From the NCBI GenBank assembly GCA_023957155.1, contig JAMLHK010000001.1:1-64000 (forward strand): a stretch of DNA of 64,000 nucleotides. The letters are read 5' to 3'. Made by a program: the position numbers and the translations under genes. The notes under the pieces were generated by a model, which worked only from the letters and a program-made list of their open reading frames with translations, did not search any database and was not told the DNA's origin. Below are positions 1-64,000 of this stretch, in pieces (within the stretch, counting starts at the first letter, position 1; each line of letters opens with the position of its first letter). This DNA is from Chitinophagaceae bacterium. Its GTDB lineage: Bacteria; Bacteroidota; Bacteroidia; Chitinophagales; Chitinophagaceae.

Positions 1-1183
1 TTCTGTAATAATCCAAAATATACAAAGACCCATCGGGTCCAACATACATATTTACCGGGCGCGACCACGCATCCGTGGAGCTAAAGAACTCTTTGTTGGG
101 AAACAGCCGGCTTGCTTTGTAGCTTACCCCGCTGTCGGTCAATATATCCACATGCACTAAGTTGCTTACCGGCTCGGCAATGAAGGTGGCGTTGTGATAA
201 GGCCCCGGAAAATCATCGGCGAGATAGGCGGTAAGTCCGCTGCCGGAAGTCATCGTACCCACATCGGTAAAAATCTGCCGGTCCGGGTTGGTGGTGGTAG
301 GGAATACTTCAGGCGCATCTAAATGATCAGACATGTTTTGTACCGGATCCATAGGAGGAAGCTGGGGGTTACGCACCAGGTAACGTTGCGCGATGACCTC
401 CTGGTAACCCTGGTTGGAATTATTGCTGCCAAACCAGTGTCCCCACTGATTAAAGGTGTGACCAAACTGGCAACGGTTCGCCAGCTCTTCGAGCTGATAG
501 TGATCGGGGCGGAACCTTACTGACTTGCCGCTTGCATTTTGGGGCAGCCTTACTAAGCCGGGGTTAGCCGGGTAATAGATCTCGGTGCCTTCATCGCCAA
601 ACTCTTTTACAAAGTCTCTTGACTTTACTACACCTTCATGCGCCGCGTATATCCAGTTGTCTAACCCGTACACCGGGTTATTTAAATTGTGCTGGGGATT
701 GGTGAGTGCAAAGCCCGTGAGCACCGTATCCATGATATCCGCTTTGCCGTCTCCATCGGAGTCTTCCAGGTAATAGATACCGGGAGAATCCGTTACTAAA
801 AAGCCTTTCTTCCAGCGTAAAATACCGGTAGGTAATATCAATCCTTCTTTAAACAGCGTTCGCTTATCCATGATGCCATCGCCATTGGTATCGCTCAGCA
901 TTACGATATTACCGCTGCCGCTTTTATCCAGCGGGTAGCCGTGCATCTCTACTACGTACATCCTGCCGTACTCATCTATCTCCATATCTACCGGCGAAGT
1001 GATCAGGGGTTCGGAAGCGATCATCTCTATTGTAAATCCCTCTGCCACCTGCATGGTCGCCAGCGCATCTTTAGCCGCTACAGCGCCACGCGATAAATCA
1101 GGTTTTTTAGGAGTACAACTCACCCCTGTCATCAACAGGGTAACAATAAAACAATATACGGACGGCTTGAATAAATGAACCAT
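1..1183 (-). CDS. PVC-type membrane-bound dehydrogenase/cytochrome-like lipoprotein, 3' end outside window
   Basis: Reading frame open from an ATG at 1183 through base 1 (about 394 codons), so the C-terminal part is missing. The N-terminus is a lipoprotein signal (MVHLFKPSVYC..., lipobox ending at Cys23). The body matches the sugar-dehydrogenase-like beta-propeller of PVC-type 'heme-binding CxxCH' proteins: 'IASEPLITSPVDMEID', calcium-loop-like DTNGDGIMD and DSDGDGKAD, and 'GLDNWIYAAHEG'. It is clearly paralogous to the complete protein at 15918-18221, which has a C-terminal cytochrome c domain. That part would lie outside this window, so heme binding cannot be confirmed. It is the last visible gene of locus 1, downstream of the ceramidase-like gene. 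Likely role: periplasmic electron transfer or dehydrogenation on sugars (inference). Confidence 0.85.
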   Translation of the reverse strand, partial: MVHLFKPSVYCFIVTLLMTGVSCTPKKPDLSRGAVAAKDALATMQVAEGFTIEMIASEPLITSPVDMEIDEYGRMYVVEMHGYPLDKSGSGNIVMLSDTNGDGIMDKRTLFKEGLILPTGILRWKKGFLVTDSPGIYYLEDSDGDGKADIMDTVLTGFALTNPQHNLNNPVYGLDNWIYAAHEGVVKSRDFVKEFGDEGTEIYYPANPGLVRLPQNASGKSVRFRPDHYQLEELANRCQFGHTFNQWGHWFGSNNSNQGYQEVIAQRYLVRNPQLPPMDPVQNMSDHLDAPEVFPTTTNPDRQIFTDVGTMTSGSGLTAYLADDFPGPYHNATFIAEPVSNLVHVDILTDSGVSYKASRLFPNKEFFSSTDAWSRPVNMYVGPDGSLYILDYYR

Positions 1184-1244
1184 AATCTAAATCCTAAAAA
1201 TTATTTTTAAACAGATACATAGAAAAAAAATCTCTTCCCTTCCC

Positions 1245-1269
1245 GGTCTGACGCTACCGCGTGCCGACC
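1245..1269. repeat. Half copy of palindromic repeat family Q
   Basis: GGTCTGACGCTACCGC followed by GTGCCGACC is identical to the left half of the palindromic repeats at 19491-19548 and 48419-48468. It lies between the ceramidase-like gene and the next gene. Only the left arm is present here. Confidence 0.6.
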
Positions 1270-1305
1270 GGAAGGACTGGCAGGAATTACCTCAATTTCC
1301 CGTGC

Positions 1306-2676
1306 CTACCGTTTTCCTTTTCGTTTGGGCTTTTCCGTTACTACTTCCGGCGCCCGCATCTTCCCCTGCAGGTGATCCACTACCGACTCGGTAAGATCGC
1401 CTGCCGCCCGCGGGGTGAAGGGCGATACCACTTCCACTTCATAGCCCCCGTGTTTCCATTCCGCCTCCGTGGGCATATAACCAAACCACCCGTTGGTGTA
1501 GCCGAAATAGAAAGTATAGGGAAAGGGAGAACGGCTCCGCACTTCATTAGACACTTCGCAGAACAACTCCAGCGGGGTGCTCCATATCGCAATATCCTTA
1601 TTGATCTTAAGGAACCGCACCGGAAGCCGCACCAGGGTATCTCCTGATTTTTTGATCTCAGCATATTTACCCAGGTCATCCGTCCATCCCAAACCGGGCT
1701 TGCGGGGCGTTTCCACAACAATCTCATCCGCAACTAATTTTACTTCCTCTACCGGGTACCTGGCCTTACTGTTCGCTTCCAGTATTTTATCCCCCAGCAA
1801 TACCCGGAACTCACCGAGATTCCCCGCAGAGGCATTGGGATATACACTATAAATAGGCGCCAGGTTACCGGCAGCACCGTTGATGAAAAGCATGGGCGCC
1901 CCTATTTTTTCTTCTACATACTCCGCCACAATACCCGGTGCATCTCCACTTATTTTAAGATTGGCGCCGCTCATTACCGTACCATGCATGGCATAATTGG
2001 CAATTAACGCCATAGGTGTTCCGTCCGCTTTATCAACGCGCAACAGTCCTATCCGCCTGTCAACCGGGCCATCGGGGTTCATGCCCAATGAGGCCTTACC
2101 GTCCACATCTATTGCCCTGCGGTTCATATTTGCCCGCGAAAAGCCCCAGCCTACACTAAGCGTTGCATCGGCCAGTTTACTCCTGGCTTCGGCTATACCA
2201 TCTATTAATTTCTGCTCTATCATTTCGGTATAGGCTGCATCCACGGTATGTTTTATCCGGTCGCCCATATACACGCCATACAACCCAAATGCTCCAAACT
2301 CAGGCGCTGAATGTGTATGCGTTACCGACCACCATACATTCAACGGGTTTATTCCAAATCGCTTTTGCAGCATAGCAGCCACCTTATCGTATTCGGAAGG
2401 TGAATAAAGGCATATATCAGAAGAAATGATAAAAAACTGTGTATTCCCGTCATCCAAAGCAAGGATCTTATGATAGATATGATCCCGCACCCCGTTTGAT
2501 TTTCGCTCCTGGTAACCCAGCAGGTACTGAGCGTCGGATGGGGTGATGTCTGTTTTTACTACGGCAGCTTTTAGCTGTGCGTGGGTGGAGGAGGGAAACA
2601 GAGCAATCACAAAGCTTATTACAATAACAATCTTTAATTTCCACAAATCGTGCAGCCGGATTTTAGAATAGTTCAT
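1306..2676 (-). CDS. Neutral/alkaline ceramidase N-terminal-like hydrolase, secreted
   Basis: 456 residues with an N-terminal hydrophobic export segment (about residues 12-33). Family features of the neutral ceramidase N-terminal domain are visible: 'VVKTDITPS' near residue 40, 'LLGYQER', the zinc-type H-T-H at 120-122 ('SVTHTHSAPEF') and 'NYAMHGTVM' near 227. In true ceramidases the nucleophilic serine lies in a GDVSPN motif. Here the equivalent stretch reads N-G-A-A-G-N-L-A-P (265-273), so alanine stands where serine is expected (alignment from memory). Sphingolipid amidase activity is therefore doubtful. In these polysaccharide loci the family is more often linked to unknown ester or amide substrates. 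It starts 14 bases downstream of the deacetylase stop, so the two are probably co-transcribed. The C-terminus is basic (KPKRKGKR). Confidence 0.8.
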   Translation of the reverse strand: MNYSKIRLHDLWKLKIVIVISFVIALFPSSTHAQLKAAVVKTDITPSDAQYLLGYQERKSNGVRDHIYHKILALDDGNTQFFIISSDICLYSPSEYDKVAAMLQKRFGINPLNVWWSVTHTHSAPEFGAFGLYGVYMGDRIKHTVDAAYTEMIEQKLIDGIAEARSKLADATLSVGWGFSRANMNRRAIDVDGKASLGMNPDGPVDRRIGLLRVDKADGTPMALIANYAMHGTVMSGANLKISGDAPGIVAEYVEEKIGAPMLFINGAAGNLAPIYSVYPNASAGNLGEFRVLLGDKILEANSKARYPVEEVKLVADEIVVETPRKPGLGWTDDLGKYAEIKKSGDTLVRLPVRFLKINKDIAIWSTPLELFCEVSNEVRSRSPFPYTFYFGYTNGWFGYMPTEAEWKHGGYEVEVVSPFTPRAAGDLTESVVDHLQGKMRAPEVVTEKPKRKGKR

Positions 2677-2690
2677 TTTCCTGATGAGTT

Positions 2691-3539
2691 TTATTTGTTT
2701 CTATGGACCTGGACATATTTAGCGATCTCTCCCATTGGGGCAATCCAGATCCCATTTGCCGGATCCTGAGCATAGGCAATCAATTTTTTTAACATCTCCA
2801 CCCTCGTGGTCTGATCACCCGGCGCTCCTATCTCATGACCGGCTAATACCAGCCAGGAACCATTCTTTTTAGAGCTTTCAATCAGGGGTAAGATCTGTTC
2901 AAAGTCTTTACCGTCCATCTCCATCCCCGTCAGCTGGGCAAAATCGCAGAAGGAGGGATCATTGGGCGTTTCATCCAGCCAGCCTCTGCCGGCAATAAAT
3001 AATTCCGCGATCAAAGGAATATAACTCCTGGTATTAACCCCTCTGCCTACATAGGTGGAACCGCAAGGATAAGCAAAAACGGTTGCCTTTATTCCTAATA
3101 AATGCTCAAGCTGCCGGTTGCTCTCCATCAATTCCTCCCGCATTTTTTTGAGCGTATAATTCTCCAGCGCCTTTTCTTTCGCCCAGGAAAAATTACCTGA
3201 ACAGGGATGATACAAAGTATGATTACCGATTTCATGCCCGTTAGCCGCAGCCTTCTTCCATTTATCTAATCGCTTTTCCACAGCCGAGGGCACCACCACA
3301 AAAGTGGCTTTCACCCCGTACTGATCCAATAAAGGCGTACCTACATCCACCTGGCTCAAACGCCCATCATCAAAACTAAGCGATACCGCCGCTTTTATTC
3401 CTTCCGGCCATTGAAAGGATTTTGTCTGCCCATTTGCCGGCGATAACCCCGCCAATAACAGGTTTAAAACAAATACGATCTGAAGCGGCCTTTTAAATTG
3501 TATAATCATCCGGATAGTATTTAATGCTTTTATTAACAT
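2691..3539 (-). CDS. Polysaccharide deacetylase (NodB domain), exported
   Basis: 282 residues. Signal peptide to about residue 38 (hydrophobic run 21-31, then PANGQ). NodB motif 1 is SFDDG at 55-59. The metal-binding HxxxH is H107-H111 in 'GHEIGNHTLYHP'. A later histidine, in 'VLAGHEIG', resembles the motif 5 environment. The family is carbohydrate esterase 4, metal-dependent removal of N- or O-acetyl groups from a polysaccharide. Function on a specific glycan cannot be read from the sequence. The gene follows a truncated Tat-signal ORF (3568-3690) by 28 bases, which suggests that a deletion brought it close to the GMC genes. Confidence 0.85.
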   Translation of the reverse strand: MLIKALNTIRMIIQFKRPLQIVFVLNLLLAGLSPANGQTKSFQWPEGIKAAVSLSFDDGRLSQVDVGTPLLDQYGVKATFVVVPSAVEKRLDKWKKAAANGHEIGNHTLYHPCSGNFSWAKEKALENYTLKKMREELMESNRQLEHLLGIKATVFAYPCGSTYVGRGVNTRSYIPLIAELFIAGRGWLDETPNDPSFCDFAQLTGMEMDGKDFEQILPLIESSKKNGSWLVLAGHEIGAPGDQTTRVEMLKKLIAYAQDPANGIWIAPMGEIAKYVQVHRNK

Positions 3540-3567
3540 AAATTGATATCTTTTGGGGTTTTAAAAA

Positions 3568-3690
3568 TTATAGTGTTCGTGAATTTGAAGTCTTCCCCGT
3601 CTCCTGTTTTGGCAACAGCCCTGAAGCCAATCCAACACCCCCCAAACCGGTCATTTTTAAGAAGCCTCTCCTATTTAATTGATCATACAT
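3568..3690 (-). pseudogene. 40-codon Tat signal peptide remnant of a lost exported enzyme
   Basis: ATG at 3690, stop TAA at 3570-3568. The short product starts MYDQLNRRGFLKMTG and continues as a glycine/leucine-rich hydrophobic stretch ending LPKQ. This is a textbook twin-arginine signal (RRGFLK), of the sort that opens sugar-phosphate isomerase-like or Gfo/Idh/MocA proteins in these loci. After LPKQETGKTS the frame stops, with no mature domain. It lies 10 bases after the small dehydrogenase subunit stop and 28 bases before the deacetylase start. Best explanation: the 5' end of a Tat-exported gene whose body was deleted. A real mini-protein is unlikely. Confidence 0.6.
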
Positions 3691-3700
3691 GATTTAAGCT

Positions 3701-4210
3701 TTACCAGGGCCTGACTGTTGTGCATCCATCATATTTTCCCGGAACAGGAGAATAATTAAAGAACTGGGTCATTCCAATTTCTGATGATAAATAAGCGGAT
3801 ACAATAAGATTTTTAAAAGATTTAAAACCTTCATATTCCTCTTCTATTTTTGAAATTAATTGCACCCGCTCTTTCTCTTTACATTTCATGAAGCTATAGC
3901 CATAAGATGCATTGCTGACTTCATTGATATGCTCTAAGGTATCTTTAAATTCTTTTTTTTCATTTTCAGCATAACAATCCTGAACAATAACCGCAATATA
4001 TTCACCAACTTTCGCAGCCTTAGCTCCCGGTGTATCGGTTGCGGGAATTATCGTTTCACCGATTTCATTAATCAGACTGATGGTTTCGGCTGAAAACATC
4101 TCATTCAACCCGGATGCCTCACGGGATTTACAACCATTCGCTATCCATATTCCCAAACTGATGGCACCAAGCCCCCTGCCACCCTCTATTATAAATGATC
4201 TTCTATCCAT
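3701..4210 (-). CDS. Gluconate 2-dehydrogenase subunit 3 family protein, Tat/lipoprotein signal
   Basis: 169 residues. It begins MDRRSFIIEGGRGLG, a Tat-type twin-arginine signal, and has a possible lipobox at 'ANGC' (Cys27). The mature part ('ETISLINEIGETIIPATDTPGAKAA...' with 'YGYSFMKCKEKERVQLI') matches the small-subunit family of membrane-bound gluconate and glucoside dehydrogenases. Known role of the family: it escorts the FAD subunit through the Tat system and supports electron transfer. The partner flavoprotein lies just upstream (4222-5907, 11-base gap). A GMC plus subunit 3 pair is the architecture of glucoside 3-dehydrogenase, but no cytochrome c subunit is directly adjacent. Confidence 0.85.
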   Translation of the reverse strand: MDRRSFIIEGGRGLGAISLGIWIANGCKSREASGLNEMFSAETISLINEIGETIIPATDTPGAKAAKVGEYIAVIVQDCYAENEKKEFKDTLEHINEVSNASYGYSFMKCKEKERVQLISKIEEEYEGFKSFKNLIVSAYLSSEIGMTQFFNYSPVPGKYDGCTTVRPW

Positions 4211-4221
4211 TTATCCATAGT

Positions 4222-5907
4222 TTAAATATTCCTTCGATTCAATTCTTTAACTGCATAATCCACGGCTCTTGCTGTTAAAGCCATATAAGTAATGGATGGT
4301 CCGGGAGTAGTACCCGACGAACACATTGCTGAACCATCGGTAATGAATACATTAGGCACATCATGCATCTGGTTCCACCCGTTCAGAACGGAAGTCCGGG
4401 GATCCTTACCCATCCGGGCAGTGCCCGTTTCATGGATACATGAGCCTGGTATTTTATTACGATTATACGTTTCTACATTTTTTAACCCTCCGGCTTCAAG
4501 AATTTCAGCAGCACTATTCATCATATCATTCACCATGGCCGTCTCATTCTCTTTGAACTCACAGTCCACGCAAATAACCGGCATCCCGTACTTATCTTTC
4601 TTTTCATCGTGTAAAAACATCCTATTTTCATAATAGGGTAAATGCTCCGCCCAGGCGGTAATAGACATGCTCCAATGATCAGCCGGCTTTTTCAGGTCTT
4701 CTTTAAATTCCCTGCCAAATCCTGAACTGCCACCCCTTCCCCGTCCAGCCGCTCCCTGGTAGGTAAATCCCCGCACATAATCTTTACGCGCTGTATCTTT
4801 ATTTATATTCCTGAAACGAGGCACAAAAATGCCTGTCGGGCGGATGCCAAAAGTAAACTTATCCTCAAAGCCTTCAAATATTCCCCGGGCACCCATTCCA
4901 TAGGGCATATCCATTAAGTTATGCCCTAATTGACCACTGCTATTGCCAAGTCCATCAGGAAAAACATCAGATTTGGAATTTAATAATATTGCAGTCGTAT
5001 TTAAAGTAGAAGCATTCAGAAAAATTATTTTGGCAAAGAAATCATATTGCTTCATGGTTTTCGTATCCACAACCCGTACTCCCGTTGCTCTTTTCTTTTC
5101 TTTGTCGTAGTATATCTCCTGCACCATTGAATAGGGTCTGAGCGTCATATTGCCGGTGCTGGAAGCAGCAGGTAATGTTGCTGAGTTACTTGAAAAATAG
5201 GCGCCAAAGGAACAGGCATGCCCGGCTCCGCAACTTCCTTTATGCTGACATTTCCCCCGTCCCGGGCCTTTTTCTTCCGTGTAGTTCGCCGTACGACCAT
5301 GAATGATCATTCTTCCGTCTGCAAATTTACCTTTGATCCTCTTTGCCACTTCCTCTTCAACGCAATTCATGGGCATCGGCGGTTGAAATTTACTGTCCGG
5401 CAGATGGGGTAAACCTTCTGCTGATCCTGCAATCCCCACAAACGACTCTATATAATCATACCAGGGTTCTATATCCCTGTATCGTATCGGCCAATCTACA
5501 CCAAAACCATCCTTAGCATTGGCTTCGAAATCGAGATAGCTGCGCCTGTAACACTGCCGCCCCCAGATCAAACTCCGACCGCCCACCTGGTAACCCCTGG
5601 CCCACTCAAACGGCTTAATCTGTATATAGGGATTGTCTGTATCGTTTACAAAATACTTTTTTGATCGTTCGTTGTAATTGTAAACCCCGCTTTGAACCGG
5701 GCTTATCTTTCGATCCTCATTAGTGATCCTGCCCCGATGAGGAAGTTCCCAATTAGGAATCATATCGTCGTAATCCTTTATATGCTCCACATCCCGTCCC
5801 CGTTCCAGAACCAGCGTTTTCAAGCCCTTTTCACACAGCTCTTTTGCTGCCCATCCTCCGCTGATCCCGGTGCCAACGACTATAGCATCATATATATCTC
5901 CATTCAT
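4222..5907 (-). CDS. GMC family oxidoreductase (FAD), gluconate/glucoside dehydrogenase type
   Basis: 561 residues. FAD-binding Rossmann motif G12-T-G14-I-S-G17 near the N-terminus, followed by 'LVLERG' (about 33-38). A cysteine-rich stretch 'GKCQHKGSCGAGHACSFG' lies near residue 220. The C-terminal GMC domain holds 'GSCIHETGTARMG' and 'ITDGSAMCSSGTTPGPS'. It has no signal peptide of its own, which fits co-export with the Tat-targeted small subunit encoded next. Reaction by family: oxidation of a sugar or sugar acid hydroxyl with electrons passed to a respiratory acceptor. Context with DUF1080, Gfo/Idh/MocA and isomerase-like genes elsewhere in the window suggests 3-keto-glycoside formation (inference). 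It is separated from the upstream susD by a hairpin-rich spacer. Confidence 0.9.
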   Translation of the reverse strand: MNGDIYDAIVVGTGISGGWAAKELCEKGLKTLVLERGRDVEHIKDYDDMIPNWELPHRGRITNEDRKISPVQSGVYNYNERSKKYFVNDTDNPYIQIKPFEWARGYQVGGRSLIWGRQCYRRSYLDFEANAKDGFGVDWPIRYRDIEPWYDYIESFVGIAGSAEGLPHLPDSKFQPPMPMNCVEEEVAKRIKGKFADGRMIIHGRTANYTEEKGPGRGKCQHKGSCGAGHACSFGAYFSSNSATLPAASSTGNMTLRPYSMVQEIYYDKEKKRATGVRVVDTKTMKQYDFFAKIIFLNASTLNTTAILLNSKSDVFPDGLGNSSGQLGHNLMDMPYGMGARGIFEGFEDKFTFGIRPTGIFVPRFRNINKDTARKDYVRGFTYQGAAGRGRGGSSGFGREFKEDLKKPADHWSMSITAWAEHLPYYENRMFLHDEKKDKYGMPVICVDCEFKENETAMVNDMMNSAAEILEAGGLKNVETYNRNKIPGSCIHETGTARMGKDPRTSVLNGWNQMHDVPNVFITDGSAMCSSGTTPGPSITYMALTARAVDYAVKELNRRNI

Positions 5908-6618
5908 AATTCAGCTTTGTATTGGTTTCGGAATATCCATGGTATTACGCTAAATTCCGTATAATCCCGGAATTACGATCAATTACATCCTGCGGATTTT
6001 TCCCGAAAATACATTTTGTGCGTAAATATATACCCGAACCCACCGGATGGGACTGTAAAGCCCTGATAGCGCCTGCCTCCATATCAGCAAAGAATACCAC
6101 TCTTTTTATTCCTGTCATTTTAAGCACCCCATTAGTGTTCTCAATCATTGAGCCGTGACATATAAGAACTTTGCCGATAAATTCGATCTGTATCTAACGG
6201 CGCGGGAGACACCATGGCCATCAACTTAGGAAACGTGAGCACTCAAATACCCCGGAAGGGGTTTAATTTGAATAGCCATCGGTGCAACCGGTGGTAAATC
6301 GCCCTGGATTTATATTGAACCCCGAATGGGGTTCAACAAAAACTTTGGCACATTACCCCCCCAACTCCGTTGGGGGCTACTCAAATTTAAGCCCTCCGGG
6401 CTTAAATTGACGGCTATGGTGGGGACACGCGCCGGGGTATCGGCCCGCCCCGTTGCGTGTCCTCACGCAATCTTTGCAGGATTTTGATAACCAGCAGATT
6501 GCATAATTTTTCATTGGCAGCACAACAGCTACAAGAGTTATTACACCAAGCGCTACCATGGACTCCATACAGGTTTACAGGGTGAGGGCTGTACCCTCTC
6601 CGGCATACTCAACAATTA
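5908..6618. other. Spacer between GMC gene and susD; hairpins and one doubtful small ORF
   Basis: No convincing gene. A 67-codon minus-strand frame (5945-6148, starts MIENTNGVLKMTG) ends 37 bases before the GMC start. I recognise no family, it has no signal peptide, and it may be a gene relic or chance. Bases 6250-6463 are a run of palindromes listed separately. A further small hairpin (GAGGG, five bases, CCCTC) lies near 6583-6597, close to the 3' end of susD. Transcription from susD must cross all of this to reach the GMC gene, so the spacer may attenuate or process the message. Confidence 0.5.
6250..6463. repeat. Array of short palindromes (REP-like hairpins)
   Basis: Five separate inverted repeats lie in about 210 bases: CCCC-GGAA-GGGG (6250-6261); TTGAACCCC-GAAT-GGGGTTCAA (arms 6315-6323 and 6328-6336); CCAAC-TCC-GTTGG (6361-6373); AATTTAAGCCC-TCC-GGGCTTAAATT (arms 6384-6394 and 6398-6408); and a larger one with arms GGACACGC (6423-6430) and GCGTGTCC (6455-6462) enclosing CGGGG/CCCCG. 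Arms are perfect and loops are 3-4 bases for the first four. Such intergenic palindromes often go with REP-associated Y1 transposases. Transposases of that superfamily are present at 19829 and 35441, but a link to them is inference. Confidence 0.75.
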
Positions 6619-8217
6619 TTATTTCCACACATCGGTTTGTTCAAGGTTTTGATTCGCATCAATCTGTGCCTGGGGTATGGGATAAATTTCATACTTAGGC
6701 GCATACGGGTTCAGGTCTCCATTCACGATCTGGTCAGGTGTCATGGCCGCGATCTCTTCCTGTAGCGTGCCCCAACGCCTGATATCATATACCGTCGTAA
6801 ACTCCCCTGTTAATTCCAGCCGTCTTTCCAGCCTTACTGCTGCACGCATTTCCGCCTGACCCGATGCAATGGATAAAGAAGCATGTGCACGCTGTCTTAC
6901 CCGGTTCAAATGAGGTAAAGCATCTCCGGGTCTGCCATCTTCCGTAAGCGCCTCGGCAAGACACAGCAATACATCGGAAAATCTCAACTCAATCAAATCG
7001 GTACTATAGCCCGTGTTCGAAGCACCGGAAGGACGGGCTACCCGCGCCAGCTTACCATACGCCAGGCCGGCACGTACGCTACCATTTCCAAATATAGCGC
7101 CGGTGCGTTGATTGATATAGTGCTTTTCGGCAGGGTTATAGATAATGCTGTCTCCGGTCCGCGCATCACCATCCGGTCCCTTAAATGCATAACGCTCTAC
7201 CAGGGTAAAATCACGGCGGGTATCATCCGGTTCAAACAATTGATAAAAATCGTAAGTAAGTCCAAACCAGGTTTGCTCATCATTGTTCACTAATCCTCTG
7301 GGGAATAAGAAAAAGGGAAAGATGCTTCCATTGTTACTAACCGCATTGATAAAATAGCCGAAGGAAAGTAATATTTCTTTATTCCTCTCCTTGTTGAGCG
7401 CAAAAACATCTGCAAAATCATCTATCAGACCCAAATTATATTTGGCTTCATTGGCTGCTCCTACCACTTCCTGTAATTTATCGGCCGCCATTTTAAAATA
7501 TTCCGTTTTATTCAGCGGCTTGCCTGCTATATGCAGGTATACTTTCCCCAACATGGCCTTTGCCGTCCCCGCCGATATACGCCCAACATCTGCCCCGGTC
7601 CATTTATCGGGTAAATTACCTTCCGCAAACTTCAGATCTTCCACTATAAAATTATACGTCTCTTCCGTAGTGGCTCTTCCTCCATATATCAGATCACTCT
7701 GCTCCAGGGAGGTTATCTCCCGGTCTATCACAGGCACACCACCAAAATTTCTTACCAGGTTAAAATAAGAATAGGCCCTTAAAAAACGGGCTTCTGCCTT
7801 GTAAACATTGGCTACAGCAGGATCAGACACCGCCTTATCCGCATTAGCGATCACCGAATTGGCGCGGGATACCACCTGGTAACCACGGCTCCATACCACA
7901 GAGGGTACTCCGTCACTAGGCTGGTTACCAAATTTATAAAAGGGATCAAAATAGGTGGCGCCATGAAGACCGGAAGTAGCATAACGATGACCCGATTCAC
8001 TCAATACGAACCGGTAAAAAGCCCCGGTCCAGGAGCTGGCTATCCAACTATGATATACGCCATAAGTCGCTTTTTTCAAACCCGCCTCATCTACAAATAT
8101 ATTATCCGTTGACAAGGAGGAGAAAGGCACTTCCTCCAACCCTTTTTTGCACGACAGGGAGCTTATCGTTATCAACAATACGATCCAATGATATATTCTG
8201 AGTTTCATATATAACAA
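6619..8217 (-). CDS. SusD/RagB family nutrient-binding lipoprotein (locus 1)
   Basis: 532 residues. Lipoprotein signal with Cys23 after 'ITISSL'; translation could also begin at the in-frame Met4. SusD features: 'NIFVDEAGLKKATYGVYHSW' near the N-terminus, tetratricopeptide-like helices ('KAEARFLRAYSYFNLVRNFGG'), and the C-terminal 'RLELTGEFTTVYDIRRWGTL' and 'YPIPQAQIDANQNLEQ' signature. It forms the surface lid over the partner SusC barrel (8232-11687, 14-base gap) and binds the imported oligosaccharide. It is the last gene before the hairpin-rich spacer. The ligand cannot be deduced. Confidence 0.93.
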   Translation of the reverse strand: MLYMKLRIYHWIVLLITISSLSCKKGLEEVPFSSLSTDNIFVDEAGLKKATYGVYHSWIASSWTGAFYRFVLSESGHRYATSGLHGATYFDPFYKFGNQPSDGVPSVVWSRGYQVVSRANSVIANADKAVSDPAVANVYKAEARFLRAYSYFNLVRNFGGVPVIDREITSLEQSDLIYGGRATTEETYNFIVEDLKFAEGNLPDKWTGADVGRISAGTAKAMLGKVYLHIAGKPLNKTEYFKMAADKLQEVVGAANEAKYNLGLIDDFADVFALNKERNKEILLSFGYFINAVSNNGSIFPFFLFPRGLVNNDEQTWFGLTYDFYQLFEPDDTRRDFTLVERYAFKGPDGDARTGDSIIYNPAEKHYINQRTGAIFGNGSVRAGLAYGKLARVARPSGASNTGYSTDLIELRFSDVLLCLAEALTEDGRPGDALPHLNRVRQRAHASLSIASGQAEMRAAVRLERRLELTGEFTTVYDIRRWGTLQEEIAAMTPDQIVNGDLNPYAPKYEIYPIPQAQIDANQNLEQTDVWK

Positions 8218-8231
8218 TTTTGTCTTTATAG

Positions 8232-11200
8232 TTAAAAATTACAGGAGAACCCGATAGTAAATGAGCGCTGTGCAGGATACGCCCCGTAATCAATGCCCTG
8301 CCTTAACAACTGCTCACCGTATGAGCTTACTTCAGGATCAAAACCCGTGTATTTGGTAAAGGTGAGCACATTGGTACCCGTTACAAACAACCTCGGGTTC
8401 TTGATCACGGCTATATCCGGAAACTGGTAAGAAAGCGCCAGCAGCTTCAACCGGAAATAGCTTCCGTCTTCCAGCATGGCAGAATTAATATCGGTAATAC
8501 CCCCGGCCGTCTTTTGTGTTCCGGGATAACGCGGATTATTGTGCGGGTTGGCAGGCGTCCACCTGTTGAGATACCAGTCTTCACTCTGGTTAAAGACCAT
8601 CCCTGCATAATTGATCATACCGCTGTTCAGGTAAAATTGGGTAAGGTTCAACACATCGTTGCCTACCGATCCGGTGAAAAACAGGTTAAGACCAAAATTT
8701 TTCCAGGTAATATCATTAGTCCAGCCAAAGATAAAATCCGGGCTCGACTTACCCAGCACCTGGCGGTCATCGGCATTAATCTTACCGCTCTTATCTAAAT
8801 CCTCATACTTCCAGGTTCCGGGACCATGGTCAGCAGCGCTGCCTGCGTAAGGATAATCAGGAGTGCCGTTTGTATTAAAATCTGATGGCTGTGCCAGCCC
8901 GGTTACCTTATACCCGAAAAATCTTCCCACTTCCTTGCCGGGCGTTAAAATAGCAGCAACACCTCCCTGCAGGTTCCCGCCGATAGTGGTATAATCTGAA
9001 GAGGTTCTATCGCCCAAGTTCAGCAAAATGGTTTTGTTATGAGAAAGGTTTAACCGGGTATTATACCTGAAAGATCTGGACCGGATGATATCCGCCTGCA
9101 GGCTCAGCTCCACCCCCCGGTTGCGCATAGAACCATAGTTGGCAATGATACTCCCAAAACCCGATTGCGCAGGCAATACCCTGGACTGCAACAGGTCTAC
9201 CGTGGTTTTGTTATAATAATCGAAGCTGACGCCCAGCCGGTTACTGAACACACTGAAATCTAATCCCGCATTGAACTGCCGTGTCCTTTCCCACGAAAGA
9301 TTGGCGTTACCCAAACCGGTGGGATATAACGCCGTAACCACCGTGCTGTTTGCACCTAATTCATAAAAACCACTCCCATACTGGGCCAGCGAGGAGTAGG
9401 GATTGATCGCCTGGCTCCCCGTCTCTCCATAAGATACCCGCCATTTTGTATTGGTAACGAATGTAACAGATCGCATGAAGTCCTCACTATCCATATTCCA
9501 CGCAAGCGCCACGGCAGGGAACAACCCGTACTTCTTGTTGGCGGCAAAAGGTGATGCCCCGTCAAGCCGTACAGAAGTGTTCAGCACATACCGGTCTTTG
9601 TACGAATAATTTCCCCGGAAAAATCCCGACTGCAGCGTACGTTCCTCTTTATAGGAACCTATACCCTGCGTTCTTGCACTACCGATATTATCCACACCAA
9701 AATAAGGAATATCAAAACCGGAAGAAGAGGTGTTGAGCAACTCGGTGGTTTGATTGTTATATTCAGCTCCCAGCGTTACATTCAGCTTATGGTCCTGCTG
9801 AAATGTTTTTTCATAAAGAAAATAACCATTCACATTGTAGCTGTAGGTATTAGACATGGTATTGCTACCCTTACCATTGACCCCGTTCCCGGCAGCAGTG
9901 GTAACAGGTAAAAATACCTGGCGGCGGGTAAGGTTCTGGTTACCTCCGAGCGTTACTACCAGCTTCAGATCCTTCGTAATGTTGAACCAGTTCTCTATAT
10001 TCAGAATGGAATAATCGTTTTTAGATATATCCGTCTTCCCATTCAGCTCATGGTAATAATTAGAAAAATAATAGCCGGCAAACTCACCGGGGAAACCCCA
10101 GCTATTGGTCCCGAGATAATCCTTGGCAACCGTAGGCGAAGCACGGATCCCATCCATCAGACCACCTGCATCGGGCCAGGCACGCCCCGTGGTGATTGCC
10201 CGGTTGTTTTTTTGACGAACAAAAGATAACTGCGTTTTTACCGTATACCAGCTGTTCACATCATTGTTCAGGTTTACCCTTAGGCTGCCACGCCCGTTAT
10301 CGGAGCTGATAATGGTTCCCTTGTCCAGAAGGTAATTACCTGAAATGTAATAAGAAGATTTGGGGCTTCCGCCTGATACACTCAATGAAATATCCTGCCT
10401 GAAGCTGGGACGCGTAATCAGGTCGAACCAGTCGGTATTGGCAAAAGTGGTATCCAGGTTGGGGAAGATTGGGGGTAATTGGTATAGTCCCCAAAATTCA
10501 TTGATGATCTCTGCATATTGCCTGCCATTCATCATTTTTACCGGGTTGGCCACTGCACCAAATGAAGTCTTATTCACTAATTCCACTCTTCCCTCTCCAC
10601 GTTTACCCGCCTTGGTAGTGATGAGCACCACACCATTAGCCCCACGTGAACCATAAATAGCCGTAGCCGATGCGTCTTTCAACACTTCCATGCTTTCAAT
10701 ATCGTTGGGATTAATACCATATAACCCGTTTTGGGCAAAAGACCCGGTAAAATTAGCCGTGGCTTCACGGTAAGGAGGCATCGGGAACCCGTCTATTACA
10801 TACAGGGGCTCATTGCTGCCGCTTAATGAGTTATTCCCCCTGATCCTTACCACGGCAGCCGCGCCCGGCTCGCCGGAAGTCTCTACTACCTGCACCCCGG
10901 TGGTCCTTCCCTGTAAGGCCTGGTTTATGGTTGAAATATTTGCATTTTTAAAGTCCTTTTCGGAAACCCTGGAAATAGAGCTTGCTATATCCTTCCTGCT
11001 TTGCACACCATATCCCACCACAACCACCTGATCCATCTCATTGACCACCTGTTGCAATTTTATGGATAGGTTTTTATTTTGCGTTACGGTTATTTCCTGC
11101 GTTACGTGGCCTACAAACGAAATCACCAGCACATCTCCGGGGTTGGCATCAATACTAAATCCGCCGTCCGCCCCGGTAGTTGTACCTTTTGCTGTTCCTT

Positions 11201-11687
11201 TAACGGCAATGCTAACACCGGCTAAGGATTCACCGGCTTCCGAAACCACCCTGCCATCAATTTGCAACAGAGGGATATCCTCTTCAGAGTTCACAGCATT
11301 TGTGGGAACCACTTTTTTTTCTTCCAGCCGGGTAGTAACCACAATTGTATTGTATCGTATCAGGAAGCTGGCCGGCTGATCCCTGAAGCAGTATTGCAAT
11401 ACTTCTGTAAGGTCTGCGTTTTTTACATCAATCGTAATCCGCTTGGTTTTTTTGAGCAGGTCGGGGTTGTATATGGCATCGTATCCCGTTTGGGCTTTTA
11501 CCATTTCAAATACCTGTTCCAATGAGATGTTTTTGCCTGAGAGGGAAACTTTCTGGGAGTAGGTTCTGGCACTTACGTGTAGACAGGCAACAAATAGCAA
11601 CAAAGCAGTTAATTTCATATAAAGCAATGTTTGCGCCCATACATACCTTTTTATAAAAAAGGCATTGCCATAAGCATTTTGGTTCAT
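8232..11687 (-). CDS. SusC/RagA TonB-dependent transporter with STN signalling domain (locus 1)
   Basis: 1151 residues. An N-terminal extension of 23 residues precedes an in-frame Met24 that starts a classical signal peptide (MKLTALLLFVACLHVSA); either could be the true start. Domains in order: secretin/TonB short N-terminal domain (about 46-118), carboxypeptidase-regulatory-like domain (141-213), TonB-box-like 'VVVVGYG' (221-227), plug ('YVIDGFPM', 'IESMEVLKDASATAIYGSRGANG'), then a long outer-membrane barrel ending in an aromatic (SCNF). The STN domain is the part that contacts FecR-type anti-sigma factors, and fecR and the sigma gene lie directly upstream. Function: TonB-driven import of an oligosaccharide captured with SusD. 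A predicted antisense RNA starts opposite its start codon. Confidence 0.95.
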   Translation of the reverse strand: MNQNAYGNAFFIKRYVWAQTLLYMKLTALLLFVACLHVSARTYSQKVSLSGKNISLEQVFEMVKAQTGYDAIYNPDLLKKTKRITIDVKNADLTEVLQYCFRDQPASFLIRYNTIVVTTRLEEKKVVPTNAVNSEEDIPLLQIDGRVVSEAGESLAGVSIAVKGTAKGTTTGADGGFSIDANPGDVLVISFVGHVTQEITVTQNKNLSIKLQQVVNEMDQVVVVGYGVQSRKDIASSISRVSEKDFKNANISTINQALQGRTTGVQVVETSGEPGAAAVVRIRGNNSLSGSNEPLYVIDGFPMPPYREATANFTGSFAQNGLYGINPNDIESMEVLKDASATAIYGSRGANGVVLITTKAGKRGEGRVELVNKTSFGAVANPVKMMNGRQYAEIINEFWGLYQLPPIFPNLDTTFANTDWFDLITRPSFRQDISLSVSGGSPKSSYYISGNYLLDKGTIISSDNGRGSLRVNLNNDVNSWYTVKTQLSFVRQKNNRAITTGRAWPDAGGLMDGIRASPTVAKDYLGTNSWGFPGEFAGYYFSNYYHELNGKTDISKNDYSILNIENWFNITKDLKLVVTLGGNQNLTRRQVFLPVTTAAGNGVNGKGSNTMSNTYSYNVNGYFLYEKTFQQDHKLNVTLGAEYNNQTTELLNTSSSGFDIPYFGVDNIGSARTQGIGSYKEERTLQSGFFRGNYSYKDRYVLNTSVRLDGASPFAANKKYGLFPAVALAWNMDSEDFMRSVTFVTNTKWRVSYGETGSQAINPYSSLAQYGSGFYELGANSTVVTALYPTGLGNANLSWERTRQFNAGLDFSVFSNRLGVSFDYYNKTTVDLLQSRVLPAQSGFGSIIANYGSMRNRGVELSLQADIIRSRSFRYNTRLNLSHNKTILLNLGDRTSSDYTTIGGNLQGGVAAILTPGKEVGRFFGYKVTGLAQPSDFNTNGTPDYPYAGSAADHGPGTWKYEDLDKSGKINADDRQVLGKSSPDFIFGWTNDITWKNFGLNLFFTGSVGNDVLNLTQFYLNSGMINYAGMVFNQSEDWYLNRWTPANPHNNPRYPGTQKTAGGITDINSAMLEDGSYFRLKLLALSYQFPDIAVIKNPRLFVTGTNVLTFTKYTGFDPEVSSYGEQLLRQGIDYGAYPAQRSFTIGFSCNF

Positions 11688-11694
11688 ACTTTTG
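11665..11694 (+). promoter_or_regulatory. Predicted antisense promoter at the susC start codon (locus 1)
   Basis: On the plus strand TTG (11665-11667), 19 bases, then TACTTTTG (11687-11694). This matches the Bacteroidota primary promoter (-33 TTG, -7 TAnnTTTG) in both boxes and spacing. It points away from susC and towards the hairpin-terminator at 11755. The same -7 box sits at the same place relative to susC in the other two loci. Confidence 0.5.
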
Positions 11695-11699
11695 TTAAG

Positions 11700-11791
11700 T
11701 TTTGATTTACGAAATTGTTTTTTAGTCGAAGCAACCTTAGTAGTTCAAAATCACCGGGGATCCTGTAACGGCAGGGTTCCCGTTTTGTTTT
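11700..11791 (+). ncRNA. Predicted cis-antisense RNA of the susC leader, DonS-like (locus 1)
   Basis: Predicted transcript of about 90 nt from the plus-strand promoter ending at 11694 to the T-tract at 11783-11791. It is complementary to the susC 5' leader. Support: correct promoter elements, a strong intrinsic terminator in the antisense direction, and the same layout at 33800 and 61386. In Bacteroides, DonS-type antisense RNAs lie at this site in polysaccharide loci and repress the sense operon (established for that genus). Transfer of that role to this locus is inference. Ends are estimates. Confidence 0.5.
11755..11791 (+). terminator. Intrinsic terminator, antisense to susC leader (locus 1)
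   Basis: An 11-pair stem (11755-11765 with 11772-11782) with loop TAACGG is followed by TTTTGTTTT. Two of the pairs are G59:U78 and U61:G76 (numbers within 117xx), which hold only in plus-strand RNA; in sense RNA they are C/A mismatches. On the sense side no T-run follows the hairpin. The structure therefore terminates plus-strand transcription. Confidence 0.65.
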
Positions 11792-11875
11792 AAACCGGTT
11801 ATTTGTTTGTAAATGGCTTATTTGATCATAGCATTTTTTTTAGGGTTATAGAAATATGTAAGATCGTAAGTTGAT

Positions 11876-13120
11876 TTAATGATTAGGCTGCATGATAATA
11901 TGCCTGCCCTGCCTTATAAACTTTACCCTGCCTTCGCTCTCCAATATCTCCAGCAGCTTTTCTATATTGTCTTTGCGGCTTATGCCCCCCGAGAACCGGA
12001 TAGCGCTGAGATCGCCTGCTGTTTCGATCTCCACATCATACCAACGTGCTATCTGGCGCATTATACCAACCACACCGGTATTGTTAAATTTGAATCTCCC
12101 GTTTTTCCAGGCCAACACTTCTTCTATATCGGGATGGCTTTTGTTAAACACGGCGCCGTTAACCGCTACACTTGCCTGCTCTCCCGGCACTATTTTCATT
12201 TGGGCGCCCGCTTTCCTTACCATTACCGATCCTTCCACTAAGGTCGTTCTTATCGCATCCTCATCAGGGTAGGCGTTGATATTAAAATGAGTACCCAGTA
12301 CCGTTACTTCCATCCCGCCTGTTACACCCTCACGCGGAATAACGGAAACCCGGAACGGCTTTGACTTATCCCTCGCTACTTCAAAATAAGCTTCTCCTGT
12401 TATGGTTACCTTCCGCTCCTTACCCGTAAAAGCGGTAGGAAAGCTGATGGATGAGGCGGCGTTCAGCCACACGGCCGTTCCATCCGGTAATACAATTTGG
12501 TACTGTCCGCCACGGGGCGTGGTGATCGTGTTAATGGAAATAGCCTGTCCGTCTGCATTCACAAGCTTTGATGCATCATATACCAGCCTGCCGCCCCGGC
12601 TTAATATGTCAACATTTCCCTGTTCTTTAATAAGATCCTGCATGGTGCTGTCTAATACTACCTGCGATCCGTCTGAAAGTGTCAGCACGGCTTTGTCGCT
12701 ACCCGGCAGTATGGTATCCATTGCCGCTACCGGCTCATCTGCGGGATGCCTGGCAGCGGTTCCTGCAAAAAACCAGGCGGTTCCTGCAATAGCTGCCAGC
12801 AATGCAGCGGCAGCAAGCCATTGTGCTGCTCTCTTGCTTAAGAAACGCCTCACAGCAGGTGATCCGGCAACCGGCAGGCTGAGACCCGCTTTTTCAAAAA
12901 TATGTTGTATGCGCAAGGCGGTATCTGCCTTTTCCATCTCCAGCAACGCATCGCCCAGCTTTTCATCGTCCAGCAGCTTTTCAAATAATACCCGGTTTTC
13001 TTCCCGGCTCTTTTTCCATTCCTCCAGCAGTTGTATTTCTTCTTCAGAAATACTGCTATCCCGATATTTCCGGATCAAACCGGCAATCCATACAGACTGC
13101 TGCACCTCTTTTTCTGTCAT
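11876..13120 (-). CDS. FecR-type anti-sigma factor (locus 1)
   Basis: 414 residues. The cytoplasmic N-terminal region (1-99) holds the sigma-binding part ('RKYRDSSISEEEIQLLEEWK'). One membrane segment spans about 100-119. The periplasmic FecR domain contains 'TITTPRGGQYQIVLPDGTAVWLNAASSISFP' (in part), 'VTITGEAYFEVARD' and 'VLGTHFNINAYPDE'. The C-terminal DUF4974 domain ends in 'EGRVKFIRQGRHIIMQP'. It relays occupancy of the STN domain of the adjacent SusC to the sigma factor encoded 82 bases upstream. The order sigma-fecR-susC-susD is the classical arrangement for regulated glycan uptake. Confidence 0.93.
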   Translation of the reverse strand: MTEKEVQQSVWIAGLIRKYRDSSISEEEIQLLEEWKKSREENRVLFEKLLDDEKLGDALLEMEKADTALRIQHIFEKAGLSLPVAGSPAVRRFLSKRAAQWLAAAALLAAIAGTAWFFAGTAARHPADEPVAAMDTILPGSDKAVLTLSDGSQVVLDSTMQDLIKEQGNVDILSRGGRLVYDASKLVNADGQAISINTITTPRGGQYQIVLPDGTAVWLNAASSISFPTAFTGKERKVTITGEAYFEVARDKSKPFRVSVIPREGVTGGMEVTVLGTHFNINAYPDEDAIRTTLVEGSVMVRKAGAQMKIVPGEQASVAVNGAVFNKSHPDIEEVLAWKNGRFKFNNTGVVGIMRQIARWYDVEIETAGDLSAIRFSGGISRKDNIEKLLEILESEGRVKFIRQGRHIIMQPNH

Positions 13121-13202
13121 AGGGAAATATTACTTTATATACATAATACACCGCAAGGCAGCATTTGTACCATTTTTATTTTTTATTTTTTTATTTATGC
13201 TG

Positions 13203-13799
13203 CTAATGGTGAATCCATACGGAAAAGACGATCAACAAAAGGGGGTTCTTCTGCTTCAGCCATTGCCTTAACAAAGCCAGGGCTTTGCTTTTTTGATTGC
13301 GGACGGTTTGGTGGGAGAGGTTCAGATGGGCGGCTATGGCTTCGTTGCTCATCTTTTTATAATGGCTGAGTATGAATATTTCACGCATCTTAGCAGGCAG
13401 GGCATCCACAGATTTCCGTATTTCAGCCAGCAGCTCCGAATAGATTATTTCCGCTTCATCACTATCTCCGCCTTCATTCCCATACAATTGTATAAAGGTT
13501 GCCGTTCGTGTTGCTTCCCGTTGCCTGGATCGTACTACATTGATACAGCCATTACGAACCGATGTATACAAAAAGCCTTTTACTTCACCGAAACCGGAAA
13601 ATTGTGCCCGCCGCTCCCATAATTTCATAAATACATCCTCTACAACATCTTCAGCCTCTGCACTGCTTATACGGGCTACCCGGCAGGCATACCTGCCAAG
13701 CACAGGAAAATATATCCGTATGAGATAATGAAAGGCGGGGCTGTCGCCCTCTTGCAGAAGCCGGAAGCAATCATCGTCATTACAGCAATCCTCCTTCAT
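13203..13799 (-). CDS. ECF RNA polymerase sigma factor (locus 1)
   Basis: 198 residues. Sigma region 2 includes 'RISSAEAEDVVEDVFMKLWERR' (about 42-65). Region 4 has the helix-turn-helix 'MSNEAIAAHLNLSHQTVRNQ' near residues 150-170, preceded by 'LPAKMREIFILSHYK'. The C-terminus is hydrophobic. It belongs to the sigma-70 family used with FecR anti-sigma factors. It directs transcription of the susC operon when released by FecR. No clear TAnnTTTG box was seen in the 70 bases upstream. It is the first gene of locus 1. Confidence 0.93.
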   Translation of the reverse strand: MKEDCCNDDDCFRLLQEGDSPAFHYLIRIYFPVLGRYACRVARISSAEAEDVVEDVFMKLWERRAQFSGFGEVKGFLYTSVRNGCINVVRSRQREATRTATFIQLYGNEGGDSDEAEIIYSELLAEIRKSVDALPAKMREIFILSHYKKMSNEAIAAHLNLSHQTVRNQKSKALALLRQWLKQKNPLLLIVFSVWIHH

Positions 13800-14173
13800 G
13801 AATAATAAAAATTAGATCAATATTTCACAATTTACAAAGCATTACAATAACCGGTGTTTATGTTTCATAATTTATCGAATAATGTAATATTACGCCGCGC
13901 TGCGGCTTAGAGAAAATGTGTTGAAACCCTTGCGTCTATAAATATCCTGTCGCGCTACGCCTGATACATTCACTATAGCAGCAAAACTTTACCACACCTA
14001 AAGGTAACCGGCAGGTATGCTGCGGAGCAGCTATAATATTTGTAGAAAAGAAATAGGGAAAAAGTAAAAAGGCACATGGCGCCGTAATATTAAAGCCGGT
14101 GCCACGAACGCTACAAAATAGAATGAGGCTTTCGAATATCGAAAAGTGATTTACAAACAAGACCGATAACCCA
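13800..14173. other. Intergenic spacer between locus 1 and the sulfatase, hairpin-bearing
   Basis: No gene supported. A 74-codon minus-strand frame at 13936-14160 has no recognisable family or convincing start. The spacer contains GC-rich imperfect palindromes: GCCGCGCTGCGGC near 13893, CTGCGGAGCAG near 14020, and GGCGCCG with CCGGTGCC near 14078-14104. These may end transcription of the sulfatase operon (locus 2) before the sigma gene of locus 1 is reached. Confidence 0.45.
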
Positions 14174-15748
14174 TTAACGTAATACGCTAAAGCCTTGCGA
14201 TTTTAGCTTATTCAGTAAATCAGACAATGCTTTGACTTTTTCAGGATTCTGCATATAAAGATTCTGACTCTCCATTGGATCCTCCGCCAAATTATATAGC
14301 TGTCCTTTAGGTCCTCCTTCTACGGGATTTAGTATCCCCGGCAGCGTAAATCCTCCGGATCCCAATACATCAATAAATTTCCATCCATCCTTTTTTATAG
14401 CCAATTTCCCGCCTGCTGAAATATAAATAATATGATCCCTGACTTTGTAGTTTTTATTCCCGTTTAAAACTTCGAAGAAACTGAAGCTGTCTTCTCCGTA
14501 TGGTTGTTTAATGGGTTGTCCCGTCAAATCAGAAAAGGTTGCCAAAAGATCAACTAAGCTAACGGTCTGGCTATACGTAAATCCCTTTTTTATTTTTGAG
14601 GGCCATTGTATAATTAATGGTATATGATGGCCTCCATCCCAAATATCTCCTTTCTGTCCTCTTCTACCCCAATTGCTTTGATGAGCATAAGCCTGAACAT
14701 CTTCTTCAGCCCAATGTCCTCCATTATCGCTGGCAAAAATCACTATTGTATTCTCTTCGATCTTCAATAATTTTAATGTATTATTCACCTGTTCAACAGC
14801 ATGATCAACCTGAAAAATGAAGTCTCCATAAGTACCTAAGGCAGTTTTATCTTTAAACTTATCATCCGGCACCCAGGGGGTGTGAGGCCCGGACAATGGA
14901 AGATAGAGCAGAAAGGGGTTTTGAGGGTTTGACGCTACCTGCTCCTTTATAAAGGAAATCCCTTCATTTACTATAATGTCAAAACAATCTTCTATCCTGA
15001 ACGATCTGGACATCTCGCCATTTCTCCACCAGACACCCCGCCCCCAATATATGTCATCTACACCTGTAATTCTCCGATCCCATACTTCTACACTCTCCTT
15101 TATGGTTTTAGGATACACATCTGCTGTTAAAATAACTTCGGGATCAACTACCTTATTGTTTTTAACAAAAACGTATGGAGGCATATCTAAGGAGGCCGGC
15201 AAAATAAATGAATAGTCGAACCCTAACGAATTGGGTCCATCATAGATATCACGACCAAAATCCACATTCGTATAGCCAGGTTGTTTATAATCTAAAATCG
15301 GCGGTCTTGTTGTATCTTTTGATTCCCAATTAAGACCAAGATGCCATTTACCAATGCAACCTGTTGTATAACCGGATCTCTTCATTAATGAAGCAACTGT
15401 TTCTCTACCCTGCTCAATCTGCGGAGGCAGATAACCCCAGAATTGCTTACGCTCAGGCGCTCTAAAATAATATCTCCCGGTAACTAATCCATATCGGGAT
15501 GGCGTACACACCGCACCGCCTGAATGAGCTTCTGTAAATACGATGCCTCTTTCGGCCATCTTGTCTATACTGGGCGTACTCGTTCTTGCTAAAGGATTAT
15601 TTGATGACACGTCTCCATATCCCATATCATCTGCAAGAATAATTACTACATTCGGAAGCTTACTCCCTTTTAATTGTGCATTTATCGCAAAGGAACCTAA
15701 ACACAAAAAGGAAATAATGAAAGCTTTCTTTAAATAATGATTTGACAT
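14174..15748 (-). CDS. Sulfatase (S1 family, arylsulfatase type), exported
   Basis: 524 residues with a signal peptide to about residue 25. Metal-binding 'ILADDMGYGD' (38-46). The formylglycine motif is C81-T-P-S-R85 followed by 'YGLVTGRY', so Cys81 is the residue modified by a maturase encoded elsewhere. Also visible are 'GKWHLGLNWESK' and 'FASDNGGHW', typical of the S1 fold. Function: hydrolysis of a sulfate ester on a glycan in the periplasm. It is the terminal gene of locus 2, after a 169-base gap from the cytochrome-like gene. The substrate position cannot be read from the sequence. Confidence 0.93.
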   Translation of the reverse strand: MSNHYLKKAFIISFLCLGSFAINAQLKGSKLPNVVIILADDMGYGDVSSNNPLARTSTPSIDKMAERGIVFTEAHSGGAVCTPSRYGLVTGRYYFRAPERKQFWGYLPPQIEQGRETVASLMKRSGYTTGCIGKWHLGLNWESKDTTRPPILDYKQPGYTNVDFGRDIYDGPNSLGFDYSFILPASLDMPPYVFVKNNKVVDPEVILTADVYPKTIKESVEVWDRRITGVDDIYWGRGVWWRNGEMSRSFRIEDCFDIIVNEGISFIKEQVASNPQNPFLLYLPLSGPHTPWVPDDKFKDKTALGTYGDFIFQVDHAVEQVNNTLKLLKIEENTIVIFASDNGGHWAEEDVQAYAHQSNWGRRGQKGDIWDGGHHIPLIIQWPSKIKKGFTYSQTVSLVDLLATFSDLTGQPIKQPYGEDSFSFFEVLNGNKNYKVRDHIIYISAGGKLAIKKDGWKFIDVLGSGGFTLPGILNPVEGGPKGQLYNLAEDPMESQNLYMQNPEKVKALSDLLNKLKSQGFSVLR

Positions 15749-15917
15749 AACTTCTGATCTATTTTTTGTTATGCGGGAGCGGGAAGATCATTTACCATTT
15801 TTATTTCCATCTCCGATACCTGGTAATAAGAAAGGGTAACATGCAAACGGCTTTGCTACCAGGTATAGCAATAATTGAAAACCGCTTATGTCCGGCAGCC
15901 ATGTGTTAGCCATTGGC

Positions 15918-18221
15918 TTACCACTTCTTTAACTCCTCTTCCGTAAACGGTTGCTGCCGGTTACCCCAACGCTGCCTGACCTTTAGCACATCCTCTTTGG
16001 TAACATCAGATGCATTGTTGTTCCAGTTCTTGCGGATATAGCTCAGCGTCTGTGCAATATCTTCTTCACTCAGCTCATCGTTATTGAGCAACCCCGGCAT
16101 TTCCCCGCTGATCTCAGGAGCTTTATATACTTTGTTGTTTACTGTTACCGGGCCGGTTAAACCGTACAGCACAATAGCGATCAGCTTCCGCTTATCGCCG
16201 GTTACCCAGGAAGACTGGTTTAAAGGAGGCGCAAGAGAGGCTATGCCATTGCCATCGCTGCCATGGCAGGTTTTACAGATGCTCCGGTATACCTGCGCCG
16301 CTTTTGGAAATTGTTTATTGAGCAATTCCAGGTTTTTGCCGGATTCATTTTTTTTGATGTCATCCAGCGTTTTTTCAAACTGCCGGTTAATAGCCAGGTT
16401 AGTATCAGGGTAAACGGAGCGGATCTTTTTGTAAAAGATATTTTCTTTCTTTTCAATATTCGTGATCAGCGCATCTGCCACATAGCGGTTATCCGGATAT
16501 TTCCCGGCAATCTCCATCCATAACGTGTCTGCCACCGGCTGATCAAAAGCGCTGATGCAATGCAGCTGAAAGGCAATATAAGGAGCGGTCAGCGTATCCT
16601 GTTGAGCGATGATTTGCCTTAGCTCAGCGGCGAACTGCCGGTAATTATCGCTGTTAACAACAGAAGCGGCTGCATCCAGGGCCGCTGCGCGTACCTTCCA
16701 GTAGGGATGCCTGAGCAAAGGAACAATATCTTCATACTGCAGGATACCGAGCCCTTCGAGGGTCCACATCGCATGAACAATGGTAACCGGGTCATTGGGT
16801 TTCTCCAAATACTTTCTCAGCCCGGGTGCAGCCGATACCATTTTCCCGTCCACCAGCATTTGTTGCGCTTTATCTCTTATCCATCCGTTTTTGTCTTTAA
16901 GCAGGTTAACGAGCGCTAAAGGTTCATGCGGCATTAAAACAGGCTTAACCTTTTTTCCTGCAGGCACTACTTTGTATATACGTCCGCAGTTGAGGGGAGT
17001 CGTAAGTCCCCTTTTTACAATTTCATCTTTGAGATAGTTAGTAAGGTAAGTGCGATGTTGTATGATCCCCCTGTACATATCCACTACATACATGGCGCCA
17101 TCGGGACCATCGTACAGGTTTACGGGTCTGAAGCGCTCATCAATGCTGGCGAGGAACTCCCTGCCGGCATAGGCTTGTTTCCCTCCGGTGATATATCCTT
17201 CTTCCCCGAGGATATTTCTTTTTACCAGGTTGGCAGAGGGCTCGGCAACAAATACGTTTCCATGATAGGTACTATCAAACAAGCCTCCCCGGTATACTAA
17301 TGGCCCGCAGGCAGCGGTAAATTTCACGAGCCGGGAACTGTCATCCAGTACCTTTTCCTGATATCCCCTGTTTACGCCGGTTGTGGGGCGTATGGGATAT
17401 ACCCTGTTGTCTTTAACTATATCCACACTATACCCGGCCACGCTTCGCTGGTTTTCGTTCCAGGCACCCAGTGCAGGCAAAAAATAATCTCCTATCAGGT
17501 TTTGAGAATTATTGTTGTAATACAGCCGTCCGAAATCATCCCGGGAGATACCCCATTGTCCGCGAAAGTGAGTACGCTCTATCAGCCATTGATCGCCCTT
17601 TTTTCGATAGCGCTTAGCCGATTTGGCATTGTATATCCAGTTGTCCATCCCCCGCAACAGTCCGTTGGGCTGATGTTCTACGTTACCGCCAACGGTATAG
17701 GCAGAATCAACCAGTATCTTTTTACCGGCACGGTCATTATTCATTTCTATATACCACAAATTGGGTGGTTCGGCAACGAGCAGCCCGTTCTCTATCAGGC
17801 ATAAAGCCCGGGGTAAAACCAGGGAATCTAAGAACACTTTCCTGTCATCCATTATGCCATCGCCATCCTTATCCTCAAGAATAATGACCTTTCCATTCGG
17901 AATATCTTCACCACGCCCTGCTGTATCGGGCATATATCCCTGCATTTCCAGCACCCAGATACGTCCTTTGTCATCAAAATTTAACGCTACGGGAGTAGTG
18001 ATCAGCGGCTCTGAGGCAACCAGCTTCACTTCAAACCCTTTTTCTGCTTTCATAGTCAGGATGGATTCCTGCGGTGTCAGCACCGGCGCCTCTGCTATGA
18101 TTTTCTGTTGGGTGGCTTCATCTATTTTCAGCCCGTTGATGAGGTTATTATTGTCTTCGCCGCAGCCTGTGGAAAAAAGAAAAATTGCTGCTGCCAGGAA
18201 AAAATACACTGTCTTTTTCAT
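15918..18221 (-). CDS. PVC-type heme-binding CxxCH lipoprotein (dehydrogenase propeller + HEAT-like + cytochrome c)
   Basis: 767 residues. Lipoprotein signal with Cys20 ('FSTGCGED'). A propeller-like dehydrogenase region spans about 60-400 ('LVASEPLITTPVALNFD', 'DKDGDGIMDD', 'GMDNWIYNAKSAKRYR'), then a helical repeat region (about 430-600), then a cytochrome c domain with C649-K-T-C652-H653 and distal Met in 'SGEMPGL'. The family is common in Planctomycetes and Bacteroidota glycan loci and is thought to take electrons from a periplasmic sugar oxidation; the substrate is unproven. It is paralogous to the partial gene at 1-1183. It lies between the isomerase-like gene and the sulfatase. Confidence 0.9.
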   Translation of the reverse strand: MKKTVYFFLAAAIFLFSTGCGEDNNNLINGLKIDEATQQKIIAEAPVLTPQESILTMKAEKGFEVKLVASEPLITTPVALNFDDKGRIWVLEMQGYMPDTAGRGEDIPNGKVIILEDKDGDGIMDDRKVFLDSLVLPRALCLIENGLLVAEPPNLWYIEMNNDRAGKKILVDSAYTVGGNVEHQPNGLLRGMDNWIYNAKSAKRYRKKGDQWLIERTHFRGQWGISRDDFGRLYYNNNSQNLIGDYFLPALGAWNENQRSVAGYSVDIVKDNRVYPIRPTTGVNRGYQEKVLDDSSRLVKFTAACGPLVYRGGLFDSTYHGNVFVAEPSANLVKRNILGEEGYITGGKQAYAGREFLASIDERFRPVNLYDGPDGAMYVVDMYRGIIQHRTYLTNYLKDEIVKRGLTTPLNCGRIYKVVPAGKKVKPVLMPHEPLALVNLLKDKNGWIRDKAQQMLVDGKMVSAAPGLRKYLEKPNDPVTIVHAMWTLEGLGILQYEDIVPLLRHPYWKVRAAALDAAASVVNSDNYRQFAAELRQIIAQQDTLTAPYIAFQLHCISAFDQPVADTLWMEIAGKYPDNRYVADALITNIEKKENIFYKKIRSVYPDTNLAINRQFEKTLDDIKKNESGKNLELLNKQFPKAAQVYRSICKTCHGSDGNGIASLAPPLNQSSWVTGDKRKLIAIVLYGLTGPVTVNNKVYKAPEISGEMPGLLNNDELSEEDIAQTLSYIRKNWNNNASDVTKEDVLKVRQRWGNRQQPFTEEELKKW

Positions 18222-18270
18222 CTATACTGCCTGATAATTTCTGGGAAAAGGTGAATGAATAATCAAAACA

Positions 18271-19194
18271 TTATTTCGGATCAATAAAACGGTAGGCTTT
18301 TAATGCTGCCAGCTCACCCTCTCTCCCCGGTTCTTTTATCCCGTGCTCCAGCCCCACAAAACCCCGGTAGCCTTTATCATACACGTGCTGAAGCACATTC
18401 ACATAATTGATCTCTCCCGTGGTAGGCTCTTTGCGTCCCGGGGTATCACCGATCTGCATATAGGCAATCTCTTCCCAGGCATAATCCAGCGTGGGGATCA
18501 GGTTCCCTTCTTCGATCTGAACATGGTAAAAATCAAATAGTATTTTTACGCTCGGACTGCCAACGGCTTTTGCCAGCGCATAAGCCTGGGGTATCGTATG
18601 CAAAAACATACCCGGGTGATTGATCTTATGGTTCATACTTTCTATGACCATAACAATACCATGCGGCTCATATATTCCGGCTATACGTTTCAGCAATTCA
18701 ACAGCATTGCCCATCTGAAAGTCATGCGGAATCTTCGGGTCGGCCATACCCAGCACATTGTGAATGAATTTCGTATTCATCCGTTTGGCGATCTCCACCG
18801 ATGCACGCACATCGTTCAGCACCTGGTCACGCAGTTCCTTATCCCTGCCCGCAAAAGTGACATCCTTGAAGGTATGTGTACCTACAAACTGACCAAATTC
18901 CATTCCTTTTTGCTGGAGCAGCTTACTGACGCGTTCCTGCTCCTCTACCGGGCGTCTCCTGAAAAATGTGCTCTCCCAGGCGCGGAAGCCCTGGTCGTAT
19001 CCCCACCTGATCTGATCTTCCACATCGTTACCTGACAGGTTGCGGAAGATGCCGAAGTCGGGCGAAAATTTCATTTTAAAGGGTGGCGCGGCATACGGTT
19101 CTTCTTTAGCGGGTGCAGCCAAAACAGATGCCGGCGCAGCAGCCAGTGCGGCCGAGCCGGCAAGGAGCCTGTTCATGAATTTACGTCTTTGCAT
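18271..19194 (-). CDS. Hydroxypyruvate isomerase-like TIM-barrel protein, Tat-exported
   Basis: 307 residues. It starts MQRRKFMNRLLAGSAALAAAP, a Tat-type signal. The barrel has the metal and active-site stretches of the hydroxypyruvate isomerase / sugar phosphate isomerase-epimerase superfamily: 'VMVIESMNHKINHPGMFL', 'ILFDFYHVQIEEGNL', 'MQIGDTPGRKEPTTGEINY' and 'FVGLEHGIKEPG'. Glutamates and aspartates at those places are the usual metal ligands. Periplasmic members of this fold in Bacteroidota accompany Gfo/Idh/MocA and DUF1080 proteins and may act as 3-keto-glycoside isomerases or lyases (family-context inference). The following repeat-rich spacer separates it from DUF1080. Confidence 0.87.
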   Translation of the reverse strand: MQRRKFMNRLLAGSAALAAAPASVLAAPAKEEPYAAPPFKMKFSPDFGIFRNLSGNDVEDQIRWGYDQGFRAWESTFFRRRPVEEQERVSKLLQQKGMEFGQFVGTHTFKDVTFAGRDKELRDQVLNDVRASVEIAKRMNTKFIHNVLGMADPKIPHDFQMGNAVELLKRIAGIYEPHGIVMVIESMNHKINHPGMFLHTIPQAYALAKAVGSPSVKILFDFYHVQIEEGNLIPTLDYAWEEIAYMQIGDTPGRKEPTTGEINYVNVLQHVYDKGYRGFVGLEHGIKEPGREGELAALKAYRFIDPK

Positions 19195-19445
19195 ATTGAG
19201 TTACTTTAAAAAAACAGCAGCAATAATCCCAGGCATCAGCATGGTAAACTCCATGTAACTCCTTTTCCCCATACTTTCATTTCTGCCAGTTTTGTAATCA
19301 AAAACCCATTTTAAGCTGCTCAAGTTACGTGTTTATGTTATTATTAAACATATAGGGGTGAAAAATGTATTTCACCTGTCACAATTCACTTCAATGTAAA
19401 AATTGAAAACAAAAAATTGCAACTTGCCTAACAGAAAAGGCGAAC

Positions 19446-19481
19446 GCAATAGCCCTGAATGAAGACCCCACTGCGACTTAA
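19446..19481. repeat. Partial copy of palindromic repeat family P
   Basis: CGCAATAGCCCTGAATGAAG followed by ACCCCACTGCGACTTAA matches the right-hand end of the P repeats at 19665, 35277 and 36117. Only that end is present, directly next to a Q repeat, so the 19.4-19.8 kb spacer is a mosaic of repeats. From 19195 to 19445 I see only A+T-rich sequence without a gene. Confidence 0.6.
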
Positions 19482-19490
19482 GTTACTTAC

Positions 19491-19548
19491 GGTCTGACGC
19501 TACCGCGTGCCGACCGTAAAGGCCGCGGTCGGCACCGAAGGTCAGACC
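19491..19548. repeat. Complete palindromic repeat, family Q
   Basis: A bulged palindrome of 58 bases: outer arms GGTCTGAC and GTCAGACC, inner arms GTGCCGACC and GGTCGGCAC, followed by GCAGAAAA. The left half recurs at 1245-1269, and most of the element at 48419-48468. Placement at 3' ends of genes and between operons fits a REP/terminator-like element. Confidence 0.75.
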
Positions 19549-19597
19549 GCAGAAAAAAATAAACACCTTACATATTCCTTTTATATACTTTCAAAAG

Positions 19598-19653
19598 CCT
19601 TATTTTTTCGCAGATAAGGGTCGGATCCAAATATTCCTAAAACTTACAGGACT
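19598..19653 (-). repeat. Copy of the 3' end of the DUF1080 gene outside the gene
   Basis: These 56 bases repeat 20438-20493 with few changes. Read on the minus strand they still encode the DUF1080 C-terminus (PVSFRNIWIRPL-S-AKK-stop). With 20438-20493 it forms direct repeats flanking the transposase unit. A third copy is at 36050-36105. Confidence 0.75.
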
Positions 19654-19664
19654 TCGTCCTGACG

Positions 19665-20493
19665 GGGGTCTTCACAGCCAGGCAACTATGTGAAGGGTGA
19701 GATCCCGGCGAATTATTTGGCACCAGGGTCTCATGGCTGCCCGCAATATCTCTGAATAAAGACCCCGCTGCGACTTAAACCTTATTACCTTCATAACCAG
19801 CCTTACAACATCAACCAACCTTATTACCTTATAATTCCCATTTCAGGGTTTTTTGATAGTGCCTTATAAAACTATCATATTCCTCGGCGAAACTTACCGT
19901 TTTATGGTGTATCGGTTGGTTGATGATGTACTTACAGACTTTATCAATATCTGTTTTTGAAACCGAAAATGCTGATGCTGAAGACTGCCAGGCGAAACGA
20001 CCAATACTCAGCTTATTGTTCGAAATGAATTTTGCTGAACTTTCCGTAATGATGTCCGCCAGGGTTGCTTCTGAGATCCGTGGAGATCGTGATATAAGGA
20101 AATGAACATGATCCGGATTAGCAAAAATGCTGTATAATTTCGAGTCGTTGTTGTTAACAATCCCGGTGATATATTTTTCAATTCTCTCCCGGTGGCATTC
20201 CAAAATCAACGGAAGCCTGTTTTGAGTAATAAAAATAAAATGAGTGTAAAGGTTGTAATATTCGATTTTCATGATTAGCTGTTTATATGGTAATAAAGTA
20301 ATAAGGTTATTTGGTGGTAATCAGAAGCTCTTACTAAGGTAATAAGGTTTGGGAAGACTTCAGGTATTTTAGGCGTACTTTCTATTTCTCCTACCCGGCC
20401 ATACCGGGTTTGGCAGAACAGGTATTAATTTTAAAAACCTTATTTTTTCGCAGGTAAGGGTCGGATCCAAATATTTCTAAAGCTTACAGGACT
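19665..20493 (-). mobile_element. IS200/IS605-type element unit, copy 1 (palindrome P + Y1 transposase + DUF1080 tail)
   Basis: 829 bases aligned without a gap to 35277-36105 (constant offset of 15612). It contains an imperfect palindrome P (19665 to about 19778; outer arms GGGGTCTTCA and TAAAGACCCC, inner GTGAGAT/CCCGG and CCAGGGTCTCA), the transposase gene and the 56-base DUF1080 tail. The right end merges into the intact DUF1080 coding sequence. Differences are concentrated in the flanks; the transposase gene differs at one visible base. True element ends are not proven and no flanking target duplication is expected for this family. Confidence 0.7.
19829..20272 (-). CDS. tnpA: IS200/IS605 family Y1 (HUH) transposase, copy 1
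   Basis: 147 residues, the usual length. HUH motif H55-V-H57 in 'NPDHVHFLIS'. Catalytic tyrosine candidate Y115 in 'VCKYIINQPIHHK', with Q119 placed as in the family. Single-strand DNA transposase acting on subterminal hairpins; the P palindrome next to it is a good candidate substrate. It differs from the 35441-35884 copy at residue 72 (Ala here, Val there). There is no accessory tnpB. It could equally be a REP-associated transposase (RAYT), but the repeated unit and tight copy identity favour a transposing element. Confidence 0.9.
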   Translation of the reverse strand: MKIEYYNLYTHFIFITQNRLPLILECHRERIEKYITGIVNNNDSKLYSIFANPDHVHFLISRSPRISEATLADIITESSAKFISNNKLSIGRFAWQSSASAFSVSKTDIDKVCKYIINQPIHHKTVSFAEEYDSFIRHYQKTLKWEL

Positions 20494-21186
20494 GTCATGC
20501 CCCTGAATTTTCAAAGGCAATGCCTCATGCTTTTCATAAACAGGAGGTGACACATACGTTGTCCCTTTTATCTCCACATGGTTCTGAACCAGTACCCCAT
20601 TTTGCAATACCGATATATAGGCAGGCTTTTCTAAATCGCCATTTGGCTTAAATACAGGCGCTGTGAAAAATATATCATACGTCTGCCAGCTTCCGGGAGG
20701 GAGGCTCACATTTACCATAGGAGCATGCTGCTTATAAATGCTTCCCGCACTACCATCTGCATAGGTGTCGTTATGGTAAGAATCCAAGATCTGAACTTCA
20801 TAAAGTCCCTGGAGAAGAACTCCGCTATTTCCACGGTTTTGTCCCTTCCCTTTATAAGGAGATGGAGTTCTCCACTCTACATGTAACTGACAATCTCCAA
20901 AAGAGCGTTTTGTTTGAATATACCCGAATCCGGCGGGAGCCGTAAAGAATCCATCTGAAACCTTCCAGGCAGCCAGGTAATGATTATCCTCAGGACTCTC
21001 CCATTTATTTAAATCCTTTCCATCAAAAAGTATAATCGCATCGGAGGGAGGTTCAATGTATCCCTTTCCGGGAATAACTTCCGTGATGGATGAACTACGG
21101 CTATCTGTCTGTGAATAAAGAGCCGGATGGATGAGCCACTGCAAGAGGAATAATAAAAACAAATTTTTCATAAGTGTAATTTCCAA
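20440..21186 (-). CDS. DUF1080 / 3-keto-disaccharide hydrolase-like secreted protein
   Basis: 248 residues. The signal peptide probably starts at the in-frame Met6 (MKNLFLLFLLQWL...). The concanavalin-like fold motifs of the family are present: 'LFDGKDLNKWES', 'GNSGVLLQGLYEVQILDS', 'GSIYKQHAP' and a C-terminal 'VSFRNIWIRPL'. Members act on 3-keto-disaccharides or 3-keto-glycosides, cleaving after oxidation at C3 (established for some homologues; inference here). The last 19 codons lie inside the repeated 56-base tail shared with the transposase units. The gene's 3' end was therefore rebuilt or left intact by the insertion. Upstream neighbours are Gfo/Idh/MocA and NodB-like genes. Confidence 0.9.
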   Translation of the reverse strand: MEITLMKNLFLLFLLQWLIHPALYSQTDSRSSSITEVIPGKGYIEPPSDAIILFDGKDLNKWESPEDNHYLAAWKVSDGFFTAPAGFGYIQTKRSFGDCQLHVEWRTPSPYKGKGQNRGNSGVLLQGLYEVQILDSYHNDTYADGSAGSIYKQHAPMVNVSLPPGSWQTYDIFFTAPVFKPNGDLEKPAYISVLQNGVLVQNHVEIKGTTYVSPPVYEKHEALPLKIQGHDSPVSFRNIWIRPLPAKK

Positions 21187-21281
21187 TCGTTTAGAATCAG
21201 CACATCATTATTGACAACTCTATTCCGGGTTATTCTATTTCAAACAAACCCGCTTTAACAAGCCGGCATGCAGCGTAATCC

Positions 21282-22730
21282 TTATCCTAAGCTCAGATCC
21301 CATGGCATACGATATTGGCGTTTTACAAACTGGTTGGCAGCTTCAAAATTTGTGATTCGCATATTTTGGGCATCCCATAATAAACGCCGCCTGCCGGGAT
21401 ACCTGTCTTCTCCCCTTTTAGCGCTGGGGTTTTTTATTCCATGACTGCGAATAGCCAGGTTGGCAATTAAAATACTTTCCGCAAACGGCCCGGCATAATC
21501 AAAATCCGAGCTGGTTTCGGCGTTTCCATATCCCGCAATACAAGCATTAACCCATTGCAAATAGTGACCTTCCGGTACACGCCTGATCGTTTCAGGAACA
21601 GATCTTGCTTCTTCCTCCCGTGAAAGGGGCAATAATCTTGGATTGGCCCCGTAACAATCTGCCAGCAACATCCCCTTCGTACCGATAAACAAAACGCCGC
21701 CATCCGGACTGCCAAACGGTTCGCCGGGCTCCAATTGTTCCGGTCTCTCGGGCATTATGCCCCCGTCATACCAGCTTACTTTGATTTTTCCTTTTCCATC
21801 TTTCTTTGGATAGCGCAGATGAATAACTGAAGCAATGGGTGCGCTTTCAGCACTATCAACTTCCTTAAAGAAATCACTCCAACTGTTAGCAACACTACAT
21901 TCAACCGATTCAGGAAAATCTATTGGCAATATCCGGTAGATAGGATCCATAATATGACAAGCCATATCTCCCAGGGCCCCGGTACCAAAACGCCACCAGC
22001 CTCTCCAGTTAACCGGGTGATATCCCGGGTTATAATCCATCATTGGAGCAGTACCCAACCATAGATCCCAATTGAGTTCTTTGGGAACACTATATATTCC
22101 TGTAAGAGGAGCGATGCCCTGAGGCCAGACAGGCCGGTTTGTCCAGGATTCCACTTTATAGACGTCACCAATCAATCCTGCATCGTACAATTCTTTCATT
22201 CGTCTCACTCCCTTTCCCGACCCACCCTGGTTACCCATTTGTGTTACCACTTTATATTTCTTAGCTGCCCGGGTAAGCATTCTCGCTTCCCAAATATCAT
22301 GAGTGAGCGGTTTCTGGGTATAAACGTGCTTGCCCAACTGCATGGCAGCCATGGTAGCCACAGCATGGGTATGATCGGGTGTTGAAACAGAGCAGGCGTC
22401 TATATTATTTTTTTCTTTATCAAGCATTTCCCTGAAATCGTGATAATAGCTTGCCTTAGGAAAACTTTCCCGGGTTTTTGCTGACTGGCGATCATCCACA
22501 TCTGCCAATGCCACTATATTGACCCTGGGGCTTTTTGCAAATCCCTGGATGTCCCTGCCTCCCTGTCCGCCAACACCAATCGCTCCAATATTCAGTTTAT
22601 CACTTGGAGCCACATATCCCCTACCTAATACATGACGGGGTACAATGAAATATCCCATTGCTCCGATTGATGTATTCTTTATAAAATTTCTTCGTGAACT
22701 GCCTGATCTTAACTTAGCTTTCTGACTCAT
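21282..22730 (-). CDS. Gfo/Idh/MocA family oxidoreductase, Tat-exported
   Basis: 482 residues. Tat signal with 'SRRNFIKNTS' at about 12-21. NAD(P)-binding 'IGAIGVGGQGGRDIQGF' near residue 48, 'VNIVALADVDD', and the catalytic lysine motif as 'TQKPLTHD' (usual EKP). The C-terminal dehydratase-like domain contains 'WRGWWRFGTGALGDMACHIMDP'. Tat export of an NAD-dependent fold implies a tightly bound cofactor that is recycled on the protein. Such exported members oxidise glycosides at C3 or use a redox-assisted cleavage. It lies 2 bases after the NodB-like gene stop (22733), so the two are in one operon. Confidence 0.92.
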   Translation of the reverse strand: MSQKAKLRSGSSRRNFIKNTSIGAMGYFIVPRHVLGRGYVAPSDKLNIGAIGVGGQGGRDIQGFAKSPRVNIVALADVDDRQSAKTRESFPKASYYHDFREMLDKEKNNIDACSVSTPDHTHAVATMAAMQLGKHVYTQKPLTHDIWEARMLTRAAKKYKVVTQMGNQGGSGKGVRRMKELYDAGLIGDVYKVESWTNRPVWPQGIAPLTGIYSVPKELNWDLWLGTAPMMDYNPGYHPVNWRGWWRFGTGALGDMACHIMDPIYRILPIDFPESVECSVANSWSDFFKEVDSAESAPIASVIHLRYPKKDGKGKIKVSWYDGGIMPERPEQLEPGEPFGSPDGGVLFIGTKGMLLADCYGANPRLLPLSREEEARSVPETIRRVPEGHYLQWVNACIAGYGNAETSSDFDYAGPFAESILIANLAIRSHGIKNPSAKRGEDRYPGRRRLLWDAQNMRITNFEAANQFVKRQYRMPWDLSLG

Positions 22731-22732
22731 CG

Positions 22733-24445
22733 TTATATAGGCTTTTTCCTTTTATAATATCTGTCTGTTTCAGAAAAATTAAAGACAATAAGACTTTTAT
22801 CCGGCTTTATCCTGATCACTTCATCCTTAGGCGATTTTGAAAAAGTACCTTCCATTGCTTTCACCCGGTATTTCATTTTATCAAACGCACAATACATAGT
22901 CCGCGGGGTGACTTTGTAGAAAGGCATTTGAGCACTATCTGATGCGGTTAGATCTAAAAACCACTGTACATCCTCCGCACCTTCCATTTTCATGCTCAGT
23001 TGCTTTTCATCCACATCTATCGTCAATTTCGTGCCGGGTATTTTCAATGGCCACTCTATATATAATTTACCCGGAACATCGTCTCTTATAATAGGATCAT
23101 TGCCTTCTACAATAACTTCTTTTCCATTGATCACAGCTTTAAGCCACAACCCTGCTGTCTTTTCGTTTGAGCTCCACCGATAGCCATCTACAAATGGCAA
23201 TGTAAAGAAAGCGCAATCATTTGAAGTAGCCACACCCTCTGTATAATATGAGGGGAAGTGTTCATTAAATAAATGGATATCCCTGAAGCGTAGGGTATTA
23301 TTCTCCCACAGTAAGTTGAATCTGTAAAACCGGCTGTTAAACCACACGGTCTTTTTATTGCTACCGGTGATATCCTTATTTACCGTTACAGCAGTAGCAG
23401 GTGTAAGTTTATATTTTTTCCGGAACCATTCGCCCGAAGCGGCCAGTGTTTCTACTCTTAGCCTCCCTTCATCCCTGAGCTTTGCAATTAACGGCATTTG
23501 TAACTCATATCCTTTCTTCATGGCATTCCAGGTAAAAGAATTTTCCTGACCAGCCTGCACATAGTTATATTCCATACTGGCGCCTTCTAAAAATTCTCTG
23601 AAATACCAATACACCCAGGCAGAATCACCTCCGCCAAATCTATACACCGGTTCCAACGAAACAACACCCTGCCGGTTTGTACCGCGACCTTTATCATCAT
23701 ATTGCCTTACCGGATCGCTGCCCAGCATCCGGAATACAGGAACCGGGGTTTGATTAGCCTCTGTCTGTGCCGGCATATAACTGTTTATCTTGCTGGGATA
23801 ATAGGCCTGGTTCCAGTAACCACCCCACAATGTATAGCCATCTGTGCCCACCTGGTCTTTGCAATTAGCAGAAGCAACTATCTTATACTTCTCATACATA
23901 TAATTCAATGTATGCGCATCAATAAACCAGGAGGCTACTGATTTTGGGTAGTAACCGAATATCTCTTTAAAATCAGCCATATAAACATCCACCAGCTTTT
24001 CCCGCTCGGGAGGCGTATAGCCTGTGGAAAAACCCACGTTTGCATGCCAGTCCCATGGAAAACGCCCCCGCCATCTTAATCCGGCCTTTTCCACCAGCGG
24101 TTGCGGAATTTCCCACCAGCCTCCTATTTCAAAAGACTGTGCCGGCAGTTCTTTCAGAAGATATTGGTAACGGCTATCCATCAGCGCATCATACTGTAAT
24201 AAAAAGGTTCCGGGCAGTTGGTATTTTTTCATTATTTCCACCTGCTTTACCACAGTCTGATAAAGTACTTCTTCGGTTATTTCCGGGATGCGGGGCTCAA
24301 GTAAGCGAATGAAATTAATGATATTAACAATTTTAGGCTTCGCATTATCAGTGGTTACCTGTGCGGAAACTTTCCGGCTGCCCAACAACGAGATTACCAA
24401 TAAAACCGGGATAATACGCTTAGAGGAAACGAACGAGGTTACCAT
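22733..24445 (-). CDS. Secreted NodB-like (polysaccharide deacetylase fold) protein of unknown function
   Basis: 570 residues with a signal peptide to about residue 29. The N-terminal half resembles a NodB/TIM-type barrel: 'NIINFIRLLEPR', 'MKKYQLPGTFLLQYDAL', 'FEIGGWWEIPQPLVEKAG', 'FPWDWHANVGFSTGYTPPERE' and 'SVASWFIDAHTLNYM'. The C-terminal half is beta-rich. From memory it resembles the DUF3863/DUF3864 family of Bacteroides, annotated as a putative hydrolase; I cannot confirm that here. It is not a typical CE4 enzyme since SFDDG is absent. Tight coupling to the Gfo/Idh/MocA gene suggests a role on the same oxidised glycoside. Confidence 0.6.
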   Translation of the reverse strand: MVTSFVSSKRIIPVLLVISLLGSRKVSAQVTTDNAKPKIVNIINFIRLLEPRIPEITEEVLYQTVVKQVEIMKKYQLPGTFLLQYDALMDSRYQYLLKELPAQSFEIGGWWEIPQPLVEKAGLRWRGRFPWDWHANVGFSTGYTPPEREKLVDVYMADFKEIFGYYPKSVASWFIDAHTLNYMYEKYKIVASANCKDQVGTDGYTLWGGYWNQAYYPSKINSYMPAQTEANQTPVPVFRMLGSDPVRQYDDKGRGTNRQGVVSLEPVYRFGGGDSAWVYWYFREFLEGASMEYNYVQAGQENSFTWNAMKKGYELQMPLIAKLRDEGRLRVETLAASGEWFRKKYKLTPATAVTVNKDITGSNKKTVWFNSRFYRFNLLWENNTLRFRDIHLFNEHFPSYYTEGVATSNDCAFFTLPFVDGYRWSSNEKTAGLWLKAVINGKEVIVEGNDPIIRDDVPGKLYIEWPLKIPGTKLTIDVDEKQLSMKMEGAEDVQWFLDLTASDSAQMPFYKVTPRTMYCAFDKMKYRVKAMEGTFSKSPKDEVIRIKPDKSLIVFNFSETDRYYKRKKPI

Positions 24446-24478
24446 AAGAGGGAAAGATAATTAATAAAAAATACCTGC

Positions 24479-25912
24479 TTACCAATTGTCCGTTCTAAAA
24501 GAAGAAGCCGGCAATCCATTCGTATTATATAATGTTCCGGTCACAAAATCATCAAAAGCATAACGGACTGCAACCGGCTTTTCTACCTGGGGAGAAAAAA
24601 GCGTGATCCCTTTGCCTGTGATATAAGCTTTTGCGGGAAAAAACCGTTTGTTTTCACCTGCAATAGAAAAATGCTCAAGTTCTTTCCCAAAAGTAGTCAG
24701 CCCTTTTTCGGCATGATTAAAAGTTAATTTGACGAGCTGACCTTCTATTGTCATTTCCTTCAAAACAGGTCCGGAATATTCTACGCCTTTGAATCCATAG
24801 GTCTTAGCTAACGCAAGGAAAGCGAGCCGTTCTCCAACCTCTTTTTTCCTGGGCGGATGTATTGATCTTTTTTCCCCAATATCTAACAGGGAAACCATTC
24901 CGCTATTGGGAATTACTGCAGATGCCTTGAATTGCGCCTCGCGTAGCAAGGCTGACAAAGGTGTTGGCGGCGAATCCTGTTCAAAAGGCGAAACGTAGCC
25001 AAAGGGGGCGATCTGGACATAATAAAACGGGAAATCACCTATACCCCATTGCTTACGCCAGTCCTTTACCATCCCCTGCATTAATTTTTCGTATCGTTCA
25101 GGCTCTCTCCAGTTTGATTCTCCCTGATACCATAAACAGCCCCGAAAGGCATAACCTGCCATCGGCGCGATCATCGCATTGAATAACACAGTGGGAGTTT
25201 GTATGCTATAATCATCCTTTGTGCTTTTGTCAGGCATTTTAATCCAATCAAATTCATCAAAGCCGTCTTCACTTATCCAGGGCTCAATACGGGTACCCCC
25301 ATAACTGGAGCAAACCAGCCCTACGGGTACATTCAATGTATTTTGCATCATTTTACCGAAAAAATATGCCACCGCGCTGAAATCGGCAACATTTCCCGGC
25401 AAACACTCCAGCCATTCTCCGCGAAAATCTTCCGCACGCACAAGGCTTTTATCACGTTCTACGGTAAATAACCGGATATTATTATTCGTTGAAGTGGCTA
25501 TCGCCTCATTAGATCCTGTCACAGGTTCATTATTATAACCTTTCATGGTCATTTGCATGTTGGACTGACCGGAGCAGATCCAGACTTCCCCTATTAAAAC
25601 ATCATTCAATACGATCTCCTTCCCATCCGAAATCGTAATGGAATAGGGACCGCCTGCCGGAGGAGTAGCCACTTTTATTAACCACTTCCCGTTATGATCA
25701 GCTATGGCTGAATAAGTTTTCCTGTTCCAGGAGGTGGTCAGCCTGACTACTTTTTTAGGCGTTGCCTTTCCCCAAACAGGAGCTTCCATGTTTTGCTGAA
25801 GCACCATGTGATCTCCAAAAATTGAGGGTAACCTGATCTCCGCTTTGGAAGAATACACTCCTGTAATTACTAATAGCAATAACAAGCAATACTGATATCT
25901 ATATTTTTTCAT
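24479..25912 (-). CDS. Sialate O-acetylesterase-type SGNH esterase
   Basis: 477 residues, signal peptide to about residue 24. 'LPSIFGDHMVLQQ' opens the family's N-terminal beta domain. The nucleophile motif is 'WICSGQSNMQM' (Ser117), then 'GCLWYQGESNWREP', and the C-terminal 'SIHPPRKKEVGERLA' supplies the histidine. The family removes acetyl esters from sialic acids, xylan or pectin side chains. In a locus with GH28-like and alpha-galactosidase-like proteins, a plant or algal polysaccharide acetyl ester is more likely than sialic acid (inference). It lies between the NodB-like gene and the GH gene. Confidence 0.9.
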   Translation of the reverse strand: MKKYRYQYCLLLLLVITGVYSSKAEIRLPSIFGDHMVLQQNMEAPVWGKATPKKVVRLTTSWNRKTYSAIADHNGKWLIKVATPPAGGPYSITISDGKEIVLNDVLIGEVWICSGQSNMQMTMKGYNNEPVTGSNEAIATSTNNNIRLFTVERDKSLVRAEDFRGEWLECLPGNVADFSAVAYFFGKMMQNTLNVPVGLVCSSYGGTRIEPWISEDGFDEFDWIKMPDKSTKDDYSIQTPTVLFNAMIAPMAGYAFRGCLWYQGESNWREPERYEKLMQGMVKDWRKQWGIGDFPFYYVQIAPFGYVSPFEQDSPPTPLSALLREAQFKASAVIPNSGMVSLLDIGEKRSIHPPRKKEVGERLAFLALAKTYGFKGVEYSGPVLKEMTIEGQLVKLTFNHAEKGLTTFGKELEHFSIAGENKRFFPAKAYITGKGITLFSPQVEKPVAVRYAFDDFVTGTLYNTNGLPASSFRTDNW

Positions 25913-25992
25913 AATAAAACCTATATATCTTTAATGAAAAGCAATAACAACGCTATCCAACTTCAACCGGCTCCCGGAATTTTTTATCCTGT

Positions 25993-28584
25993 TTATTCTA
26001 TTATCCTCGTACTTTCATTCTTTTTCCCTTTATTCATTTTTTCCATCCACTCTTCTTCAGTTCCCTGTTTAATTAAATGCTCAGGAATATATTTTCTCTC
26101 CCAGGGTTCAAAAAATATCTCAAATTCCTCATGCTCCCGGGTAAATTTAATTTCTTTCCGGATGATCACATTCATATCATCCAGCTCTTTCATTAACCAC
26201 AACCCTTCACTGTTAATAACGCGCATTTTTCGTGGCATTAAAAAGAACAAATTGCCGGTTTCTCCAACAGGCCGGGTCACCTTACCAGAAAGACGCATTC
26301 TCTTTTCATCCCAATTCAACTCTTCCACTTCCACTGCGCCCTGCTGAATATGCATATCTGTTGACAGCAGCCAGGGGTAATCACGAGCTTCTGCAATACG
26401 GAATAACCGGCAGGAATTAGGTGGAACAATATAATCAAAATGCCCTTTAAAGGTGCCGTGATATTCCTCATTCCAAAATTCATAAATCCTGTAAGACTTT
26501 GCCTTATCAAGTCCTAATTGATCAAAATCCAGTCTGGCATCGTAGGGTGTTTCATCATTATTAAACACGGCTAAAAGCTGGTATTCTCCCCAGGGGGCTT
26601 TCACAGGAAGCTTAAGATACCGGGAGTAATTACCGGGATATACATGATCAAACAAATCTACCGCAACAGGCCAGCCCTGTGTTCTGGGCAGGCACAATTT
26701 AATCATGTTTAACCGGTCCTGGTTGATGGTATAGATATCATCTCCAAGCATCAGCGGACTCCCGCACAGTCCGAAAATGGTTGTTGCAAACCGGGCATGT
26801 TCTAACGGTACCGGTTTATCAACAGTCAGGATATTCAGGTCATTGATGTATAACTTACGATGGGTAAAAAAAGAAGCCGCACTATTCTGGAGCAAGTAAT
26901 GCAGATTGGCATAATTACGATCATGAAGGATATAGGTAGCATTACCCCAGTCGCTCAACGGCGCACCATCCAGCGGGCGTCCTTCGCCGAAATCACGCCC
27001 CACCCGGGCCGCATCAATCAGTCCGCTATATGCAGGAGTCGATGAAACTGCTGTCTGAAGGTGCGTATCATCACCTGCCGTTTCACGGATAACCTTTAAA
27101 ATATTTCTTGCCGCCTGCAGCGGAGTTTGGGAAGGATCACTCACGCAGCTATTGGTTGGCACCTGGAGAAAATCAAGCATATAGAAACGAACACCGATAT
27201 CTCTATTGTAGGAAAAAACTTTTTTAACGTAATCTACTGTTTTGGGATGCGTGCCATCGAGGAAATACTGGTTCAAACGGGACATATAAGAAGTATCGGC
27301 CACATTACCCGTCCAGTTCATGGTATAATGAATGGGGTCGCCCTTACAATCCCGGAGCAGGTTTTCCCTGTTTTCCTTTAACACATGATCTGCTTCGCTG
27401 AAAAACCAGAATGGAGAAACCCATACACCCGGTTTAAATCCAAGCAACTTTAATTCTTTTAAAAAATTTTTATACCCCTTACTATAACCGAAAAAATCTT
27501 CATTGGCTTCCGTCCAGTTCCCGGGGATACCATCTTTTAAGGTAGTAAAAGTGCTTAAGCGGAAAATGTCTGCATCAAAGCCTTTAAGCCTGTTTCTAAA
27601 TGCCCTGGCATTATCTAATGCCGTTCTCGAATGATCAATCAGATGCCCGTCACCGGAATACAACTGCCTCCATGCCCCGCTACTGAGTCCAACATGAGGC
27701 AACTTTGGAAAAACAGGTTTTTTGATATCATAAATATAATCGGCCCAGTTTTCCAGTGCCTCATAAGGATCAGCATGAAATAAAATACGAAGCTTTTCTG
27801 AAACAAATTTCTGCTTGGGAGCTAACACATATTTCCCAAAGCTGCAAGTAGCCTTGTATTCCTCAATCCCGTCCGAAGGAGAAAAAGTTATGGTATGGCG
27901 ACCGTGCATCCTGTCCATCGTAAGAAAGGCAGAAAGAAAAGTTTGTTTTAATTCCCGGTCGTATAACAAACAAAGATTATCAGAAGCATGTTTTCCTTCA
28001 TCCGACAGGAGGGTTTCAACACGCATGTCTAGTGGACGCCATCTGAAAAATCTGACATCAGCCGGGTTATTGCCAAACCTAAAATCACCATTACGTTTTT
28101 TAGATAGATTAATAATATCCCAATTCCCGATAGATAGCGGAGTCTTTCCTTTATTTTGTAAAGTGGTTTGTATTTCCAGCCTGCCATCAGCATACTCTAA
28201 TTCCCATATCCAGGAACAGGGAATACCGGGAAGTAAATATTCTATCGTTGTTATTGTTCTATTACCGGCTTTCTTCCCAACGGGCTTTGAAACAACTTTG
28301 GCATTCTCCAAGAAATAGGTTTTACCATCAATCTCCACCGCACCTCCCAGCCCGCTTAATTGTATCAGATTACCATCAGATTCTTTAAGGCTAAAACTCT
28401 TATACCCCGGGTCCCAATCCCAAATAACATTTTTGTGATTTGTTGAAAACCTCTCCCGCAATAACAAAGTCGTATCCGCTTCGCTTTCCAGGAATCTCTT
28501 ATCGCTTTCTCCTACCTTACCTTTTACACCGTAAGGTGCTAATACCGTTATTACAATCAACAGCCAGGCTATTTTCTGCCTCAT
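25993..28584 (-). CDS. Alpha-galactosidase-like glycoside hydrolase (GH36-related), secreted
   Basis: 863 residues with a signal peptide to about residue 22. An N-terminal beta-sandwich of GH36 type ('LIQLSGLGGAVEIDGKTYFL') is followed by a TIM barrel: 'GFKPGVWVSPFWFF' (substrate-site strand), 'VRFYMLDFLQV' with Asp as nucleophile candidate, and 'AARVGRDFGEGRPLDGAP' with the acid/base region. The C-terminal beta domain includes 'YLKLPVKAPWGEYQLLAVFNND'. The exact GH family is uncertain, since the classical KWD motif is replaced by M-L-D-F. It follows susD of locus 2 in the same direction. Confidence 0.75.
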   Translation of the reverse strand: MRQKIAWLLIVITVLAPYGVKGKVGESDKRFLESEADTTLLLRERFSTNHKNVIWDWDPGYKSFSLKESDGNLIQLSGLGGAVEIDGKTYFLENAKVVSKPVGKKAGNRTITTIEYLLPGIPCSWIWELEYADGRLEIQTTLQNKGKTPLSIGNWDIINLSKKRNGDFRFGNNPADVRFFRWRPLDMRVETLLSDEGKHASDNLCLLYDRELKQTFLSAFLTMDRMHGRHTITFSPSDGIEEYKATCSFGKYVLAPKQKFVSEKLRILFHADPYEALENWADYIYDIKKPVFPKLPHVGLSSGAWRQLYSGDGHLIDHSRTALDNARAFRNRLKGFDADIFRLSTFTTLKDGIPGNWTEANEDFFGYSKGYKNFLKELKLLGFKPGVWVSPFWFFSEADHVLKENRENLLRDCKGDPIHYTMNWTGNVADTSYMSRLNQYFLDGTHPKTVDYVKKVFSYNRDIGVRFYMLDFLQVPTNSCVSDPSQTPLQAARNILKVIRETAGDDTHLQTAVSSTPAYSGLIDAARVGRDFGEGRPLDGAPLSDWGNATYILHDRNYANLHYLLQNSAASFFTHRKLYINDLNILTVDKPVPLEHARFATTIFGLCGSPLMLGDDIYTINQDRLNMIKLCLPRTQGWPVAVDLFDHVYPGNYSRYLKLPVKAPWGEYQLLAVFNNDETPYDARLDFDQLGLDKAKSYRIYEFWNEEYHGTFKGHFDYIVPPNSCRLFRIAEARDYPWLLSTDMHIQQGAVEVEELNWDEKRMRLSGKVTRPVGETGNLFFLMPRKMRVINSEGLWLMKELDDMNVIIRKEIKFTREHEEFEIFFEPWERKYIPEHLIKQGTEEEWMEKMNKGKKNESTRIIE

Positions 28585-28636
28585 TATGCTATATATCTTT
28601 TGTTATAGTAAAATTTTAATACCCCGAACTCTTCCC

Positions 28637-30262
28637 TTACCAGTTCGGATTTTGAGTGATCTTTCCCCCGCTTAAAGCGATATCTTTAGTAGGGACAGGA
28701 TATAAATAATCTTTTTGGGGATCGAAAAACCTTGTATTGGCTCTTTGCACTTCCAAGTAGCCGTCATCCGAAATATTCCATCCACCTCCAAAATCCGGAA
28801 AATATTTCGCTCCTATCATGGCTTTGGGCAGCACTTCTTCCGCGATCTTCCAACGGTTGATATCGTCATACCGAAAGCCTTCCTGTGCCAGCTCCACATT
28901 TCTTTCACGGCGGATCTCCGTACGCATATCCAAATCGTGATCAGTAACAAACTGATTGGTAAGACGAGGCATGGCAACCCGGTCGCGCAGCAGGTTGATT
29001 GATTTATCCAGGTCTGCATCGGTTATAGAGCCACTCAATTCATATTTTGCTTCGGCATAGATCAATAATATTTCTGCATACCTGATTATCGAAATATCTA
29101 TAAATGATCTGCTTTGCTGCCAGGGATCATTGTAAATAAAATATTTTCGGGCAGCGTATGCAGTGCCTATTCTCTGGGGAGGGATTGCCGGATAAACACT
29201 GGGAACAGTATAGTCATCTCCCTCTTTTATGATTGACGCATCTAAGCGGGGATCTTTGTTTTTGAACATAGAAGCAAAACCTGTTTCAGGATATTCAGCC
29301 AATGGAGATCTGTCATAAGGCAATCCATCGGTACATAAATATTGCTCTATCAAAGGCCGGGTTACACAATACCATCCATTCTGAATTAATCCTGTAATAT
29401 TATTTTTACGCAAAATTTGTGCATCATTTACGCCATAAATTACCGAGAGGATATTTTCTTTGTTTGAATAACCTTCTCCCACGTACTGAAACTGACTAAA
29501 ATAAGGAGTAGTCGTAGCCTTAAAAAGAGCATGTCCTTCCGCCATAATAGCTTCAGCGGCTGAAACGGCTACAGATAAATCAGAGGAAGGATTTCCGTAT
29601 CCGTGAAACTTCTGTCGTGTACCTTCGTAAAGTGCCACACGGGCTTTCAGCGCTAATGCTGCGCTTTTGGAAGTACGTCCGTAGTTGGCAGCGCCCAGTG
29701 CGGAAAATGAGGGAAGGTTCTCCGTTGCATAATCCAGATCATCGTATATCTGCCCAACAACCAATGCCCGGTCAGTGCGGGGTCCGTATAATTCAGGGGA
29801 GTCAACATCTAAGGTTTTGAGTACTAACGGTACATCACCAAAACGGGTCAGTAAACGGTAATAGGCATAGGCTCTCCAGAACTTTGCTTCCCCGATCCAT
29901 TGCTTTATATTTTTAGCGCTTTCCGCAGTTTCCGCTTTTTCAATGATCTTATTCGCATCAAATATCATCTGGTACGATTTGATCCAATCTGTTGAAGTGG
30001 CTGAAGCCACCCGGGTACCTGAACTTATTGCATTGGCCCCATTGGCAAAATCAAAAGCATAATCCGATCTCATATCATCGAAGAAGATATCGTTCTCTCC
30101 ATCCACTAAGGTGTAGAATACATTACAGGCCTGTTTAAAATTATCATCAGATTTCCAAAAATTTGCATCTGACAGATCTGTTTCAGGAAAGCGGTCTAAA
30201 TTACACGCCACCATAAAAAATGGAAGCAAAATGATCAGTATGTATATTCTAATTTTTTTCAT
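28637..30262 (-). CDS. SusD/RagB family nutrient-binding lipoprotein (locus 2)
   Basis: 541 residues. Lipoprotein signal with Cys20 ('LPFFMVACNLDRFPETDLS'). SusD signatures: 'NFWKSDDNFKQACNVFYTLV', 'GEAKFWRAYAYYRLLTRFGD' and the C-terminal 'RRERNVELAQEGFRYDDINRW' and 'LYPVPTKDIALSGGKITQNPNW'. It pairs with SusC at 30275-33787 (12-base gap). It captures oligosaccharide at the cell surface. Confidence 0.95.
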   Translation of the reverse strand: MKKIRIYILIILLPFFMVACNLDRFPETDLSDANFWKSDDNFKQACNVFYTLVDGENDIFFDDMRSDYAFDFANGANAISSGTRVASATSTDWIKSYQMIFDANKIIEKAETAESAKNIKQWIGEAKFWRAYAYYRLLTRFGDVPLVLKTLDVDSPELYGPRTDRALVVGQIYDDLDYATENLPSFSALGAANYGRTSKSAALALKARVALYEGTRQKFHGYGNPSSDLSVAVSAAEAIMAEGHALFKATTTPYFSQFQYVGEGYSNKENILSVIYGVNDAQILRKNNITGLIQNGWYCVTRPLIEQYLCTDGLPYDRSPLAEYPETGFASMFKNKDPRLDASIIKEGDDYTVPSVYPAIPPQRIGTAYAARKYFIYNDPWQQSRSFIDISIIRYAEILLIYAEAKYELSGSITDADLDKSINLLRDRVAMPRLTNQFVTDHDLDMRTEIRRERNVELAQEGFRYDDINRWKIAEEVLPKAMIGAKYFPDFGGGWNISDDGYLEVQRANTRFFDPQKDYLYPVPTKDIALSGGKITQNPNW

Positions 30263-30274
30263 TTTAAACCATTT

Positions 30275-33200
30275 TTAAAATGTAATATTTAATCCTATTG
30301 ATGCGCTCCTGTAAAAAGGATATATGAATGATACCTCGTTGGGAGACTCGGGATCTATATAGGACAAGGTTTTTGTAGCCTCCCATAAATCCTGGCCCGT
30401 AGCAAAAAACCTGGCCTTTGTTATCCCTGCTCTCTTAGAAAGGGACTCGGGAAGCGTATACCCGATCTCTATATTCTTCAGCCGGATATAAGCCGCATCC
30501 TGCACCCAGTAATCGGATTTCCAATAGCTTTGATTGCCATTTACATAAGGTCTTGGCCAAAAAGCAGTAGGATTCTCAGGTGTCCAATAATCAAGCTGCT
30601 CTTCATACGGCATATAAATAGCCGCTATCATTACCGTTAACAAGCGATCATCAGGAAAAAACTTGCGTTTACCCACGCCCTGCAAAAAGCCGGAGAAATC
30701 AAATCCTTTCCACTGGAATCCTATGGTAGTTCCAAACATATAGCGGGGCGCATTGTTACCCAACAGAATAAGGTCACCATGATTACTCAATGTTCCTCCT
30801 CCTGCATTTATCTTTTTATTCCCATCCAGGTCGAGATACTTCATATCACCAGCCCCGGTCTTTGGATCTATAAAAACATCATACTTTTGAAATTCATCAT
30901 CACTTCTGAACAATCCGTCTGTTCTATATCCCCAGAGTGTTCCCAATGGCTTTCCTTCAATCAGATTTACCAACCCGGGCTGAACAATGCTTCTGCCATT
31001 ATATTTTACTAACCTGTTGGTGTTATCCGATAAATTGAACACAACCCAATATTTAAATTTCCGGGACATCTCTCTCCAGGTAATTTCCATTTCCCACCCT
31101 TTCGTTTCCAATTCTCCTACATTATAAGTTGGCAGACCCACCCCTATGATAGACGGCACTTCCATTTCGGACAGCATATTTTTATTCTTTTTGATGTACG
31201 CATCTGCCGTGAAAGATAATTTTCCGTTAAGCGTAACAAGGTCGAGCCCGATATTAGATGTTTCTACCGTTTCCCATGTTTTTGTTGGCGAGGCAAGTTT
31301 GTTCTGGTAAATATATTGGGTAGGTGCATTGTTAAGCGGCAAGTTTGAAGCGGCATTTAACAACCCGATATAATCATAATAACCTAATGCATTTGAGTTG
31401 CCAAGCTGTCCCCAGGAAGCTCTCAGTTTTAAATTTTGAATAAAGCTCACTGACCGGAAGAAATTTTCCTTATCCATATTCCAACCCACAGATAAAGAAG
31501 GGAAGGCGTTCCACCGGTTACCGGAAGCCAGCCTGGAGCTTCCGTCATACCGGAGATTAGCTTCAAAAAGATATTTCTCTCTAAAGTTATAGTTCAACCT
31601 TCCAAAAGCGGCAACCGTTGCCCAGGTAATCGTATTATCCGTATTAGATTTGGTATCCGGGTTACCCCAATTCAGACTATAAAAATCATTGGTAACCAAC
31701 CTGTTTGCATTAGCCACAATACCTTCTGATCTGAAATCTTCATACGCATATCCCCCAAGTATTCCGAAGTTATGAGAAGCGCCCACTTTAAAGTTATACG
31801 TTGCATAGGACTGAATCGTGGTATAATCAGAGAAGGCGGAGCTTTTGCGCATACTATTCGGATTATTCACCGTCAATATCGGCGACCCATTTACGCCTAA
31901 ATATGTTAAAGTACGCCTGGTATTAAGCAATTTATTGATGCCATAACTTTTTGATCCTACTACATTTATTGTAAGCCCGTCAATGATATTCTTTATCGTT
32001 AAGTTCGTTCTCGCATCCACGTTATATATTTTGTTGGTATTTTCTCCCCCCTCTCTCATTTCCTGCACCATAGACTGCCACAGTCCATGGCTGGCAAAAT
32101 AATCCCCTGTAGGTCCATACTGTACCCCAGATGCAAAGCGAGTGTACGCATTTTCCAAAATAGAACTGGTACTGATACCTGGCTGATATATATTATTGTT
32201 AGTAAAAGCAATAGAAGAATTGAGGTTAAGATATTTATTTAATTCATTACTTATATTGAAGCGGGTATAATACTTTTTATCTGAATCGGGTCCATATCTC
32301 AGGATACCTCTTCTATCATAATAACCGGTAGAAAGGAAAAAAGTATTTTTTTCATTCCCTCCTCTGATAGACAGGTTATGTGTTTGTACCGGGTTATATT
32401 CTTTGGTATATTCTTTTAATAAATTCACACTATTTGCCGACTGCCAAACGGTGGGTCTGGAGGGATCAACAAAAAAGTATCCATAAGGCTCAAAATATTG
32501 TACATAAGCGCCTTCCCTATCCGGCTCGTCTAACCGCTCTCCTTTGAACCAGGCCATTTTCACCGGATCATCAAATACTAACCCAAAAGCGCCCATATTT
32601 CTATTGCCAATATTTAAGGTAGAAAACTGCGTATAGGCATCAACAGGATGGGGAAGCCTTCCGATTTGGGATAAACCGAACATACTGGTATATTCAAACC
32701 TGGTTTTACCGGATTGTCCTTTTTTGGTAGTTACCAGGATCACCCCGCCGGAAGCATTTGATCCATAGATTGCGGAAGCGGCGGCATCTTTTAATACCGA
32801 CATACTTTCAATATCATTCGGATTCAACGCAGATAACGAGCCCACAACACCATCAATCAATACCAGTACATCCACATTATTTACAGAGCTTGCACCGCGG
32901 ATCTGGAGTGCATATCCTTCATTCCCGGGAGCACCACCCGTTCTGGTAACCCCCACTCCGGGAATCTTCCCCTGCATTGCCGCTAATGCATCAGGTGCGG
33001 ATTTGTTTTCAAAGGTTTCTTTTGACACAACAGAAACGGCCCCGGTTAAATTTACTTTTTTCTGTGTGCCATACCCCACCACCACAACAGTCTCTAATCC
33101 CGCAACAGTCTGCTCCAATACCACCTCAAATACGGTCTGGTTAGCTACTTTAATCGTTCGGCCCTGATACCCCACAAAGGAAAAAACCAGCTCCACATTA

Positions 33201-33787
33201 TTAACAGAGGGAACCGACAACCGGAACCTTCCATCGGCACCGGTGGTAGTACCCGTTTGCGTGCCTCTAACGGTTACGCTCACCCCTTCCAGCGGGGCTC
33301 CATTCTTATCTCTCACCACACCTGATATGTCTCTTAACAGCTCTTCCGAAACCGTTTCTTCCTGTATTGGATTTTTCTTTTTGTTAGCGCTTTCTCCAGT
33401 AATAAAAATGGTTCTACCCTGTATGTTGTATTGCAGCGGCTGCCCTTTTAATGTTTCCTGCAGGGCGGTTATAAGAGGGGTATTCCTGAAAGCAACAGAA
33501 ACAGCCGGTAAGCCCTTGAGATCTTCTTCGCGGTAGAAGAATACATACCCCGTCTGCTGCTTGATAATAACAAAAACTTTCTCTAAGCTGACAGATTCTG
33601 CAGCATAAGTAACTGTCTGCGCATTAGATTTCGCTGCCGTCTGCAATATGACAGCGAGCAGTAAAACTGTCGTTAGCTTCATAACTAACAATACCCTGCG
33701 TAACCCTGCAGGACCGGTTTTGGTAAAGATTCTCTGCTGCGCCCATCTCCAAAGAAACGGGGGCTTGTAAAGAGATTGAATTTGCAT
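30275..33787 (-). CDS. SusC/RagA TonB-dependent transporter with STN signalling domain (locus 2)
   Basis: 1170 residues. A 35-residue extension precedes an alternative Met36 (MKLTTVLLLAVILQTAA signal). The STN domain covers about 58-130, the carboxypeptidase-like domain about 153-232, then the TonB-box-like 'VVVVGYGTQKK'. The plug has 'VLIDGVVGSLSALNPNDIESM' (in part) and 'VLKDAAASAIYGSNASGGVILVTT', and the barrel ends in 'ASIGLNITF'. The STN domain marks it as a signal-transducing transporter for the FecR at 33973. A plus-strand promoter box and terminator lie opposite its start and leader, as in loci 1 and 3. Confidence 0.95.
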   Translation of the reverse strand: MQIQSLYKPPFLWRWAQQRIFTKTGPAGLRRVLLVMKLTTVLLLAVILQTAAKSNAQTVTYAAESVSLEKVFVIIKQQTGYVFFYREEDLKGLPAVSVAFRNTPLITALQETLKGQPLQYNIQGRTIFITGESANKKKNPIQEETVSEELLRDISGVVRDKNGAPLEGVSVTVRGTQTGTTTGADGRFRLSVPSVNNVELVFSFVGYQGRTIKVANQTVFEVVLEQTVAGLETVVVVGYGTQKKVNLTGAVSVVSKETFENKSAPDALAAMQGKIPGVGVTRTGGAPGNEGYALQIRGASSVNNVDVLVLIDGVVGSLSALNPNDIESMSVLKDAAASAIYGSNASGGVILVTTKKGQSGKTRFEYTSMFGLSQIGRLPHPVDAYTQFSTLNIGNRNMGAFGLVFDDPVKMAWFKGERLDEPDREGAYVQYFEPYGYFFVDPSRPTVWQSANSVNLLKEYTKEYNPVQTHNLSIRGGNEKNTFFLSTGYYDRRGILRYGPDSDKKYYTRFNISNELNKYLNLNSSIAFTNNNIYQPGISTSSILENAYTRFASGVQYGPTGDYFASHGLWQSMVQEMREGGENTNKIYNVDARTNLTIKNIIDGLTINVVGSKSYGINKLLNTRRTLTYLGVNGSPILTVNNPNSMRKSSAFSDYTTIQSYATYNFKVGASHNFGILGGYAYEDFRSEGIVANANRLVTNDFYSLNWGNPDTKSNTDNTITWATVAAFGRLNYNFREKYLFEANLRYDGSSRLASGNRWNAFPSLSVGWNMDKENFFRSVSFIQNLKLRASWGQLGNSNALGYYDYIGLLNAASNLPLNNAPTQYIYQNKLASPTKTWETVETSNIGLDLVTLNGKLSFTADAYIKKNKNMLSEMEVPSIIGVGLPTYNVGELETKGWEMEITWREMSRKFKYWVVFNLSDNTNRLVKYNGRSIVQPGLVNLIEGKPLGTLWGYRTDGLFRSDDEFQKYDVFIDPKTGAGDMKYLDLDGNKKINAGGGTLSNHGDLILLGNNAPRYMFGTTIGFQWKGFDFSGFLQGVGKRKFFPDDRLLTVMIAAIYMPYEEQLDYWTPENPTAFWPRPYVNGNQSYWKSDYWVQDAAYIRLKNIEIGYTLPESLSKRAGITKARFFATGQDLWEATKTLSYIDPESPNEVSFIYPFYRSASIGLNITF

Positions 33788-33794
33788 ACTTTTA
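33765..33794 (+). promoter_or_regulatory. Predicted antisense promoter at the susC start codon (locus 2)
   Basis: TTG (33765-33767), 19 bases, TACTTTTA (33787-33794). Position relative to the susC ATG and spacing are identical to locus 1. The last base of the -7 box departs from the consensus (A instead of G). Confidence 0.4.
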
Positions 33795-33799
33795 CATTG

Positions 33800-33888
33800 T
33801 TTAGGTTAAGTAATAAGCAGTCATGCCCGTTAATCATTAGCCTGAATAAAGCCGGGTAAGGGTCCAATCTTCGCCCGGTTTTTATTTT
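33800..33888 (+). ncRNA. Predicted cis-antisense RNA of the susC leader, DonS-like (locus 2)
   Basis: About 90 nt from the box at 33787-33794 to the T-tract at 33879-33888. It aligns with the locus 3 RNA early on (GTTTAGGTTAAGTAATAAGC against GTTTTGGGTTAATGAATAAA) and before the hairpin (TTAGCCTGA against TTACCTGA). Ends are estimated from the elements. Evidence is structural and comparative only. Confidence 0.45.
33848..33888 (+). terminator. Intrinsic terminator, antisense to susC leader (locus 2)
   Basis: Stem of 33848-33857 with 33873-33882, including G51:U79 and U57:G73, then a mismatch and an inner three-pair stem, followed by TTTTTATTTT. The G:U pairs hold only in plus-strand RNA. On the sense strand the hairpin is followed only by CTTTATT. 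Confidence 0.55.
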
Positions 33889-33972
33889 CAGCCAATCTTT
33901 TTATTTTGTGTATTGTTGTTTTCCCTCGTGAAAATCTCACGTTTCTCCTCTCACGCTTCACATAGTATTAGC

Positions 33973-35148
33973 TTATTCCGGCAAAATGGTGATCTTGTTG
34001 CCGCTTTCCATAGTAAAATGAATTCTTGTTGCGCTCAGCCCGTTCAGTACCTGCAACAGGCTCAGGTCTCTTGAAATCTCTCCCTTAAACTTTCCTTTCG
34101 GAATATCACCTGCGTAATGCACGTCCAGGTTATACCAGCGTGCCAGTTGCCGCATCACGTCCCGGACATCCGCTCTGTCAAATACAAACAAGCCGTTCTT
34201 CCACGCCATTACCTGCTCTACATTTATATCGCTGATTATTTTTATCCCCGATCCGATCTGTGCCTGTTGCCCTGGTTGCAGCAGTCCTTCTTTTTCGCCC
34301 TCTTTTACCTTTACAGACCCCTGCAGCAGGGTTACCCGGGTATCGCTCTCATCCTCGTATGTATTTATATTGAACCGGGTGCCCAATACCTGCACCCGCA
34401 GATCTCCTTTGCTTACAATAAATGGTTTTGTCCTGTCATGCGCTACTTCAAAATAGGCTTCCCCGGTAATGGATACGGCTCTTTCGTCGCCGATAAAAGC
34501 AACCGGGTAGGTGACAGATGAACCTGCGTTCAGCCAAACCTGGCTGCCATCAGACAAAGTCATATTAATCACTTTACTGCCCCGCGGGTTAGTAAGTGTG
34601 TTATAGATCAATTCCCGGGCCGAACCACGGTAGGCTATCTGGCCATCATCCAGCCGGATGACCTGCATATTGTCCTGCACCGCCAGTGTTCCATTAACAA
34701 CGCTGTCTAAATACAGGATTTTACCACCGGCTATGGTAATGGTTGCCCGGTTGGTTTGAGGTGGCTTTACATCTGTAGGAAGTTCAGCAACTTTTACTGT
34801 TTCAGGGGGGGCTGATCTGTGAATAGCCGCGTAATATGCCGCTATTCCAATTGCAGTTACAACTGCTGCTGCCACTGCAATCCTTCGCCACCCGGTTCTT
34901 TTACCAATAGGTACAAGCTTACCGTTGCTTTCCGGGCTTTCCGCAAAGATCTTCTGCATCAGCTCGCCGGCTTTGGCATCCGTAATATCTTCATCTTCCC
35001 CCGTTTGCTGCCAGGCATCTTTGATCACCTGCTTCAGCTCATCCTGTAAGCCTTCCTCCAACGCCATGCCCATTAATTCTTTTCTTTCCCCGGGCGAGAT
35101 ATTATTATCAAGGAAACGCTCGAATAATTCTTTTAATCTGTTCGTCAT
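33973..35148 (-). CDS. FecR-type anti-sigma factor (locus 2), separated from its sigma gene
   Basis: 391 residues. N-terminal cytoplasmic sigma-binding region ('RFLDNNISPGERKELM'), membrane segment at about 89-109, FecR domain ('NPRGSKVINMTLSDGSQVWL', 'ITGEAYFEVAHD', 'VQVLGTRFNINTYEDE') and C-terminal DUF4974 ('GEISRDLSLLQVLNGL'). In loci 1 and 3 the sigma gene lies immediately upstream. Here the next sigma gene is at 38081-38665, and a transposase unit and a GH28-like gene lie between them. The gene may now depend on a promoter other than the original sigma operon promoter (inference). Confidence 0.93.
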   Translation of the reverse strand: MTNRLKELFERFLDNNISPGERKELMGMALEEGLQDELKQVIKDAWQQTGEDEDITDAKAGELMQKIFAESPESNGKLVPIGKRTGWRRIAVAAAVVTAIGIAAYYAAIHRSAPPETVKVAELPTDVKPPQTNRATITIAGGKILYLDSVVNGTLAVQDNMQVIRLDDGQIAYRGSARELIYNTLTNPRGSKVINMTLSDGSQVWLNAGSSVTYPVAFIGDERAVSITGEAYFEVAHDRTKPFIVSKGDLRVQVLGTRFNINTYEDESDTRVTLLQGSVKVKEGEKEGLLQPGQQAQIGSGIKIISDINVEQVMAWKNGLFVFDRADVRDVMRQLARWYNLDVHYAGDIPKGKFKGEISRDLSLLQVLNGLSATRIHFTMESGNKITILPE

Positions 35149-35221
35149 AAAACGGGTGTTAACGAACAGTAAGAGTAAAAAAAGAAGAGATAGGAGAAGA
35201 TGAAATCAAAAAATTTCTGAA

Positions 35222-35264
35222 AAGGTAGAAGGTGTAAGGTTTAGGACCTTCTACCTTACACCTT
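35222..35264. repeat. Nested inverted repeat upstream of fecR (locus 2)
   Basis: AAGGTAGAAGGT (35222-35233) pairs with ACCTTCTACCTT (35246-35257), and GGTGTAAGGT (35231-35240) overlaps and pairs with ACCTTACACC (35253-35262). It lies between the fecR start and the left end of transposase unit 2, at the probable insertion junction. Confidence 0.6.
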
Positions 35265-35440
35265 ATTGGTGCCGATGGGGTCTTCACAGCCAGGCAACTA
35301 TGTGAAGGGTGAGACCCCGGCAAATTATTTTGCACCAGGGTCTCATAGCTGCCCGCAATAGCTTTGAATAAAGGCCCCGCTGCGACTTAAACCTTATTAC
35401 CTTCATAACCAGCCTTACAACGTCAACCAACCTTATTACC

Positions 35441-35884
35441 TTATAATTCCCATTTCAGGGTTTTTTGATAGTGCCTTATAAAACTATCATATTCCTCGGC
35501 GAAACTTACCGTTTTATGGTGTATCGGTTGGTTGATGATGTACTTACAGACTTTATCAATATCTGTTTTTGAAACCGAAAATGCTGATGCTGAAGACTGC
35601 CAGGCGAAACGACCAATACTCAGCTTATTGTTCGAAATGAATTTTGCTGAACTTTCCGTAATGATGTCCACCAGGGTTGCTTCTGAGATCCGTGGAGATC
35701 GTGATATAAGGAAATGAACATGATCCGGATTAGCAAAAATGCTGTATAATTTCGAGTCGTTGTTGTTAACAATCCCGGTGATATATTTTTCAATTCTCTC
35801 CCGGTGGCATTCCAAAATCAACGGAAGCCTGTTTTGAGTAATAAAAATAAAATGAGTGTAAAGGTTGTAATATTCGATTTTCAT
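35441..35884 (-). CDS. tnpA: IS200/IS605 family Y1 (HUH) transposase, copy 2
   Basis: 147 residues, identical to the copy at 19829-20272 except Val instead of Ala at residue 72. H55-V-H57 and Y115 are intact, so it is probably functional. The near identity implies recent duplication or gene conversion. Its position between fecR and the GH28-like gene interrupts the usual sigma-fecR arrangement. Confidence 0.9.
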   Translation of the reverse strand: MKIEYYNLYTHFIFITQNRLPLILECHRERIEKYITGIVNNNDSKLYSIFANPDHVHFLISRSPRISEATLVDIITESSAKFISNNKLSIGRFAWQSSASAFSVSKTDIDKVCKYIINQPIHHKTVSFAEEYDSFIRHYQKTLKWEL

Positions 35885-36049
35885 GATTAGCTGTTTATAT
35901 GGTAATAAAGTAATAAGGTTATTTGGTGGTAATCAGAAGCTCTTACTAAGGTAATAAGGTTTGGGAAGACTTCAGGTATTTTAGGCGTACTTTCTATTTC
36001 TCCTACCCAGCCATACCGGGTTTGGCAGAACAGGTATTAATTTTAAAAA

Positions 36050-36105
36050 CCTCATTTTTTTGCAGGTAAGGATCGGATCCAAATATTCCTAAAACTTACA
36101 GGACT
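36050..36105 (-). repeat. Orphan copy of the DUF1080 3' end
   Basis: It repeats 20438-20493 with a few substitutions (for example TCATTTTTTTGC for TTATTTTTTCGC), which alter the stop region. There is no DUF1080 coding sequence upstream, so this is passenger DNA carried by the unit. It shows that the unit once sat beside a DUF1080 gene. Confidence 0.7.
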
Positions 36106-36116
36106 TCGTCCTGACG

Positions 36117-36226
36117 GGGATCTTCACAGCCGGGCAACTATGTGAAGGGTGAGACCCCGGCAAATTCTGTTGCACCAGGGTCTCATAGCTGCCCGCAATA
36201 GCTTTAAATGAAGACCCCGGTGCAAC
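36117..36226. repeat. Palindromic repeat family P, third full copy
   Basis: GATCTTCACAGCCGGGCAAC onward matches 19665-19778 and 35277-35390, including GTGAAGGGTGAGACCCCGG and CCAGGGTCTCATAGCTGCC. It ends AATGAAGACCCCGGTGC. It lies to the right of unit 2 after the spacer TCGTCCTGAC. From 36227 to the GH28-like stop at 36354 no other feature is seen. Confidence 0.65.
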
Positions 36227-36353
36227 AGAAAGGATAAGCTATATTGTAGGCGCAAGATCAGGTCATTTGCCTAATAAGATAATTGCAGAAATTGGCAGAA
36301 GCCTCCCTCGTGAGGATGGAAAAAGCACCAGGGTACAAACAGATAATTGTTCA

Positions 36354-37940
36354 TCATTTATCTATTTCAATCAACTTATTATCATAAACAATAACAGAAC
36401 TTTTATCTGATAATATGGGCTTAATATTGTTTTCCGGTATATGATTAAAGATTTGAAGAGATGAACTATCCGCTCCTATCTGGGCTTTCAAATCAGTGGA
36501 ATTACTATTTTTTGTGGAGAGTTTATTTAAAACAACCTCTTTGGAATTTTTAAAATAGACTGCATATTCCCAAATTCCTTTTGCAGAAGATAAATCAATT
36601 TTGAGATTATCAATATCCAATCCTTTTACATTATGAAAATAGAAAGCATATGGATTTTTACTATTCCAAACATGAGTATAAAATGCTGTGCCCTTAGGAA
36701 TCTCGTTCGTTAGGCTTACGTAAATATCCGAAAGAAAGATATTTTCAACATTTTGTTCTGATATCCCTCCGATATAACTGCCGCCGGCATCAGATGCGAT
36801 TACATTAGAGATTCGTATATTTTGCATAGATAGTGCCGGCTTTACCCCTTTCTTCTCATTGCCCAACCACAAGAAAACCGGCTGGGTGACTTTTTGCATT
36901 ACAATATTGTCAAACTGAATATTTTCCAGCCTCGTGCCTTCAAAAACCGTAAACGAATAACCTCTGTCAGGCAGGATACTAATCATGTCTATTCCATGAT
37001 TGGAATTGTACATAGCTAAATTGCTAAAAACACAACTTCTGATAGGAGAATCGCCTTCATATCCTATTCTTACGGCACAAGCCGGGGGAGAACTCAGGAT
37101 ACAATTGGTGACAACAATATTTTCACAGGGTCGCCCCTCTCCTAATTTTCCACTATCACTCTTTATAGCAATAGCATCATCTCCCCCCGATATATTACAG
37201 TTTGAGATGGTTACCCGTCGGCAACAATCAATATCAATTCCGTCTGTATTAGGTCCGACGATTGGGTTACGTATTGTTATTCCATCTATTTTTATATCAT
37301 CACAACCCAAAGGCCAAATGGTAAAACAGGGAGAATTGATAAAGGAAGCATCCCGTATGCTTATAAATTGACAATTCACAAAACCCACTAACCCTACGGG
37401 TCTCCATTTTTTAGGTTTTCTCACCCCTTGGGTGAGCATTTCACTTTCCCAAAAAGATTCTCCGTTCCCGTCAATTATACCTCTCCCTGCAATAGAAATA
37501 TTTTTCACGTTTTCTGCATAAATCAAAAATGTTCCGAAATCTCCATACCGTGGCTTTCCGTTAACTGCCAGTCCTTGCACATCCTTGTAATCCTGTTTGT
37601 TTTTGCTTCCGATCAATTTTGCATTAACGTCTACATATAATTCCACGCCGTCTTTAAGAAATAATGTTCCGGAAAGGTAGTGACCAGCGGTGACCTTTAC
37701 CGTTCCTCCTCCTGCTGCAGAACAGGCATCAATTGTTTGCTGAATAAAAGCGGTGTTTAGCGTTTTTCCATCTCCCCTGGCTCCAAAATCAGACACATAC
37801 CAAACCCTGTCCCTAGGAGAGATAGTATGCTGAGCCTGAATGATGGAGAGAAAACAGGGACAAATGACAATGAGCAGTAAACTCAGCAAATATTTCATAT
37901 CATCATTTTTATAAACAGATTTTAAAATCATATTGGGCAT
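36354..37940 (-). CDS. GH28-like right-handed beta-helix protein (polygalacturonase family), secreted
   Basis: 528 residues. The signal peptide more plausibly begins at the in-frame Met15 (MKYLLSLLLIVICPCF). 'VSDFGARGDGKTLNTAFIQQ' (49-68) is the classical GH28 opening. Catalytic-type motifs are N231-T-D233-G and G253-D254-D255. The third motif GHG is not found: the stretch after 'CILSS' reads P-P-A-C-A-V-R291-I-G, so the arginine is kept but the histidine is missing. A divergent pectinase or another helix hydrolase is possible. The gene is visibly A+T-rich and lies between a transposase unit and the sigma gene, suggesting acquisition by insertion. Confidence 0.8.
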   Translation of the reverse strand: MPNMILKSVYKNDDMKYLLSLLLIVICPCFLSIIQAQHTISPRDRVWYVSDFGARGDGKTLNTAFIQQTIDACSAAGGGTVKVTAGHYLSGTLFLKDGVELYVDVNAKLIGSKNKQDYKDVQGLAVNGKPRYGDFGTFLIYAENVKNISIAGRGIIDGNGESFWESEMLTQGVRKPKKWRPVGLVGFVNCQFISIRDASFINSPCFTIWPLGCDDIKIDGITIRNPIVGPNTDGIDIDCCRRVTISNCNISGGDDAIAIKSDSGKLGEGRPCENIVVTNCILSSPPACAVRIGYEGDSPIRSCVFSNLAMYNSNHGIDMISILPDRGYSFTVFEGTRLENIQFDNIVMQKVTQPVFLWLGNEKKGVKPALSMQNIRISNVIASDAGGSYIGGISEQNVENIFLSDIYVSLTNEIPKGTAFYTHVWNSKNPYAFYFHNVKGLDIDNLKIDLSSAKGIWEYAVYFKNSKEVVLNKLSTKNSNSTDLKAQIGADSSSLQIFNHIPENNIKPILSDKSSVIVYDNKLIEIDK

Positions 37941-38026
37941 GCCCGGGTTTTAATCTTTTTAATATTAAAATGATGAAAGCCCGGACAAACAAAAACTGAC
38001 GGTTTTTATAAGGACTCTATTACCCC

Positions 38027-38061
38027 CTGCAACCTGAAACTTGAGACCTGAGACCTGCACC
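38027..38061. repeat. Degenerate heptamer tandem repeat (5 units) downstream of sigma gene
   Basis: CTGCAAC-CTGAAAC, TTGAGAC, CTGAGAC and CTGCACC run head to tail, pattern YTGNRAC. The array lies 19 bases beyond the sigma stop. The same heptamer family occurs in 9 units beside the locus 3 sigma gene (63044-63106), and both arrays end with CTGCACC. Confidence 0.7.
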
Positions 38062-38080
38062 TTTTCCGCCTTCTACCTTA

Positions 38081-38665
38081 TCAGAGCTGATGAATAACAA
38101 ACACGGCAATTGCATACAGGCTGTAGTTCTGCCGGATCTCTTCCCGGAGAAAAGCCAGGGCGTCAACCATGTGTTTTTTAACGGTAGAGATAGAAATATT
38201 GAGCCGTCCGGCAATTTCTTCCTGCTTTAATCCTTCTTCCCGGCTCAGCAAAAAAACCTTACGTTGCTGGGGGGTGAGCCGGTCAACCAGGAGCTGAATA
38301 TAGGCTGCCACTTCCTTCGACAGGAGTTCCTGTACCGGGCTGTGTGTGTCGCCCTGTTCCTGCCTGCTCAGATGATCCAGGAGCAATGTTTCTTTTGCCA
38401 GCCGCCGGAACCCGTGATAAGCGTAATTATGCGCCATCCGGTGCAGATAGGCATTTATATTACCGATAGCAGGAAGGGATTCCCGGACAGACCACAATTT
38501 CAAAAAAATATCCTGAATCGTGTCTTCGGCAATTTCCCTCGATGCGGTTATTTTAAAAATATAGCTGAATAATTTTCTGCGATATGCCTGGAACAGTTCC
38601 CTGAATGCAGCTTCGCTTCCTGATGCGATCTTCAGCAATAATTCCTGTTCTCTGTTTACAAGCAT
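38081..38665 (-). CDS. ECF RNA polymerase sigma factor (locus 2)
   Basis: 194 residues. Sigma region 2 'ITASREIAEDTIQDIFLKLW' near 40-60. Region 4 has 'LTPQQRKVFLLSREEGLKQE' and the recognition helix region 'EIAGRLNISISTVKKHMVDA'. By analogy with loci 1 and 3 its anti-sigma partner should be the FecR at 33973-35148, now 2.9 kb away. It could also serve the five-gene block transcribed just upstream. No other FecR gene lies closer. Confidence 0.93.
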   Translation of the reverse strand: MLVNREQELLLKIASGSEAAFRELFQAYRRKLFSYIFKITASREIAEDTIQDIFLKLWSVRESLPAIGNINAYLHRMAHNYAYHGFRRLAKETLLLDHLSRQEQGDTHSPVQELLSKEVAAYIQLLVDRLTPQQRKVFLLSREEGLKQEEIAGRLNISISTVKKHMVDALAFLREEIRQNYSLYAIAVFVIHQL

Positions 38666-38833
38666 TTCGGGACTATGAGTTGTTTAATAATATCCAGGCG
38701 TAAGCCATGCAATAAATGAAAACCGGCAGAACCGCGAACAAACTGTATGCTGTCCAACATTTCCGCAAGAATTTATTTACTCTCTTTATAGATTTAGCCA
38801 AAATACTGACTGCAATTTAGAAAAAAGTATCTT

Positions 38834-40651
38834 TTAAAGATTTTTCTGCTTCAATGCCGGCTTAATCCATGTATTCAGCTCAAGACCTTCCCATTCTGCC
38901 CGCATCGTACTATCATTGATGATAACACGGGGATCCGCTTTCGGGAACTTTTCAGTGTCTTCCCCCACACAAAAGGTGAATCCTAATACCGCTTCTTTAA
39001 TTTTATTCAGGTCAATCTCTGTCTCCTCTCCCGAATAAATTACATAATCTATCCACGAGGTGTTTTTATCACCACCTGCCTGCCAATAACCTTTAAAGTT
39101 GCCAAAGGCTGAATAATAAAGATGTATATTAAATGCTAAATTGTTTAACTCCAACCTGAAAGGGCTGTTCGCTGTTTTTGGAACAACCCAATCTTTAATA
39201 TCTGCAGAAGGCCCTATCTCAAACCGTAAGCGCAGATCTTTCGCTTTGAATTTCGCGTCTTTAATCTTAAAGTATCCGCTTATATGGCGATCACCTCCAT
39301 CGGTGACGAAATTAATAGCGGCCAGCAGCTTGTTTCTATCTTGTTTACTATAAAAAATCGCTGAACTGAAATCATAATCGTCATGTAAAAAGCGGGCCCG
39401 GATATAACGGGGTTGCCGGGCGCTCCCCCAATATACCAGGAAGGGGCGCCGCTGTGCCCACAAAAGCGACCTGCTGGCGCTGCTGAACGCATATTGGTCA
39501 GTTAAATAAGTAGTACCCACAATATTGGGTTCTTCCGCAGTAAATATATCGGTTTCAGTACGGGGGTACTCCGGTTGCAAAAAATAATGCAACAAATTTT
39601 CGGGAATGGTATGCTTTATTTTCAGATTGGGAATTTTATCCGTTGCGCCGGCATTGTTCTCAGATTCAACAGGTATATTTATTTTGCCGGCGGATGCCTG
39701 GTTAAGCAGAACGTAAAAAGCGGGTTCTATTAATGTGCTGTAAGAGCGGCTGTGTGGTCCGGCCCATTGCCCGCTGGGCCTGTGAAAATGTCTTGCAATC
39801 ATATCCCAGCCCATATTGTATAAAGCGTCAATCATATCGCTCATCCGTTGATCGGCGATATGCATTTTCATTCTTTGCAACACGTCTAAGGCCACCAGCG
39901 TGTAATTGGGACTATTGTATTCTGAAAATCCACCAAGCCGTAAGGTGTAATCGTAAAAATGCTCCATTCTTTTTCCGGCATACGCCTTCATATCAGGGAT
40001 ATCAAATAGATGGGAGCTCATAAAGGTAACATAGGTACCCATTAATGAAATGTTGGTATAGTGAGGTCCCATATCCCGTTTTTGGATAGCACGGGCGGCA
40101 AAGATCAGCGATGTTCTGATTTTGTTTTGTAACCCGGGAGGGATCACCGCATGATGCGTCATCAGGATATCCAGGAGATTCACACCGCAAAAATCAGCCC
40201 AATTGGGATCAGGAGGCGTTTTCTTTGTAGCCAATGGCTCTTCCAGGTAGTAAGGCCATATCCCGCAGGTTTTGGAAGCACTGACAGTATCCTGCAATGA
40301 GATGACCTTTTCTATAATCTTAAAAGCACGTTGCTGCAACTCCCTGCCGCCTGCATCCATCAGCACAATGGCATAAGCCAGTGAGGGTCTTACCGCATGA
40401 AATACACCACTATCCGCATCGGTGTGATAATTAAACCCGTTTAATTTTTTGGTGAGCATCGCTTCTTCCGGGTCATATCGCTTTTCTAACTTTTCCAAAG
40501 ACTTTTGGAGTATCTGTTTGTCACTCGCGGTGAGGCGAACCGCTTCATATTTTATAGCGCTGTCTCTTTTCAAAACAGCATCATCGTTACTTGTGCAGCC
40601 TGCCAGGCAAAAGAAAAAGATCACAATAAATAAACAAAACTTCATTTTCAC
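38834..40651 (-). CDS. Lipoprotein, probable (alpha/alpha)-toroid plus beta-sandwich polysaccharide lyase-like protein
   Basis: 605 residues; lipoprotein signal with Cys19 ('FFFCLAGCTSND'). Residues about 60-330 are helical with repeated hairpins ('VRPSLAYAIVLMDAGGRELQ', 'NISLMGTYVTFMSSHLFD', 'GGFSEYNSPNYTLVALDVLQ', 'HFHRPSGQWAGPHSRSYS'). The rest is beta-rich ('SGYFKIKDAKFKAKDLRLRF'). Conserved-looking Asn, Tyr and His residues in the helical half would suit a lyase active site. I cannot assign a family with certainty. An L-rhamnose/glucuronate lyase (PL27-type) is one possibility because the next gene encodes a rhamnosidase/lyase-like propeller. Last gene of the five-gene block. Confidence 0.55.
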   Translation of the reverse strand: MKMKFCLFIVIFFFCLAGCTSNDDAVLKRDSAIKYEAVRLTASDKQILQKSLEKLEKRYDPEEAMLTKKLNGFNYHTDADSGVFHAVRPSLAYAIVLMDAGGRELQQRAFKIIEKVISLQDTVSASKTCGIWPYYLEEPLATKKTPPDPNWADFCGVNLLDILMTHHAVIPPGLQNKIRTSLIFAARAIQKRDMGPHYTNISLMGTYVTFMSSHLFDIPDMKAYAGKRMEHFYDYTLRLGGFSEYNSPNYTLVALDVLQRMKMHIADQRMSDMIDALYNMGWDMIARHFHRPSGQWAGPHSRSYSTLIEPAFYVLLNQASAGKINIPVESENNAGATDKIPNLKIKHTIPENLLHYFLQPEYPRTETDIFTAEEPNIVGTTYLTDQYAFSSASRSLLWAQRRPFLVYWGSARQPRYIRARFLHDDYDFSSAIFYSKQDRNKLLAAINFVTDGGDRHISGYFKIKDAKFKAKDLRLRFEIGPSADIKDWVVPKTANSPFRLELNNLAFNIHLYYSAFGNFKGYWQAGGDKNTSWIDYVIYSGEETEIDLNKIKEAVLGFTFCVGEDTEKFPKADPRVIINDSTMRAEWEGLELNTWIKPALKQKNL

Positions 40652-40729
40652 TACTTTGTTGATAAAATGATTATCTATTATATTAACAGATTTGCCCGGA
40701 TCATAACAACTGTCTTAAAGCCTTTTGTT

Positions 40730-41995
40730 TCAGGGTTTCATCTTTAATTTATCCAAATCTGAAAGTTTCACTTTAAGTACCTCTACAGACTGTTTTGCAT
40801 TTCCTGCAAATGCAATTAGCAGGTAGCCGTTATGTTCAATAATATGGGGATAATCTATATGCCTTCCGCCAACAAGGTAGAACATCTTATTAAATACCAG
40901 GCCATCATCGCTAACAGAAATTGCCAAAGGATCACGCTTCTCCGGGTTAGGATTTGATACTAATACGTACCGGCCATCCCTGAGGCGCAGCCCGCTGAAT
41001 TTAGACCTTGCATCCGGAAAATTAGTACGGACAGGTTTACTCCAGTTCCTCCCGTTGTCAATGGAAAAAGCACGATACAAATAACCACTTTTATTGTTAT
41101 CCCTGAATAATGCCATAAGATTATTATCCGGTAAAACCCACCAATAGGGCTCTTCAGCAGAAAGCTCATCATTGGAACCCCATACAGGAAAGGATTCCCA
41201 CTCTGTTAAATTTTTATTACCCCCAATAAGAAAATGAGCACCTGTAATTTTATAATCATATTGCCTGCTGGACATCATCCATTCGCCTGTTGGCAATTTT
41301 TTGGGAGCAAAATTATTAATCGTATTATCGAAAACAACCCCGATATCTTTCCATTGTGCTTCACCTTTATCCAGGCTGAATGCCCGCAACTGAAGGCTTT
41401 TTCCAAAAAAACCGGCCGCTTCATCTAAAGAAGCTAAAGCCAAAAGCTGCCCGTTCCTTATCCAGAACCCACGTGCAATATATCGGAATCCCTTATCCGT
41501 CCGCGTACCATAATATGGCGATTCTTTCCCCGATCCGGGAGGTTCAGGCGTAAGGAACCGGGGGGCACTCCAGGTTAATCCATCCTTACTGGTTGCATAT
41601 TTTACTCTTTGACCAACCCTGTCTTCAACACCCGGTCCATCACTCCACATGATCCAAAACTTTTTATTATAATATACCAGATAATTGTGCTGGTTAACCC
41701 CGTTTACTCCGCGAACATCGCTAACAACAGCATGCTTAGCCGGAACACGTGGAAGATTATTAAAGTCTATATCATGTGGGTTTGCCGGTAACCAATCGCC
41801 TGTAAGCATTAAAGGAGACCTATTATTTGTTACCGGATCAGGCCATGATACATTATGATTTCCGGATGATGACCCGGCTTCTTCTTTTTGTTGCCCATTT
41901 ACTGAAATAGCAAATAAAGACAAAATAATAAGACCCCGGGCTTGCCTGCATAAGGAATAAAGAAAGCGCGATAACGGAGTATGCTTAAACATCAT
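40730..41995 (-). CDS. Secreted beta-propeller glycosidase-like protein (GH145/PL42-like or sialidase-like)
   Basis: About 421 residues from the start chosen at 41995 (MMFKHTPLSRFLYSLCR... signal). The frame extends to 42109 but would overlap the upstream gene by 76 bases. An A/T leader with ATAAAATTTTAT precedes both this ATG and that of the next gene upstream. The body is a propeller with sialidase-like blades: 'WIMWSDGPGVEDRVGQRVKY', 'YATSKDGLTWSAPRFL', 'SIDNGRNWSKPV' and 'ISVSDDGLVFNKMF'. An early 'NQHNYLVYY' places a Gln-His pair on a blade edge, reminiscent of the catalytic His of GH145/PL42 propellers acting on L-rhamnosyl-glucuronate (from memory). The activity is unproven. Confidence 0.6.
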   Translation of the reverse strand: MMFKHTPLSRFLYSLCRQARGLIILSLFAISVNGQQKEEAGSSSGNHNVSWPDPVTNNRSPLMLTGDWLPANPHDIDFNNLPRVPAKHAVVSDVRGVNGVNQHNYLVYYNKKFWIMWSDGPGVEDRVGQRVKYATSKDGLTWSAPRFLTPEPPGSGKESPYYGTRTDKGFRYIARGFWIRNGQLLALASLDEAAGFFGKSLQLRAFSLDKGEAQWKDIGVVFDNTINNFAPKKLPTGEWMMSSRQYDYKITGAHFLIGGNKNLTEWESFPVWGSNDELSAEEPYWWVLPDNNLMALFRDNNKSGYLYRAFSIDNGRNWSKPVRTNFPDARSKFSGLRLRDGRYVLVSNPNPEKRDPLAISVSDDGLVFNKMFYLVGGRHIDYPHIIEHNGYLLIAFAGNAKQSVEVLKVKLSDLDKLKMKP

Positions 41996-42033
41996 GGATA
42001 AAATTTTATTTGATTTCACCATATATCCAGGAT

Positions 42034-43281
42034 TTATAAACTTAACCTGCATGAAAGAAGCCTGAACACTTTTTCTTTTACATCGAACTGACCGAATATA
42101 TAAAGCCATTCCTTATCATTTAATTTCAGAAATTGGCCATTCATTGCATTATAGTAATCTGTAAAGGGTTTTCCTTCAGGGTCTCTTTGTATAAATTGTT
42201 CGGTTTTCCAGGTTTTCCCTTCATCAAAACTCCTGCTGAAATGAAGTCCATACAGATCCGGTTCCGGTAATGGGTAGATTTCCCTCGAATACGGAATCCG
42301 GCAGGCTTGTAATAAAGAACCATCCGGCAAGGTTAACCCATTAGATGCTGCGCCTGTACCCGGGAGATTTGTCGGTTCGTATGCCAACCAGGACTCGCCG
42401 TTGTCGTCACTTTCGGACCGGAAAAACCAGGTATCTTTCGGGCTGTCTTTCACCCGACCAAGTTGCTCTCTGCCCCTTATGATCGAAACCAGTTTACCTC
42501 CTTTAGTTAAAAACAAAGTTTGTTCATTAAACCCCGCACTAACATCAGACCGGTCTCTAATATTAAGGTCAGGCTCGTAGGCTACATCACGATATTTCCA
42601 GGAAATGCCGTCATCATCGCTGATGAGTACCCCACACCTCCAGTTTTCTCCTTTATTCTTTGCTCCCCAAATGCTGAAAACAAGTCTTCCATCAGCCAAC
42701 TGAAGACCTCCTTCCATCCATTGCTCTCCTAAAAATGTTCCGCTCGGATATCGGGTGTAATCCCACTTTTCCGATGCAAGCTCTTTTCTGCCAACAATAA
42801 GCATAACGTCTCTCCATTGCGGATCTGCAAGCATACCCGATCCTTTTTGACCTTCCGTATATTGCCCGCCTATCGCTAACAAGGAGCCTTTATTGGTAGG
42901 TCCAAAGACAGACATCCATAAGGCTTCTTTTTCCCGTTCTTCAGGGTTTATTAATAGCTGCGAAGCAAATAATTCCGGCTTTGACCATGTTCGTCCTGTA
43001 TCGTCCGATCGTACCCAAAAAGGCTTTTTACCCGTTTCATCATCTTCCACTTTTCCCTCGGTAAAAGTGCCTGCCAGTTCTCCATCTTCTTTAAAAATAA
43101 AATGACCGCCTATCGTATTGTACCCGCTGTCTTGCCCGTCATAAAATATTCTATAATCGCTAATGATCAGCGAATCGCGTTTTTCTGACGAATGACAGGC
43201 TGCAAAAACAAAAAGACAGAATATATATATCCGTCTGAGTTTTACCCCATAATATCGTTCGTTAAAAGGCGCTGTAAGCAT
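42034..43281 (-). CDS. Sialidase-superfamily (BNR repeat) lipoprotein
   Basis: 415 residues; lipoprotein signal with Cys29 ('FVFAACHSS'). Four Asp-box-type repeats are visible: SDDTGRTW, SDDDGISW, SDDNGESW and F-DEGKTW, each on a propeller blade. 'YDGQDSGYNTIGGHFIFKED' near residue 47 and 'ADGRLVFSIWG', 'LPDGSLLQACR' are typical of exo-sialidase-like folds. Sialidase activity itself is not supported because the arginine triad was not identified with confidence. It is separated from the LamG/propeller gene by 11 bases and is one of three propeller proteins in the block. Confidence 0.75.
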   Translation of the reverse strand: MLTAPFNERYYGVKLRRIYIFCLFVFAACHSSEKRDSLIISDYRIFYDGQDSGYNTIGGHFIFKEDGELAGTFTEGKVEDDETGKKPFWVRSDDTGRTWSKPELFASQLLINPEEREKEALWMSVFGPTNKGSLLAIGGQYTEGQKGSGMLADPQWRDVMLIVGRKELASEKWDYTRYPSGTFLGEQWMEGGLQLADGRLVFSIWGAKNKGENWRCGVLISDDDGISWKYRDVAYEPDLNIRDRSDVSAGFNEQTLFLTKGGKLVSIIRGREQLGRVKDSPKDTWFFRSESDDNGESWLAYEPTNLPGTGAASNGLTLPDGSLLQACRIPYSREIYPLPEPDLYGLHFSRSFDEGKTWKTEQFIQRDPEGKPFTDYYNAMNGQFLKLNDKEWLYIFGQFDVKEKVFRLLSCRLSL

Positions 43282-43292
43282 AGGATAAAATT

Positions 43293-45032
43293 TTATTTAG
43301 CTGACAGCTTTTTTATTTCTCCCTCGTTCAATGCCCGGTTATAAAGCCTGACTTCTCTCATGCGACCATTGAAATAATCATTAGGACCAAAACCAATCTT
43401 GATGGGTAACTCACTATTCAGATCAAATTTCATTGAAGCGGGAATCGGGGTCTCATTCACTAACCGGCCATTTATAAATAATCTCAAACGACCGGCTGTC
43501 TTTATTGCTGCCACATGCTGCCAGCCGGAAGGAACCTCATTAGGGGACATGACAGATCTTCCAGCTTCAAAACCATATATCTTACCCGAAGGAAGCGTGC
43601 TGCAGAATACCTTACCATCGTGCTCTGCCATCGTCCATGCCCTCCGGTATTTTACATCCGGCGTTTTATCTAACTGATCCATCCTTAACCAGGTGGTATC
43701 TCCTTCATAAGAATATACTTCCCCCAAAGGCAATGTTCCTCCCAGCAGGCGGCCATTATGTACCAGCATACCCATCACTTCCAGCTCCTGTCCCAGCCGT
43801 CCTACGTCTTTCCATTGATTAATACCGTCAAAGCGGTATACCCGGCCACTTGCCCAGGTGGCAACGTATAGCTTCCCTTCATACACGGCAAAAGCGTAGG
43901 TCTGGGTATTTACTTTTTCCTCCCCCACCTGGCCGCAATCCGTCCAGGTACTGCCGTCATAACGATATACATGTCCCCAATCCCAGCTGGTCGCATACAG
44001 GTACCCGTTATAAACGGCCATGTTAATCACCCGTTTACCGTCCGGAACCCCGCAATTAACCCATTTCTTTCCACCCTCATACCGGTAAAAAGAAGCGGGA
44101 CTTTTCATTGAAGTAGCATACAGCTTTCCATTAAATACAACCATTCCGCCAATACAGTCTACCTCCGGTATCTGTCCGCAATCCTCCCATTTATCCGGGG
44201 CTATATAACGAAAGATCCTTCCGCCGGGTTTTGTATTTTCTGATTCCGGCAATGATGAGCCGCCTACCCGGTAACGTCCCGTACCCGCGTACAGGTCGCC
44301 GTTGAGTACAGCAAATGCCACCACGCTATTGGAGCTGTCGAGGAAGCCGCAATCAACCCACTTACCGCCTCCCGAATACCGATATACATGACCCCGTTCA
44401 TTTGCTCCCGCCTCACAGGTGCCTGCATACAAATGCCCTTTATAGTCAATCATTCCAAATGCCAGAAGTGCATTGCCGGGTTTGCCATGATCCACCCATT
44501 GGGAAGATATATTATCATCTATACCAAAATCCAGTTGTCGGGAATTGGCAGGATTAGTGGTAGCATCATTACTTTTTAAGCTTAAATGAAATCCCCGCCG
44601 CGATGATGGATCATACTGACTGATAATATCCCCGGGCACATCTTTTAAAGTATTATCCGTATATATCCACGCGGCTACACTGAAATCCCCGCTCCCTAAT
44701 TGCAGCTTAGGATTAGACAGAACCTCGATCCACGTACTATGTCCATCAAAACCACCGGCAGATCCTTTTTTATCCTTAGTACCTCCATCATTGAACTGAA
44801 CAGTCCCGTGCATTACAGTATTAAGATTATTGCCAGACCTGTCCATGATATCCCCGGACAATTTCCAATATCCTGCCAACCCCCGGGTAAGGCTCATTGT
44901 ATTTGACTTCTGCACCTGGGCATGGCATGGGGAGCAGGAATACATACCAATAAACAGTAGCATGAAACTGCATGCCTTAAGAGAAGAGATCATTTTTTTC
45001 ATTTTTAATTGCATGAATAATAAATCAGTCAT
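43293..45032 (-). CDS. Lipoprotein with a LamG domain interrupted by a seven-repeat propeller
   Basis: 579 residues; lipoprotein signal ending at about Cys33 ('IGMYSCSPCHAQ'). Residues about 49-165 are the first half of a LamG/concanavalin-like domain ('GLAGYWKLSGDIMDRSGN', 'DFSVAAWIYTDN'). About 185-500 holds seven kelch-like repeats with the core 'x-Y/F-N/D-G-x-L-Y-A-T/G' (DYKGHLYAGT, LNGDLYAGT, FNGKLYATS, YNGYLYATS, YEGKLYVAT, HNGRLLGGT, HDGKVFCST). About 505-575 supplies the missing LamG strands ('SGWQHVAAIKTAGRLRLFIN', 'YFNGRMREVRLYNRALNEGE'). Probably surface glycan binding. The start overlaps the upstream stop by 8 bases; Met11 is an alternative start. Confidence 0.75.
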   Translation of the reverse strand: MTDLLFMQLKMKKMISSLKACSFMLLFIGMYSCSPCHAQVQKSNTMSLTRGLAGYWKLSGDIMDRSGNNLNTVMHGTVQFNDGGTKDKKGSAGGFDGHSTWIEVLSNPKLQLGSGDFSVAAWIYTDNTLKDVPGDIISQYDPSSRRGFHLSLKSNDATTNPANSRQLDFGIDDNISSQWVDHGKPGNALLAFGMIDYKGHLYAGTCEAGANERGHVYRYSGGGKWVDCGFLDSSNSVVAFAVLNGDLYAGTGRYRVGGSSLPESENTKPGGRIFRYIAPDKWEDCGQIPEVDCIGGMVVFNGKLYATSMKSPASFYRYEGGKKWVNCGVPDGKRVINMAVYNGYLYATSWDWGHVYRYDGSTWTDCGQVGEEKVNTQTYAFAVYEGKLYVATWASGRVYRFDGINQWKDVGRLGQELEVMGMLVHNGRLLGGTLPLGEVYSYEGDTTWLRMDQLDKTPDVKYRRAWTMAEHDGKVFCSTLPSGKIYGFEAGRSVMSPNEVPSGWQHVAAIKTAGRLRLFINGRLVNETPIPASMKFDLNSELPIKIGFGPNDYFNGRMREVRLYNRALNEGEIKKLSAK

Positions 45033-46623
45033 TCTTCATCCTGTTTTTCCATTTTAACAGGCTGGCGAGAAAAGGCAAACTTTCCCCGTCCGAATTTGAA
45101 TAAGCGTTATAAATCAGGTCATATACTAATGGATCGGCTTTACTTAAAAACAGGTAATGATATACCTGGAGGAAGTATGCATTCCCGTTTCCTTTTCCTG
45201 CTACATCCGCACTGCACAAAAATTCACTTTTACCCAATATGTTATGGGTTAACGTATTTGCAAATCTCTTCAGATCAACCGCATCAAAACCAATACCCAT
45301 CGTATACCCCGCTTCGACAAAAGAGACGGTCAGTGCGGCATGAGACACATCCTCGGGTCCGGAAAATGGTTTCAAAAACTGCATATTTTCCGAAATACTA
45401 TCGGATTGTGTCCATCCGGTTGTCGTTACCGGCTCATACCAGTAGTCCCAGATATATGCATTATTTCCGGGATCATACTGAAGACGGTTTTTAAAAAAAC
45501 GGATCATTTTTGAAGAACGTTCTACATACTCAACTCGCCCCGTAAGTCTAAAAAGAGAAAGCTCTGTAGACACATGTTTAGCCAGAAAATTAAACGGCAG
45601 TCCTACATTATCCCAGGGAAAGGATTCTCCTTTCTCTGAACATAAATAATACCCTTCATCCTTATTGGGACCGTTTCGCCATAACCTGGCAGCGGCGTCC
45701 TTATATGTTTCTTCAGCAGCAATAATAAAATCAGATGCCACCGGCAGCAAATCCGACAAAGCATCCGTTTTCTTCACGATTTCGGCAAATCGCATCAAAG
45801 ACTCATATATGATACCCGCATATCCCATAAAAGCAACAGGAACAGGCGTTAACGTGATTTCAAGCGCAGTATCCAATATGCTTCCGGGATATATTTTTGT
45901 GGTCCGTAAAAGATGTGATTTTTCAAAATATTTTCCCGGCCTGGCATTAATGGGAGCCATTGGGTCATTTACTATTTTTTCTATATATCGCTGGTCGGAA
46001 GGGTCAAGGCTCAGATCGTCAAATATCTCTGTGCGATTTTTCCGGTCATTGAATACTTCCATATTAAACCGTCCATAGGAAGCAGGTCTGATTCTAACCT
46101 GTGTTGAATTGTTATAATCAAAAGTTGTAGACCGAAGGCATACTACCTGCCGTCCCTTTTTATCCGTCAGGCACCCCACGGCTACCACAAAATCACCATT
46201 TGTTGTCCAGCCCGGCCTGCTTACTCCCGAACCATCTTTTATTCCCCTTCGATCATCCCGGTAAGAAAGCAATCGCTTACCCCGGAAAGCAACCTCTTCT
46301 AAATATTTCCTGTTTTGGGTAGCTTCAAAAAGATCCACTAAGGCCTGCAGCGTGTACGACTCTCCCCAGGCCAGGGTTGCAGCATCCGGCGTTTTCTTCC
46401 AGCTATCTTCCTTAAAAAAATTGCTATACAGCTCATCAGCCCGCTCCATATTTACTTTCCCGGAACCGGGAAAAGAATCTATGCTCACAACCGGTTTCCG
46501 GTAAACCGGCATGGATGCAACCTGCAAACAACAGCAGAATAATAAAAAGATTAATAACGTAAACAACAATAGTACGGTTACCTCTTTAATGCCAGGTAGT
46601 TTTCTTCTATACATGTAAGTCAT
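45025..46623 (-). CDS. Membrane-anchored helical-toroid protein of unknown function, first gene of five-gene block
   Basis: 532 residues. A hydrophobic N-terminal segment (about 15-36) ends in Cys-Cys-Cys, probably a lipoprotein or signal anchor. The helical parts ('AWGESYTLQALVDLFEATQN', 'YLEEVAFRGKRLLSYRD', 'GYAGIIYESLMRFAEIV', 'FNFLAKHVSTELSLFRLTG', 'VSHAALTVSFVEAGY') suggest an (alpha/alpha)6 barrel as in many lyases and glucuronyl hydrolases. Residues about 168-225 are different: 'VRIRPASYGRFNMEVFND' and 'EIFDDLSLDPSDQRYIEKIV' resemble domain II of phage tail-sheath proteins. I cannot name the family. The next gene overlaps its 3' end by 8 bases. Confidence 0.6.
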   Translation of the reverse strand: MTYMYRRKLPGIKEVTVLLLFTLLIFLLFCCCLQVASMPVYRKPVVSIDSFPGSGKVNMERADELYSNFFKEDSWKKTPDAATLAWGESYTLQALVDLFEATQNRKYLEEVAFRGKRLLSYRDDRRGIKDGSGVSRPGWTTNGDFVVAVGCLTDKKGRQVVCLRSTTFDYNNSTQVRIRPASYGRFNMEVFNDRKNRTEIFDDLSLDPSDQRYIEKIVNDPMAPINARPGKYFEKSHLLRTTKIYPGSILDTALEITLTPVPVAFMGYAGIIYESLMRFAEIVKKTDALSDLLPVASDFIIAAEETYKDAAARLWRNGPNKDEGYYLCSEKGESFPWDNVGLPFNFLAKHVSTELSLFRLTGRVEYVERSSKMIRFFKNRLQYDPGNNAYIWDYWYEPVTTTGWTQSDSISENMQFLKPFSGPEDVSHAALTVSFVEAGYTMGIGFDAVDLKRFANTLTHNILGKSEFLCSADVAGKGNGNAYFLQVYHYLFLSKADPLVYDLIYNAYSNSDGESLPFLASLLKWKNRMKND

Positions 46624-46761
46624 TTTCTATTATTGTGCTATCATTCACAAACCGGTAAATCACCGAAGTGAACATGATCTTCTTTATCTGCCGAAACTAT
46701 GAAAAATTGTTTACTCTCCGTGATTGGCATTGTATGATGTGCAGGGATGGACCCGGTTCTC

Positions 46762-46801
46762 CGCAGTCTCAACTCCAGGCTATATTATGTAGGCTGGAGC
46801 A
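46762..46801 (+). repeat. REP-like repeat family R, copy 1
   Basis: CGCAGTCTCAACTCCAGGCT and then ATATTATGTAGGCTGGAGC: a hairpin (CTCCAGGC/GGCTGGAG type). It aligns with 50308-50349 (CGCAGCCTCAACACCATGCC then TATACGTGTAGGTTGGAC) and, inverted, with 47165-47214. Confidence 0.5.
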
Positions 46802-47122
46802 AGTGTATGAGTTTGAAGTAATATTCCTTATCCTGGGTGCAGCCTATGCCGGTACGCCGCCACAACCGGAGCAACAAAATCAACATAATATATTGGCCCA
46901 ATCAGAGCAATGGGGGAACAAGACAGATAAAGCCCGTAATAAAAAACACGAAGTATTTGAACCCTCATTTGATCATAAAGAATGTGTAAGTGCTGATTTT
47001 ACTGAATAGAAGTTGAATTATATCCATGTCAATCCATACAAGCGGAACCTCACTTATAGTACAGCCGGAAGATTATATACAGCGTTCTGCTAAATATTAT
47101 ACTACAGGTGAACAGGGAGTTT

Positions 47123-47141
47123 ATGTAGTTTGCAACTACAT
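47123..47141. repeat. Perfect 8-base-arm palindrome
   Basis: ATGTAGTT-TGC-AACTACAT, 157 bases upstream of the plus-strand gene start. It could be a regulator binding site or a small RNA hairpin. No T-tract follows. Confidence 0.5.
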
Positions 47142-47164
47142 GTCATTGCAAGATGTAGGTTTAT

Positions 47165-47214
47165 GCTCCACAGCGTGCAGCTCACGCACAAAGACCTGGA
47201 GCCGAGACGCTGCG
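47165..47214 (-). repeat. REP-like repeat family R, inverted copy
   Basis: Read on the minus strand it gives CCGCAGCGTCTCGGCTCCAG and later GTGGAGC, matching the frame of repeats at 46762 and 50308 with a longer loop. It forms an inverted pair with copy 1 about 400 bases away. Confidence 0.4.
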
Positions 47215-47297
47215 GAAAAGCAAAAGACTATTTCCCCTTACCCGCTGAAATATTCTTAAACGCCTGATAAAATCAATAGCTTTTAAAAACAGATCAG

Positions 47298-48425
47298 ATG
47301 AAAGGACATTTATTTAACAGAAGACGATTTATTAAAGAGAGTTCAAAAGCCGCGGCAGGCATTGTGCTGCTTCCCTCATTAGCCAATCATACACAGGCCC
47401 GTACCCCTCCGCCACGGATCCGGTTTTCCGTTATCGGTATCAACCATGCGCATATTTACGGCATGACGGAAACCATCATAAAAGGTGGCGGCGAGCTGGT
47501 ATCCGTTTATGCGAAAGAACCTGAGCTGATCGCCACGTTTTTAAAAAAATATCCGCAGGCAAAACCGGCCCGCACGTCTAAAGAAATACTCCGGGACCCT
47601 TCCGTCCAATTGGTGCTGAGCGGAAGTATACCGGCAGACCGGGCGCCACTGGGTATAGAAGTGATGCAACATGGCAAGGACTTCCTGGTAGACAAACCCG
47701 GCGTCACCACATTGGAACAAATGGCCGAAGTGCGACGCGTGCAGAAAGAAACCCGGCGCTCATATACCATTTTCATTGAGCGGCTGGAAAGCCGCACTAT
47801 TCCGAAGGCAGGAGCGCTGATTAAAGCGGGAGCAATCGGTAAGGTGATCCAGACCATTGGACTCGGCCCACACCGCATGAACCCGAAAAACCGGCCGCCG
47901 TGGTTTTTTGATAAAAAATATTTTGGCGGGATCATCACAGATCTGGGCTCACACCAGTTTGACCAGTTTATTTATTTTACCGGCTCTACACAGGTTGAAA
48001 TTGTATCGGCCCAGTCCGGCAACCTGAATCACCCGCAATATCCCGCCCTCGAAGATTTTGGAGATGTAATGCTGAAGGGGGACAAGGGAACCGGGTACCT
48101 GCGCGTAGACTGGTTTTCGCCCGATGGATTAAAATCATTCGGCGATAGCCGGCTAACGATCCTGGGAACGGAAGGATATATCGAATTGCGTAAAACAACT
48201 GATCTCTCCGGGCGACCTGGCGGCGATCATCTTTTCCTGGTGAACCGGGAAGAGAACCGGTATATTGACTGCAGCAAAGAACCCCTGCAATTCAGCGAGC
48301 TGTTTATAAATGATATCATCAACCGCACCGAAACGGCCATCACACAGGAAGAGGTTTTTCTTGCGGCAGAACTGGGGGTGAGGGCGCAGGCCGAAGCGAA
48401 GGAAATAAAGTTGCTTACGGTCTGA
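47298..48425 (+). CDS. Gfo/Idh/MocA family oxidoreductase, Tat-type signal (only plus-strand gene)
   Basis: 375 residues. Tat-like signal 'NRRRFIKESSKAAAG' (7-21). NAD-binding region 'FSVIGINHAHIYGM' (about 42-55), catalytic lysine in 'DFLVDKPGVTTLEQ', then a C-terminal substrate domain ('GGIITDLGSHQFDQFIYFTG'). Likely an exported sugar oxidoreductase with bound NAD(P), as for the one at 21282. The last codons (KLLTV-stop) lie inside repeat Q (48419 on), so the repeat supplies the stop codon. It is divergent from the lyase-like block and converges on sulfatase 48571. Confidence 0.92.
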   Translation: MKGHLFNRRRFIKESSKAAAGIVLLPSLANHTQARTPPPRIRFSVIGINHAHIYGMTETIIKGGGELVSVYAKEPELIATFLKKYPQAKPARTSKEILRDPSVQLVLSGSIPADRAPLGIEVMQHGKDFLVDKPGVTTLEQMAEVRRVQKETRRSYTIFIERLESRTIPKAGALIKAGAIGKVIQTIGLGPHRMNPKNRPPWFFDKKYFGGIITDLGSHQFDQFIYFTGSTQVEIVSAQSGNLNHPQYPALEDFGDVMLKGDKGTGYLRVDWFSPDGLKSFGDSRLTILGTEGYIELRKTTDLSGRPGGDHLFLVNREENRYIDCSKEPLQFSELFINDIINRTETAITQEEVFLAAELGVRAQAEAKEIKLLTV

Positions 48426-48468
48426 CGCTACCGCGTGCCGACCATGAAGGCCGCGGTCGGTACCCGGG
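48419..48468. repeat. Palindromic repeat family Q, copy overlapping a gene end
   Basis: GGTCTGACGCTACCGCGTGC then CGACCATGAAGGCCGCGGTCGG, the same as 19491 onward. The right outer arm GTCAGACC is replaced by a different sequence (CCCGGGCTGCAGAAAA). The TGA inside GGTCTGACG ends the Gfo/Idh/MocA frame at 48425. It lies between two convergent genes. Confidence 0.7.
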
Positions 48469-48570
48469 CTGCAGAAAAGGACTATCCTTTTGTGAAAGGA
48501 GATAAGGGTCCGGGTTGCAGGGTATCCCATAACCTATTCCTATCCCGATCAGGTTTTTTCTCAACGCATA

Positions 48571-50091
48571 TCATTGAGACAAGACCTGTTTCTTCCCCTC
48601 CAGTAATTGTGTTTTTCCCACCCACTTTACCACCGGATCTTTTCTTTCTTCCAGGTCTTTATACAAGGCATGACGCAGGGTTCTAAGCGCATTTTTATAA
48701 GCCGGATCAGCAATGAGGTTATTCATTTCCCACGGGTCTTTTTGCAGGTCATACAATTCATCCACATCTGTTAAATTCCAAATGTATTTCAACTGGTCGT
48801 TCCGGATCATACGCTGTACATACAAGCCAAATTGTTGTCCATTATAATCGCTAAATGCGTACTGCCGCCAATCACCAGGTATCTCCCCTTCCAGCAATGG
48901 AATAAGAGAACGCCCCACGCCCTGCATAAATGTAAATCCGGCCATCTGTGGAATGGTGGCTGATAAATCCAACCCGTTGATCACGATCTGATCAGATTGG
49001 GTACCAGGTTTTACTACCCCCGGCCATTTAACTACAAGCGGTACCCGAACCTCCTCATCGTACATTACATAATGCTTGTCTATCAACCCGTGACTGCCGG
49101 CAGCATCACCATGGTCTGAAGTAAAAATAACAACAGTGTTATCGTCAAGCTCCAGTTCCTTTAGCGCCTTTAAAATCATCCCGATCGCATCATCGGTCTG
49201 GCTTATCATTGCATAATAGTGCTGCATATACACAGCCCATTCTTTCCATGTGTATTGCTCTATACCCCAGTTATAAAGCATTTGTCGCTGTATATATGGT
49301 TTTCCCTTCATCCTGTCAGGAAAATTTCCCCAGGGTTTTATTGCTGCAGGATCATACATATCCAGGAACTGAGCTACCGGATTTGCCGGGAGATGCGGTT
49401 CTATGAATTCAATCCTCAAATGCCAGGGGTTGCCTGCCTGCTTAAGCTTTTTTAACTGGGCGATTGCCTGGTTGGCCAACCAATGTGTATGCGTTTTTTC
49501 TAATGGAGCCATATCACGCCCTCCCATCCAGGCATTACCCTCTACTGCAGGAATGGACGCGGGAAGCCGTTGGGATTTACGCCAATCGGCATATTTTTCA
49601 TCGGCAATATATTCATCAAAACCAAAATCCTGTGGTTTCTTAGTAGGATGCACATGCCATTTTCCAAGATATACCTGCTTATACCCGGCTTTGCGCATAT
49701 CCGCTGTCCAGGTATGCTCCTCAAAAAAGGCAACAGGCAGGGTAATATCGTAGTTCCATAAGCCTTTGTGCTGAGAAGGCCATTTACCCGACAGTAAAGA
49801 TTGGCGTGCCGGACAACAAGTTGGAATTGGCGTAAAGGCACGTGTAAATAACATTCCATCGGCAGTTAGTTTATCTAAATTCGGAGTTTTTACCCCTGCA
49901 TTTACTTTTCCCTGGCAGTCGTACCTGAATTGATCACATCCAATATAAAGGATGTTAGGCTTACCCTGAACCTCAAGGTTTTGTGCGTGTATTAAGGCAG
50001 GGGTCCATATAAAAAAGATCAGCAACAAAGCCACCCTCGGCATAATAAACTTGCAAAACTTAAAAAACAGTTTTGTAAATCTGTTGTTCAT
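48571..50091 (-). CDS. Sulfatase (S1 family), exported
   Basis: 506 residues. Signal peptide to about residue 36. 'ILYIGCDQFRYDCQGK' opens the fold; the usual Asp-Asp pair reads C-D-Q here. The formylglycine motif is C92-C93-P94-A95-R96 ('TCCPARQSLLSGKWP'), so Cys92 is the modified residue. 'GKWHVHPTKKPQDFGFDEYI', 'FTSDHGDAAGSHGL' and 'YDEEVRVPLVVKWPG' follow. Desulfation of a glycan in the periplasm. It has its own promoter region, which is nearly a copy of the region in front of the locus 3 sigma gene. Confidence 0.93.
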   Translation of the reverse strand: MNNRFTKLFFKFCKFIMPRVALLLIFFIWTPALIHAQNLEVQGKPNILYIGCDQFRYDCQGKVNAGVKTPNLDKLTADGMLFTRAFTPIPTCCPARQSLLSGKWPSQHKGLWNYDITLPVAFFEEHTWTADMRKAGYKQVYLGKWHVHPTKKPQDFGFDEYIADEKYADWRKSQRLPASIPAVEGNAWMGGRDMAPLEKTHTHWLANQAIAQLKKLKQAGNPWHLRIEFIEPHLPANPVAQFLDMYDPAAIKPWGNFPDRMKGKPYIQRQMLYNWGIEQYTWKEWAVYMQHYYAMISQTDDAIGMILKALKELELDDNTVVIFTSDHGDAAGSHGLIDKHYVMYDEEVRVPLVVKWPGVVKPGTQSDQIVINGLDLSATIPQMAGFTFMQGVGRSLIPLLEGEIPGDWRQYAFSDYNGQQFGLYVQRMIRNDQLKYIWNLTDVDELYDLQKDPWEMNNLIADPAYKNALRTLRHALYKDLEERKDPVVKWVGKTQLLEGKKQVLSQ

Positions 50092-50103
50092 TTTTTCAGG
50101 TTT

Positions 50104-50300
50104 AGGTCTCTTTTCAAAAATAGCCCAAAAATTTTTAACCCTGCAATATCCGATTGATGATTGAATAAGATATTTCAGATTACCGGGGGACAGGTGTACT
50201 TGTAAAACATCGGATATACCTGTATGATTTCGATGCCAACTTACAAAAAAGACCAGATTATATATCTGAACTTTTTATGGGACTGACCAAAAGGTCATTT
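50104..50300 (-). repeat. Duplicated promoter region (shared with 63708-63881)
   Basis: About 197 bases aligning to the region upstream of the sigma gene at 63121. The first 80 bases are almost identical (GGTCTCTTTTCAAAAATAG, CAAAAATTTTTAACCCTGCA, GATTGATGATTGAATAA, TATTTCAGATTACCGG). The rest is diverged but collinear, ending in a small hairpin TGACC-AAAA-GGTCA. Confidence 0.8.
50115..50146 (-). promoter_or_regulatory. Predicted promoter of the sulfatase gene
   Basis: On the minus strand TTG (50146-50144), 21 bases, TATTTTTG (50122-50115), fitting the Bacteroidota -33/-7 pattern. The expected start is about 10-20 bases before the ATG at 50091. The same elements are conserved at 63719-63750. 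Confidence 0.5.
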
Positions 50301-50849
50301 TGTTCTTCGCAGCCTCAACACCATGCCTATACGTGTAGGTTGGACTATGGGGGAAAAATGCTATAATAGGCAATGGCAACCGATTTATGACACAAAGACT
50401 ATGGGCTAAGACCACTCACAGAAATACAAATTTAATTTTGCACATGATAGAAACGAATAATTCTATATTACCAAACTGAATATTATTCTATTTCCAATGT
50501 AGAATTATTTATTTATATTATAGACTATATTTTTTACTCGACATAGTAAAAACACTTTTCTCAAAGCAGATAATATGTAGTATAACGCAAACTGAAAAGA
50601 GCGGTCCTTTCGACCACAAAAGTCTCACTGAGTTTGTATGCCAAGCTTAATTTTTATATGCAGATATTTATTCCTTAAGAAATTACACCACTTACATAGA
50701 GTTTCTGATTAAACCATACATATCTTATCTTGCTTAATAGTTTCCTAGTCACTTTTATGATTATTTTCAGAGCCTGACAACTTTGATTCTTGACCGGATG
50801 CAGGCAAAAAATTTGTGATATGGGAAACGGACAATAGCAGCAATGTCAA
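50301..50849. other. A+T-rich spacer between sulfatase and transporter genes
   Basis: No gene supported. It holds repeat R copy 2 (50308-50349) and a weak hairpin GGTC-CTTTC-GACC near 50603-50615. Otherwise it is A+T-rich sequence with short direct and inverted motifs (for example TTCTATAT, ATTATTCTAT). It marks the left edge of locus 3. Confidence 0.5.
50308..50349 (+). repeat. REP-like repeat family R, copy 2
   Basis: CGCAGCCTCAACACCATGCC then TATACGTGTAGGTTGGAC. It aligns base by base with copy 1 at 46762 with about ten differences. Confidence 0.45.
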
Positions 50850-52253
50850 TTAAATCATTTTTTTTAAATGATTTTGTGACCACAGTCCGTAATAACACAG
50901 ATAAGTATAACATAATACGGGAAGTAAAAAGGAAAGTTGTAATCCGATTCTATCTGCTGCCCAACCTTGAAGCGCTGGAACTAATGCAGCACCAAGTATT
51001 GCCATAATTAATAATGAAGAACCTTGGCTGGCATGCTTTCCCAATCCTCTAAGTGACAAACTGAAAATATTTGACCACATAATCGAATTAAACAAACCTG
51101 CCCCGACAAGTGCCCATACGGCATTCATTCCTTGCGAAAACACTGCAAAAAAAAGTAACCCTATAACTACCAATGCAAAAATAAATAATGTTCGGGCCGA
51201 CAGGAATCCACCCATTATGAAAAAAATAATATTTAATAGCAGCAATCCCCCGGCGTGTATTGCATCGTAAATGCCCAATACCTTCCATGCTATTATAAAA
51301 GCAACCATTAGTATCAAAAAAAAGAGAAAATATTTATAGGTTGATTTAATGCCTGTTGACATTCCTACCGCTCCCATGAAACGGCCGATCATTAATCCAC
51401 CCCAATACATGGAAACATATTTACTGGCATCTCTTTCTGCTAATCCGGCTATTTCAGGCAACTTGATAAAACTTATCATGAAACTGCCAACACTCACCTC
51501 TCCGCCCACATACATAAAAATTGCAACCACGCCCATAATTAAATGTGGATACTTTAATAAGTCAGCACCCTTTGGCACTGCCTTGTCACTTTTAAATTCA
51601 GGTATTTTTGCCAGCGTAATAAGAATTGCTATTGCCACAAACAAAAATGCAAATACGAGATACATCCATTCAACTGTATCGATACCAACTACGCTTACAT
51701 CACTCCCCGCAAACAATATTAATGCCCCGATTGCAGGAGCGATCGTTGTTCCAAGTGAGTTTATCCCCTGGGCAAGGTTCAATCTTCCTGATGCTCCTTT
51801 TTCGCTTCCAAGAATAATCACGTATGGATTGGCCGCAATCTGAAGTAATGTAAACCCTGTGCCCATTAAAAACAATGCAGATAAAAACATTGAAAAACTT
51901 TCCAGCTTAGCGGCTGGATAAAACATAATACTGGCAACCGTGGCAATAACAACCCCCAAAAGCATACATTTCTTATATCCAACCTTTCCGATGGGATCTC
52001 CATATTTTATTGACCAAAAAAAATAAAATAATGATCCTAAAAAATATGCCCCAAAAAATGAAAACTGAACCAATGATGCTTCAAAATAGGAAAGTGTAAA
52101 AATCCCTTTAAGATAAGGAATCAGTATATCATTTAATGCTGTAATAAATCCCCAAATAAAAAACAGGACCGCTATAACAATAAATGGGAAAGCAATAGAC
52201 TGCCGCTCTTTGCCTGCAATGTTCTTTTTTGTATCAATCATAATCTGTCCCAT
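50850..52253 (-). CDS. Sugar:proton symporter of the FucP/GluP MFS family
   Basis: 467 residues, 12 predicted membrane helices. N-terminal 'FFIWGFITALNDILIPYLKG' is the FucP-family signature in helix 1, then 'QFSFFGAYFLGSLFYFFW'. Helix 4/5 has 'LLQIAANPYVIILGSEKGAS' and 'RLNLAQGINSLGTTIAPAIG', also typical of the family. The C-terminus has 'LGKHASQGSSLLIMAILGAA'. It carries a monosaccharide (fucose, glucose/galactose or mannose in relatives) across the inner membrane. It follows the GmhA-type isomerase by 48 bases. With GH92 and ROK kinase in the locus, mannose is a plausible cargo (inference). Confidence 0.9.
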   Translation of the reverse strand: MGQIMIDTKKNIAGKERQSIAFPFIVIAVLFFIWGFITALNDILIPYLKGIFTLSYFEASLVQFSFFGAYFLGSLFYFFWSIKYGDPIGKVGYKKCMLLGVVIATVASIMFYPAAKLESFSMFLSALFLMGTGFTLLQIAANPYVIILGSEKGASGRLNLAQGINSLGTTIAPAIGALILFAGSDVSVVGIDTVEWMYLVFAFLFVAIAILITLAKIPEFKSDKAVPKGADLLKYPHLIMGVVAIFMYVGGEVSVGSFMISFIKLPEIAGLAERDASKYVSMYWGGLMIGRFMGAVGMSTGIKSTYKYFLFFLILMVAFIIAWKVLGIYDAIHAGGLLLLNIIFFIMGGFLSARTLFIFALVVIGLLFFAVFSQGMNAVWALVGAGLFNSIMWSNIFSLSLRGLGKHASQGSSLLIMAILGAALVPALQGWAADRIGLQLSFLLPVLCYTYLCYYGLWSQNHLKKMI

Positions 52254-52301
52254 ATCCGGAAAATAATAGTATTAAGGATTTCTTTTTCTATCTAATCCTT
52301 A

Positions 52302-52877
52302 TTAAAAAAGGTGTAATTCAATGTATCTTACAAGTGAATGAATGATTTTTATATGCACTTCCTGTATCCGGTCAGAATATCCCTGGTGAGAAACCCTGAC
52401 TTCAACATTGCATAACCGGCCAAGTCTGCCGCCATCCCTTCCTGTTAATCCAACTACTCCAACCCCTTTCTTCCTTGCGCTCTCAGCCGCATTTAAAATA
52501 TTAGCAGAATTGCCACTCGTACTGATGGCAAGTAAAACATCTCCTGAATTCGCGATCGCATCAATATATCTCGAAAAGATGTACTCCAGACCAAAGTCAT
52601 TGGCAACGCATGTAATATGTGCTGTGTCTGAAAGCGCAATTGCCGGCAACGATATACGGTCATTCCGAAATCTGCCGCTAAGCTCCTCCGAAAAATGCAT
52701 AGCATCACACAAAGACCCACCATTTCCACACGAAAATATTTTATTTCCCCGATTGATGGCCGACACCATCAAATCGCCTGCGTTACGAATAGACTCTATA
52801 TTTTGTAAGTCTGACATGAAGCAATCCAATACCTCTTTTGCTTCTTCAAAATCCTGCCTAATGATATTAACCGGCAT
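52302..52877 (-). CDS. gmhA: Phosphoheptose isomerase GmhA-type SIS protein
   Basis: 191 residues, the same length as E. coli GmhA and clearly similar: 'SCGNGGSLCDAMHFSEELSGRF' (in part; 49-70), 'ISTSGNSANILNAAESARKK', 'LTGRDGG' and 'YSDRIQEVHIKIIH'. The Glu64/65 and the C-terminal His used by GmhA are present. GmhA turns sedoheptulose 7-phosphate into D-glycero-D-manno-heptose 7-phosphate in lipopolysaccharide heptose synthesis. Here it lies between a transporter and a ROK kinase, 13 bases from the latter, which suggests a catabolic use on an imported sugar phosphate. Whether it keeps heptose specificity is open. Confidence 0.85.
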   Translation of the reverse strand: MPVNIIRQDFEEAKEVLDCFMSDLQNIESIRNAGDLMVSAINRGNKIFSCGNGGSLCDAMHFSEELSGRFRNDRISLPAIALSDTAHITCVANDFGLEYIFSRYIDAIANSGDVLLAISTSGNSANILNAAESARKKGVGVVGLTGRDGGRLGRLCNVEVRVSHQGYSDRIQEVHIKIIHSLVRYIELHLF

Positions 52878-52890
52878 GTTATTTCTGTTT

Positions 52891-53874
52891 TTATCTGGAC
52901 AATGTATTTATAGCAACTGATAAGGCCGCTATATCTCCAATCTCTTCAGACAATTCTCCGGGTACAACCCTACACACTTTGCGTGCCATAGGCAATGCTT
53001 CTCGCATAATAACATTTTCAAGCGAGGAAATGAGTAAATGACCTACCCGTACATAAATACTCCCAATTACAATGCACTCTGGATTAAGAACATCAATAAT
53101 AATTGAAAGCCCTTTCCCCAGATAAGTGCCGCAGATGTTAAACACTTCCTGTGCAACTACATCTCCATTTTCCGCAGCTTCCGCCACAGACTGAGCTGTA
53201 ACATGCGCCAGAGAATTAATATCTCCGCAATAAGAAACCTTTTCTCCCATCTGAAATTTTTCCAACGCTTTTAATCGGGCTAACTGAGCTATTCCTCCGC
53301 CACTACAAAACCCTTCAAACGACCCTGCCTTACCGTAGCCAACAGGTCCTATATTTTCCAACCGTATGTGGCCTATCTCTCCTGCATTGTCATTTGTACC
53401 TGAATACAGTTGACCATTTAAAATTAGTCCCGCTCCTAATCCCGTTCCAAAAGTCAGAAACACCATATTTTTAGTACCCACACCAGCTCCAAAATTCCAC
53501 TCAGCGAGCGCACATGCATTGGCATCATTTTGAATGCCTACAGGAATACCGTATTTATCATGAAATAACTGAACTATAGGAACCTCATCCCAGCCAGAAA
53601 GATTAGGAGGAGATAGTATAACCCCTTTTTCAGCATCGAGCGGGCCACCACAACTAATACCAATTGCCGCCACTTTATCAATACTAATTGCATTATCAGA
53701 CAAAATCGCCGTTATCCCTTTCTGTAACTTGCCAATCATAGTATAAGGGTCGGGATATTCTTTCGTATTAATTTTCCTTTTACCAAGGATACAAGGCTTC
53801 TCATTTTCTGACACGCTTCCCAACACAATTGCGCACTTTGTCCCTCCTATATCTATTCCAATAACTATTTTCAT
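52891..53874 (-). CDS. ROK family sugar kinase lacking the zinc-cysteine motif
   Basis: 327 residues. ATP site D8-I-G-G-T-K13, catalytic Asp117 in 'QNDANACALAEW', and 'GTGLGAGLILNGQLYSGTND' with 'GEIGHI' (165-170). Most ROK kinases then have a zinc site of pattern C-x-C-G-x(2)-G-C. Here residues 178-194 read GPVGYGKAGSFEGFCSG, with a single cysteine, so no zinc site. There is no helix-turn-helix, so it is a kinase and not a ROK repressor. Substrate perhaps mannose or another hexose from GH92 action. First of a three-gene set with gmhA and the transporter. Confidence 0.9.
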   Translation of the reverse strand: MKIVIGIDIGGTKCAIVLGSVSENEKPCILGKRKINTKEYPDPYTMIGKLQKGITAILSDNAISIDKVAAIGISCGGPLDAEKGVILSPPNLSGWDEVPIVQLFHDKYGIPVGIQNDANACALAEWNFGAGVGTKNMVFLTFGTGLGAGLILNGQLYSGTNDNAGEIGHIRLENIGPVGYGKAGSFEGFCSGGGIAQLARLKALEKFQMGEKVSYCGDINSLAHVTAQSVAEAAENGDVVAQEVFNICGTYLGKGLSIIIDVLNPECIVIGSIYVRVGHLLISSLENVIMREALPMARKVCRVVPGELSEEIGDIAALSVAINTLSR

Positions 53875-54099
53875 ATTTAATCTTATTTTATATTACCGTC
53901 AAAAACCCTTTTACAGTTTTGTTGTAACTTATAAAGACTGGCATTTATCTCCCAAATAACCCTTTATATTTGATTGTAAAACAATTCAACAATCGGCTTT
54001 TTAGAGGGAGATGCTTCAATAATAAAGTGTTTTACCCCTTCATGCATAAAATGCTTAAACTACAATCCAATAAGGCATAATTGGTATGCTATCTATATT

Positions 54100-56334
54100 T
54101 TATCTTGGCGGGTCATTCCGCGCCCAATCAGAAGGAGTTGATCCCATTACAAATTTCAGCGTGGCTCCATTTTCTATTTCAGCATGACGTAGCCACGCCC
54201 TATTTAAAGGCTGGTTATTCAATGTTGCAGATTGAACATAAATATTTTCATCAGAAATATTTTCAGCTTCAATAATCAGTTTTTTTCCATTTTCTCTCGT
54301 TAATGTAACAGACGGACATAAGGGGCCACTTATAAGATATATGTCCTGACCGGCTACGGGGAATAAACCAAGATTGGCAAAAACATACCATGACCCCATT
54401 GCTCCACTATCCTCATCACCGGGGAAACCTTCCGGAGAATATTTTTTGCAATTGTCTTTCACCCAGTAAGCTGTCAGGTCGGGTCTTCCGGCATAAATAA
54501 AACTATAAGGAATTAAGAATGAAGGTTCATTTTCCATTTCTATTAAATTATTCTTCATGGCAAACTGAAGCCGCTCTACGTACTTATCTTCTCCACCCAT
54601 AAGGTTTATGAGCTTCTCCATTTCATGTGGCACATTATAACTGTACACCCAGGAACTGCCTTCGTAAAAACTCCTGTCAAATTTTCCAGGGCTATTCACA
54701 ATAAAATCTTCTGTAGGTGTATATTTTAACCAATTGCCGTTTTGGTTTTTTGGATTTATAAAACCCTGATAGCCGAAACTTTTTAAAGTGTCATTCCAAA
54801 GCGCTACCCATTTTTTTGAACGGTTTAAATATCTTTTATAATCAGCTTTTTTATTCAAGCCTTTTGCCATTTGAGCCACACAAAAATCATTGTATGCAAA
54901 TTCCATAGTTCTAGAGCCATCAAAAGCATATTCATAAGTACGAAAAGGGATCCACCCCCTATCATTAATCAGATAAGCATTGGTTCTCATTTTTTCCGCT
55001 TGAAACTTTACAACTTCATACGCTTTTTGCCAATCTATTCCTTTTACTTTTTTTATGAAGGCATCTGCTATGACGTTATCCACATTATCTCCTCCCTGAT
55101 TGTGAAAATAGTAAGGTAGTTCAACCTCTGTCCATTGATAAACCCTGTCGTTTCCGGCCAAAAAGGCATCGTATACCTGCCCGTTATGTTTATACCTATC
55201 AATAAATGCCAGCACATTATCTCTAACTACCTGTTCGTTTATAAGCGTATGTAAAGGAAATACTGTTTTCCATGTATCCCATATGCAGTTATGGTCATCC
55301 CAGTAAGGCAGCTCAGACTCCCAATGTGGGTTGTCTTTGGTACGGTTGCGTGGCATACGCATTGCCTGGTATAAACTGGAATAAAACATCTTCATCTTTT
55401 CTCCTTCCACACCTTTTAGGTCGATACGACCTAACCGGTTATTCCATTTTTCCGCCGCCTCCTTCTTCACCCAATCCATATTCCATCCCGGAATCTCCCG
55501 TGTTAAAAAAACTGAAGCATTTGCTATACTTTTGAACGATACCGCAATTTTCGCCTGGATCAACTCTCCGTCGTCAGTATTAAATCCAACAAAGGCGCCA
55601 ATTCGTTGTGCTTTTGTTTCAACCATTTCGTCTCTACGCTCAAAATTTACAACTCCATCCTTACAAGTTCCATACGTGTGAAACGGTTTGTTGAATTCCA
55701 AAACAAAGTGAACTTTAAAAGGTTCGGCCGACCAGCCTCCCCAGTAGCTTCCCCAGCCGATAATCTTCCTTCCTGTTATGTCGATAGTTACCGCTCCCTG
55801 TTCTGCATACCCACCCCTGTTTATTCCCTTACCACGGTGCGTTATGTCGCCGGGAATAGTATGAGCCAGGTCAATTAATACAAAAGAACTATCTGATTTT
55901 GGAAAATTAAAATTGTACAAAACGGCATTCTCCGAAGGGCTGAACTCACATAGAATATTGTAGTCTGTTAAACGAACTTTATAATAATTTATATAAGCTT
56001 CTTCTTCCGCTTTGTTTGAGTCGTGCCCTTCTTTCAGAACGTTTAATCCGATTTGAGGAGATATTAAAAACTGTCCGTATTTACCCGGACCTCCGGCACC
56101 TGTAAGATGTAGCTGGCTAAAACCTCTTATTTTTTCATTTATATTGTATCCGTCGGTACGCCCTTCCGGAGTGTCCGGGCTTGGATTCACGGAGCCAAAC
56201 GGCAGTTGAGGCCCAAGTACACAATTTCCCTTTCCAATTACCCCCATCCAGGGATCTGCATATTTTACATAATCCTGAGCCGGAACTTCAAAAATAATAA
56301 TAATTGTTATAAAGAATAAAATAATACTTTTCAT
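54100..56334 (-). CDS. GH92 alpha-mannosidase, secreted
   Basis: 744 residues; signal peptide to about residue 19 (ends VPAQ). The GH92 opening is plain: 'YADPWMGVIGKGNCVLGPQL', 'PFGSVNPSPDTPEGRTDGY', 'GFSQLHLTGAGGP'. The catalytic domain has 'MFYSSLYQAMRMPRNRTKDN', 'WDTWKTVFPLHTLINEQVV' and near the end 'PGDEDSGAMGSWYVFANLG'. In the family this last loop is usually N-D-x-G-A-M-S-S-W; here it is E-D-S-G-A-M-G-S-W. Calcium-dependent exo-alpha-mannosidase by family. A 225-base gap before the ROK gene (53875-54099) holds no gene. It is followed upstream by susD/susC of locus 3. Confidence 0.93.
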   Translation of the reverse strand: MKSIILFFITIIIIFEVPAQDYVKYADPWMGVIGKGNCVLGPQLPFGSVNPSPDTPEGRTDGYNINEKIRGFSQLHLTGAGGPGKYGQFLISPQIGLNVLKEGHDSNKAEEEAYINYYKVRLTDYNILCEFSPSENAVLYNFNFPKSDSSFVLIDLAHTIPGDITHRGKGINRGGYAEQGAVTIDITGRKIIGWGSYWGGWSAEPFKVHFVLEFNKPFHTYGTCKDGVVNFERRDEMVETKAQRIGAFVGFNTDDGELIQAKIAVSFKSIANASVFLTREIPGWNMDWVKKEAAEKWNNRLGRIDLKGVEGEKMKMFYSSLYQAMRMPRNRTKDNPHWESELPYWDDHNCIWDTWKTVFPLHTLINEQVVRDNVLAFIDRYKHNGQVYDAFLAGNDRVYQWTEVELPYYFHNQGGDNVDNVIADAFIKKVKGIDWQKAYEVVKFQAEKMRTNAYLINDRGWIPFRTYEYAFDGSRTMEFAYNDFCVAQMAKGLNKKADYKRYLNRSKKWVALWNDTLKSFGYQGFINPKNQNGNWLKYTPTEDFIVNSPGKFDRSFYEGSSWVYSYNVPHEMEKLINLMGGEDKYVERLQFAMKNNLIEMENEPSFLIPYSFIYAGRPDLTAYWVKDNCKKYSPEGFPGDEDSGAMGSWYVFANLGLFPVAGQDIYLISGPLCPSVTLTRENGKKLIIEAENISDENIYVQSATLNNQPLNRAWLRHAEIENGATLKFVMGSTPSDWARNDPPR

Positions 56335-56494
56335 TATAGATATGCTTTCTTCAAATTAATAATGCCTTTATGCTAATCTTCATTTATTGCTATCTGAATT
56401 ATCTAAGCAGCAACAAAGCAGGCTATAGCAGTAATATCAATGCCACAACTATTAAGGGATGTGATTCTATTGTTTTGTTTCAAACAGCGAGGTT

Positions 56495-57907
56495 TTAATA
56501 ACCATCGTTTTGAGTTATGAGCTTAGGATTTTGATCAATAACATTTTGAGGGACAGGAAGTAATAATTGCCACGCTTCAATTGTTTTACCTTTTGCTTCT
56601 TCTAATATATCAATAGCTCTGTTTGTTCTTTTCAGGTCAAACCAGCGATGAAACTCTAAAGCCAGTTCTACTCTTCTTTCATGTTCAATGCCCAAATTCA
56701 ATGTCGGATATTTATCGATCGGATACGCAGCAGAACCCCATTCAGGCATTCCGGCTCTTCTTCGAACCTCATTGAAATAGGCTTCATCTCCTGTAGCTTC
56801 AGCATACAGAAGTAGTATATCAGAATATCGGAAAGCAATAAAATTATTTTCACTACGGTAAGACGGGCTAATATAAAGCGAGCTGTTATCTGTCCACTTA
56901 TTGGGAAACAAGGCGTCAACCCATATCCCAGAAGTTTCGTAATACCCATTGCTGATAGAAATATTTCTTCGCTCATCTCCCGGTTCATATTCATCCCACA
57001 GATTTTCAGTAACCTGGTTCATTCCTCCTCCATGATTCATTGTATTTTCGAAAGGGGAGAAGCTTTGCCAATAGTTGCTGGCAGGAGTATTGGTACCTCG
57101 AATATATTGAACTTCGAAAAGCGCTTCCTTACTATTTTCATGCTTTAGATCCCATAATTGGGAATATTCCGGAAGTAATTCATATTCTTTTGAATCAATT
57201 ACTTTTTTCAGGTATGTTACAGCATTACTTTTTTCGCCCAGGGTGAGATATACTTCACCCAGTAATCCGCCTGCGGCTCCTTTTGTAGCTTGTCCTATAC
57301 GACTTTGCGCAGAACGTAGGGGCAGATTGTCCTCTGCAAATATCAAATCGTCAACTATCTGAGCATATACCTCTGTTGTAGAAGTACGTCCGATATTATA
57401 ACTTTCTTTTGCCGTAACCGGAGCTGTAAGTAAAGGTATATCACCCCAGAAACGAACCATATCAAAGTAATACCAAGCACGCAAAAATCTCATTTCTGCT
57501 TCATATCCGATTTTCAGGTCAACTGTAAGAGAAGATTCACCTAGTTTTTTTATAACAGTATTTATTATATAAAGTGAATTATAATAGTCGTTCCAAAACT
57601 CTTCCACATAGATATTGTCAGACAACAAAGTATTGTTTTTAAATTGAAATTTATGAGTAGTGTTACCAGATACATGAAACAAGGTACAGTCGTCAGACAT
57701 TTGCTCAGCATAAGCAAGAGGACCTACAGGACCATATATAGTATAAAGTGTTTGATACGCGGCATTCACAGCCAATTCAAAATCTTCTTCGCTCTCAAAA
57801 AAATCTTTCTCATTCATATCCGCAATCGGAGACTGCTCCAAAAAATCCTTAGAACATGATAAAAATAACAGAAATACTATAATTGCTATATAATTGGATA
57901 TTTTCAT
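56495..57907 (-). CDS. SusD/RagB family nutrient-binding lipoprotein (locus 3)
   Basis: 470 residues; lipoprotein signal with Cys18 ('LLFLSCSKDFLEQSP'). SusD marks: 'FFESEEDFELAVNAAYQTLY', 'EAEMRFLRAWYYFDMVRFWGD' (in part), 'ERRVELALEFHRWFDLKR' and 'LLPVPQNVIDQNPKLITQN'. It pairs with SusC at 57927 (19-base gap). Somewhat shorter than the other two SusD proteins. Confidence 0.95.
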   Translation of the reverse strand: MKISNYIAIIVFLLFLSCSKDFLEQSPIADMNEKDFFESEEDFELAVNAAYQTLYTIYGPVGPLAYAEQMSDDCTLFHVSGNTTHKFQFKNNTLLSDNIYVEEFWNDYYNSLYIINTVIKKLGESSLTVDLKIGYEAEMRFLRAWYYFDMVRFWGDIPLLTAPVTAKESYNIGRTSTTEVYAQIVDDLIFAEDNLPLRSAQSRIGQATKGAAGGLLGEVYLTLGEKSNAVTYLKKVIDSKEYELLPEYSQLWDLKHENSKEALFEVQYIRGTNTPASNYWQSFSPFENTMNHGGGMNQVTENLWDEYEPGDERRNISISNGYYETSGIWVDALFPNKWTDNSSLYISPSYRSENNFIAFRYSDILLLYAEATGDEAYFNEVRRRAGMPEWGSAAYPIDKYPTLNLGIEHERRVELALEFHRWFDLKRTNRAIDILEEAKGKTIEAWQLLLPVPQNVIDQNPKLITQNDGY

Positions 57908-57926
57908 GTTTTTTAATTTTGAAAGA

Positions 57927-60900
57927 TTATAAATTTACTCGTAGCCCTAATGTTATAGTCCTTGGCATAGGAGACGCCCCATAATCATTACCTATATTAA
58001 TACCAGAAGAATACACGCTGTTTTCCGGATCAAATCCAATATAGGATGTAAAAACAAATAGGTTTTCCGCACTTAGATACAACCTCGCTGAAGAAAAGGC
58101 GCTCCATGAAAACAACTTTGACGGTATATTATATCCTATCTGAACATTTCGAATCCGAAGAAAAGAGCCATCCTCAACCCAATAAGTAGAAAAAGCGGTT
58201 TGCAACCCATTGTAATTGACCATAGGTTTAAATATTTTTCCATCCCCCGGATCGCTCTCAGATTTCCAATAATTATTTACAATAGCATATTGATTTCTTC
58301 CGCCATTATAAAATTTTGAAAACCTGGTCTGGCTGTTCATGATTTCATTTCCATATTGTCCCTGAAGCGTAATGCTAAAATCAAAATTTTTATAACTCAG
58401 GGTGTTTGTCAAACCGAAAATAAAATCTGGTTGAGCATTCCCAATAACAGTACGATCATTCTCGTCAATTATTTTATCTCCATTCACATCTCTTATTTTA
58501 GGATCTCCGGGTGTTGTTGCAGAAGTATGAGGATAATTATTAACTTCTTCCTGATTCATAAATACTCCGTCAAAAATGTATCCGTAAAAATTAGCAATTG
58601 GTTGACCAATTTCTGTTTTAGTCGTTCCCCAGTTATTTATATATATAGGCGAACCGTCATTACCCAATTTCAACACTTTGCTTCTGTTTAAGGAAATATT
58701 AAAGTCTGTATTCCACTTAAAACTCTGATTTATATTTTTAGTGGATATCAGCACTTCAACTCCCTGATTTTTGACCTTTCCTATATTAGTTAATTGCTGA
58801 GTAAATCCAGTTATTGAGGGTACAGGTACATTCAATAACATATCTCTTGTTATAGAATGATAATAATCCAATTCTATATACACCCTACTATCAAATAAAC
58901 CCATATCAACTCCTAAATCCCATTGTCCGGTTTTTTCCCATTTTAAATCCGGATTCGAAATAGATCCAATATACAGGCCAGAAGATGCATTTTCTCCCCA
59001 GGCATATTGTGTCTGGTTTAACAATCCGATAGAACCGTAATTATCTATTTGATTATTCCCCGTAACTCCATAGCTTAATCTCAGTTTAAGATTATTCATT
59101 TTGGAAGAATGATAAAAATCTTCCTGAGATATTTTCCATGCAACTGAGGCAGATGGGAAATATCCCCACCTGGTATTACTGCCAAACCTGGAACTGCCAT
59201 CTCTTCTTAACGTTGTTGTTAGCAAATATTTACTATCGTATGAATAATTTATTCTTCCTATATAGGATAGTAAAGCCCATTGAGAAGCTTCTGCAGAAAA
59301 TTTAGATATGGTTTTGGCTGCATTTAGTGTATGAACTTTATCGTTGGGAAAATCTGTTGCAGTAATGCTGTTGCCATTAGCATAATTCTTCTGTGCAGAG
59401 TATCCGACAAAGGCATTAATTGAATGACTTCCTACATGCTTTTTGTACGAAATAGTATTTTCCGAAATCCAGTTATACTGATAATTGTCGGAATAACTTC
59501 CCCTTGCAGGAGGGTTCTGATTCCATCCATACCCGGCCAGGTTATACTGATACAAATCAAACTGTGAGTTGTAAATCTTCGCACTGAAATTAGTTCTGAA
59601 AGAAAAATCATCAAGAAAGTCCCACTTCAAATATACGGTTGACAGAGAATTAAACGATTTCATCTTTCTCTCCATCTGGCGGGTAAGTACATAAGAATGA
59701 AAGAAATTAAGCCCGTACGGAACGAAACGATTCCATTCCGAATTGGGATCATAAGGTCCGATATTCCCATTCTCATTATACACTGGGAATATTGGCACAT
59801 TTTGTAAAGCAGCACTTACCGCACCATCTTTACCAACAGTATGGTAGCCTAATCCTGTCGCAACATTAGGAACTTCATTTATTTTTGTTAACAACACATT
59901 GGCTCCCACAGATAATTTGGGTATGATTTCGTGATTAATGTTTGAGCGAAGGGAAAAACGATTGAAATTGTTATTATCAATTATTCCTTTTTCGGAGAAA
60001 ACACCGGCAGACAACGAAAAACTTGTCTTCTCATTACCGCCATCTACACTCAGTGTAGCATTATTTGTTACTCCTGTTCTGAATACAACATCTTGCCAGT
60101 CTGTATTCTCAAACTGAGCCGGGTTTTCCAGAAATTCCGGGGGAATTCGAAAATTAGAAGGTCGTACACTGTTCGGGTCACTAATATTACCTCCTGCCAA
60201 TATCCAGGAATTGTTGCGGGCGTCAATATAAAAATTGATGTATTCCTGAGAATCCATCATATCAATATGACGACTCACCTTTGACATTCCTCTCTCATAG
60301 TTAAAATCAACTCTGGTCTTCCCTTTCTTTCCGGATTTTGTGGTAATAATAACCACACCATTTGATCCTCTTGAACCATAAATGGCTGCAGAAGAAGCAT
60401 CTTTTAAAATTTCTATCGATTCAACATCTGAAGGGTTGATAATATTCAAATCCGTATTTTCCAGGGGTATTCCATCAATTACATATAATGGGTTGGTTCC
60501 CGCGGTAATAGATGCAATTCCCCTAACCCTAACCGTTGGCGAAAAACCTGCAGCTCCATCTGTCTGTAAAATTTGGATGCCCGCAGCCTTACCAGCCAAA
60601 GATTGCATCACATTTGTCTTAGATCTGTCTTTAATATCTTTTGCTGTGATCTTTGTTATAGCACTTGTTAAATCACTTTTTTTTGCAGTTCCGTATCCAA
60701 TTGCAACAACTTCTTCAAAGCCAACGATATCAGTTTCCATTATCACCTTAATAAAGTTTTGGTTTTTAACGGATACTTGCTGTGTCTGCATTCCCACAAA
60801 AGAAAAAACCAGTTCCACGTTGGCTGAAGGTACAGACAGCAGAAACCGCCCGTCAGCATTAGTAGTCGTGCCGATTTGCGTACTTTTAACGGTTACGCTC

Positions 60901-61373
60901 ACCCCTTCCAATGGTTCTTTGTTTGTATTGGTCACCCTGCCGCTCAGGCTGATGTCTGCCGGAGGTGGTGGCACAAGGGTTACATCATGTATTCCCGTTT
61001 CTACTGATGCCGCCTTTACTACGATCAATTGCTTATCTATCGTATACGTTAAGGACTGATCCCGCAGGCATTCGCTCATTACATCGTCAATACTTGCATC
61101 TTTTATGGTAAAAGACACCGGCCTCGTTTTTTTCAGAACCCCTTCATCCCACAGGAAGGAGTAGCCGGTTTGTTTTTTGATTTGATTAAAGACCTGTTTT
61201 AGTGTACTGTTCTTCACAGAAAGACTGATCTGTTGAGAGTAGACCCGGGCACTCACCTGTATACAGAGTGCAAAAAGCAGGATGATGGTCAACTTCATAA
61301 TTAACAGTGTTTTGGAGAATACCTTCCCCCATGGCGAAGGAAGCCACGGAAGGTCACAAAAGAAAATTTGCAT
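57927..61373 (-). CDS. SusC/RagA TonB-dependent transporter with STN signalling domain (locus 3)
   Basis: 1148 residues. A 25-residue extension precedes the alternative Met26 (MKLTIILLFALCIQVSA signal). STN domain about 47-120 ('TLKQVFNQIKKQTGYSFLWD'), carboxypeptidase-like domain about 140-215, 'VVAIGYGTAKK' TonB-box region, plug with 'YVIDGIPLENTDLNIINPSD' and 'ILKDASSAAIYGSRGSNGVV', and a long barrel ending 'ITLGLRVNL'. The signal-transducing partner FecR is upstream. The susC/susD/GH92 part of the locus looks more A+T-rich than loci 1 and 2. Confidence 0.95.
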   Translation of the reverse strand: MQIFFCDLPWLPSPWGKVFSKTLLIMKLTIILLFALCIQVSARVYSQQISLSVKNSTLKQVFNQIKKQTGYSFLWDEGVLKKTRPVSFTIKDASIDDVMSECLRDQSLTYTIDKQLIVVKAASVETGIHDVTLVPPPPADISLSGRVTNTNKEPLEGVSVTVKSTQIGTTTNADGRFLLSVPSANVELVFSFVGMQTQQVSVKNQNFIKVIMETDIVGFEEVVAIGYGTAKKSDLTSAITKITAKDIKDRSKTNVMQSLAGKAAGIQILQTDGAAGFSPTVRVRGIASITAGTNPLYVIDGIPLENTDLNIINPSDVESIEILKDASSAAIYGSRGSNGVVIITTKSGKKGKTRVDFNYERGMSKVSRHIDMMDSQEYINFYIDARNNSWILAGGNISDPNSVRPSNFRIPPEFLENPAQFENTDWQDVVFRTGVTNNATLSVDGGNEKTSFSLSAGVFSEKGIIDNNNFNRFSLRSNINHEIIPKLSVGANVLLTKINEVPNVATGLGYHTVGKDGAVSAALQNVPIFPVYNENGNIGPYDPNSEWNRFVPYGLNFFHSYVLTRQMERKMKSFNSLSTVYLKWDFLDDFSFRTNFSAKIYNSQFDLYQYNLAGYGWNQNPPARGSYSDNYQYNWISENTISYKKHVGSHSINAFVGYSAQKNYANGNSITATDFPNDKVHTLNAAKTISKFSAEASQWALLSYIGRINYSYDSKYLLTTTLRRDGSSRFGSNTRWGYFPSASVAWKISQEDFYHSSKMNNLKLRLSYGVTGNNQIDNYGSIGLLNQTQYAWGENASSGLYIGSISNPDLKWEKTGQWDLGVDMGLFDSRVYIELDYYHSITRDMLLNVPVPSITGFTQQLTNIGKVKNQGVEVLISTKNINQSFKWNTDFNISLNRSKVLKLGNDGSPIYINNWGTTKTEIGQPIANFYGYIFDGVFMNQEEVNNYPHTSATTPGDPKIRDVNGDKIIDENDRTVIGNAQPDFIFGLTNTLSYKNFDFSITLQGQYGNEIMNSQTRFSKFYNGGRNQYAIVNNYWKSESDPGDGKIFKPMVNYNGLQTAFSTYWVEDGSFLRIRNVQIGYNIPSKLFSWSAFSSARLYLSAENLFVFTSYIGFDPENSVYSSGINIGNDYGASPMPRTITLGLRVNL

Positions 61374-61380
61374 ACTTTTG
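61373..61380 (+). promoter_or_regulatory. Predicted antisense -7 box at the susC start codon (locus 3)
   Basis: TACTTTTG at 61373-61380, at the same place relative to the susC ATG as in loci 1 and 2. A -33 TTG at the expected 19-base spacing is absent here (AGG at 61351-61353), so the promoter is less certain. Confidence 0.35.
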
Positions 61381-61385
61381 TACAG

Positions 61386-61476
61386 TTTTGGGTTAATGAA
61401 TAAACAGTTCAGACAATTGTTTTTACCTGACTCAATTCCTGCCGGATCCCGGAGCGAACGGGGTCTGGCTTTTTAA
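61386..61476 (+). ncRNA. Predicted cis-antisense RNA of the susC leader, DonS-like (locus 3)
   Basis: About 90 nt from the -7 box to the T-tract after the hairpin at 61441-61469. It shares sequence with the locus 2 RNA and, in the middle, with locus 1 (AATTGTTTTTACC against AATTGTTTTTTAG). Distance from box to hairpin is 60 bases, against 57-60 in the others. Ends are estimates. Confidence 0.45.
61441..61474 (+). terminator. Intrinsic terminator, antisense to susC leader (locus 3)
   Basis: 11-pair stem, GCCGGATCCCG (61441-61451) with CGGGGTCTGGC (61459-61469), loop GAGCGAA, then TTTTT. Pairs G44:U66 and U47:G63 (within 614xx) hold only in plus-strand RNA. No T-run follows in the sense direction. 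Confidence 0.65.
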
Positions 61477-61647
61477 TTGGCCGGGGGTTATGGTTCTTTA
61501 GTTTAATTTCATGTTTGTATATTATTATAAAACGATAACTATTCACCAGGGTTGTCAGGTTGCAAGGTTTAGGGCACGTAGACGTTTGTCATTTCATGAC
61601 GTTACACTATCAGCAGAACCCTAAACTATAAACTTCCAAACTATAAA

Positions 61648-62841
61648 CTATTCCGTCCCCACAATCACTTTTCCTCCCTCAAGCCGGCAGTTCACCTCGT
61701 TTTCCCTGAGCGCTTCCAACATTCTCGACAGCGGAATGTCCCTGCTGATGCTACCGCCAAATGCCTTGTTTGCGATTTTTGTTTTATAAATTACTTCTAC
61801 ATTATACCAACGGCTTATCTGGTTCATCAGGCTCGTCAACCGGGTACCATCCAATACAAACTGTCCGTTCAGCCACGCTATCACATCCCCGGTATCCGTA
61901 TCGTCAGCAATGCTTATTTTCCCTTCGCTGCGGGTAATCACCGCCTGCTGACCGGGTGCCAGCAAAGCAGACTGCCCATTGTGCTTTACGGATACCCTTC
62001 CTTCCAGCAGGGTTACCCTTAAAGAAGGCTCATCCTGATAGGTATTGATGTTGAAGCGGGTACCCAATACCGTTACTTCCGTGTTTTCTTTTATCACAAT
62101 AAAAGGCTGCTTCGCATTATGCGCTACTTCTAAATAGGCTTCTCCTGTTATCTCCACCTTTCTTTCTTTCCCTGAAAAATAAGTAGGATATCTAAGCGTG
62201 CTTTCCGAATTCAGCCACACTTTCGTGCCGTCTGAAAGTGTAATACCCACTATTTTACTGCCCCGGGGGTTCTCCAGCATATTGAACAAAGGAGCTTCTC
62301 CCGCTCCGGCTCCCTCTACTTTATAAGCAATTTCCCCGTCTGCTGATTTTACCAGGCGCACCTGCCCCTGTGTGGCCATTACACCGTTATGTGCACTGTC
62401 TAATATTATCTTCTCGCCGCTGGCAAGGGTAAGCACCGCGTTGTTAGCTGACGGAGCAGCAACATCAGCCGCCTGTGCAAGTGCCTCTTCATGAGAAGGA
62501 TAAGAATGGGTTGAGGTCCGGTATACCCAATAGCTGCCGATCAGCAAAAGCACAGAGGCTGCCACACTCCAGTATAGCCTGCGTCTGAACGCGGGTTGAT
62601 CCCTTTCCTGTTCCCGCATGCCTGCACGAAGCTTCTGACTGCCCTTTTCCTGGTCAATCTCTAAGAAAGCATTGAACTCCCGTGTCAGTTGTATGTCATC
62701 AGTCAGTTCAACAAATAAACTTTCATTTTCAGGCGATTCCTCTCTCCATGCATTCAACCATCCTCTTTCTTCCTCTGTTAGTTCACCTTTCAGATATTTT
62801 ATTATCAATGCTTCGATACCGGTGTAATGATCAGGCTTCAT
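61648..62841 (-). CDS. FecR-type anti-sigma factor (locus 3)
   Basis: 397 residues. Cytoplasmic region 1-88 ('IIKYLKGELTEEERGWLNAW'), membrane segment about 89-107, FecR domain ('NPRGSKIVGITLSDGTKVWL', 'ITGEAYLEVAHN', 'VTVLGTRFNINTYQDE') and C-terminal DUF4974 ('FGGSISRDIPLSRMLEALRE'). It pairs with the sigma factor 279 bases upstream. A short direct repeat built from AAACTAT lies across its 3' end (61622-61650). Confidence 0.93.
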   Translation of the reverse strand: MKPDHYTGIEALIIKYLKGELTEEERGWLNAWREESPENESLFVELTDDIQLTREFNAFLEIDQEKGSQKLRAGMREQERDQPAFRRRLYWSVAASVLLLIGSYWVYRTSTHSYPSHEEALAQAADVAAPSANNAVLTLASGEKIILDSAHNGVMATQGQVRLVKSADGEIAYKVEGAGAGEAPLFNMLENPRGSKIVGITLSDGTKVWLNSESTLRYPTYFSGKERKVEITGEAYLEVAHNAKQPFIVIKENTEVTVLGTRFNINTYQDEPSLRVTLLEGRVSVKHNGQSALLAPGQQAVITRSEGKISIADDTDTGDVIAWLNGQFVLDGTRLTSLMNQISRWYNVEVIYKTKIANKAFGGSISRDIPLSRMLEALRENEVNCRLEGGKVIVGTE

Positions 62842-63043
62842 GCAAAAATGGTTATAGCAAAAAACGATATAAGTCCTCTCTATTTATTCCTCTCTATGTT
62901 AAAACGGGGGATAGTGGGTTTTGTCAAAAAGAAAAACTGACTTTCTTTGAAAATGCGGCTATCGTTAGGTGAATAGTGAAACGACAAACGGGAGAAAATA
63001 CAGGTTACAAGGGCGCAAGGGTGTAAGATACATGAAATTTTCC

Positions 63044-63106
63044 CTGAAACCTGCAACCTGTGACATGAAACCTGTGACTTGTAACTTGCAACCTGTGATC
63101 TGCACC
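63044..63106. repeat. Degenerate heptamer tandem repeat (9 units) downstream of sigma gene
   Basis: CTGAAAC-CTGCAAC, CTGTGAC, ATGAAAC, CTGTGAC, TTGTAAC, TTGCAAC, CTGTGAT, CTGCACC: nine 7-base units without gaps. It starts 14 bases beyond the sigma stop and lies between the sigma and fecR genes. The same unit and the same last heptamer occur at 38027-38061. From 62842 to 63043 no gene is seen. Confidence 0.75.
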
Positions 63107-63120
63107 CCGCCTGCCCTGAT

Positions 63121-63693
63121 CTATATAATCCCCATGATACAATGGATCATTCTTTTTACCAGCGCAGTGCGTAATAGCTGGATGGCGCGTGATTTTTGTG
63201 AGGTGACGTTCGAAACGGAAATATTCAGCTCATCAGCAATGTCCCTGCTTTTTAAACCCCGTATTACACTGAGCTTAAAAACATTCCTGCACTGGTGGGG
63301 CAGCTTTTCCATTTCTTCATAAATATGCCGGAGCATTTCGGCGCGGGTTGTTTCCATATCTGTATTCTGCTCAACCGGATCAGCTAAAACCTGAAGCTCT
63401 TTCTGCATATCGCGGATCTTTCTTTCCGCTCTTAAATGATCCACGCAGGCATTTCTCGTTGTGAGGTACAGGAAACCCTTTATATTCTGTACACTCTCCA
63501 TCTTTTCCCTGTTATTCCAGAGTTTGGAGAAACTTTCGATAACGATATCTTCCGCTTCTTCCTGGTTCTTAAGGATGCGCATCGCAAAAAAAACCAGTGC
63601 CCGGTAATATTGGGTAAATAACCCGTCAAGCGCCTGTTGCTGTCCATTGTTCAGGCTGAACACAATATTAGTATGGTTGCTGGATGATGTCAT
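63121..63693 (-). CDS. ECF RNA polymerase sigma factor (locus 3)
   Basis: 190 residues. Region 2 'ILKNQEEAEDIVIESFSKLW' near 41-60; region 4 'LPHQCRNVFKLSVIRGLKSR' and 'DIADELNISVSNVTSQKSRA'. FecR-partnered sigma factor that starts locus 3. Its promoter region (63708-63881) is duplicated in front of the sulfatase at 48571. Confidence 0.93.
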   Translation of the reverse strand: MTSSSNHTNIVFSLNNGQQQALDGLFTQYYRALVFFAMRILKNQEEAEDIVIESFSKLWNNREKMESVQNIKGFLYLTTRNACVDHLRAERKIRDMQKELQVLADPVEQNTDMETTRAEMLRHIYEEMEKLPHQCRNVFKLSVIRGLKSRDIADELNISVSNVTSQKSRAIQLLRTALVKRMIHCIMGII

Positions 63694-63707
63694 CTATCAA
63701 AACGGCA

Positions 63708-63881
63708 AGGTCTCTTTTCAAAAATAGGCCAAAAATTTTTAACCCTGCAATATCTGATTGATGATTGAATAAGGTATTTCAGATTACCGGAGCAGGGGCG
63801 CCTGTAAAACACGGGATATACCCGTACAAAAAAGGCCAGGTTAAATGCCTGTCCTTTTTATGGGACTGATCAAAAAGTCCT
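63708..63881 (-). repeat. Promoter region of sigma gene, duplicated at 50104-50300
   Basis: Collinear with the sulfatase upstream region; the proximal 80 bases are nearly identical. The distal end carries a hairpin (GGACT...AGTCC, 63864-63881). The last 119 bases of the window (63882-64000) show no gene. Confidence 0.8.
63719..63750 (-). promoter_or_regulatory. Predicted promoter of the locus 3 sigma gene
   Basis: Minus strand: TTG (63750-63748), 21 bases, TATTTTTG (63726-63719), about 25 bases before the ATG at 63693. The elements are conserved in the duplicate at 50115-50146. Confidence 0.5.
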
Positions 63882-64000
63882 TATCTGACATTGCCGCTAC
63901 AGCACCCTTATTTTTTTAGTGATTTAAGTTTATATCAGGAAACAAAAGAGTCATCAAAAAATATGTTGAATTTTTAATGATTTTTTTTCGGGGCAGAATG

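Follow-up and report, generated by a model that had tools for sequence, protein, structure and literature searches.

Does the DNA between a susC gene and the fecR gene upstream of it also code, on the opposite strand, for an antisense RNA directed against the susC leader? The question arises at locus 1 of the window (the whole 64,000-nucleotide stretch of Chitinophagaceae DNA analyzed here), where the minus strand carries genes for an ECF-type sigma factor (13203–13799; Sigma70_r2 and Sigma70_r4_2), an anti-sigma factor FecR (11876–13120; PF04773 and PF16344), a SusC sugar importer (8232–11687; STN, CarboxypepD_reg-like, Plug and β-barrel domains), which is the presumed target, and a SusD. The original prediction had placed on the plus strand, at the susC ATG, a TTG-N19-TACTTTTG element and, 60 bases past the box, a hairpin of 11 pairs, two of them G:U, followed by TTTTGTTTT; both elements are confirmed. 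The predicted antisense promoter (11665–11694, plus strand) consists of a −33-like TTG (11665–11667), a spacer of 19 bases and the −7 box TACTTTTG (11687–11694). As the susC ATG reads CAT on the plus strand (11685–11687), this box overlaps with the start codon of susC. On the same strand, the RNA predicted at 11699–11791, of about 92 nt, would lie opposite positions −12 to −104, approximately, of the susC leader and would comprise (i) a 5′ hairpin, P1 (11699–11751), which begins at the predicted +1 (11699) and which the original prediction, correct for the terminator hairpin, had overlooked in describing a single hairpin; (ii) the terminator hairpin, P2 (11755–11782), with arms CGGGGATCCTG (11755–11765) and CAGGGTTCCCG (11772–11782) forming 11 pairs including two G:U pairs, or 12 pairs if a further U:G is counted; and (iii) directly after P2, the T-tail TTTTGTTTT (11783–11791). 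Both hairpins are supported by folding and by the 65 homologs described below.

Folding of the 92 nt from 11700 to 11791 yields −31.2 kcal/mol, compared to −17.0 ± 3.1 for shuffled sequences (z = −4.66; none of 200 shuffles equally stable). The longest plus-strand frame across the RNA has 33 codons and a TTG start, which makes a noncoding RNA the more economical interpretation. In four same-genus orthologs of locus 1, the TTG and TACTTTTG are invariant, the T-tail differs by at most one base in each, and box, hairpin sequence and T-tail are nearly constant while the spacer past the terminator diverges. Note that part of the adjoining susC coding stretch (alignment columns 97–142) is equally unchanged, and that the needs of translation could account for conserved bases around the susC start codon. 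We consider it very probable that locus 1 encodes a real antisense RNA.

The SusC frame has two in-frame starts in the interval 11616–11687. The first ATG, the complement of 11685–11687, lies under the antisense −7 box; the second, the complement of 11616–11618, opens by eye a typical signal peptide. In the homologs, codon positions 1 and 2 just past the first ATG appear by eye more conserved than position 3, and the first ATG may thus be the real start.

Locus 1 had been proposed to be one of three loci of a single design, and loci 2 and 3 of the window indeed share its layout. The second RNA copy lies at 33799–33886 (plus strand; 67.3 bits, E = 1.6e-12, fold z = −4.42) and the third at 61386–61476 (plus strand; 66.8 bits, E = 2.1e-12, fold z = −4.24), as scored by a covariance model, R2, built from 65 copies that include these two and from which locus 1 is absent. 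In an unfiltered search of the whole window, R2 places loci 2, 3 and 1, in this order, at the top, the next match reaching 17.4 bits. With 29.1 bits (E = 4.8e-4 over the window), locus 1 is a divergent copy, and filtered genome searches miss it. A search of the whole window against Rfam 15 at gathering scores returned no match, and none for any of the three copies; at loose limits, three matches appeared within 11600–11900, all far below their own gathering scores, and were rejected.

The same genome contains 45 full-length SusC genes and 24 FecR_C matches. The starts of 40 of these 45 genes were examined; by position, 21 have an upstream fecR and 19 do not. Antisense-strand terminators occur in 16 of the 21 FecR-type leaders (1.4 expected from shuffles) and in none of the 19 others (0.33 expected), and sense-strand terminator-like matches in five and none, respectively. 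The five FecR-type leaders that fail the strict antisense terminator test are L008, L011, L013, L032 and L040: L011 and L032 show a hairpin by eye, and L008 and L040 have almost no gap. Similarly, the box TAnnTTT[GA] is found at the first in-frame ATG of 17/21 FecR-type susC genes (missing in L008, L013, L036 and L040) versus 0/19 of those without FecR, and the exact TAnnTTTG in 12/21 versus 0/19. Ten own copies, including all three window loci, are more stable than their shuffles, with z-scores from −3.35 to −6.04. The antisense strand folds better than the sense strand in 17 of the 18 own copies that have the hairpin (sums of −581 and −397 kcal/mol). Only L016 departs from this, the two strands of L001 being close to each other, and P2 taken alone is more stable in the sense strand in L001 and L018. 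In L022 (1080–1219), an additional GC-rich hairpin seems to be inserted into the 5′ arm of P1.

A first covariance model, R1, was built from five own copies with the promoter left out. As MAFFT aligned P1 poorly, a script chose the five-copy subset with the most consistent pairs, a choice that favors structure. Over the whole genome, the top 11 matches of R1 (E from 3e-15 to 0.46) all lie antisense in fecR–susC gaps, five of them being model members that match by construction; three weaker matches (E = 3–5) fall elsewhere. A search over family genomes, of the kind suggested along with the original prediction, gave, at E ≤ 0.01, matches in 12/12 genomes of the genus and in 45/117 genomes of the family. 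The latter represent 38 of 100 genera, and a single genome contains as many as 29 matches; in the family-wide search, strict filters lose weak matches.

The genomic context was inspected for 58 matches (L049–L106), three of which are own copies in the model. All 58 are antisense, with a susC match beginning 11–122 nt away on the opposite strand. A fecR is present on the far side in 57 of them (L093 is the miss), at a distance of at most 341 nt except in L085 (732 nt) and L097 (1322 nt), a tight link to FecR. The exact TAnnTTTG occurs within 25 nt upstream of 43 matches, even though the model excludes the promoter, and a slightly looser box lies 4–5 nt from the RNA in 45. As for the proposed promoter, the −7 box is thus widespread, but the −33 TTG does not hold as a family-wide feature: at a spacing of N19–20 it is only weakly enriched, in 11/58 inspected matches (about two expected, hand estimate) and in 11/116 loci selected by a DNA pattern (about four expected). 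In L067 and L108, only 5 nt separate the end of the fecR match from the RNA, which fills nearly the whole gap; there, the susC sense promoter would have to lie in fecR or within the RNA region, unless susC is transcribed by read-through from upstream. Under strict criteria, an automatic search detected the terminator in 81 of 117 pattern-selected copies, and no strongly conserved motif was seen between T-tail and fecR in these 81.

Covariation in homologous loci, whose absence had been named beforehand as a reason to give up the reading, is present in both hairpins: in the 65 copies, P1 covaries, all 11 pairs of P2 have changed on both sides, and so have 21 of the 22 pairs overall. The number of cells changed on both sides is 211, compared to 69.7 ± 5.6 in shuffled and 36–44 in slid controls; these counts lean towards structure, since the alignment was fitted to it, and the shuffle controls ignore the relatedness of the copies. 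The same alignment indicates the strand. The original prediction had argued from the wobble pairs that the plus strand is transcribed, and the 65 copies contain 200 G-U cells against 22 A-C mismatch cells, pointing to the antisense strand, albeit in matches to a covariance model that favors G-U pairs by construction. A further set of loci was selected by a DNA pattern for the promoter and the 5′ arm only. Among 116 of these, the antisense strand folds better in 112, with a mean difference of −8.9 kcal/mol. In control stretches, antisense is better in 59/114 and 80/113 on the susC side, the latter stretch, which leans antisense, lying inside susC, and in 32/110 and 18/110 on the fecR side, i.e. 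with a lean towards sense. In sum, the sequence-level predictions of the earlier reading that were open to test appear well supported.

What would such an RNA do? Most likely, the locus 1 RNA is a cis-antisense repressor of susC with a DonS-like layout. The transcript would begin near 11699, driven by a promoter of the Bacteroidota housekeeping type with its −7 box over the susC start codon, and would end at the P2 terminator, short of fecR. This RNA of about 92 nt would adopt the P1 and P2 hairpins and would be exactly complementary to the susC mRNA leader. By pairing with this leader, the RNA would block translation and/or destabilize the transcript, so that susC would come on only once induction by the ECF sigma factor outstrips the supply of antisense RNA; the RNA would then form a third layer of control above sigma factor and FecR. 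The promoter-like box, the two covarying hairpins, the strand and the fecR–susC link are supported by the sequences; from these we infer transcription, repression and action by leader pairing. That repression by leader pairing is the main action of the RNA seems to us probable, and a block of susC translation is the best reading of this pairing, by analogy with DonS and with FopS, the latter acting close to susC start codons.

The main rival to leader pairing is transcription collision or promoter interference, in which antisense transcription would hamper sense transcription and the RNA product itself would have no role. The antisense promoter is indeed located at the start codon of susC and directed against sense transcription, and at some loci, such as L067 and L108 with their 5-nt distance to fecR, the RNA occupies nearly the entire gap. 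P1, however, is dispensable for termination and yet covaries, which argues for a role of RNA structure or stability; we regard this explanation as rather unlikely.

The hairpins could also work in the sense strand, as an element of the susC mRNA leader governing, for instance, ribosome access, the antisense features being by-products. Mirror-image hairpins are present in the sense leader, five of the 21 own leaders carry sense terminator-like matches and CAAAnnTATG could be a translation-start context, but such an element is hard to reconcile with the better antisense folding of 17/18 own copies and 112/116 pattern-selected loci, the excess of G-U over A-C cells, the T-tails on the antisense strand and the absence of the box at the ATG of all 19 susC genes without FecR, and we judge it quite improbable. 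Slightly less credible still is a terminator that merely shields fecR from stray antisense transcription leaving susC: P2 does lie between the two genes, oriented towards fecR, but this role leaves unexplained the box 4–5 nt from the RNA start in 45/58 matches, as well as P1 and the near-invariance of the whole unit in the four orthologs.

Antisense control of susC is already known in Bacteroides. DonS is reported to act as a repressor of its susC locus in B. fragilis, through a mechanism called unknown (PMC7366714, PMC11697453), and B. thetaiotaomicron has 32 annotated PUL-associated antisense RNAs, some antisense–susC pairs correlating positively (PMC10994844). The RNAs described here are likewise antisense and divergent to a susC homolog. 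Their predicted lengths also compare well: DonS-type RNAs measure 78–128 nt (PMC7366714), versus about 92 nt between predicted ends at locus 1 and 72–128 nt in 18 own copies, 17 of which fall within 78–128 nt (L032 has 72 nt). A canonical housekeeping promoter is reported for 52% of the cis-antisense candidates of B. thetaiotaomicron (PMC7366714), and the same type is predicted for the present RNAs, with the −7 box in 43/58 inspected matches and 17/21 own FecR-type genes and a weak −33 box. Compared to DonS, as far as its description goes, the present RNAs occur in other Bacteroidota orders and have a conserved two-hairpin structure, a common 5′ arm and a location in fecR–susC gaps.

The FopS sRNAs of B. 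thetaiotaomicron offer a second comparison. According to PMC11697453, they inhibit the translation of susC-like mRNAs by acting close to the start codon, are about 65–70 nt long, are intergenic in 9 of 14 cases and antisense in four, have a single-stranded 5′ stretch ahead of the terminator, and are reported by their authors as deposited in Rfam. Like the present RNAs, FopS, as portrayed there, is a large paralogous family with a common 5′ part. However, the 5′ end of the present RNAs is paired in P1, in most folds and by covariation, and the strong matches inspected here lie, all but one, in fecR–susC gaps, whereas FopS RNAs are mostly intergenic in that account. Beyond Bacteroides, none of the titles and abstract openings listed, which leave out most subscription journals, describes such RNAs, and a Flavobacterium psychrophilum transcriptome lists 287 antisense regions, none linked to susC in the accessible part of the article (PMC9723704).

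In one genus, two genomes have a match to the Bacteroides-1 RNA, one of them above cut-off, and we take this genus to be Bacteroides-like. Examination of 24 of its 30 fecR loci, six matches inside SusC-length frames being left out, revealed a long downstream frame, which may be susC, at 22. In raw counts, the 22 gaps contain 11 antisense terminators and one sense terminator. Folding of nine of the 11, chosen for their terminator, gives the more stable structure on the antisense strand in every case. At E ≤ 10, R2 gives weak matches antisense in L288, L279 and L293 (E = 0.009–0.062) and L284 (2.3), and sense in L276 (0.049) and L270 (1.8). The layout is similar to that of the family RNAs. CATAnnTTT[GA] together with an antisense terminator is seen in the gaps L273, L282, L288, L279 and L293.

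With R2, matches were found over the order in 19/198 genomes, all 19 in the family of the window, and over the class in 14/395 genomes, 11 of them outside the family and eight of these in family f61. Both genes are in place in 32 of 34 further matches inspected, a set without the own-genome duplicates L140 and L142–L148. L126 has fecR only, its other side being cut by the contig end, and L136 (family f55), with neither susC nor fecR nearby, is likely a false positive and was rejected as a true copy. The pattern scan of named genomes returned at least 119 stretches, with susC in place in 114/119 (77/80 and 37/39 in the two subsets) and fecR in 110/119 (74/80 and 36/39); three susC misses and seven fecR misses lie near a sequence end (within 108 and 340 nt, respectively). 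L238 and L263, which have neither gene, fit the two or so chance matches expected from a hand estimate; they were dropped, and with them one locus too short for the strand test, leaving the 116 loci used above. Carriers among the 80 records listed, related bacteria of soil and water, include Chitinophaga, Niastella, Terrimonas, Flavihumibacter, Pedobacter, Mucilaginibacter, Sphingobacterium, Parapedobacter, Arcticibacter and Dyadobacter; the orders of Niastella (Chitinophagales), Mucilaginibacter (Sphingobacteriales) and Dyadobacter (Cytophagales) were confirmed.

Beyond what was described in Bacteroides, these findings contribute a structure of two covarying hairpins, a model for searches and carriers known by name outside that genus, with which the mechanism could be tested in cultivated environmental bacteria. 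They also point to an RNA layer, absent from Rfam 15 as far as the window copies go, in many sigma/FecR uptake systems of these orders. More tentatively, and with considerable doubt, a structured antisense RNA might be a built-in fourth part of the sigma/FecR/SusC module in Chitinophagales, Sphingobacteriales and some Cytophagales, with a possible cross-locus network ranking nutrient uptake: since the copies share their 5′ arm, the RNAs may also act on the susC mRNAs of other loci. Duplex energies between paralogs (trans mean of −41.8 kcal/mol, −31.9 for non-FecR leaders) were set aside as evidence for such trans action, because shared ancestry alone yields such values. Finally, near-identical RNA copies occur across families (L126 61–148, L096, L185 and L193), in genome G452, assigned to another family (f37), and in Chitinophagales/Chitinophagaceae records, reflecting either a mis-binned contig or a recent transfer.
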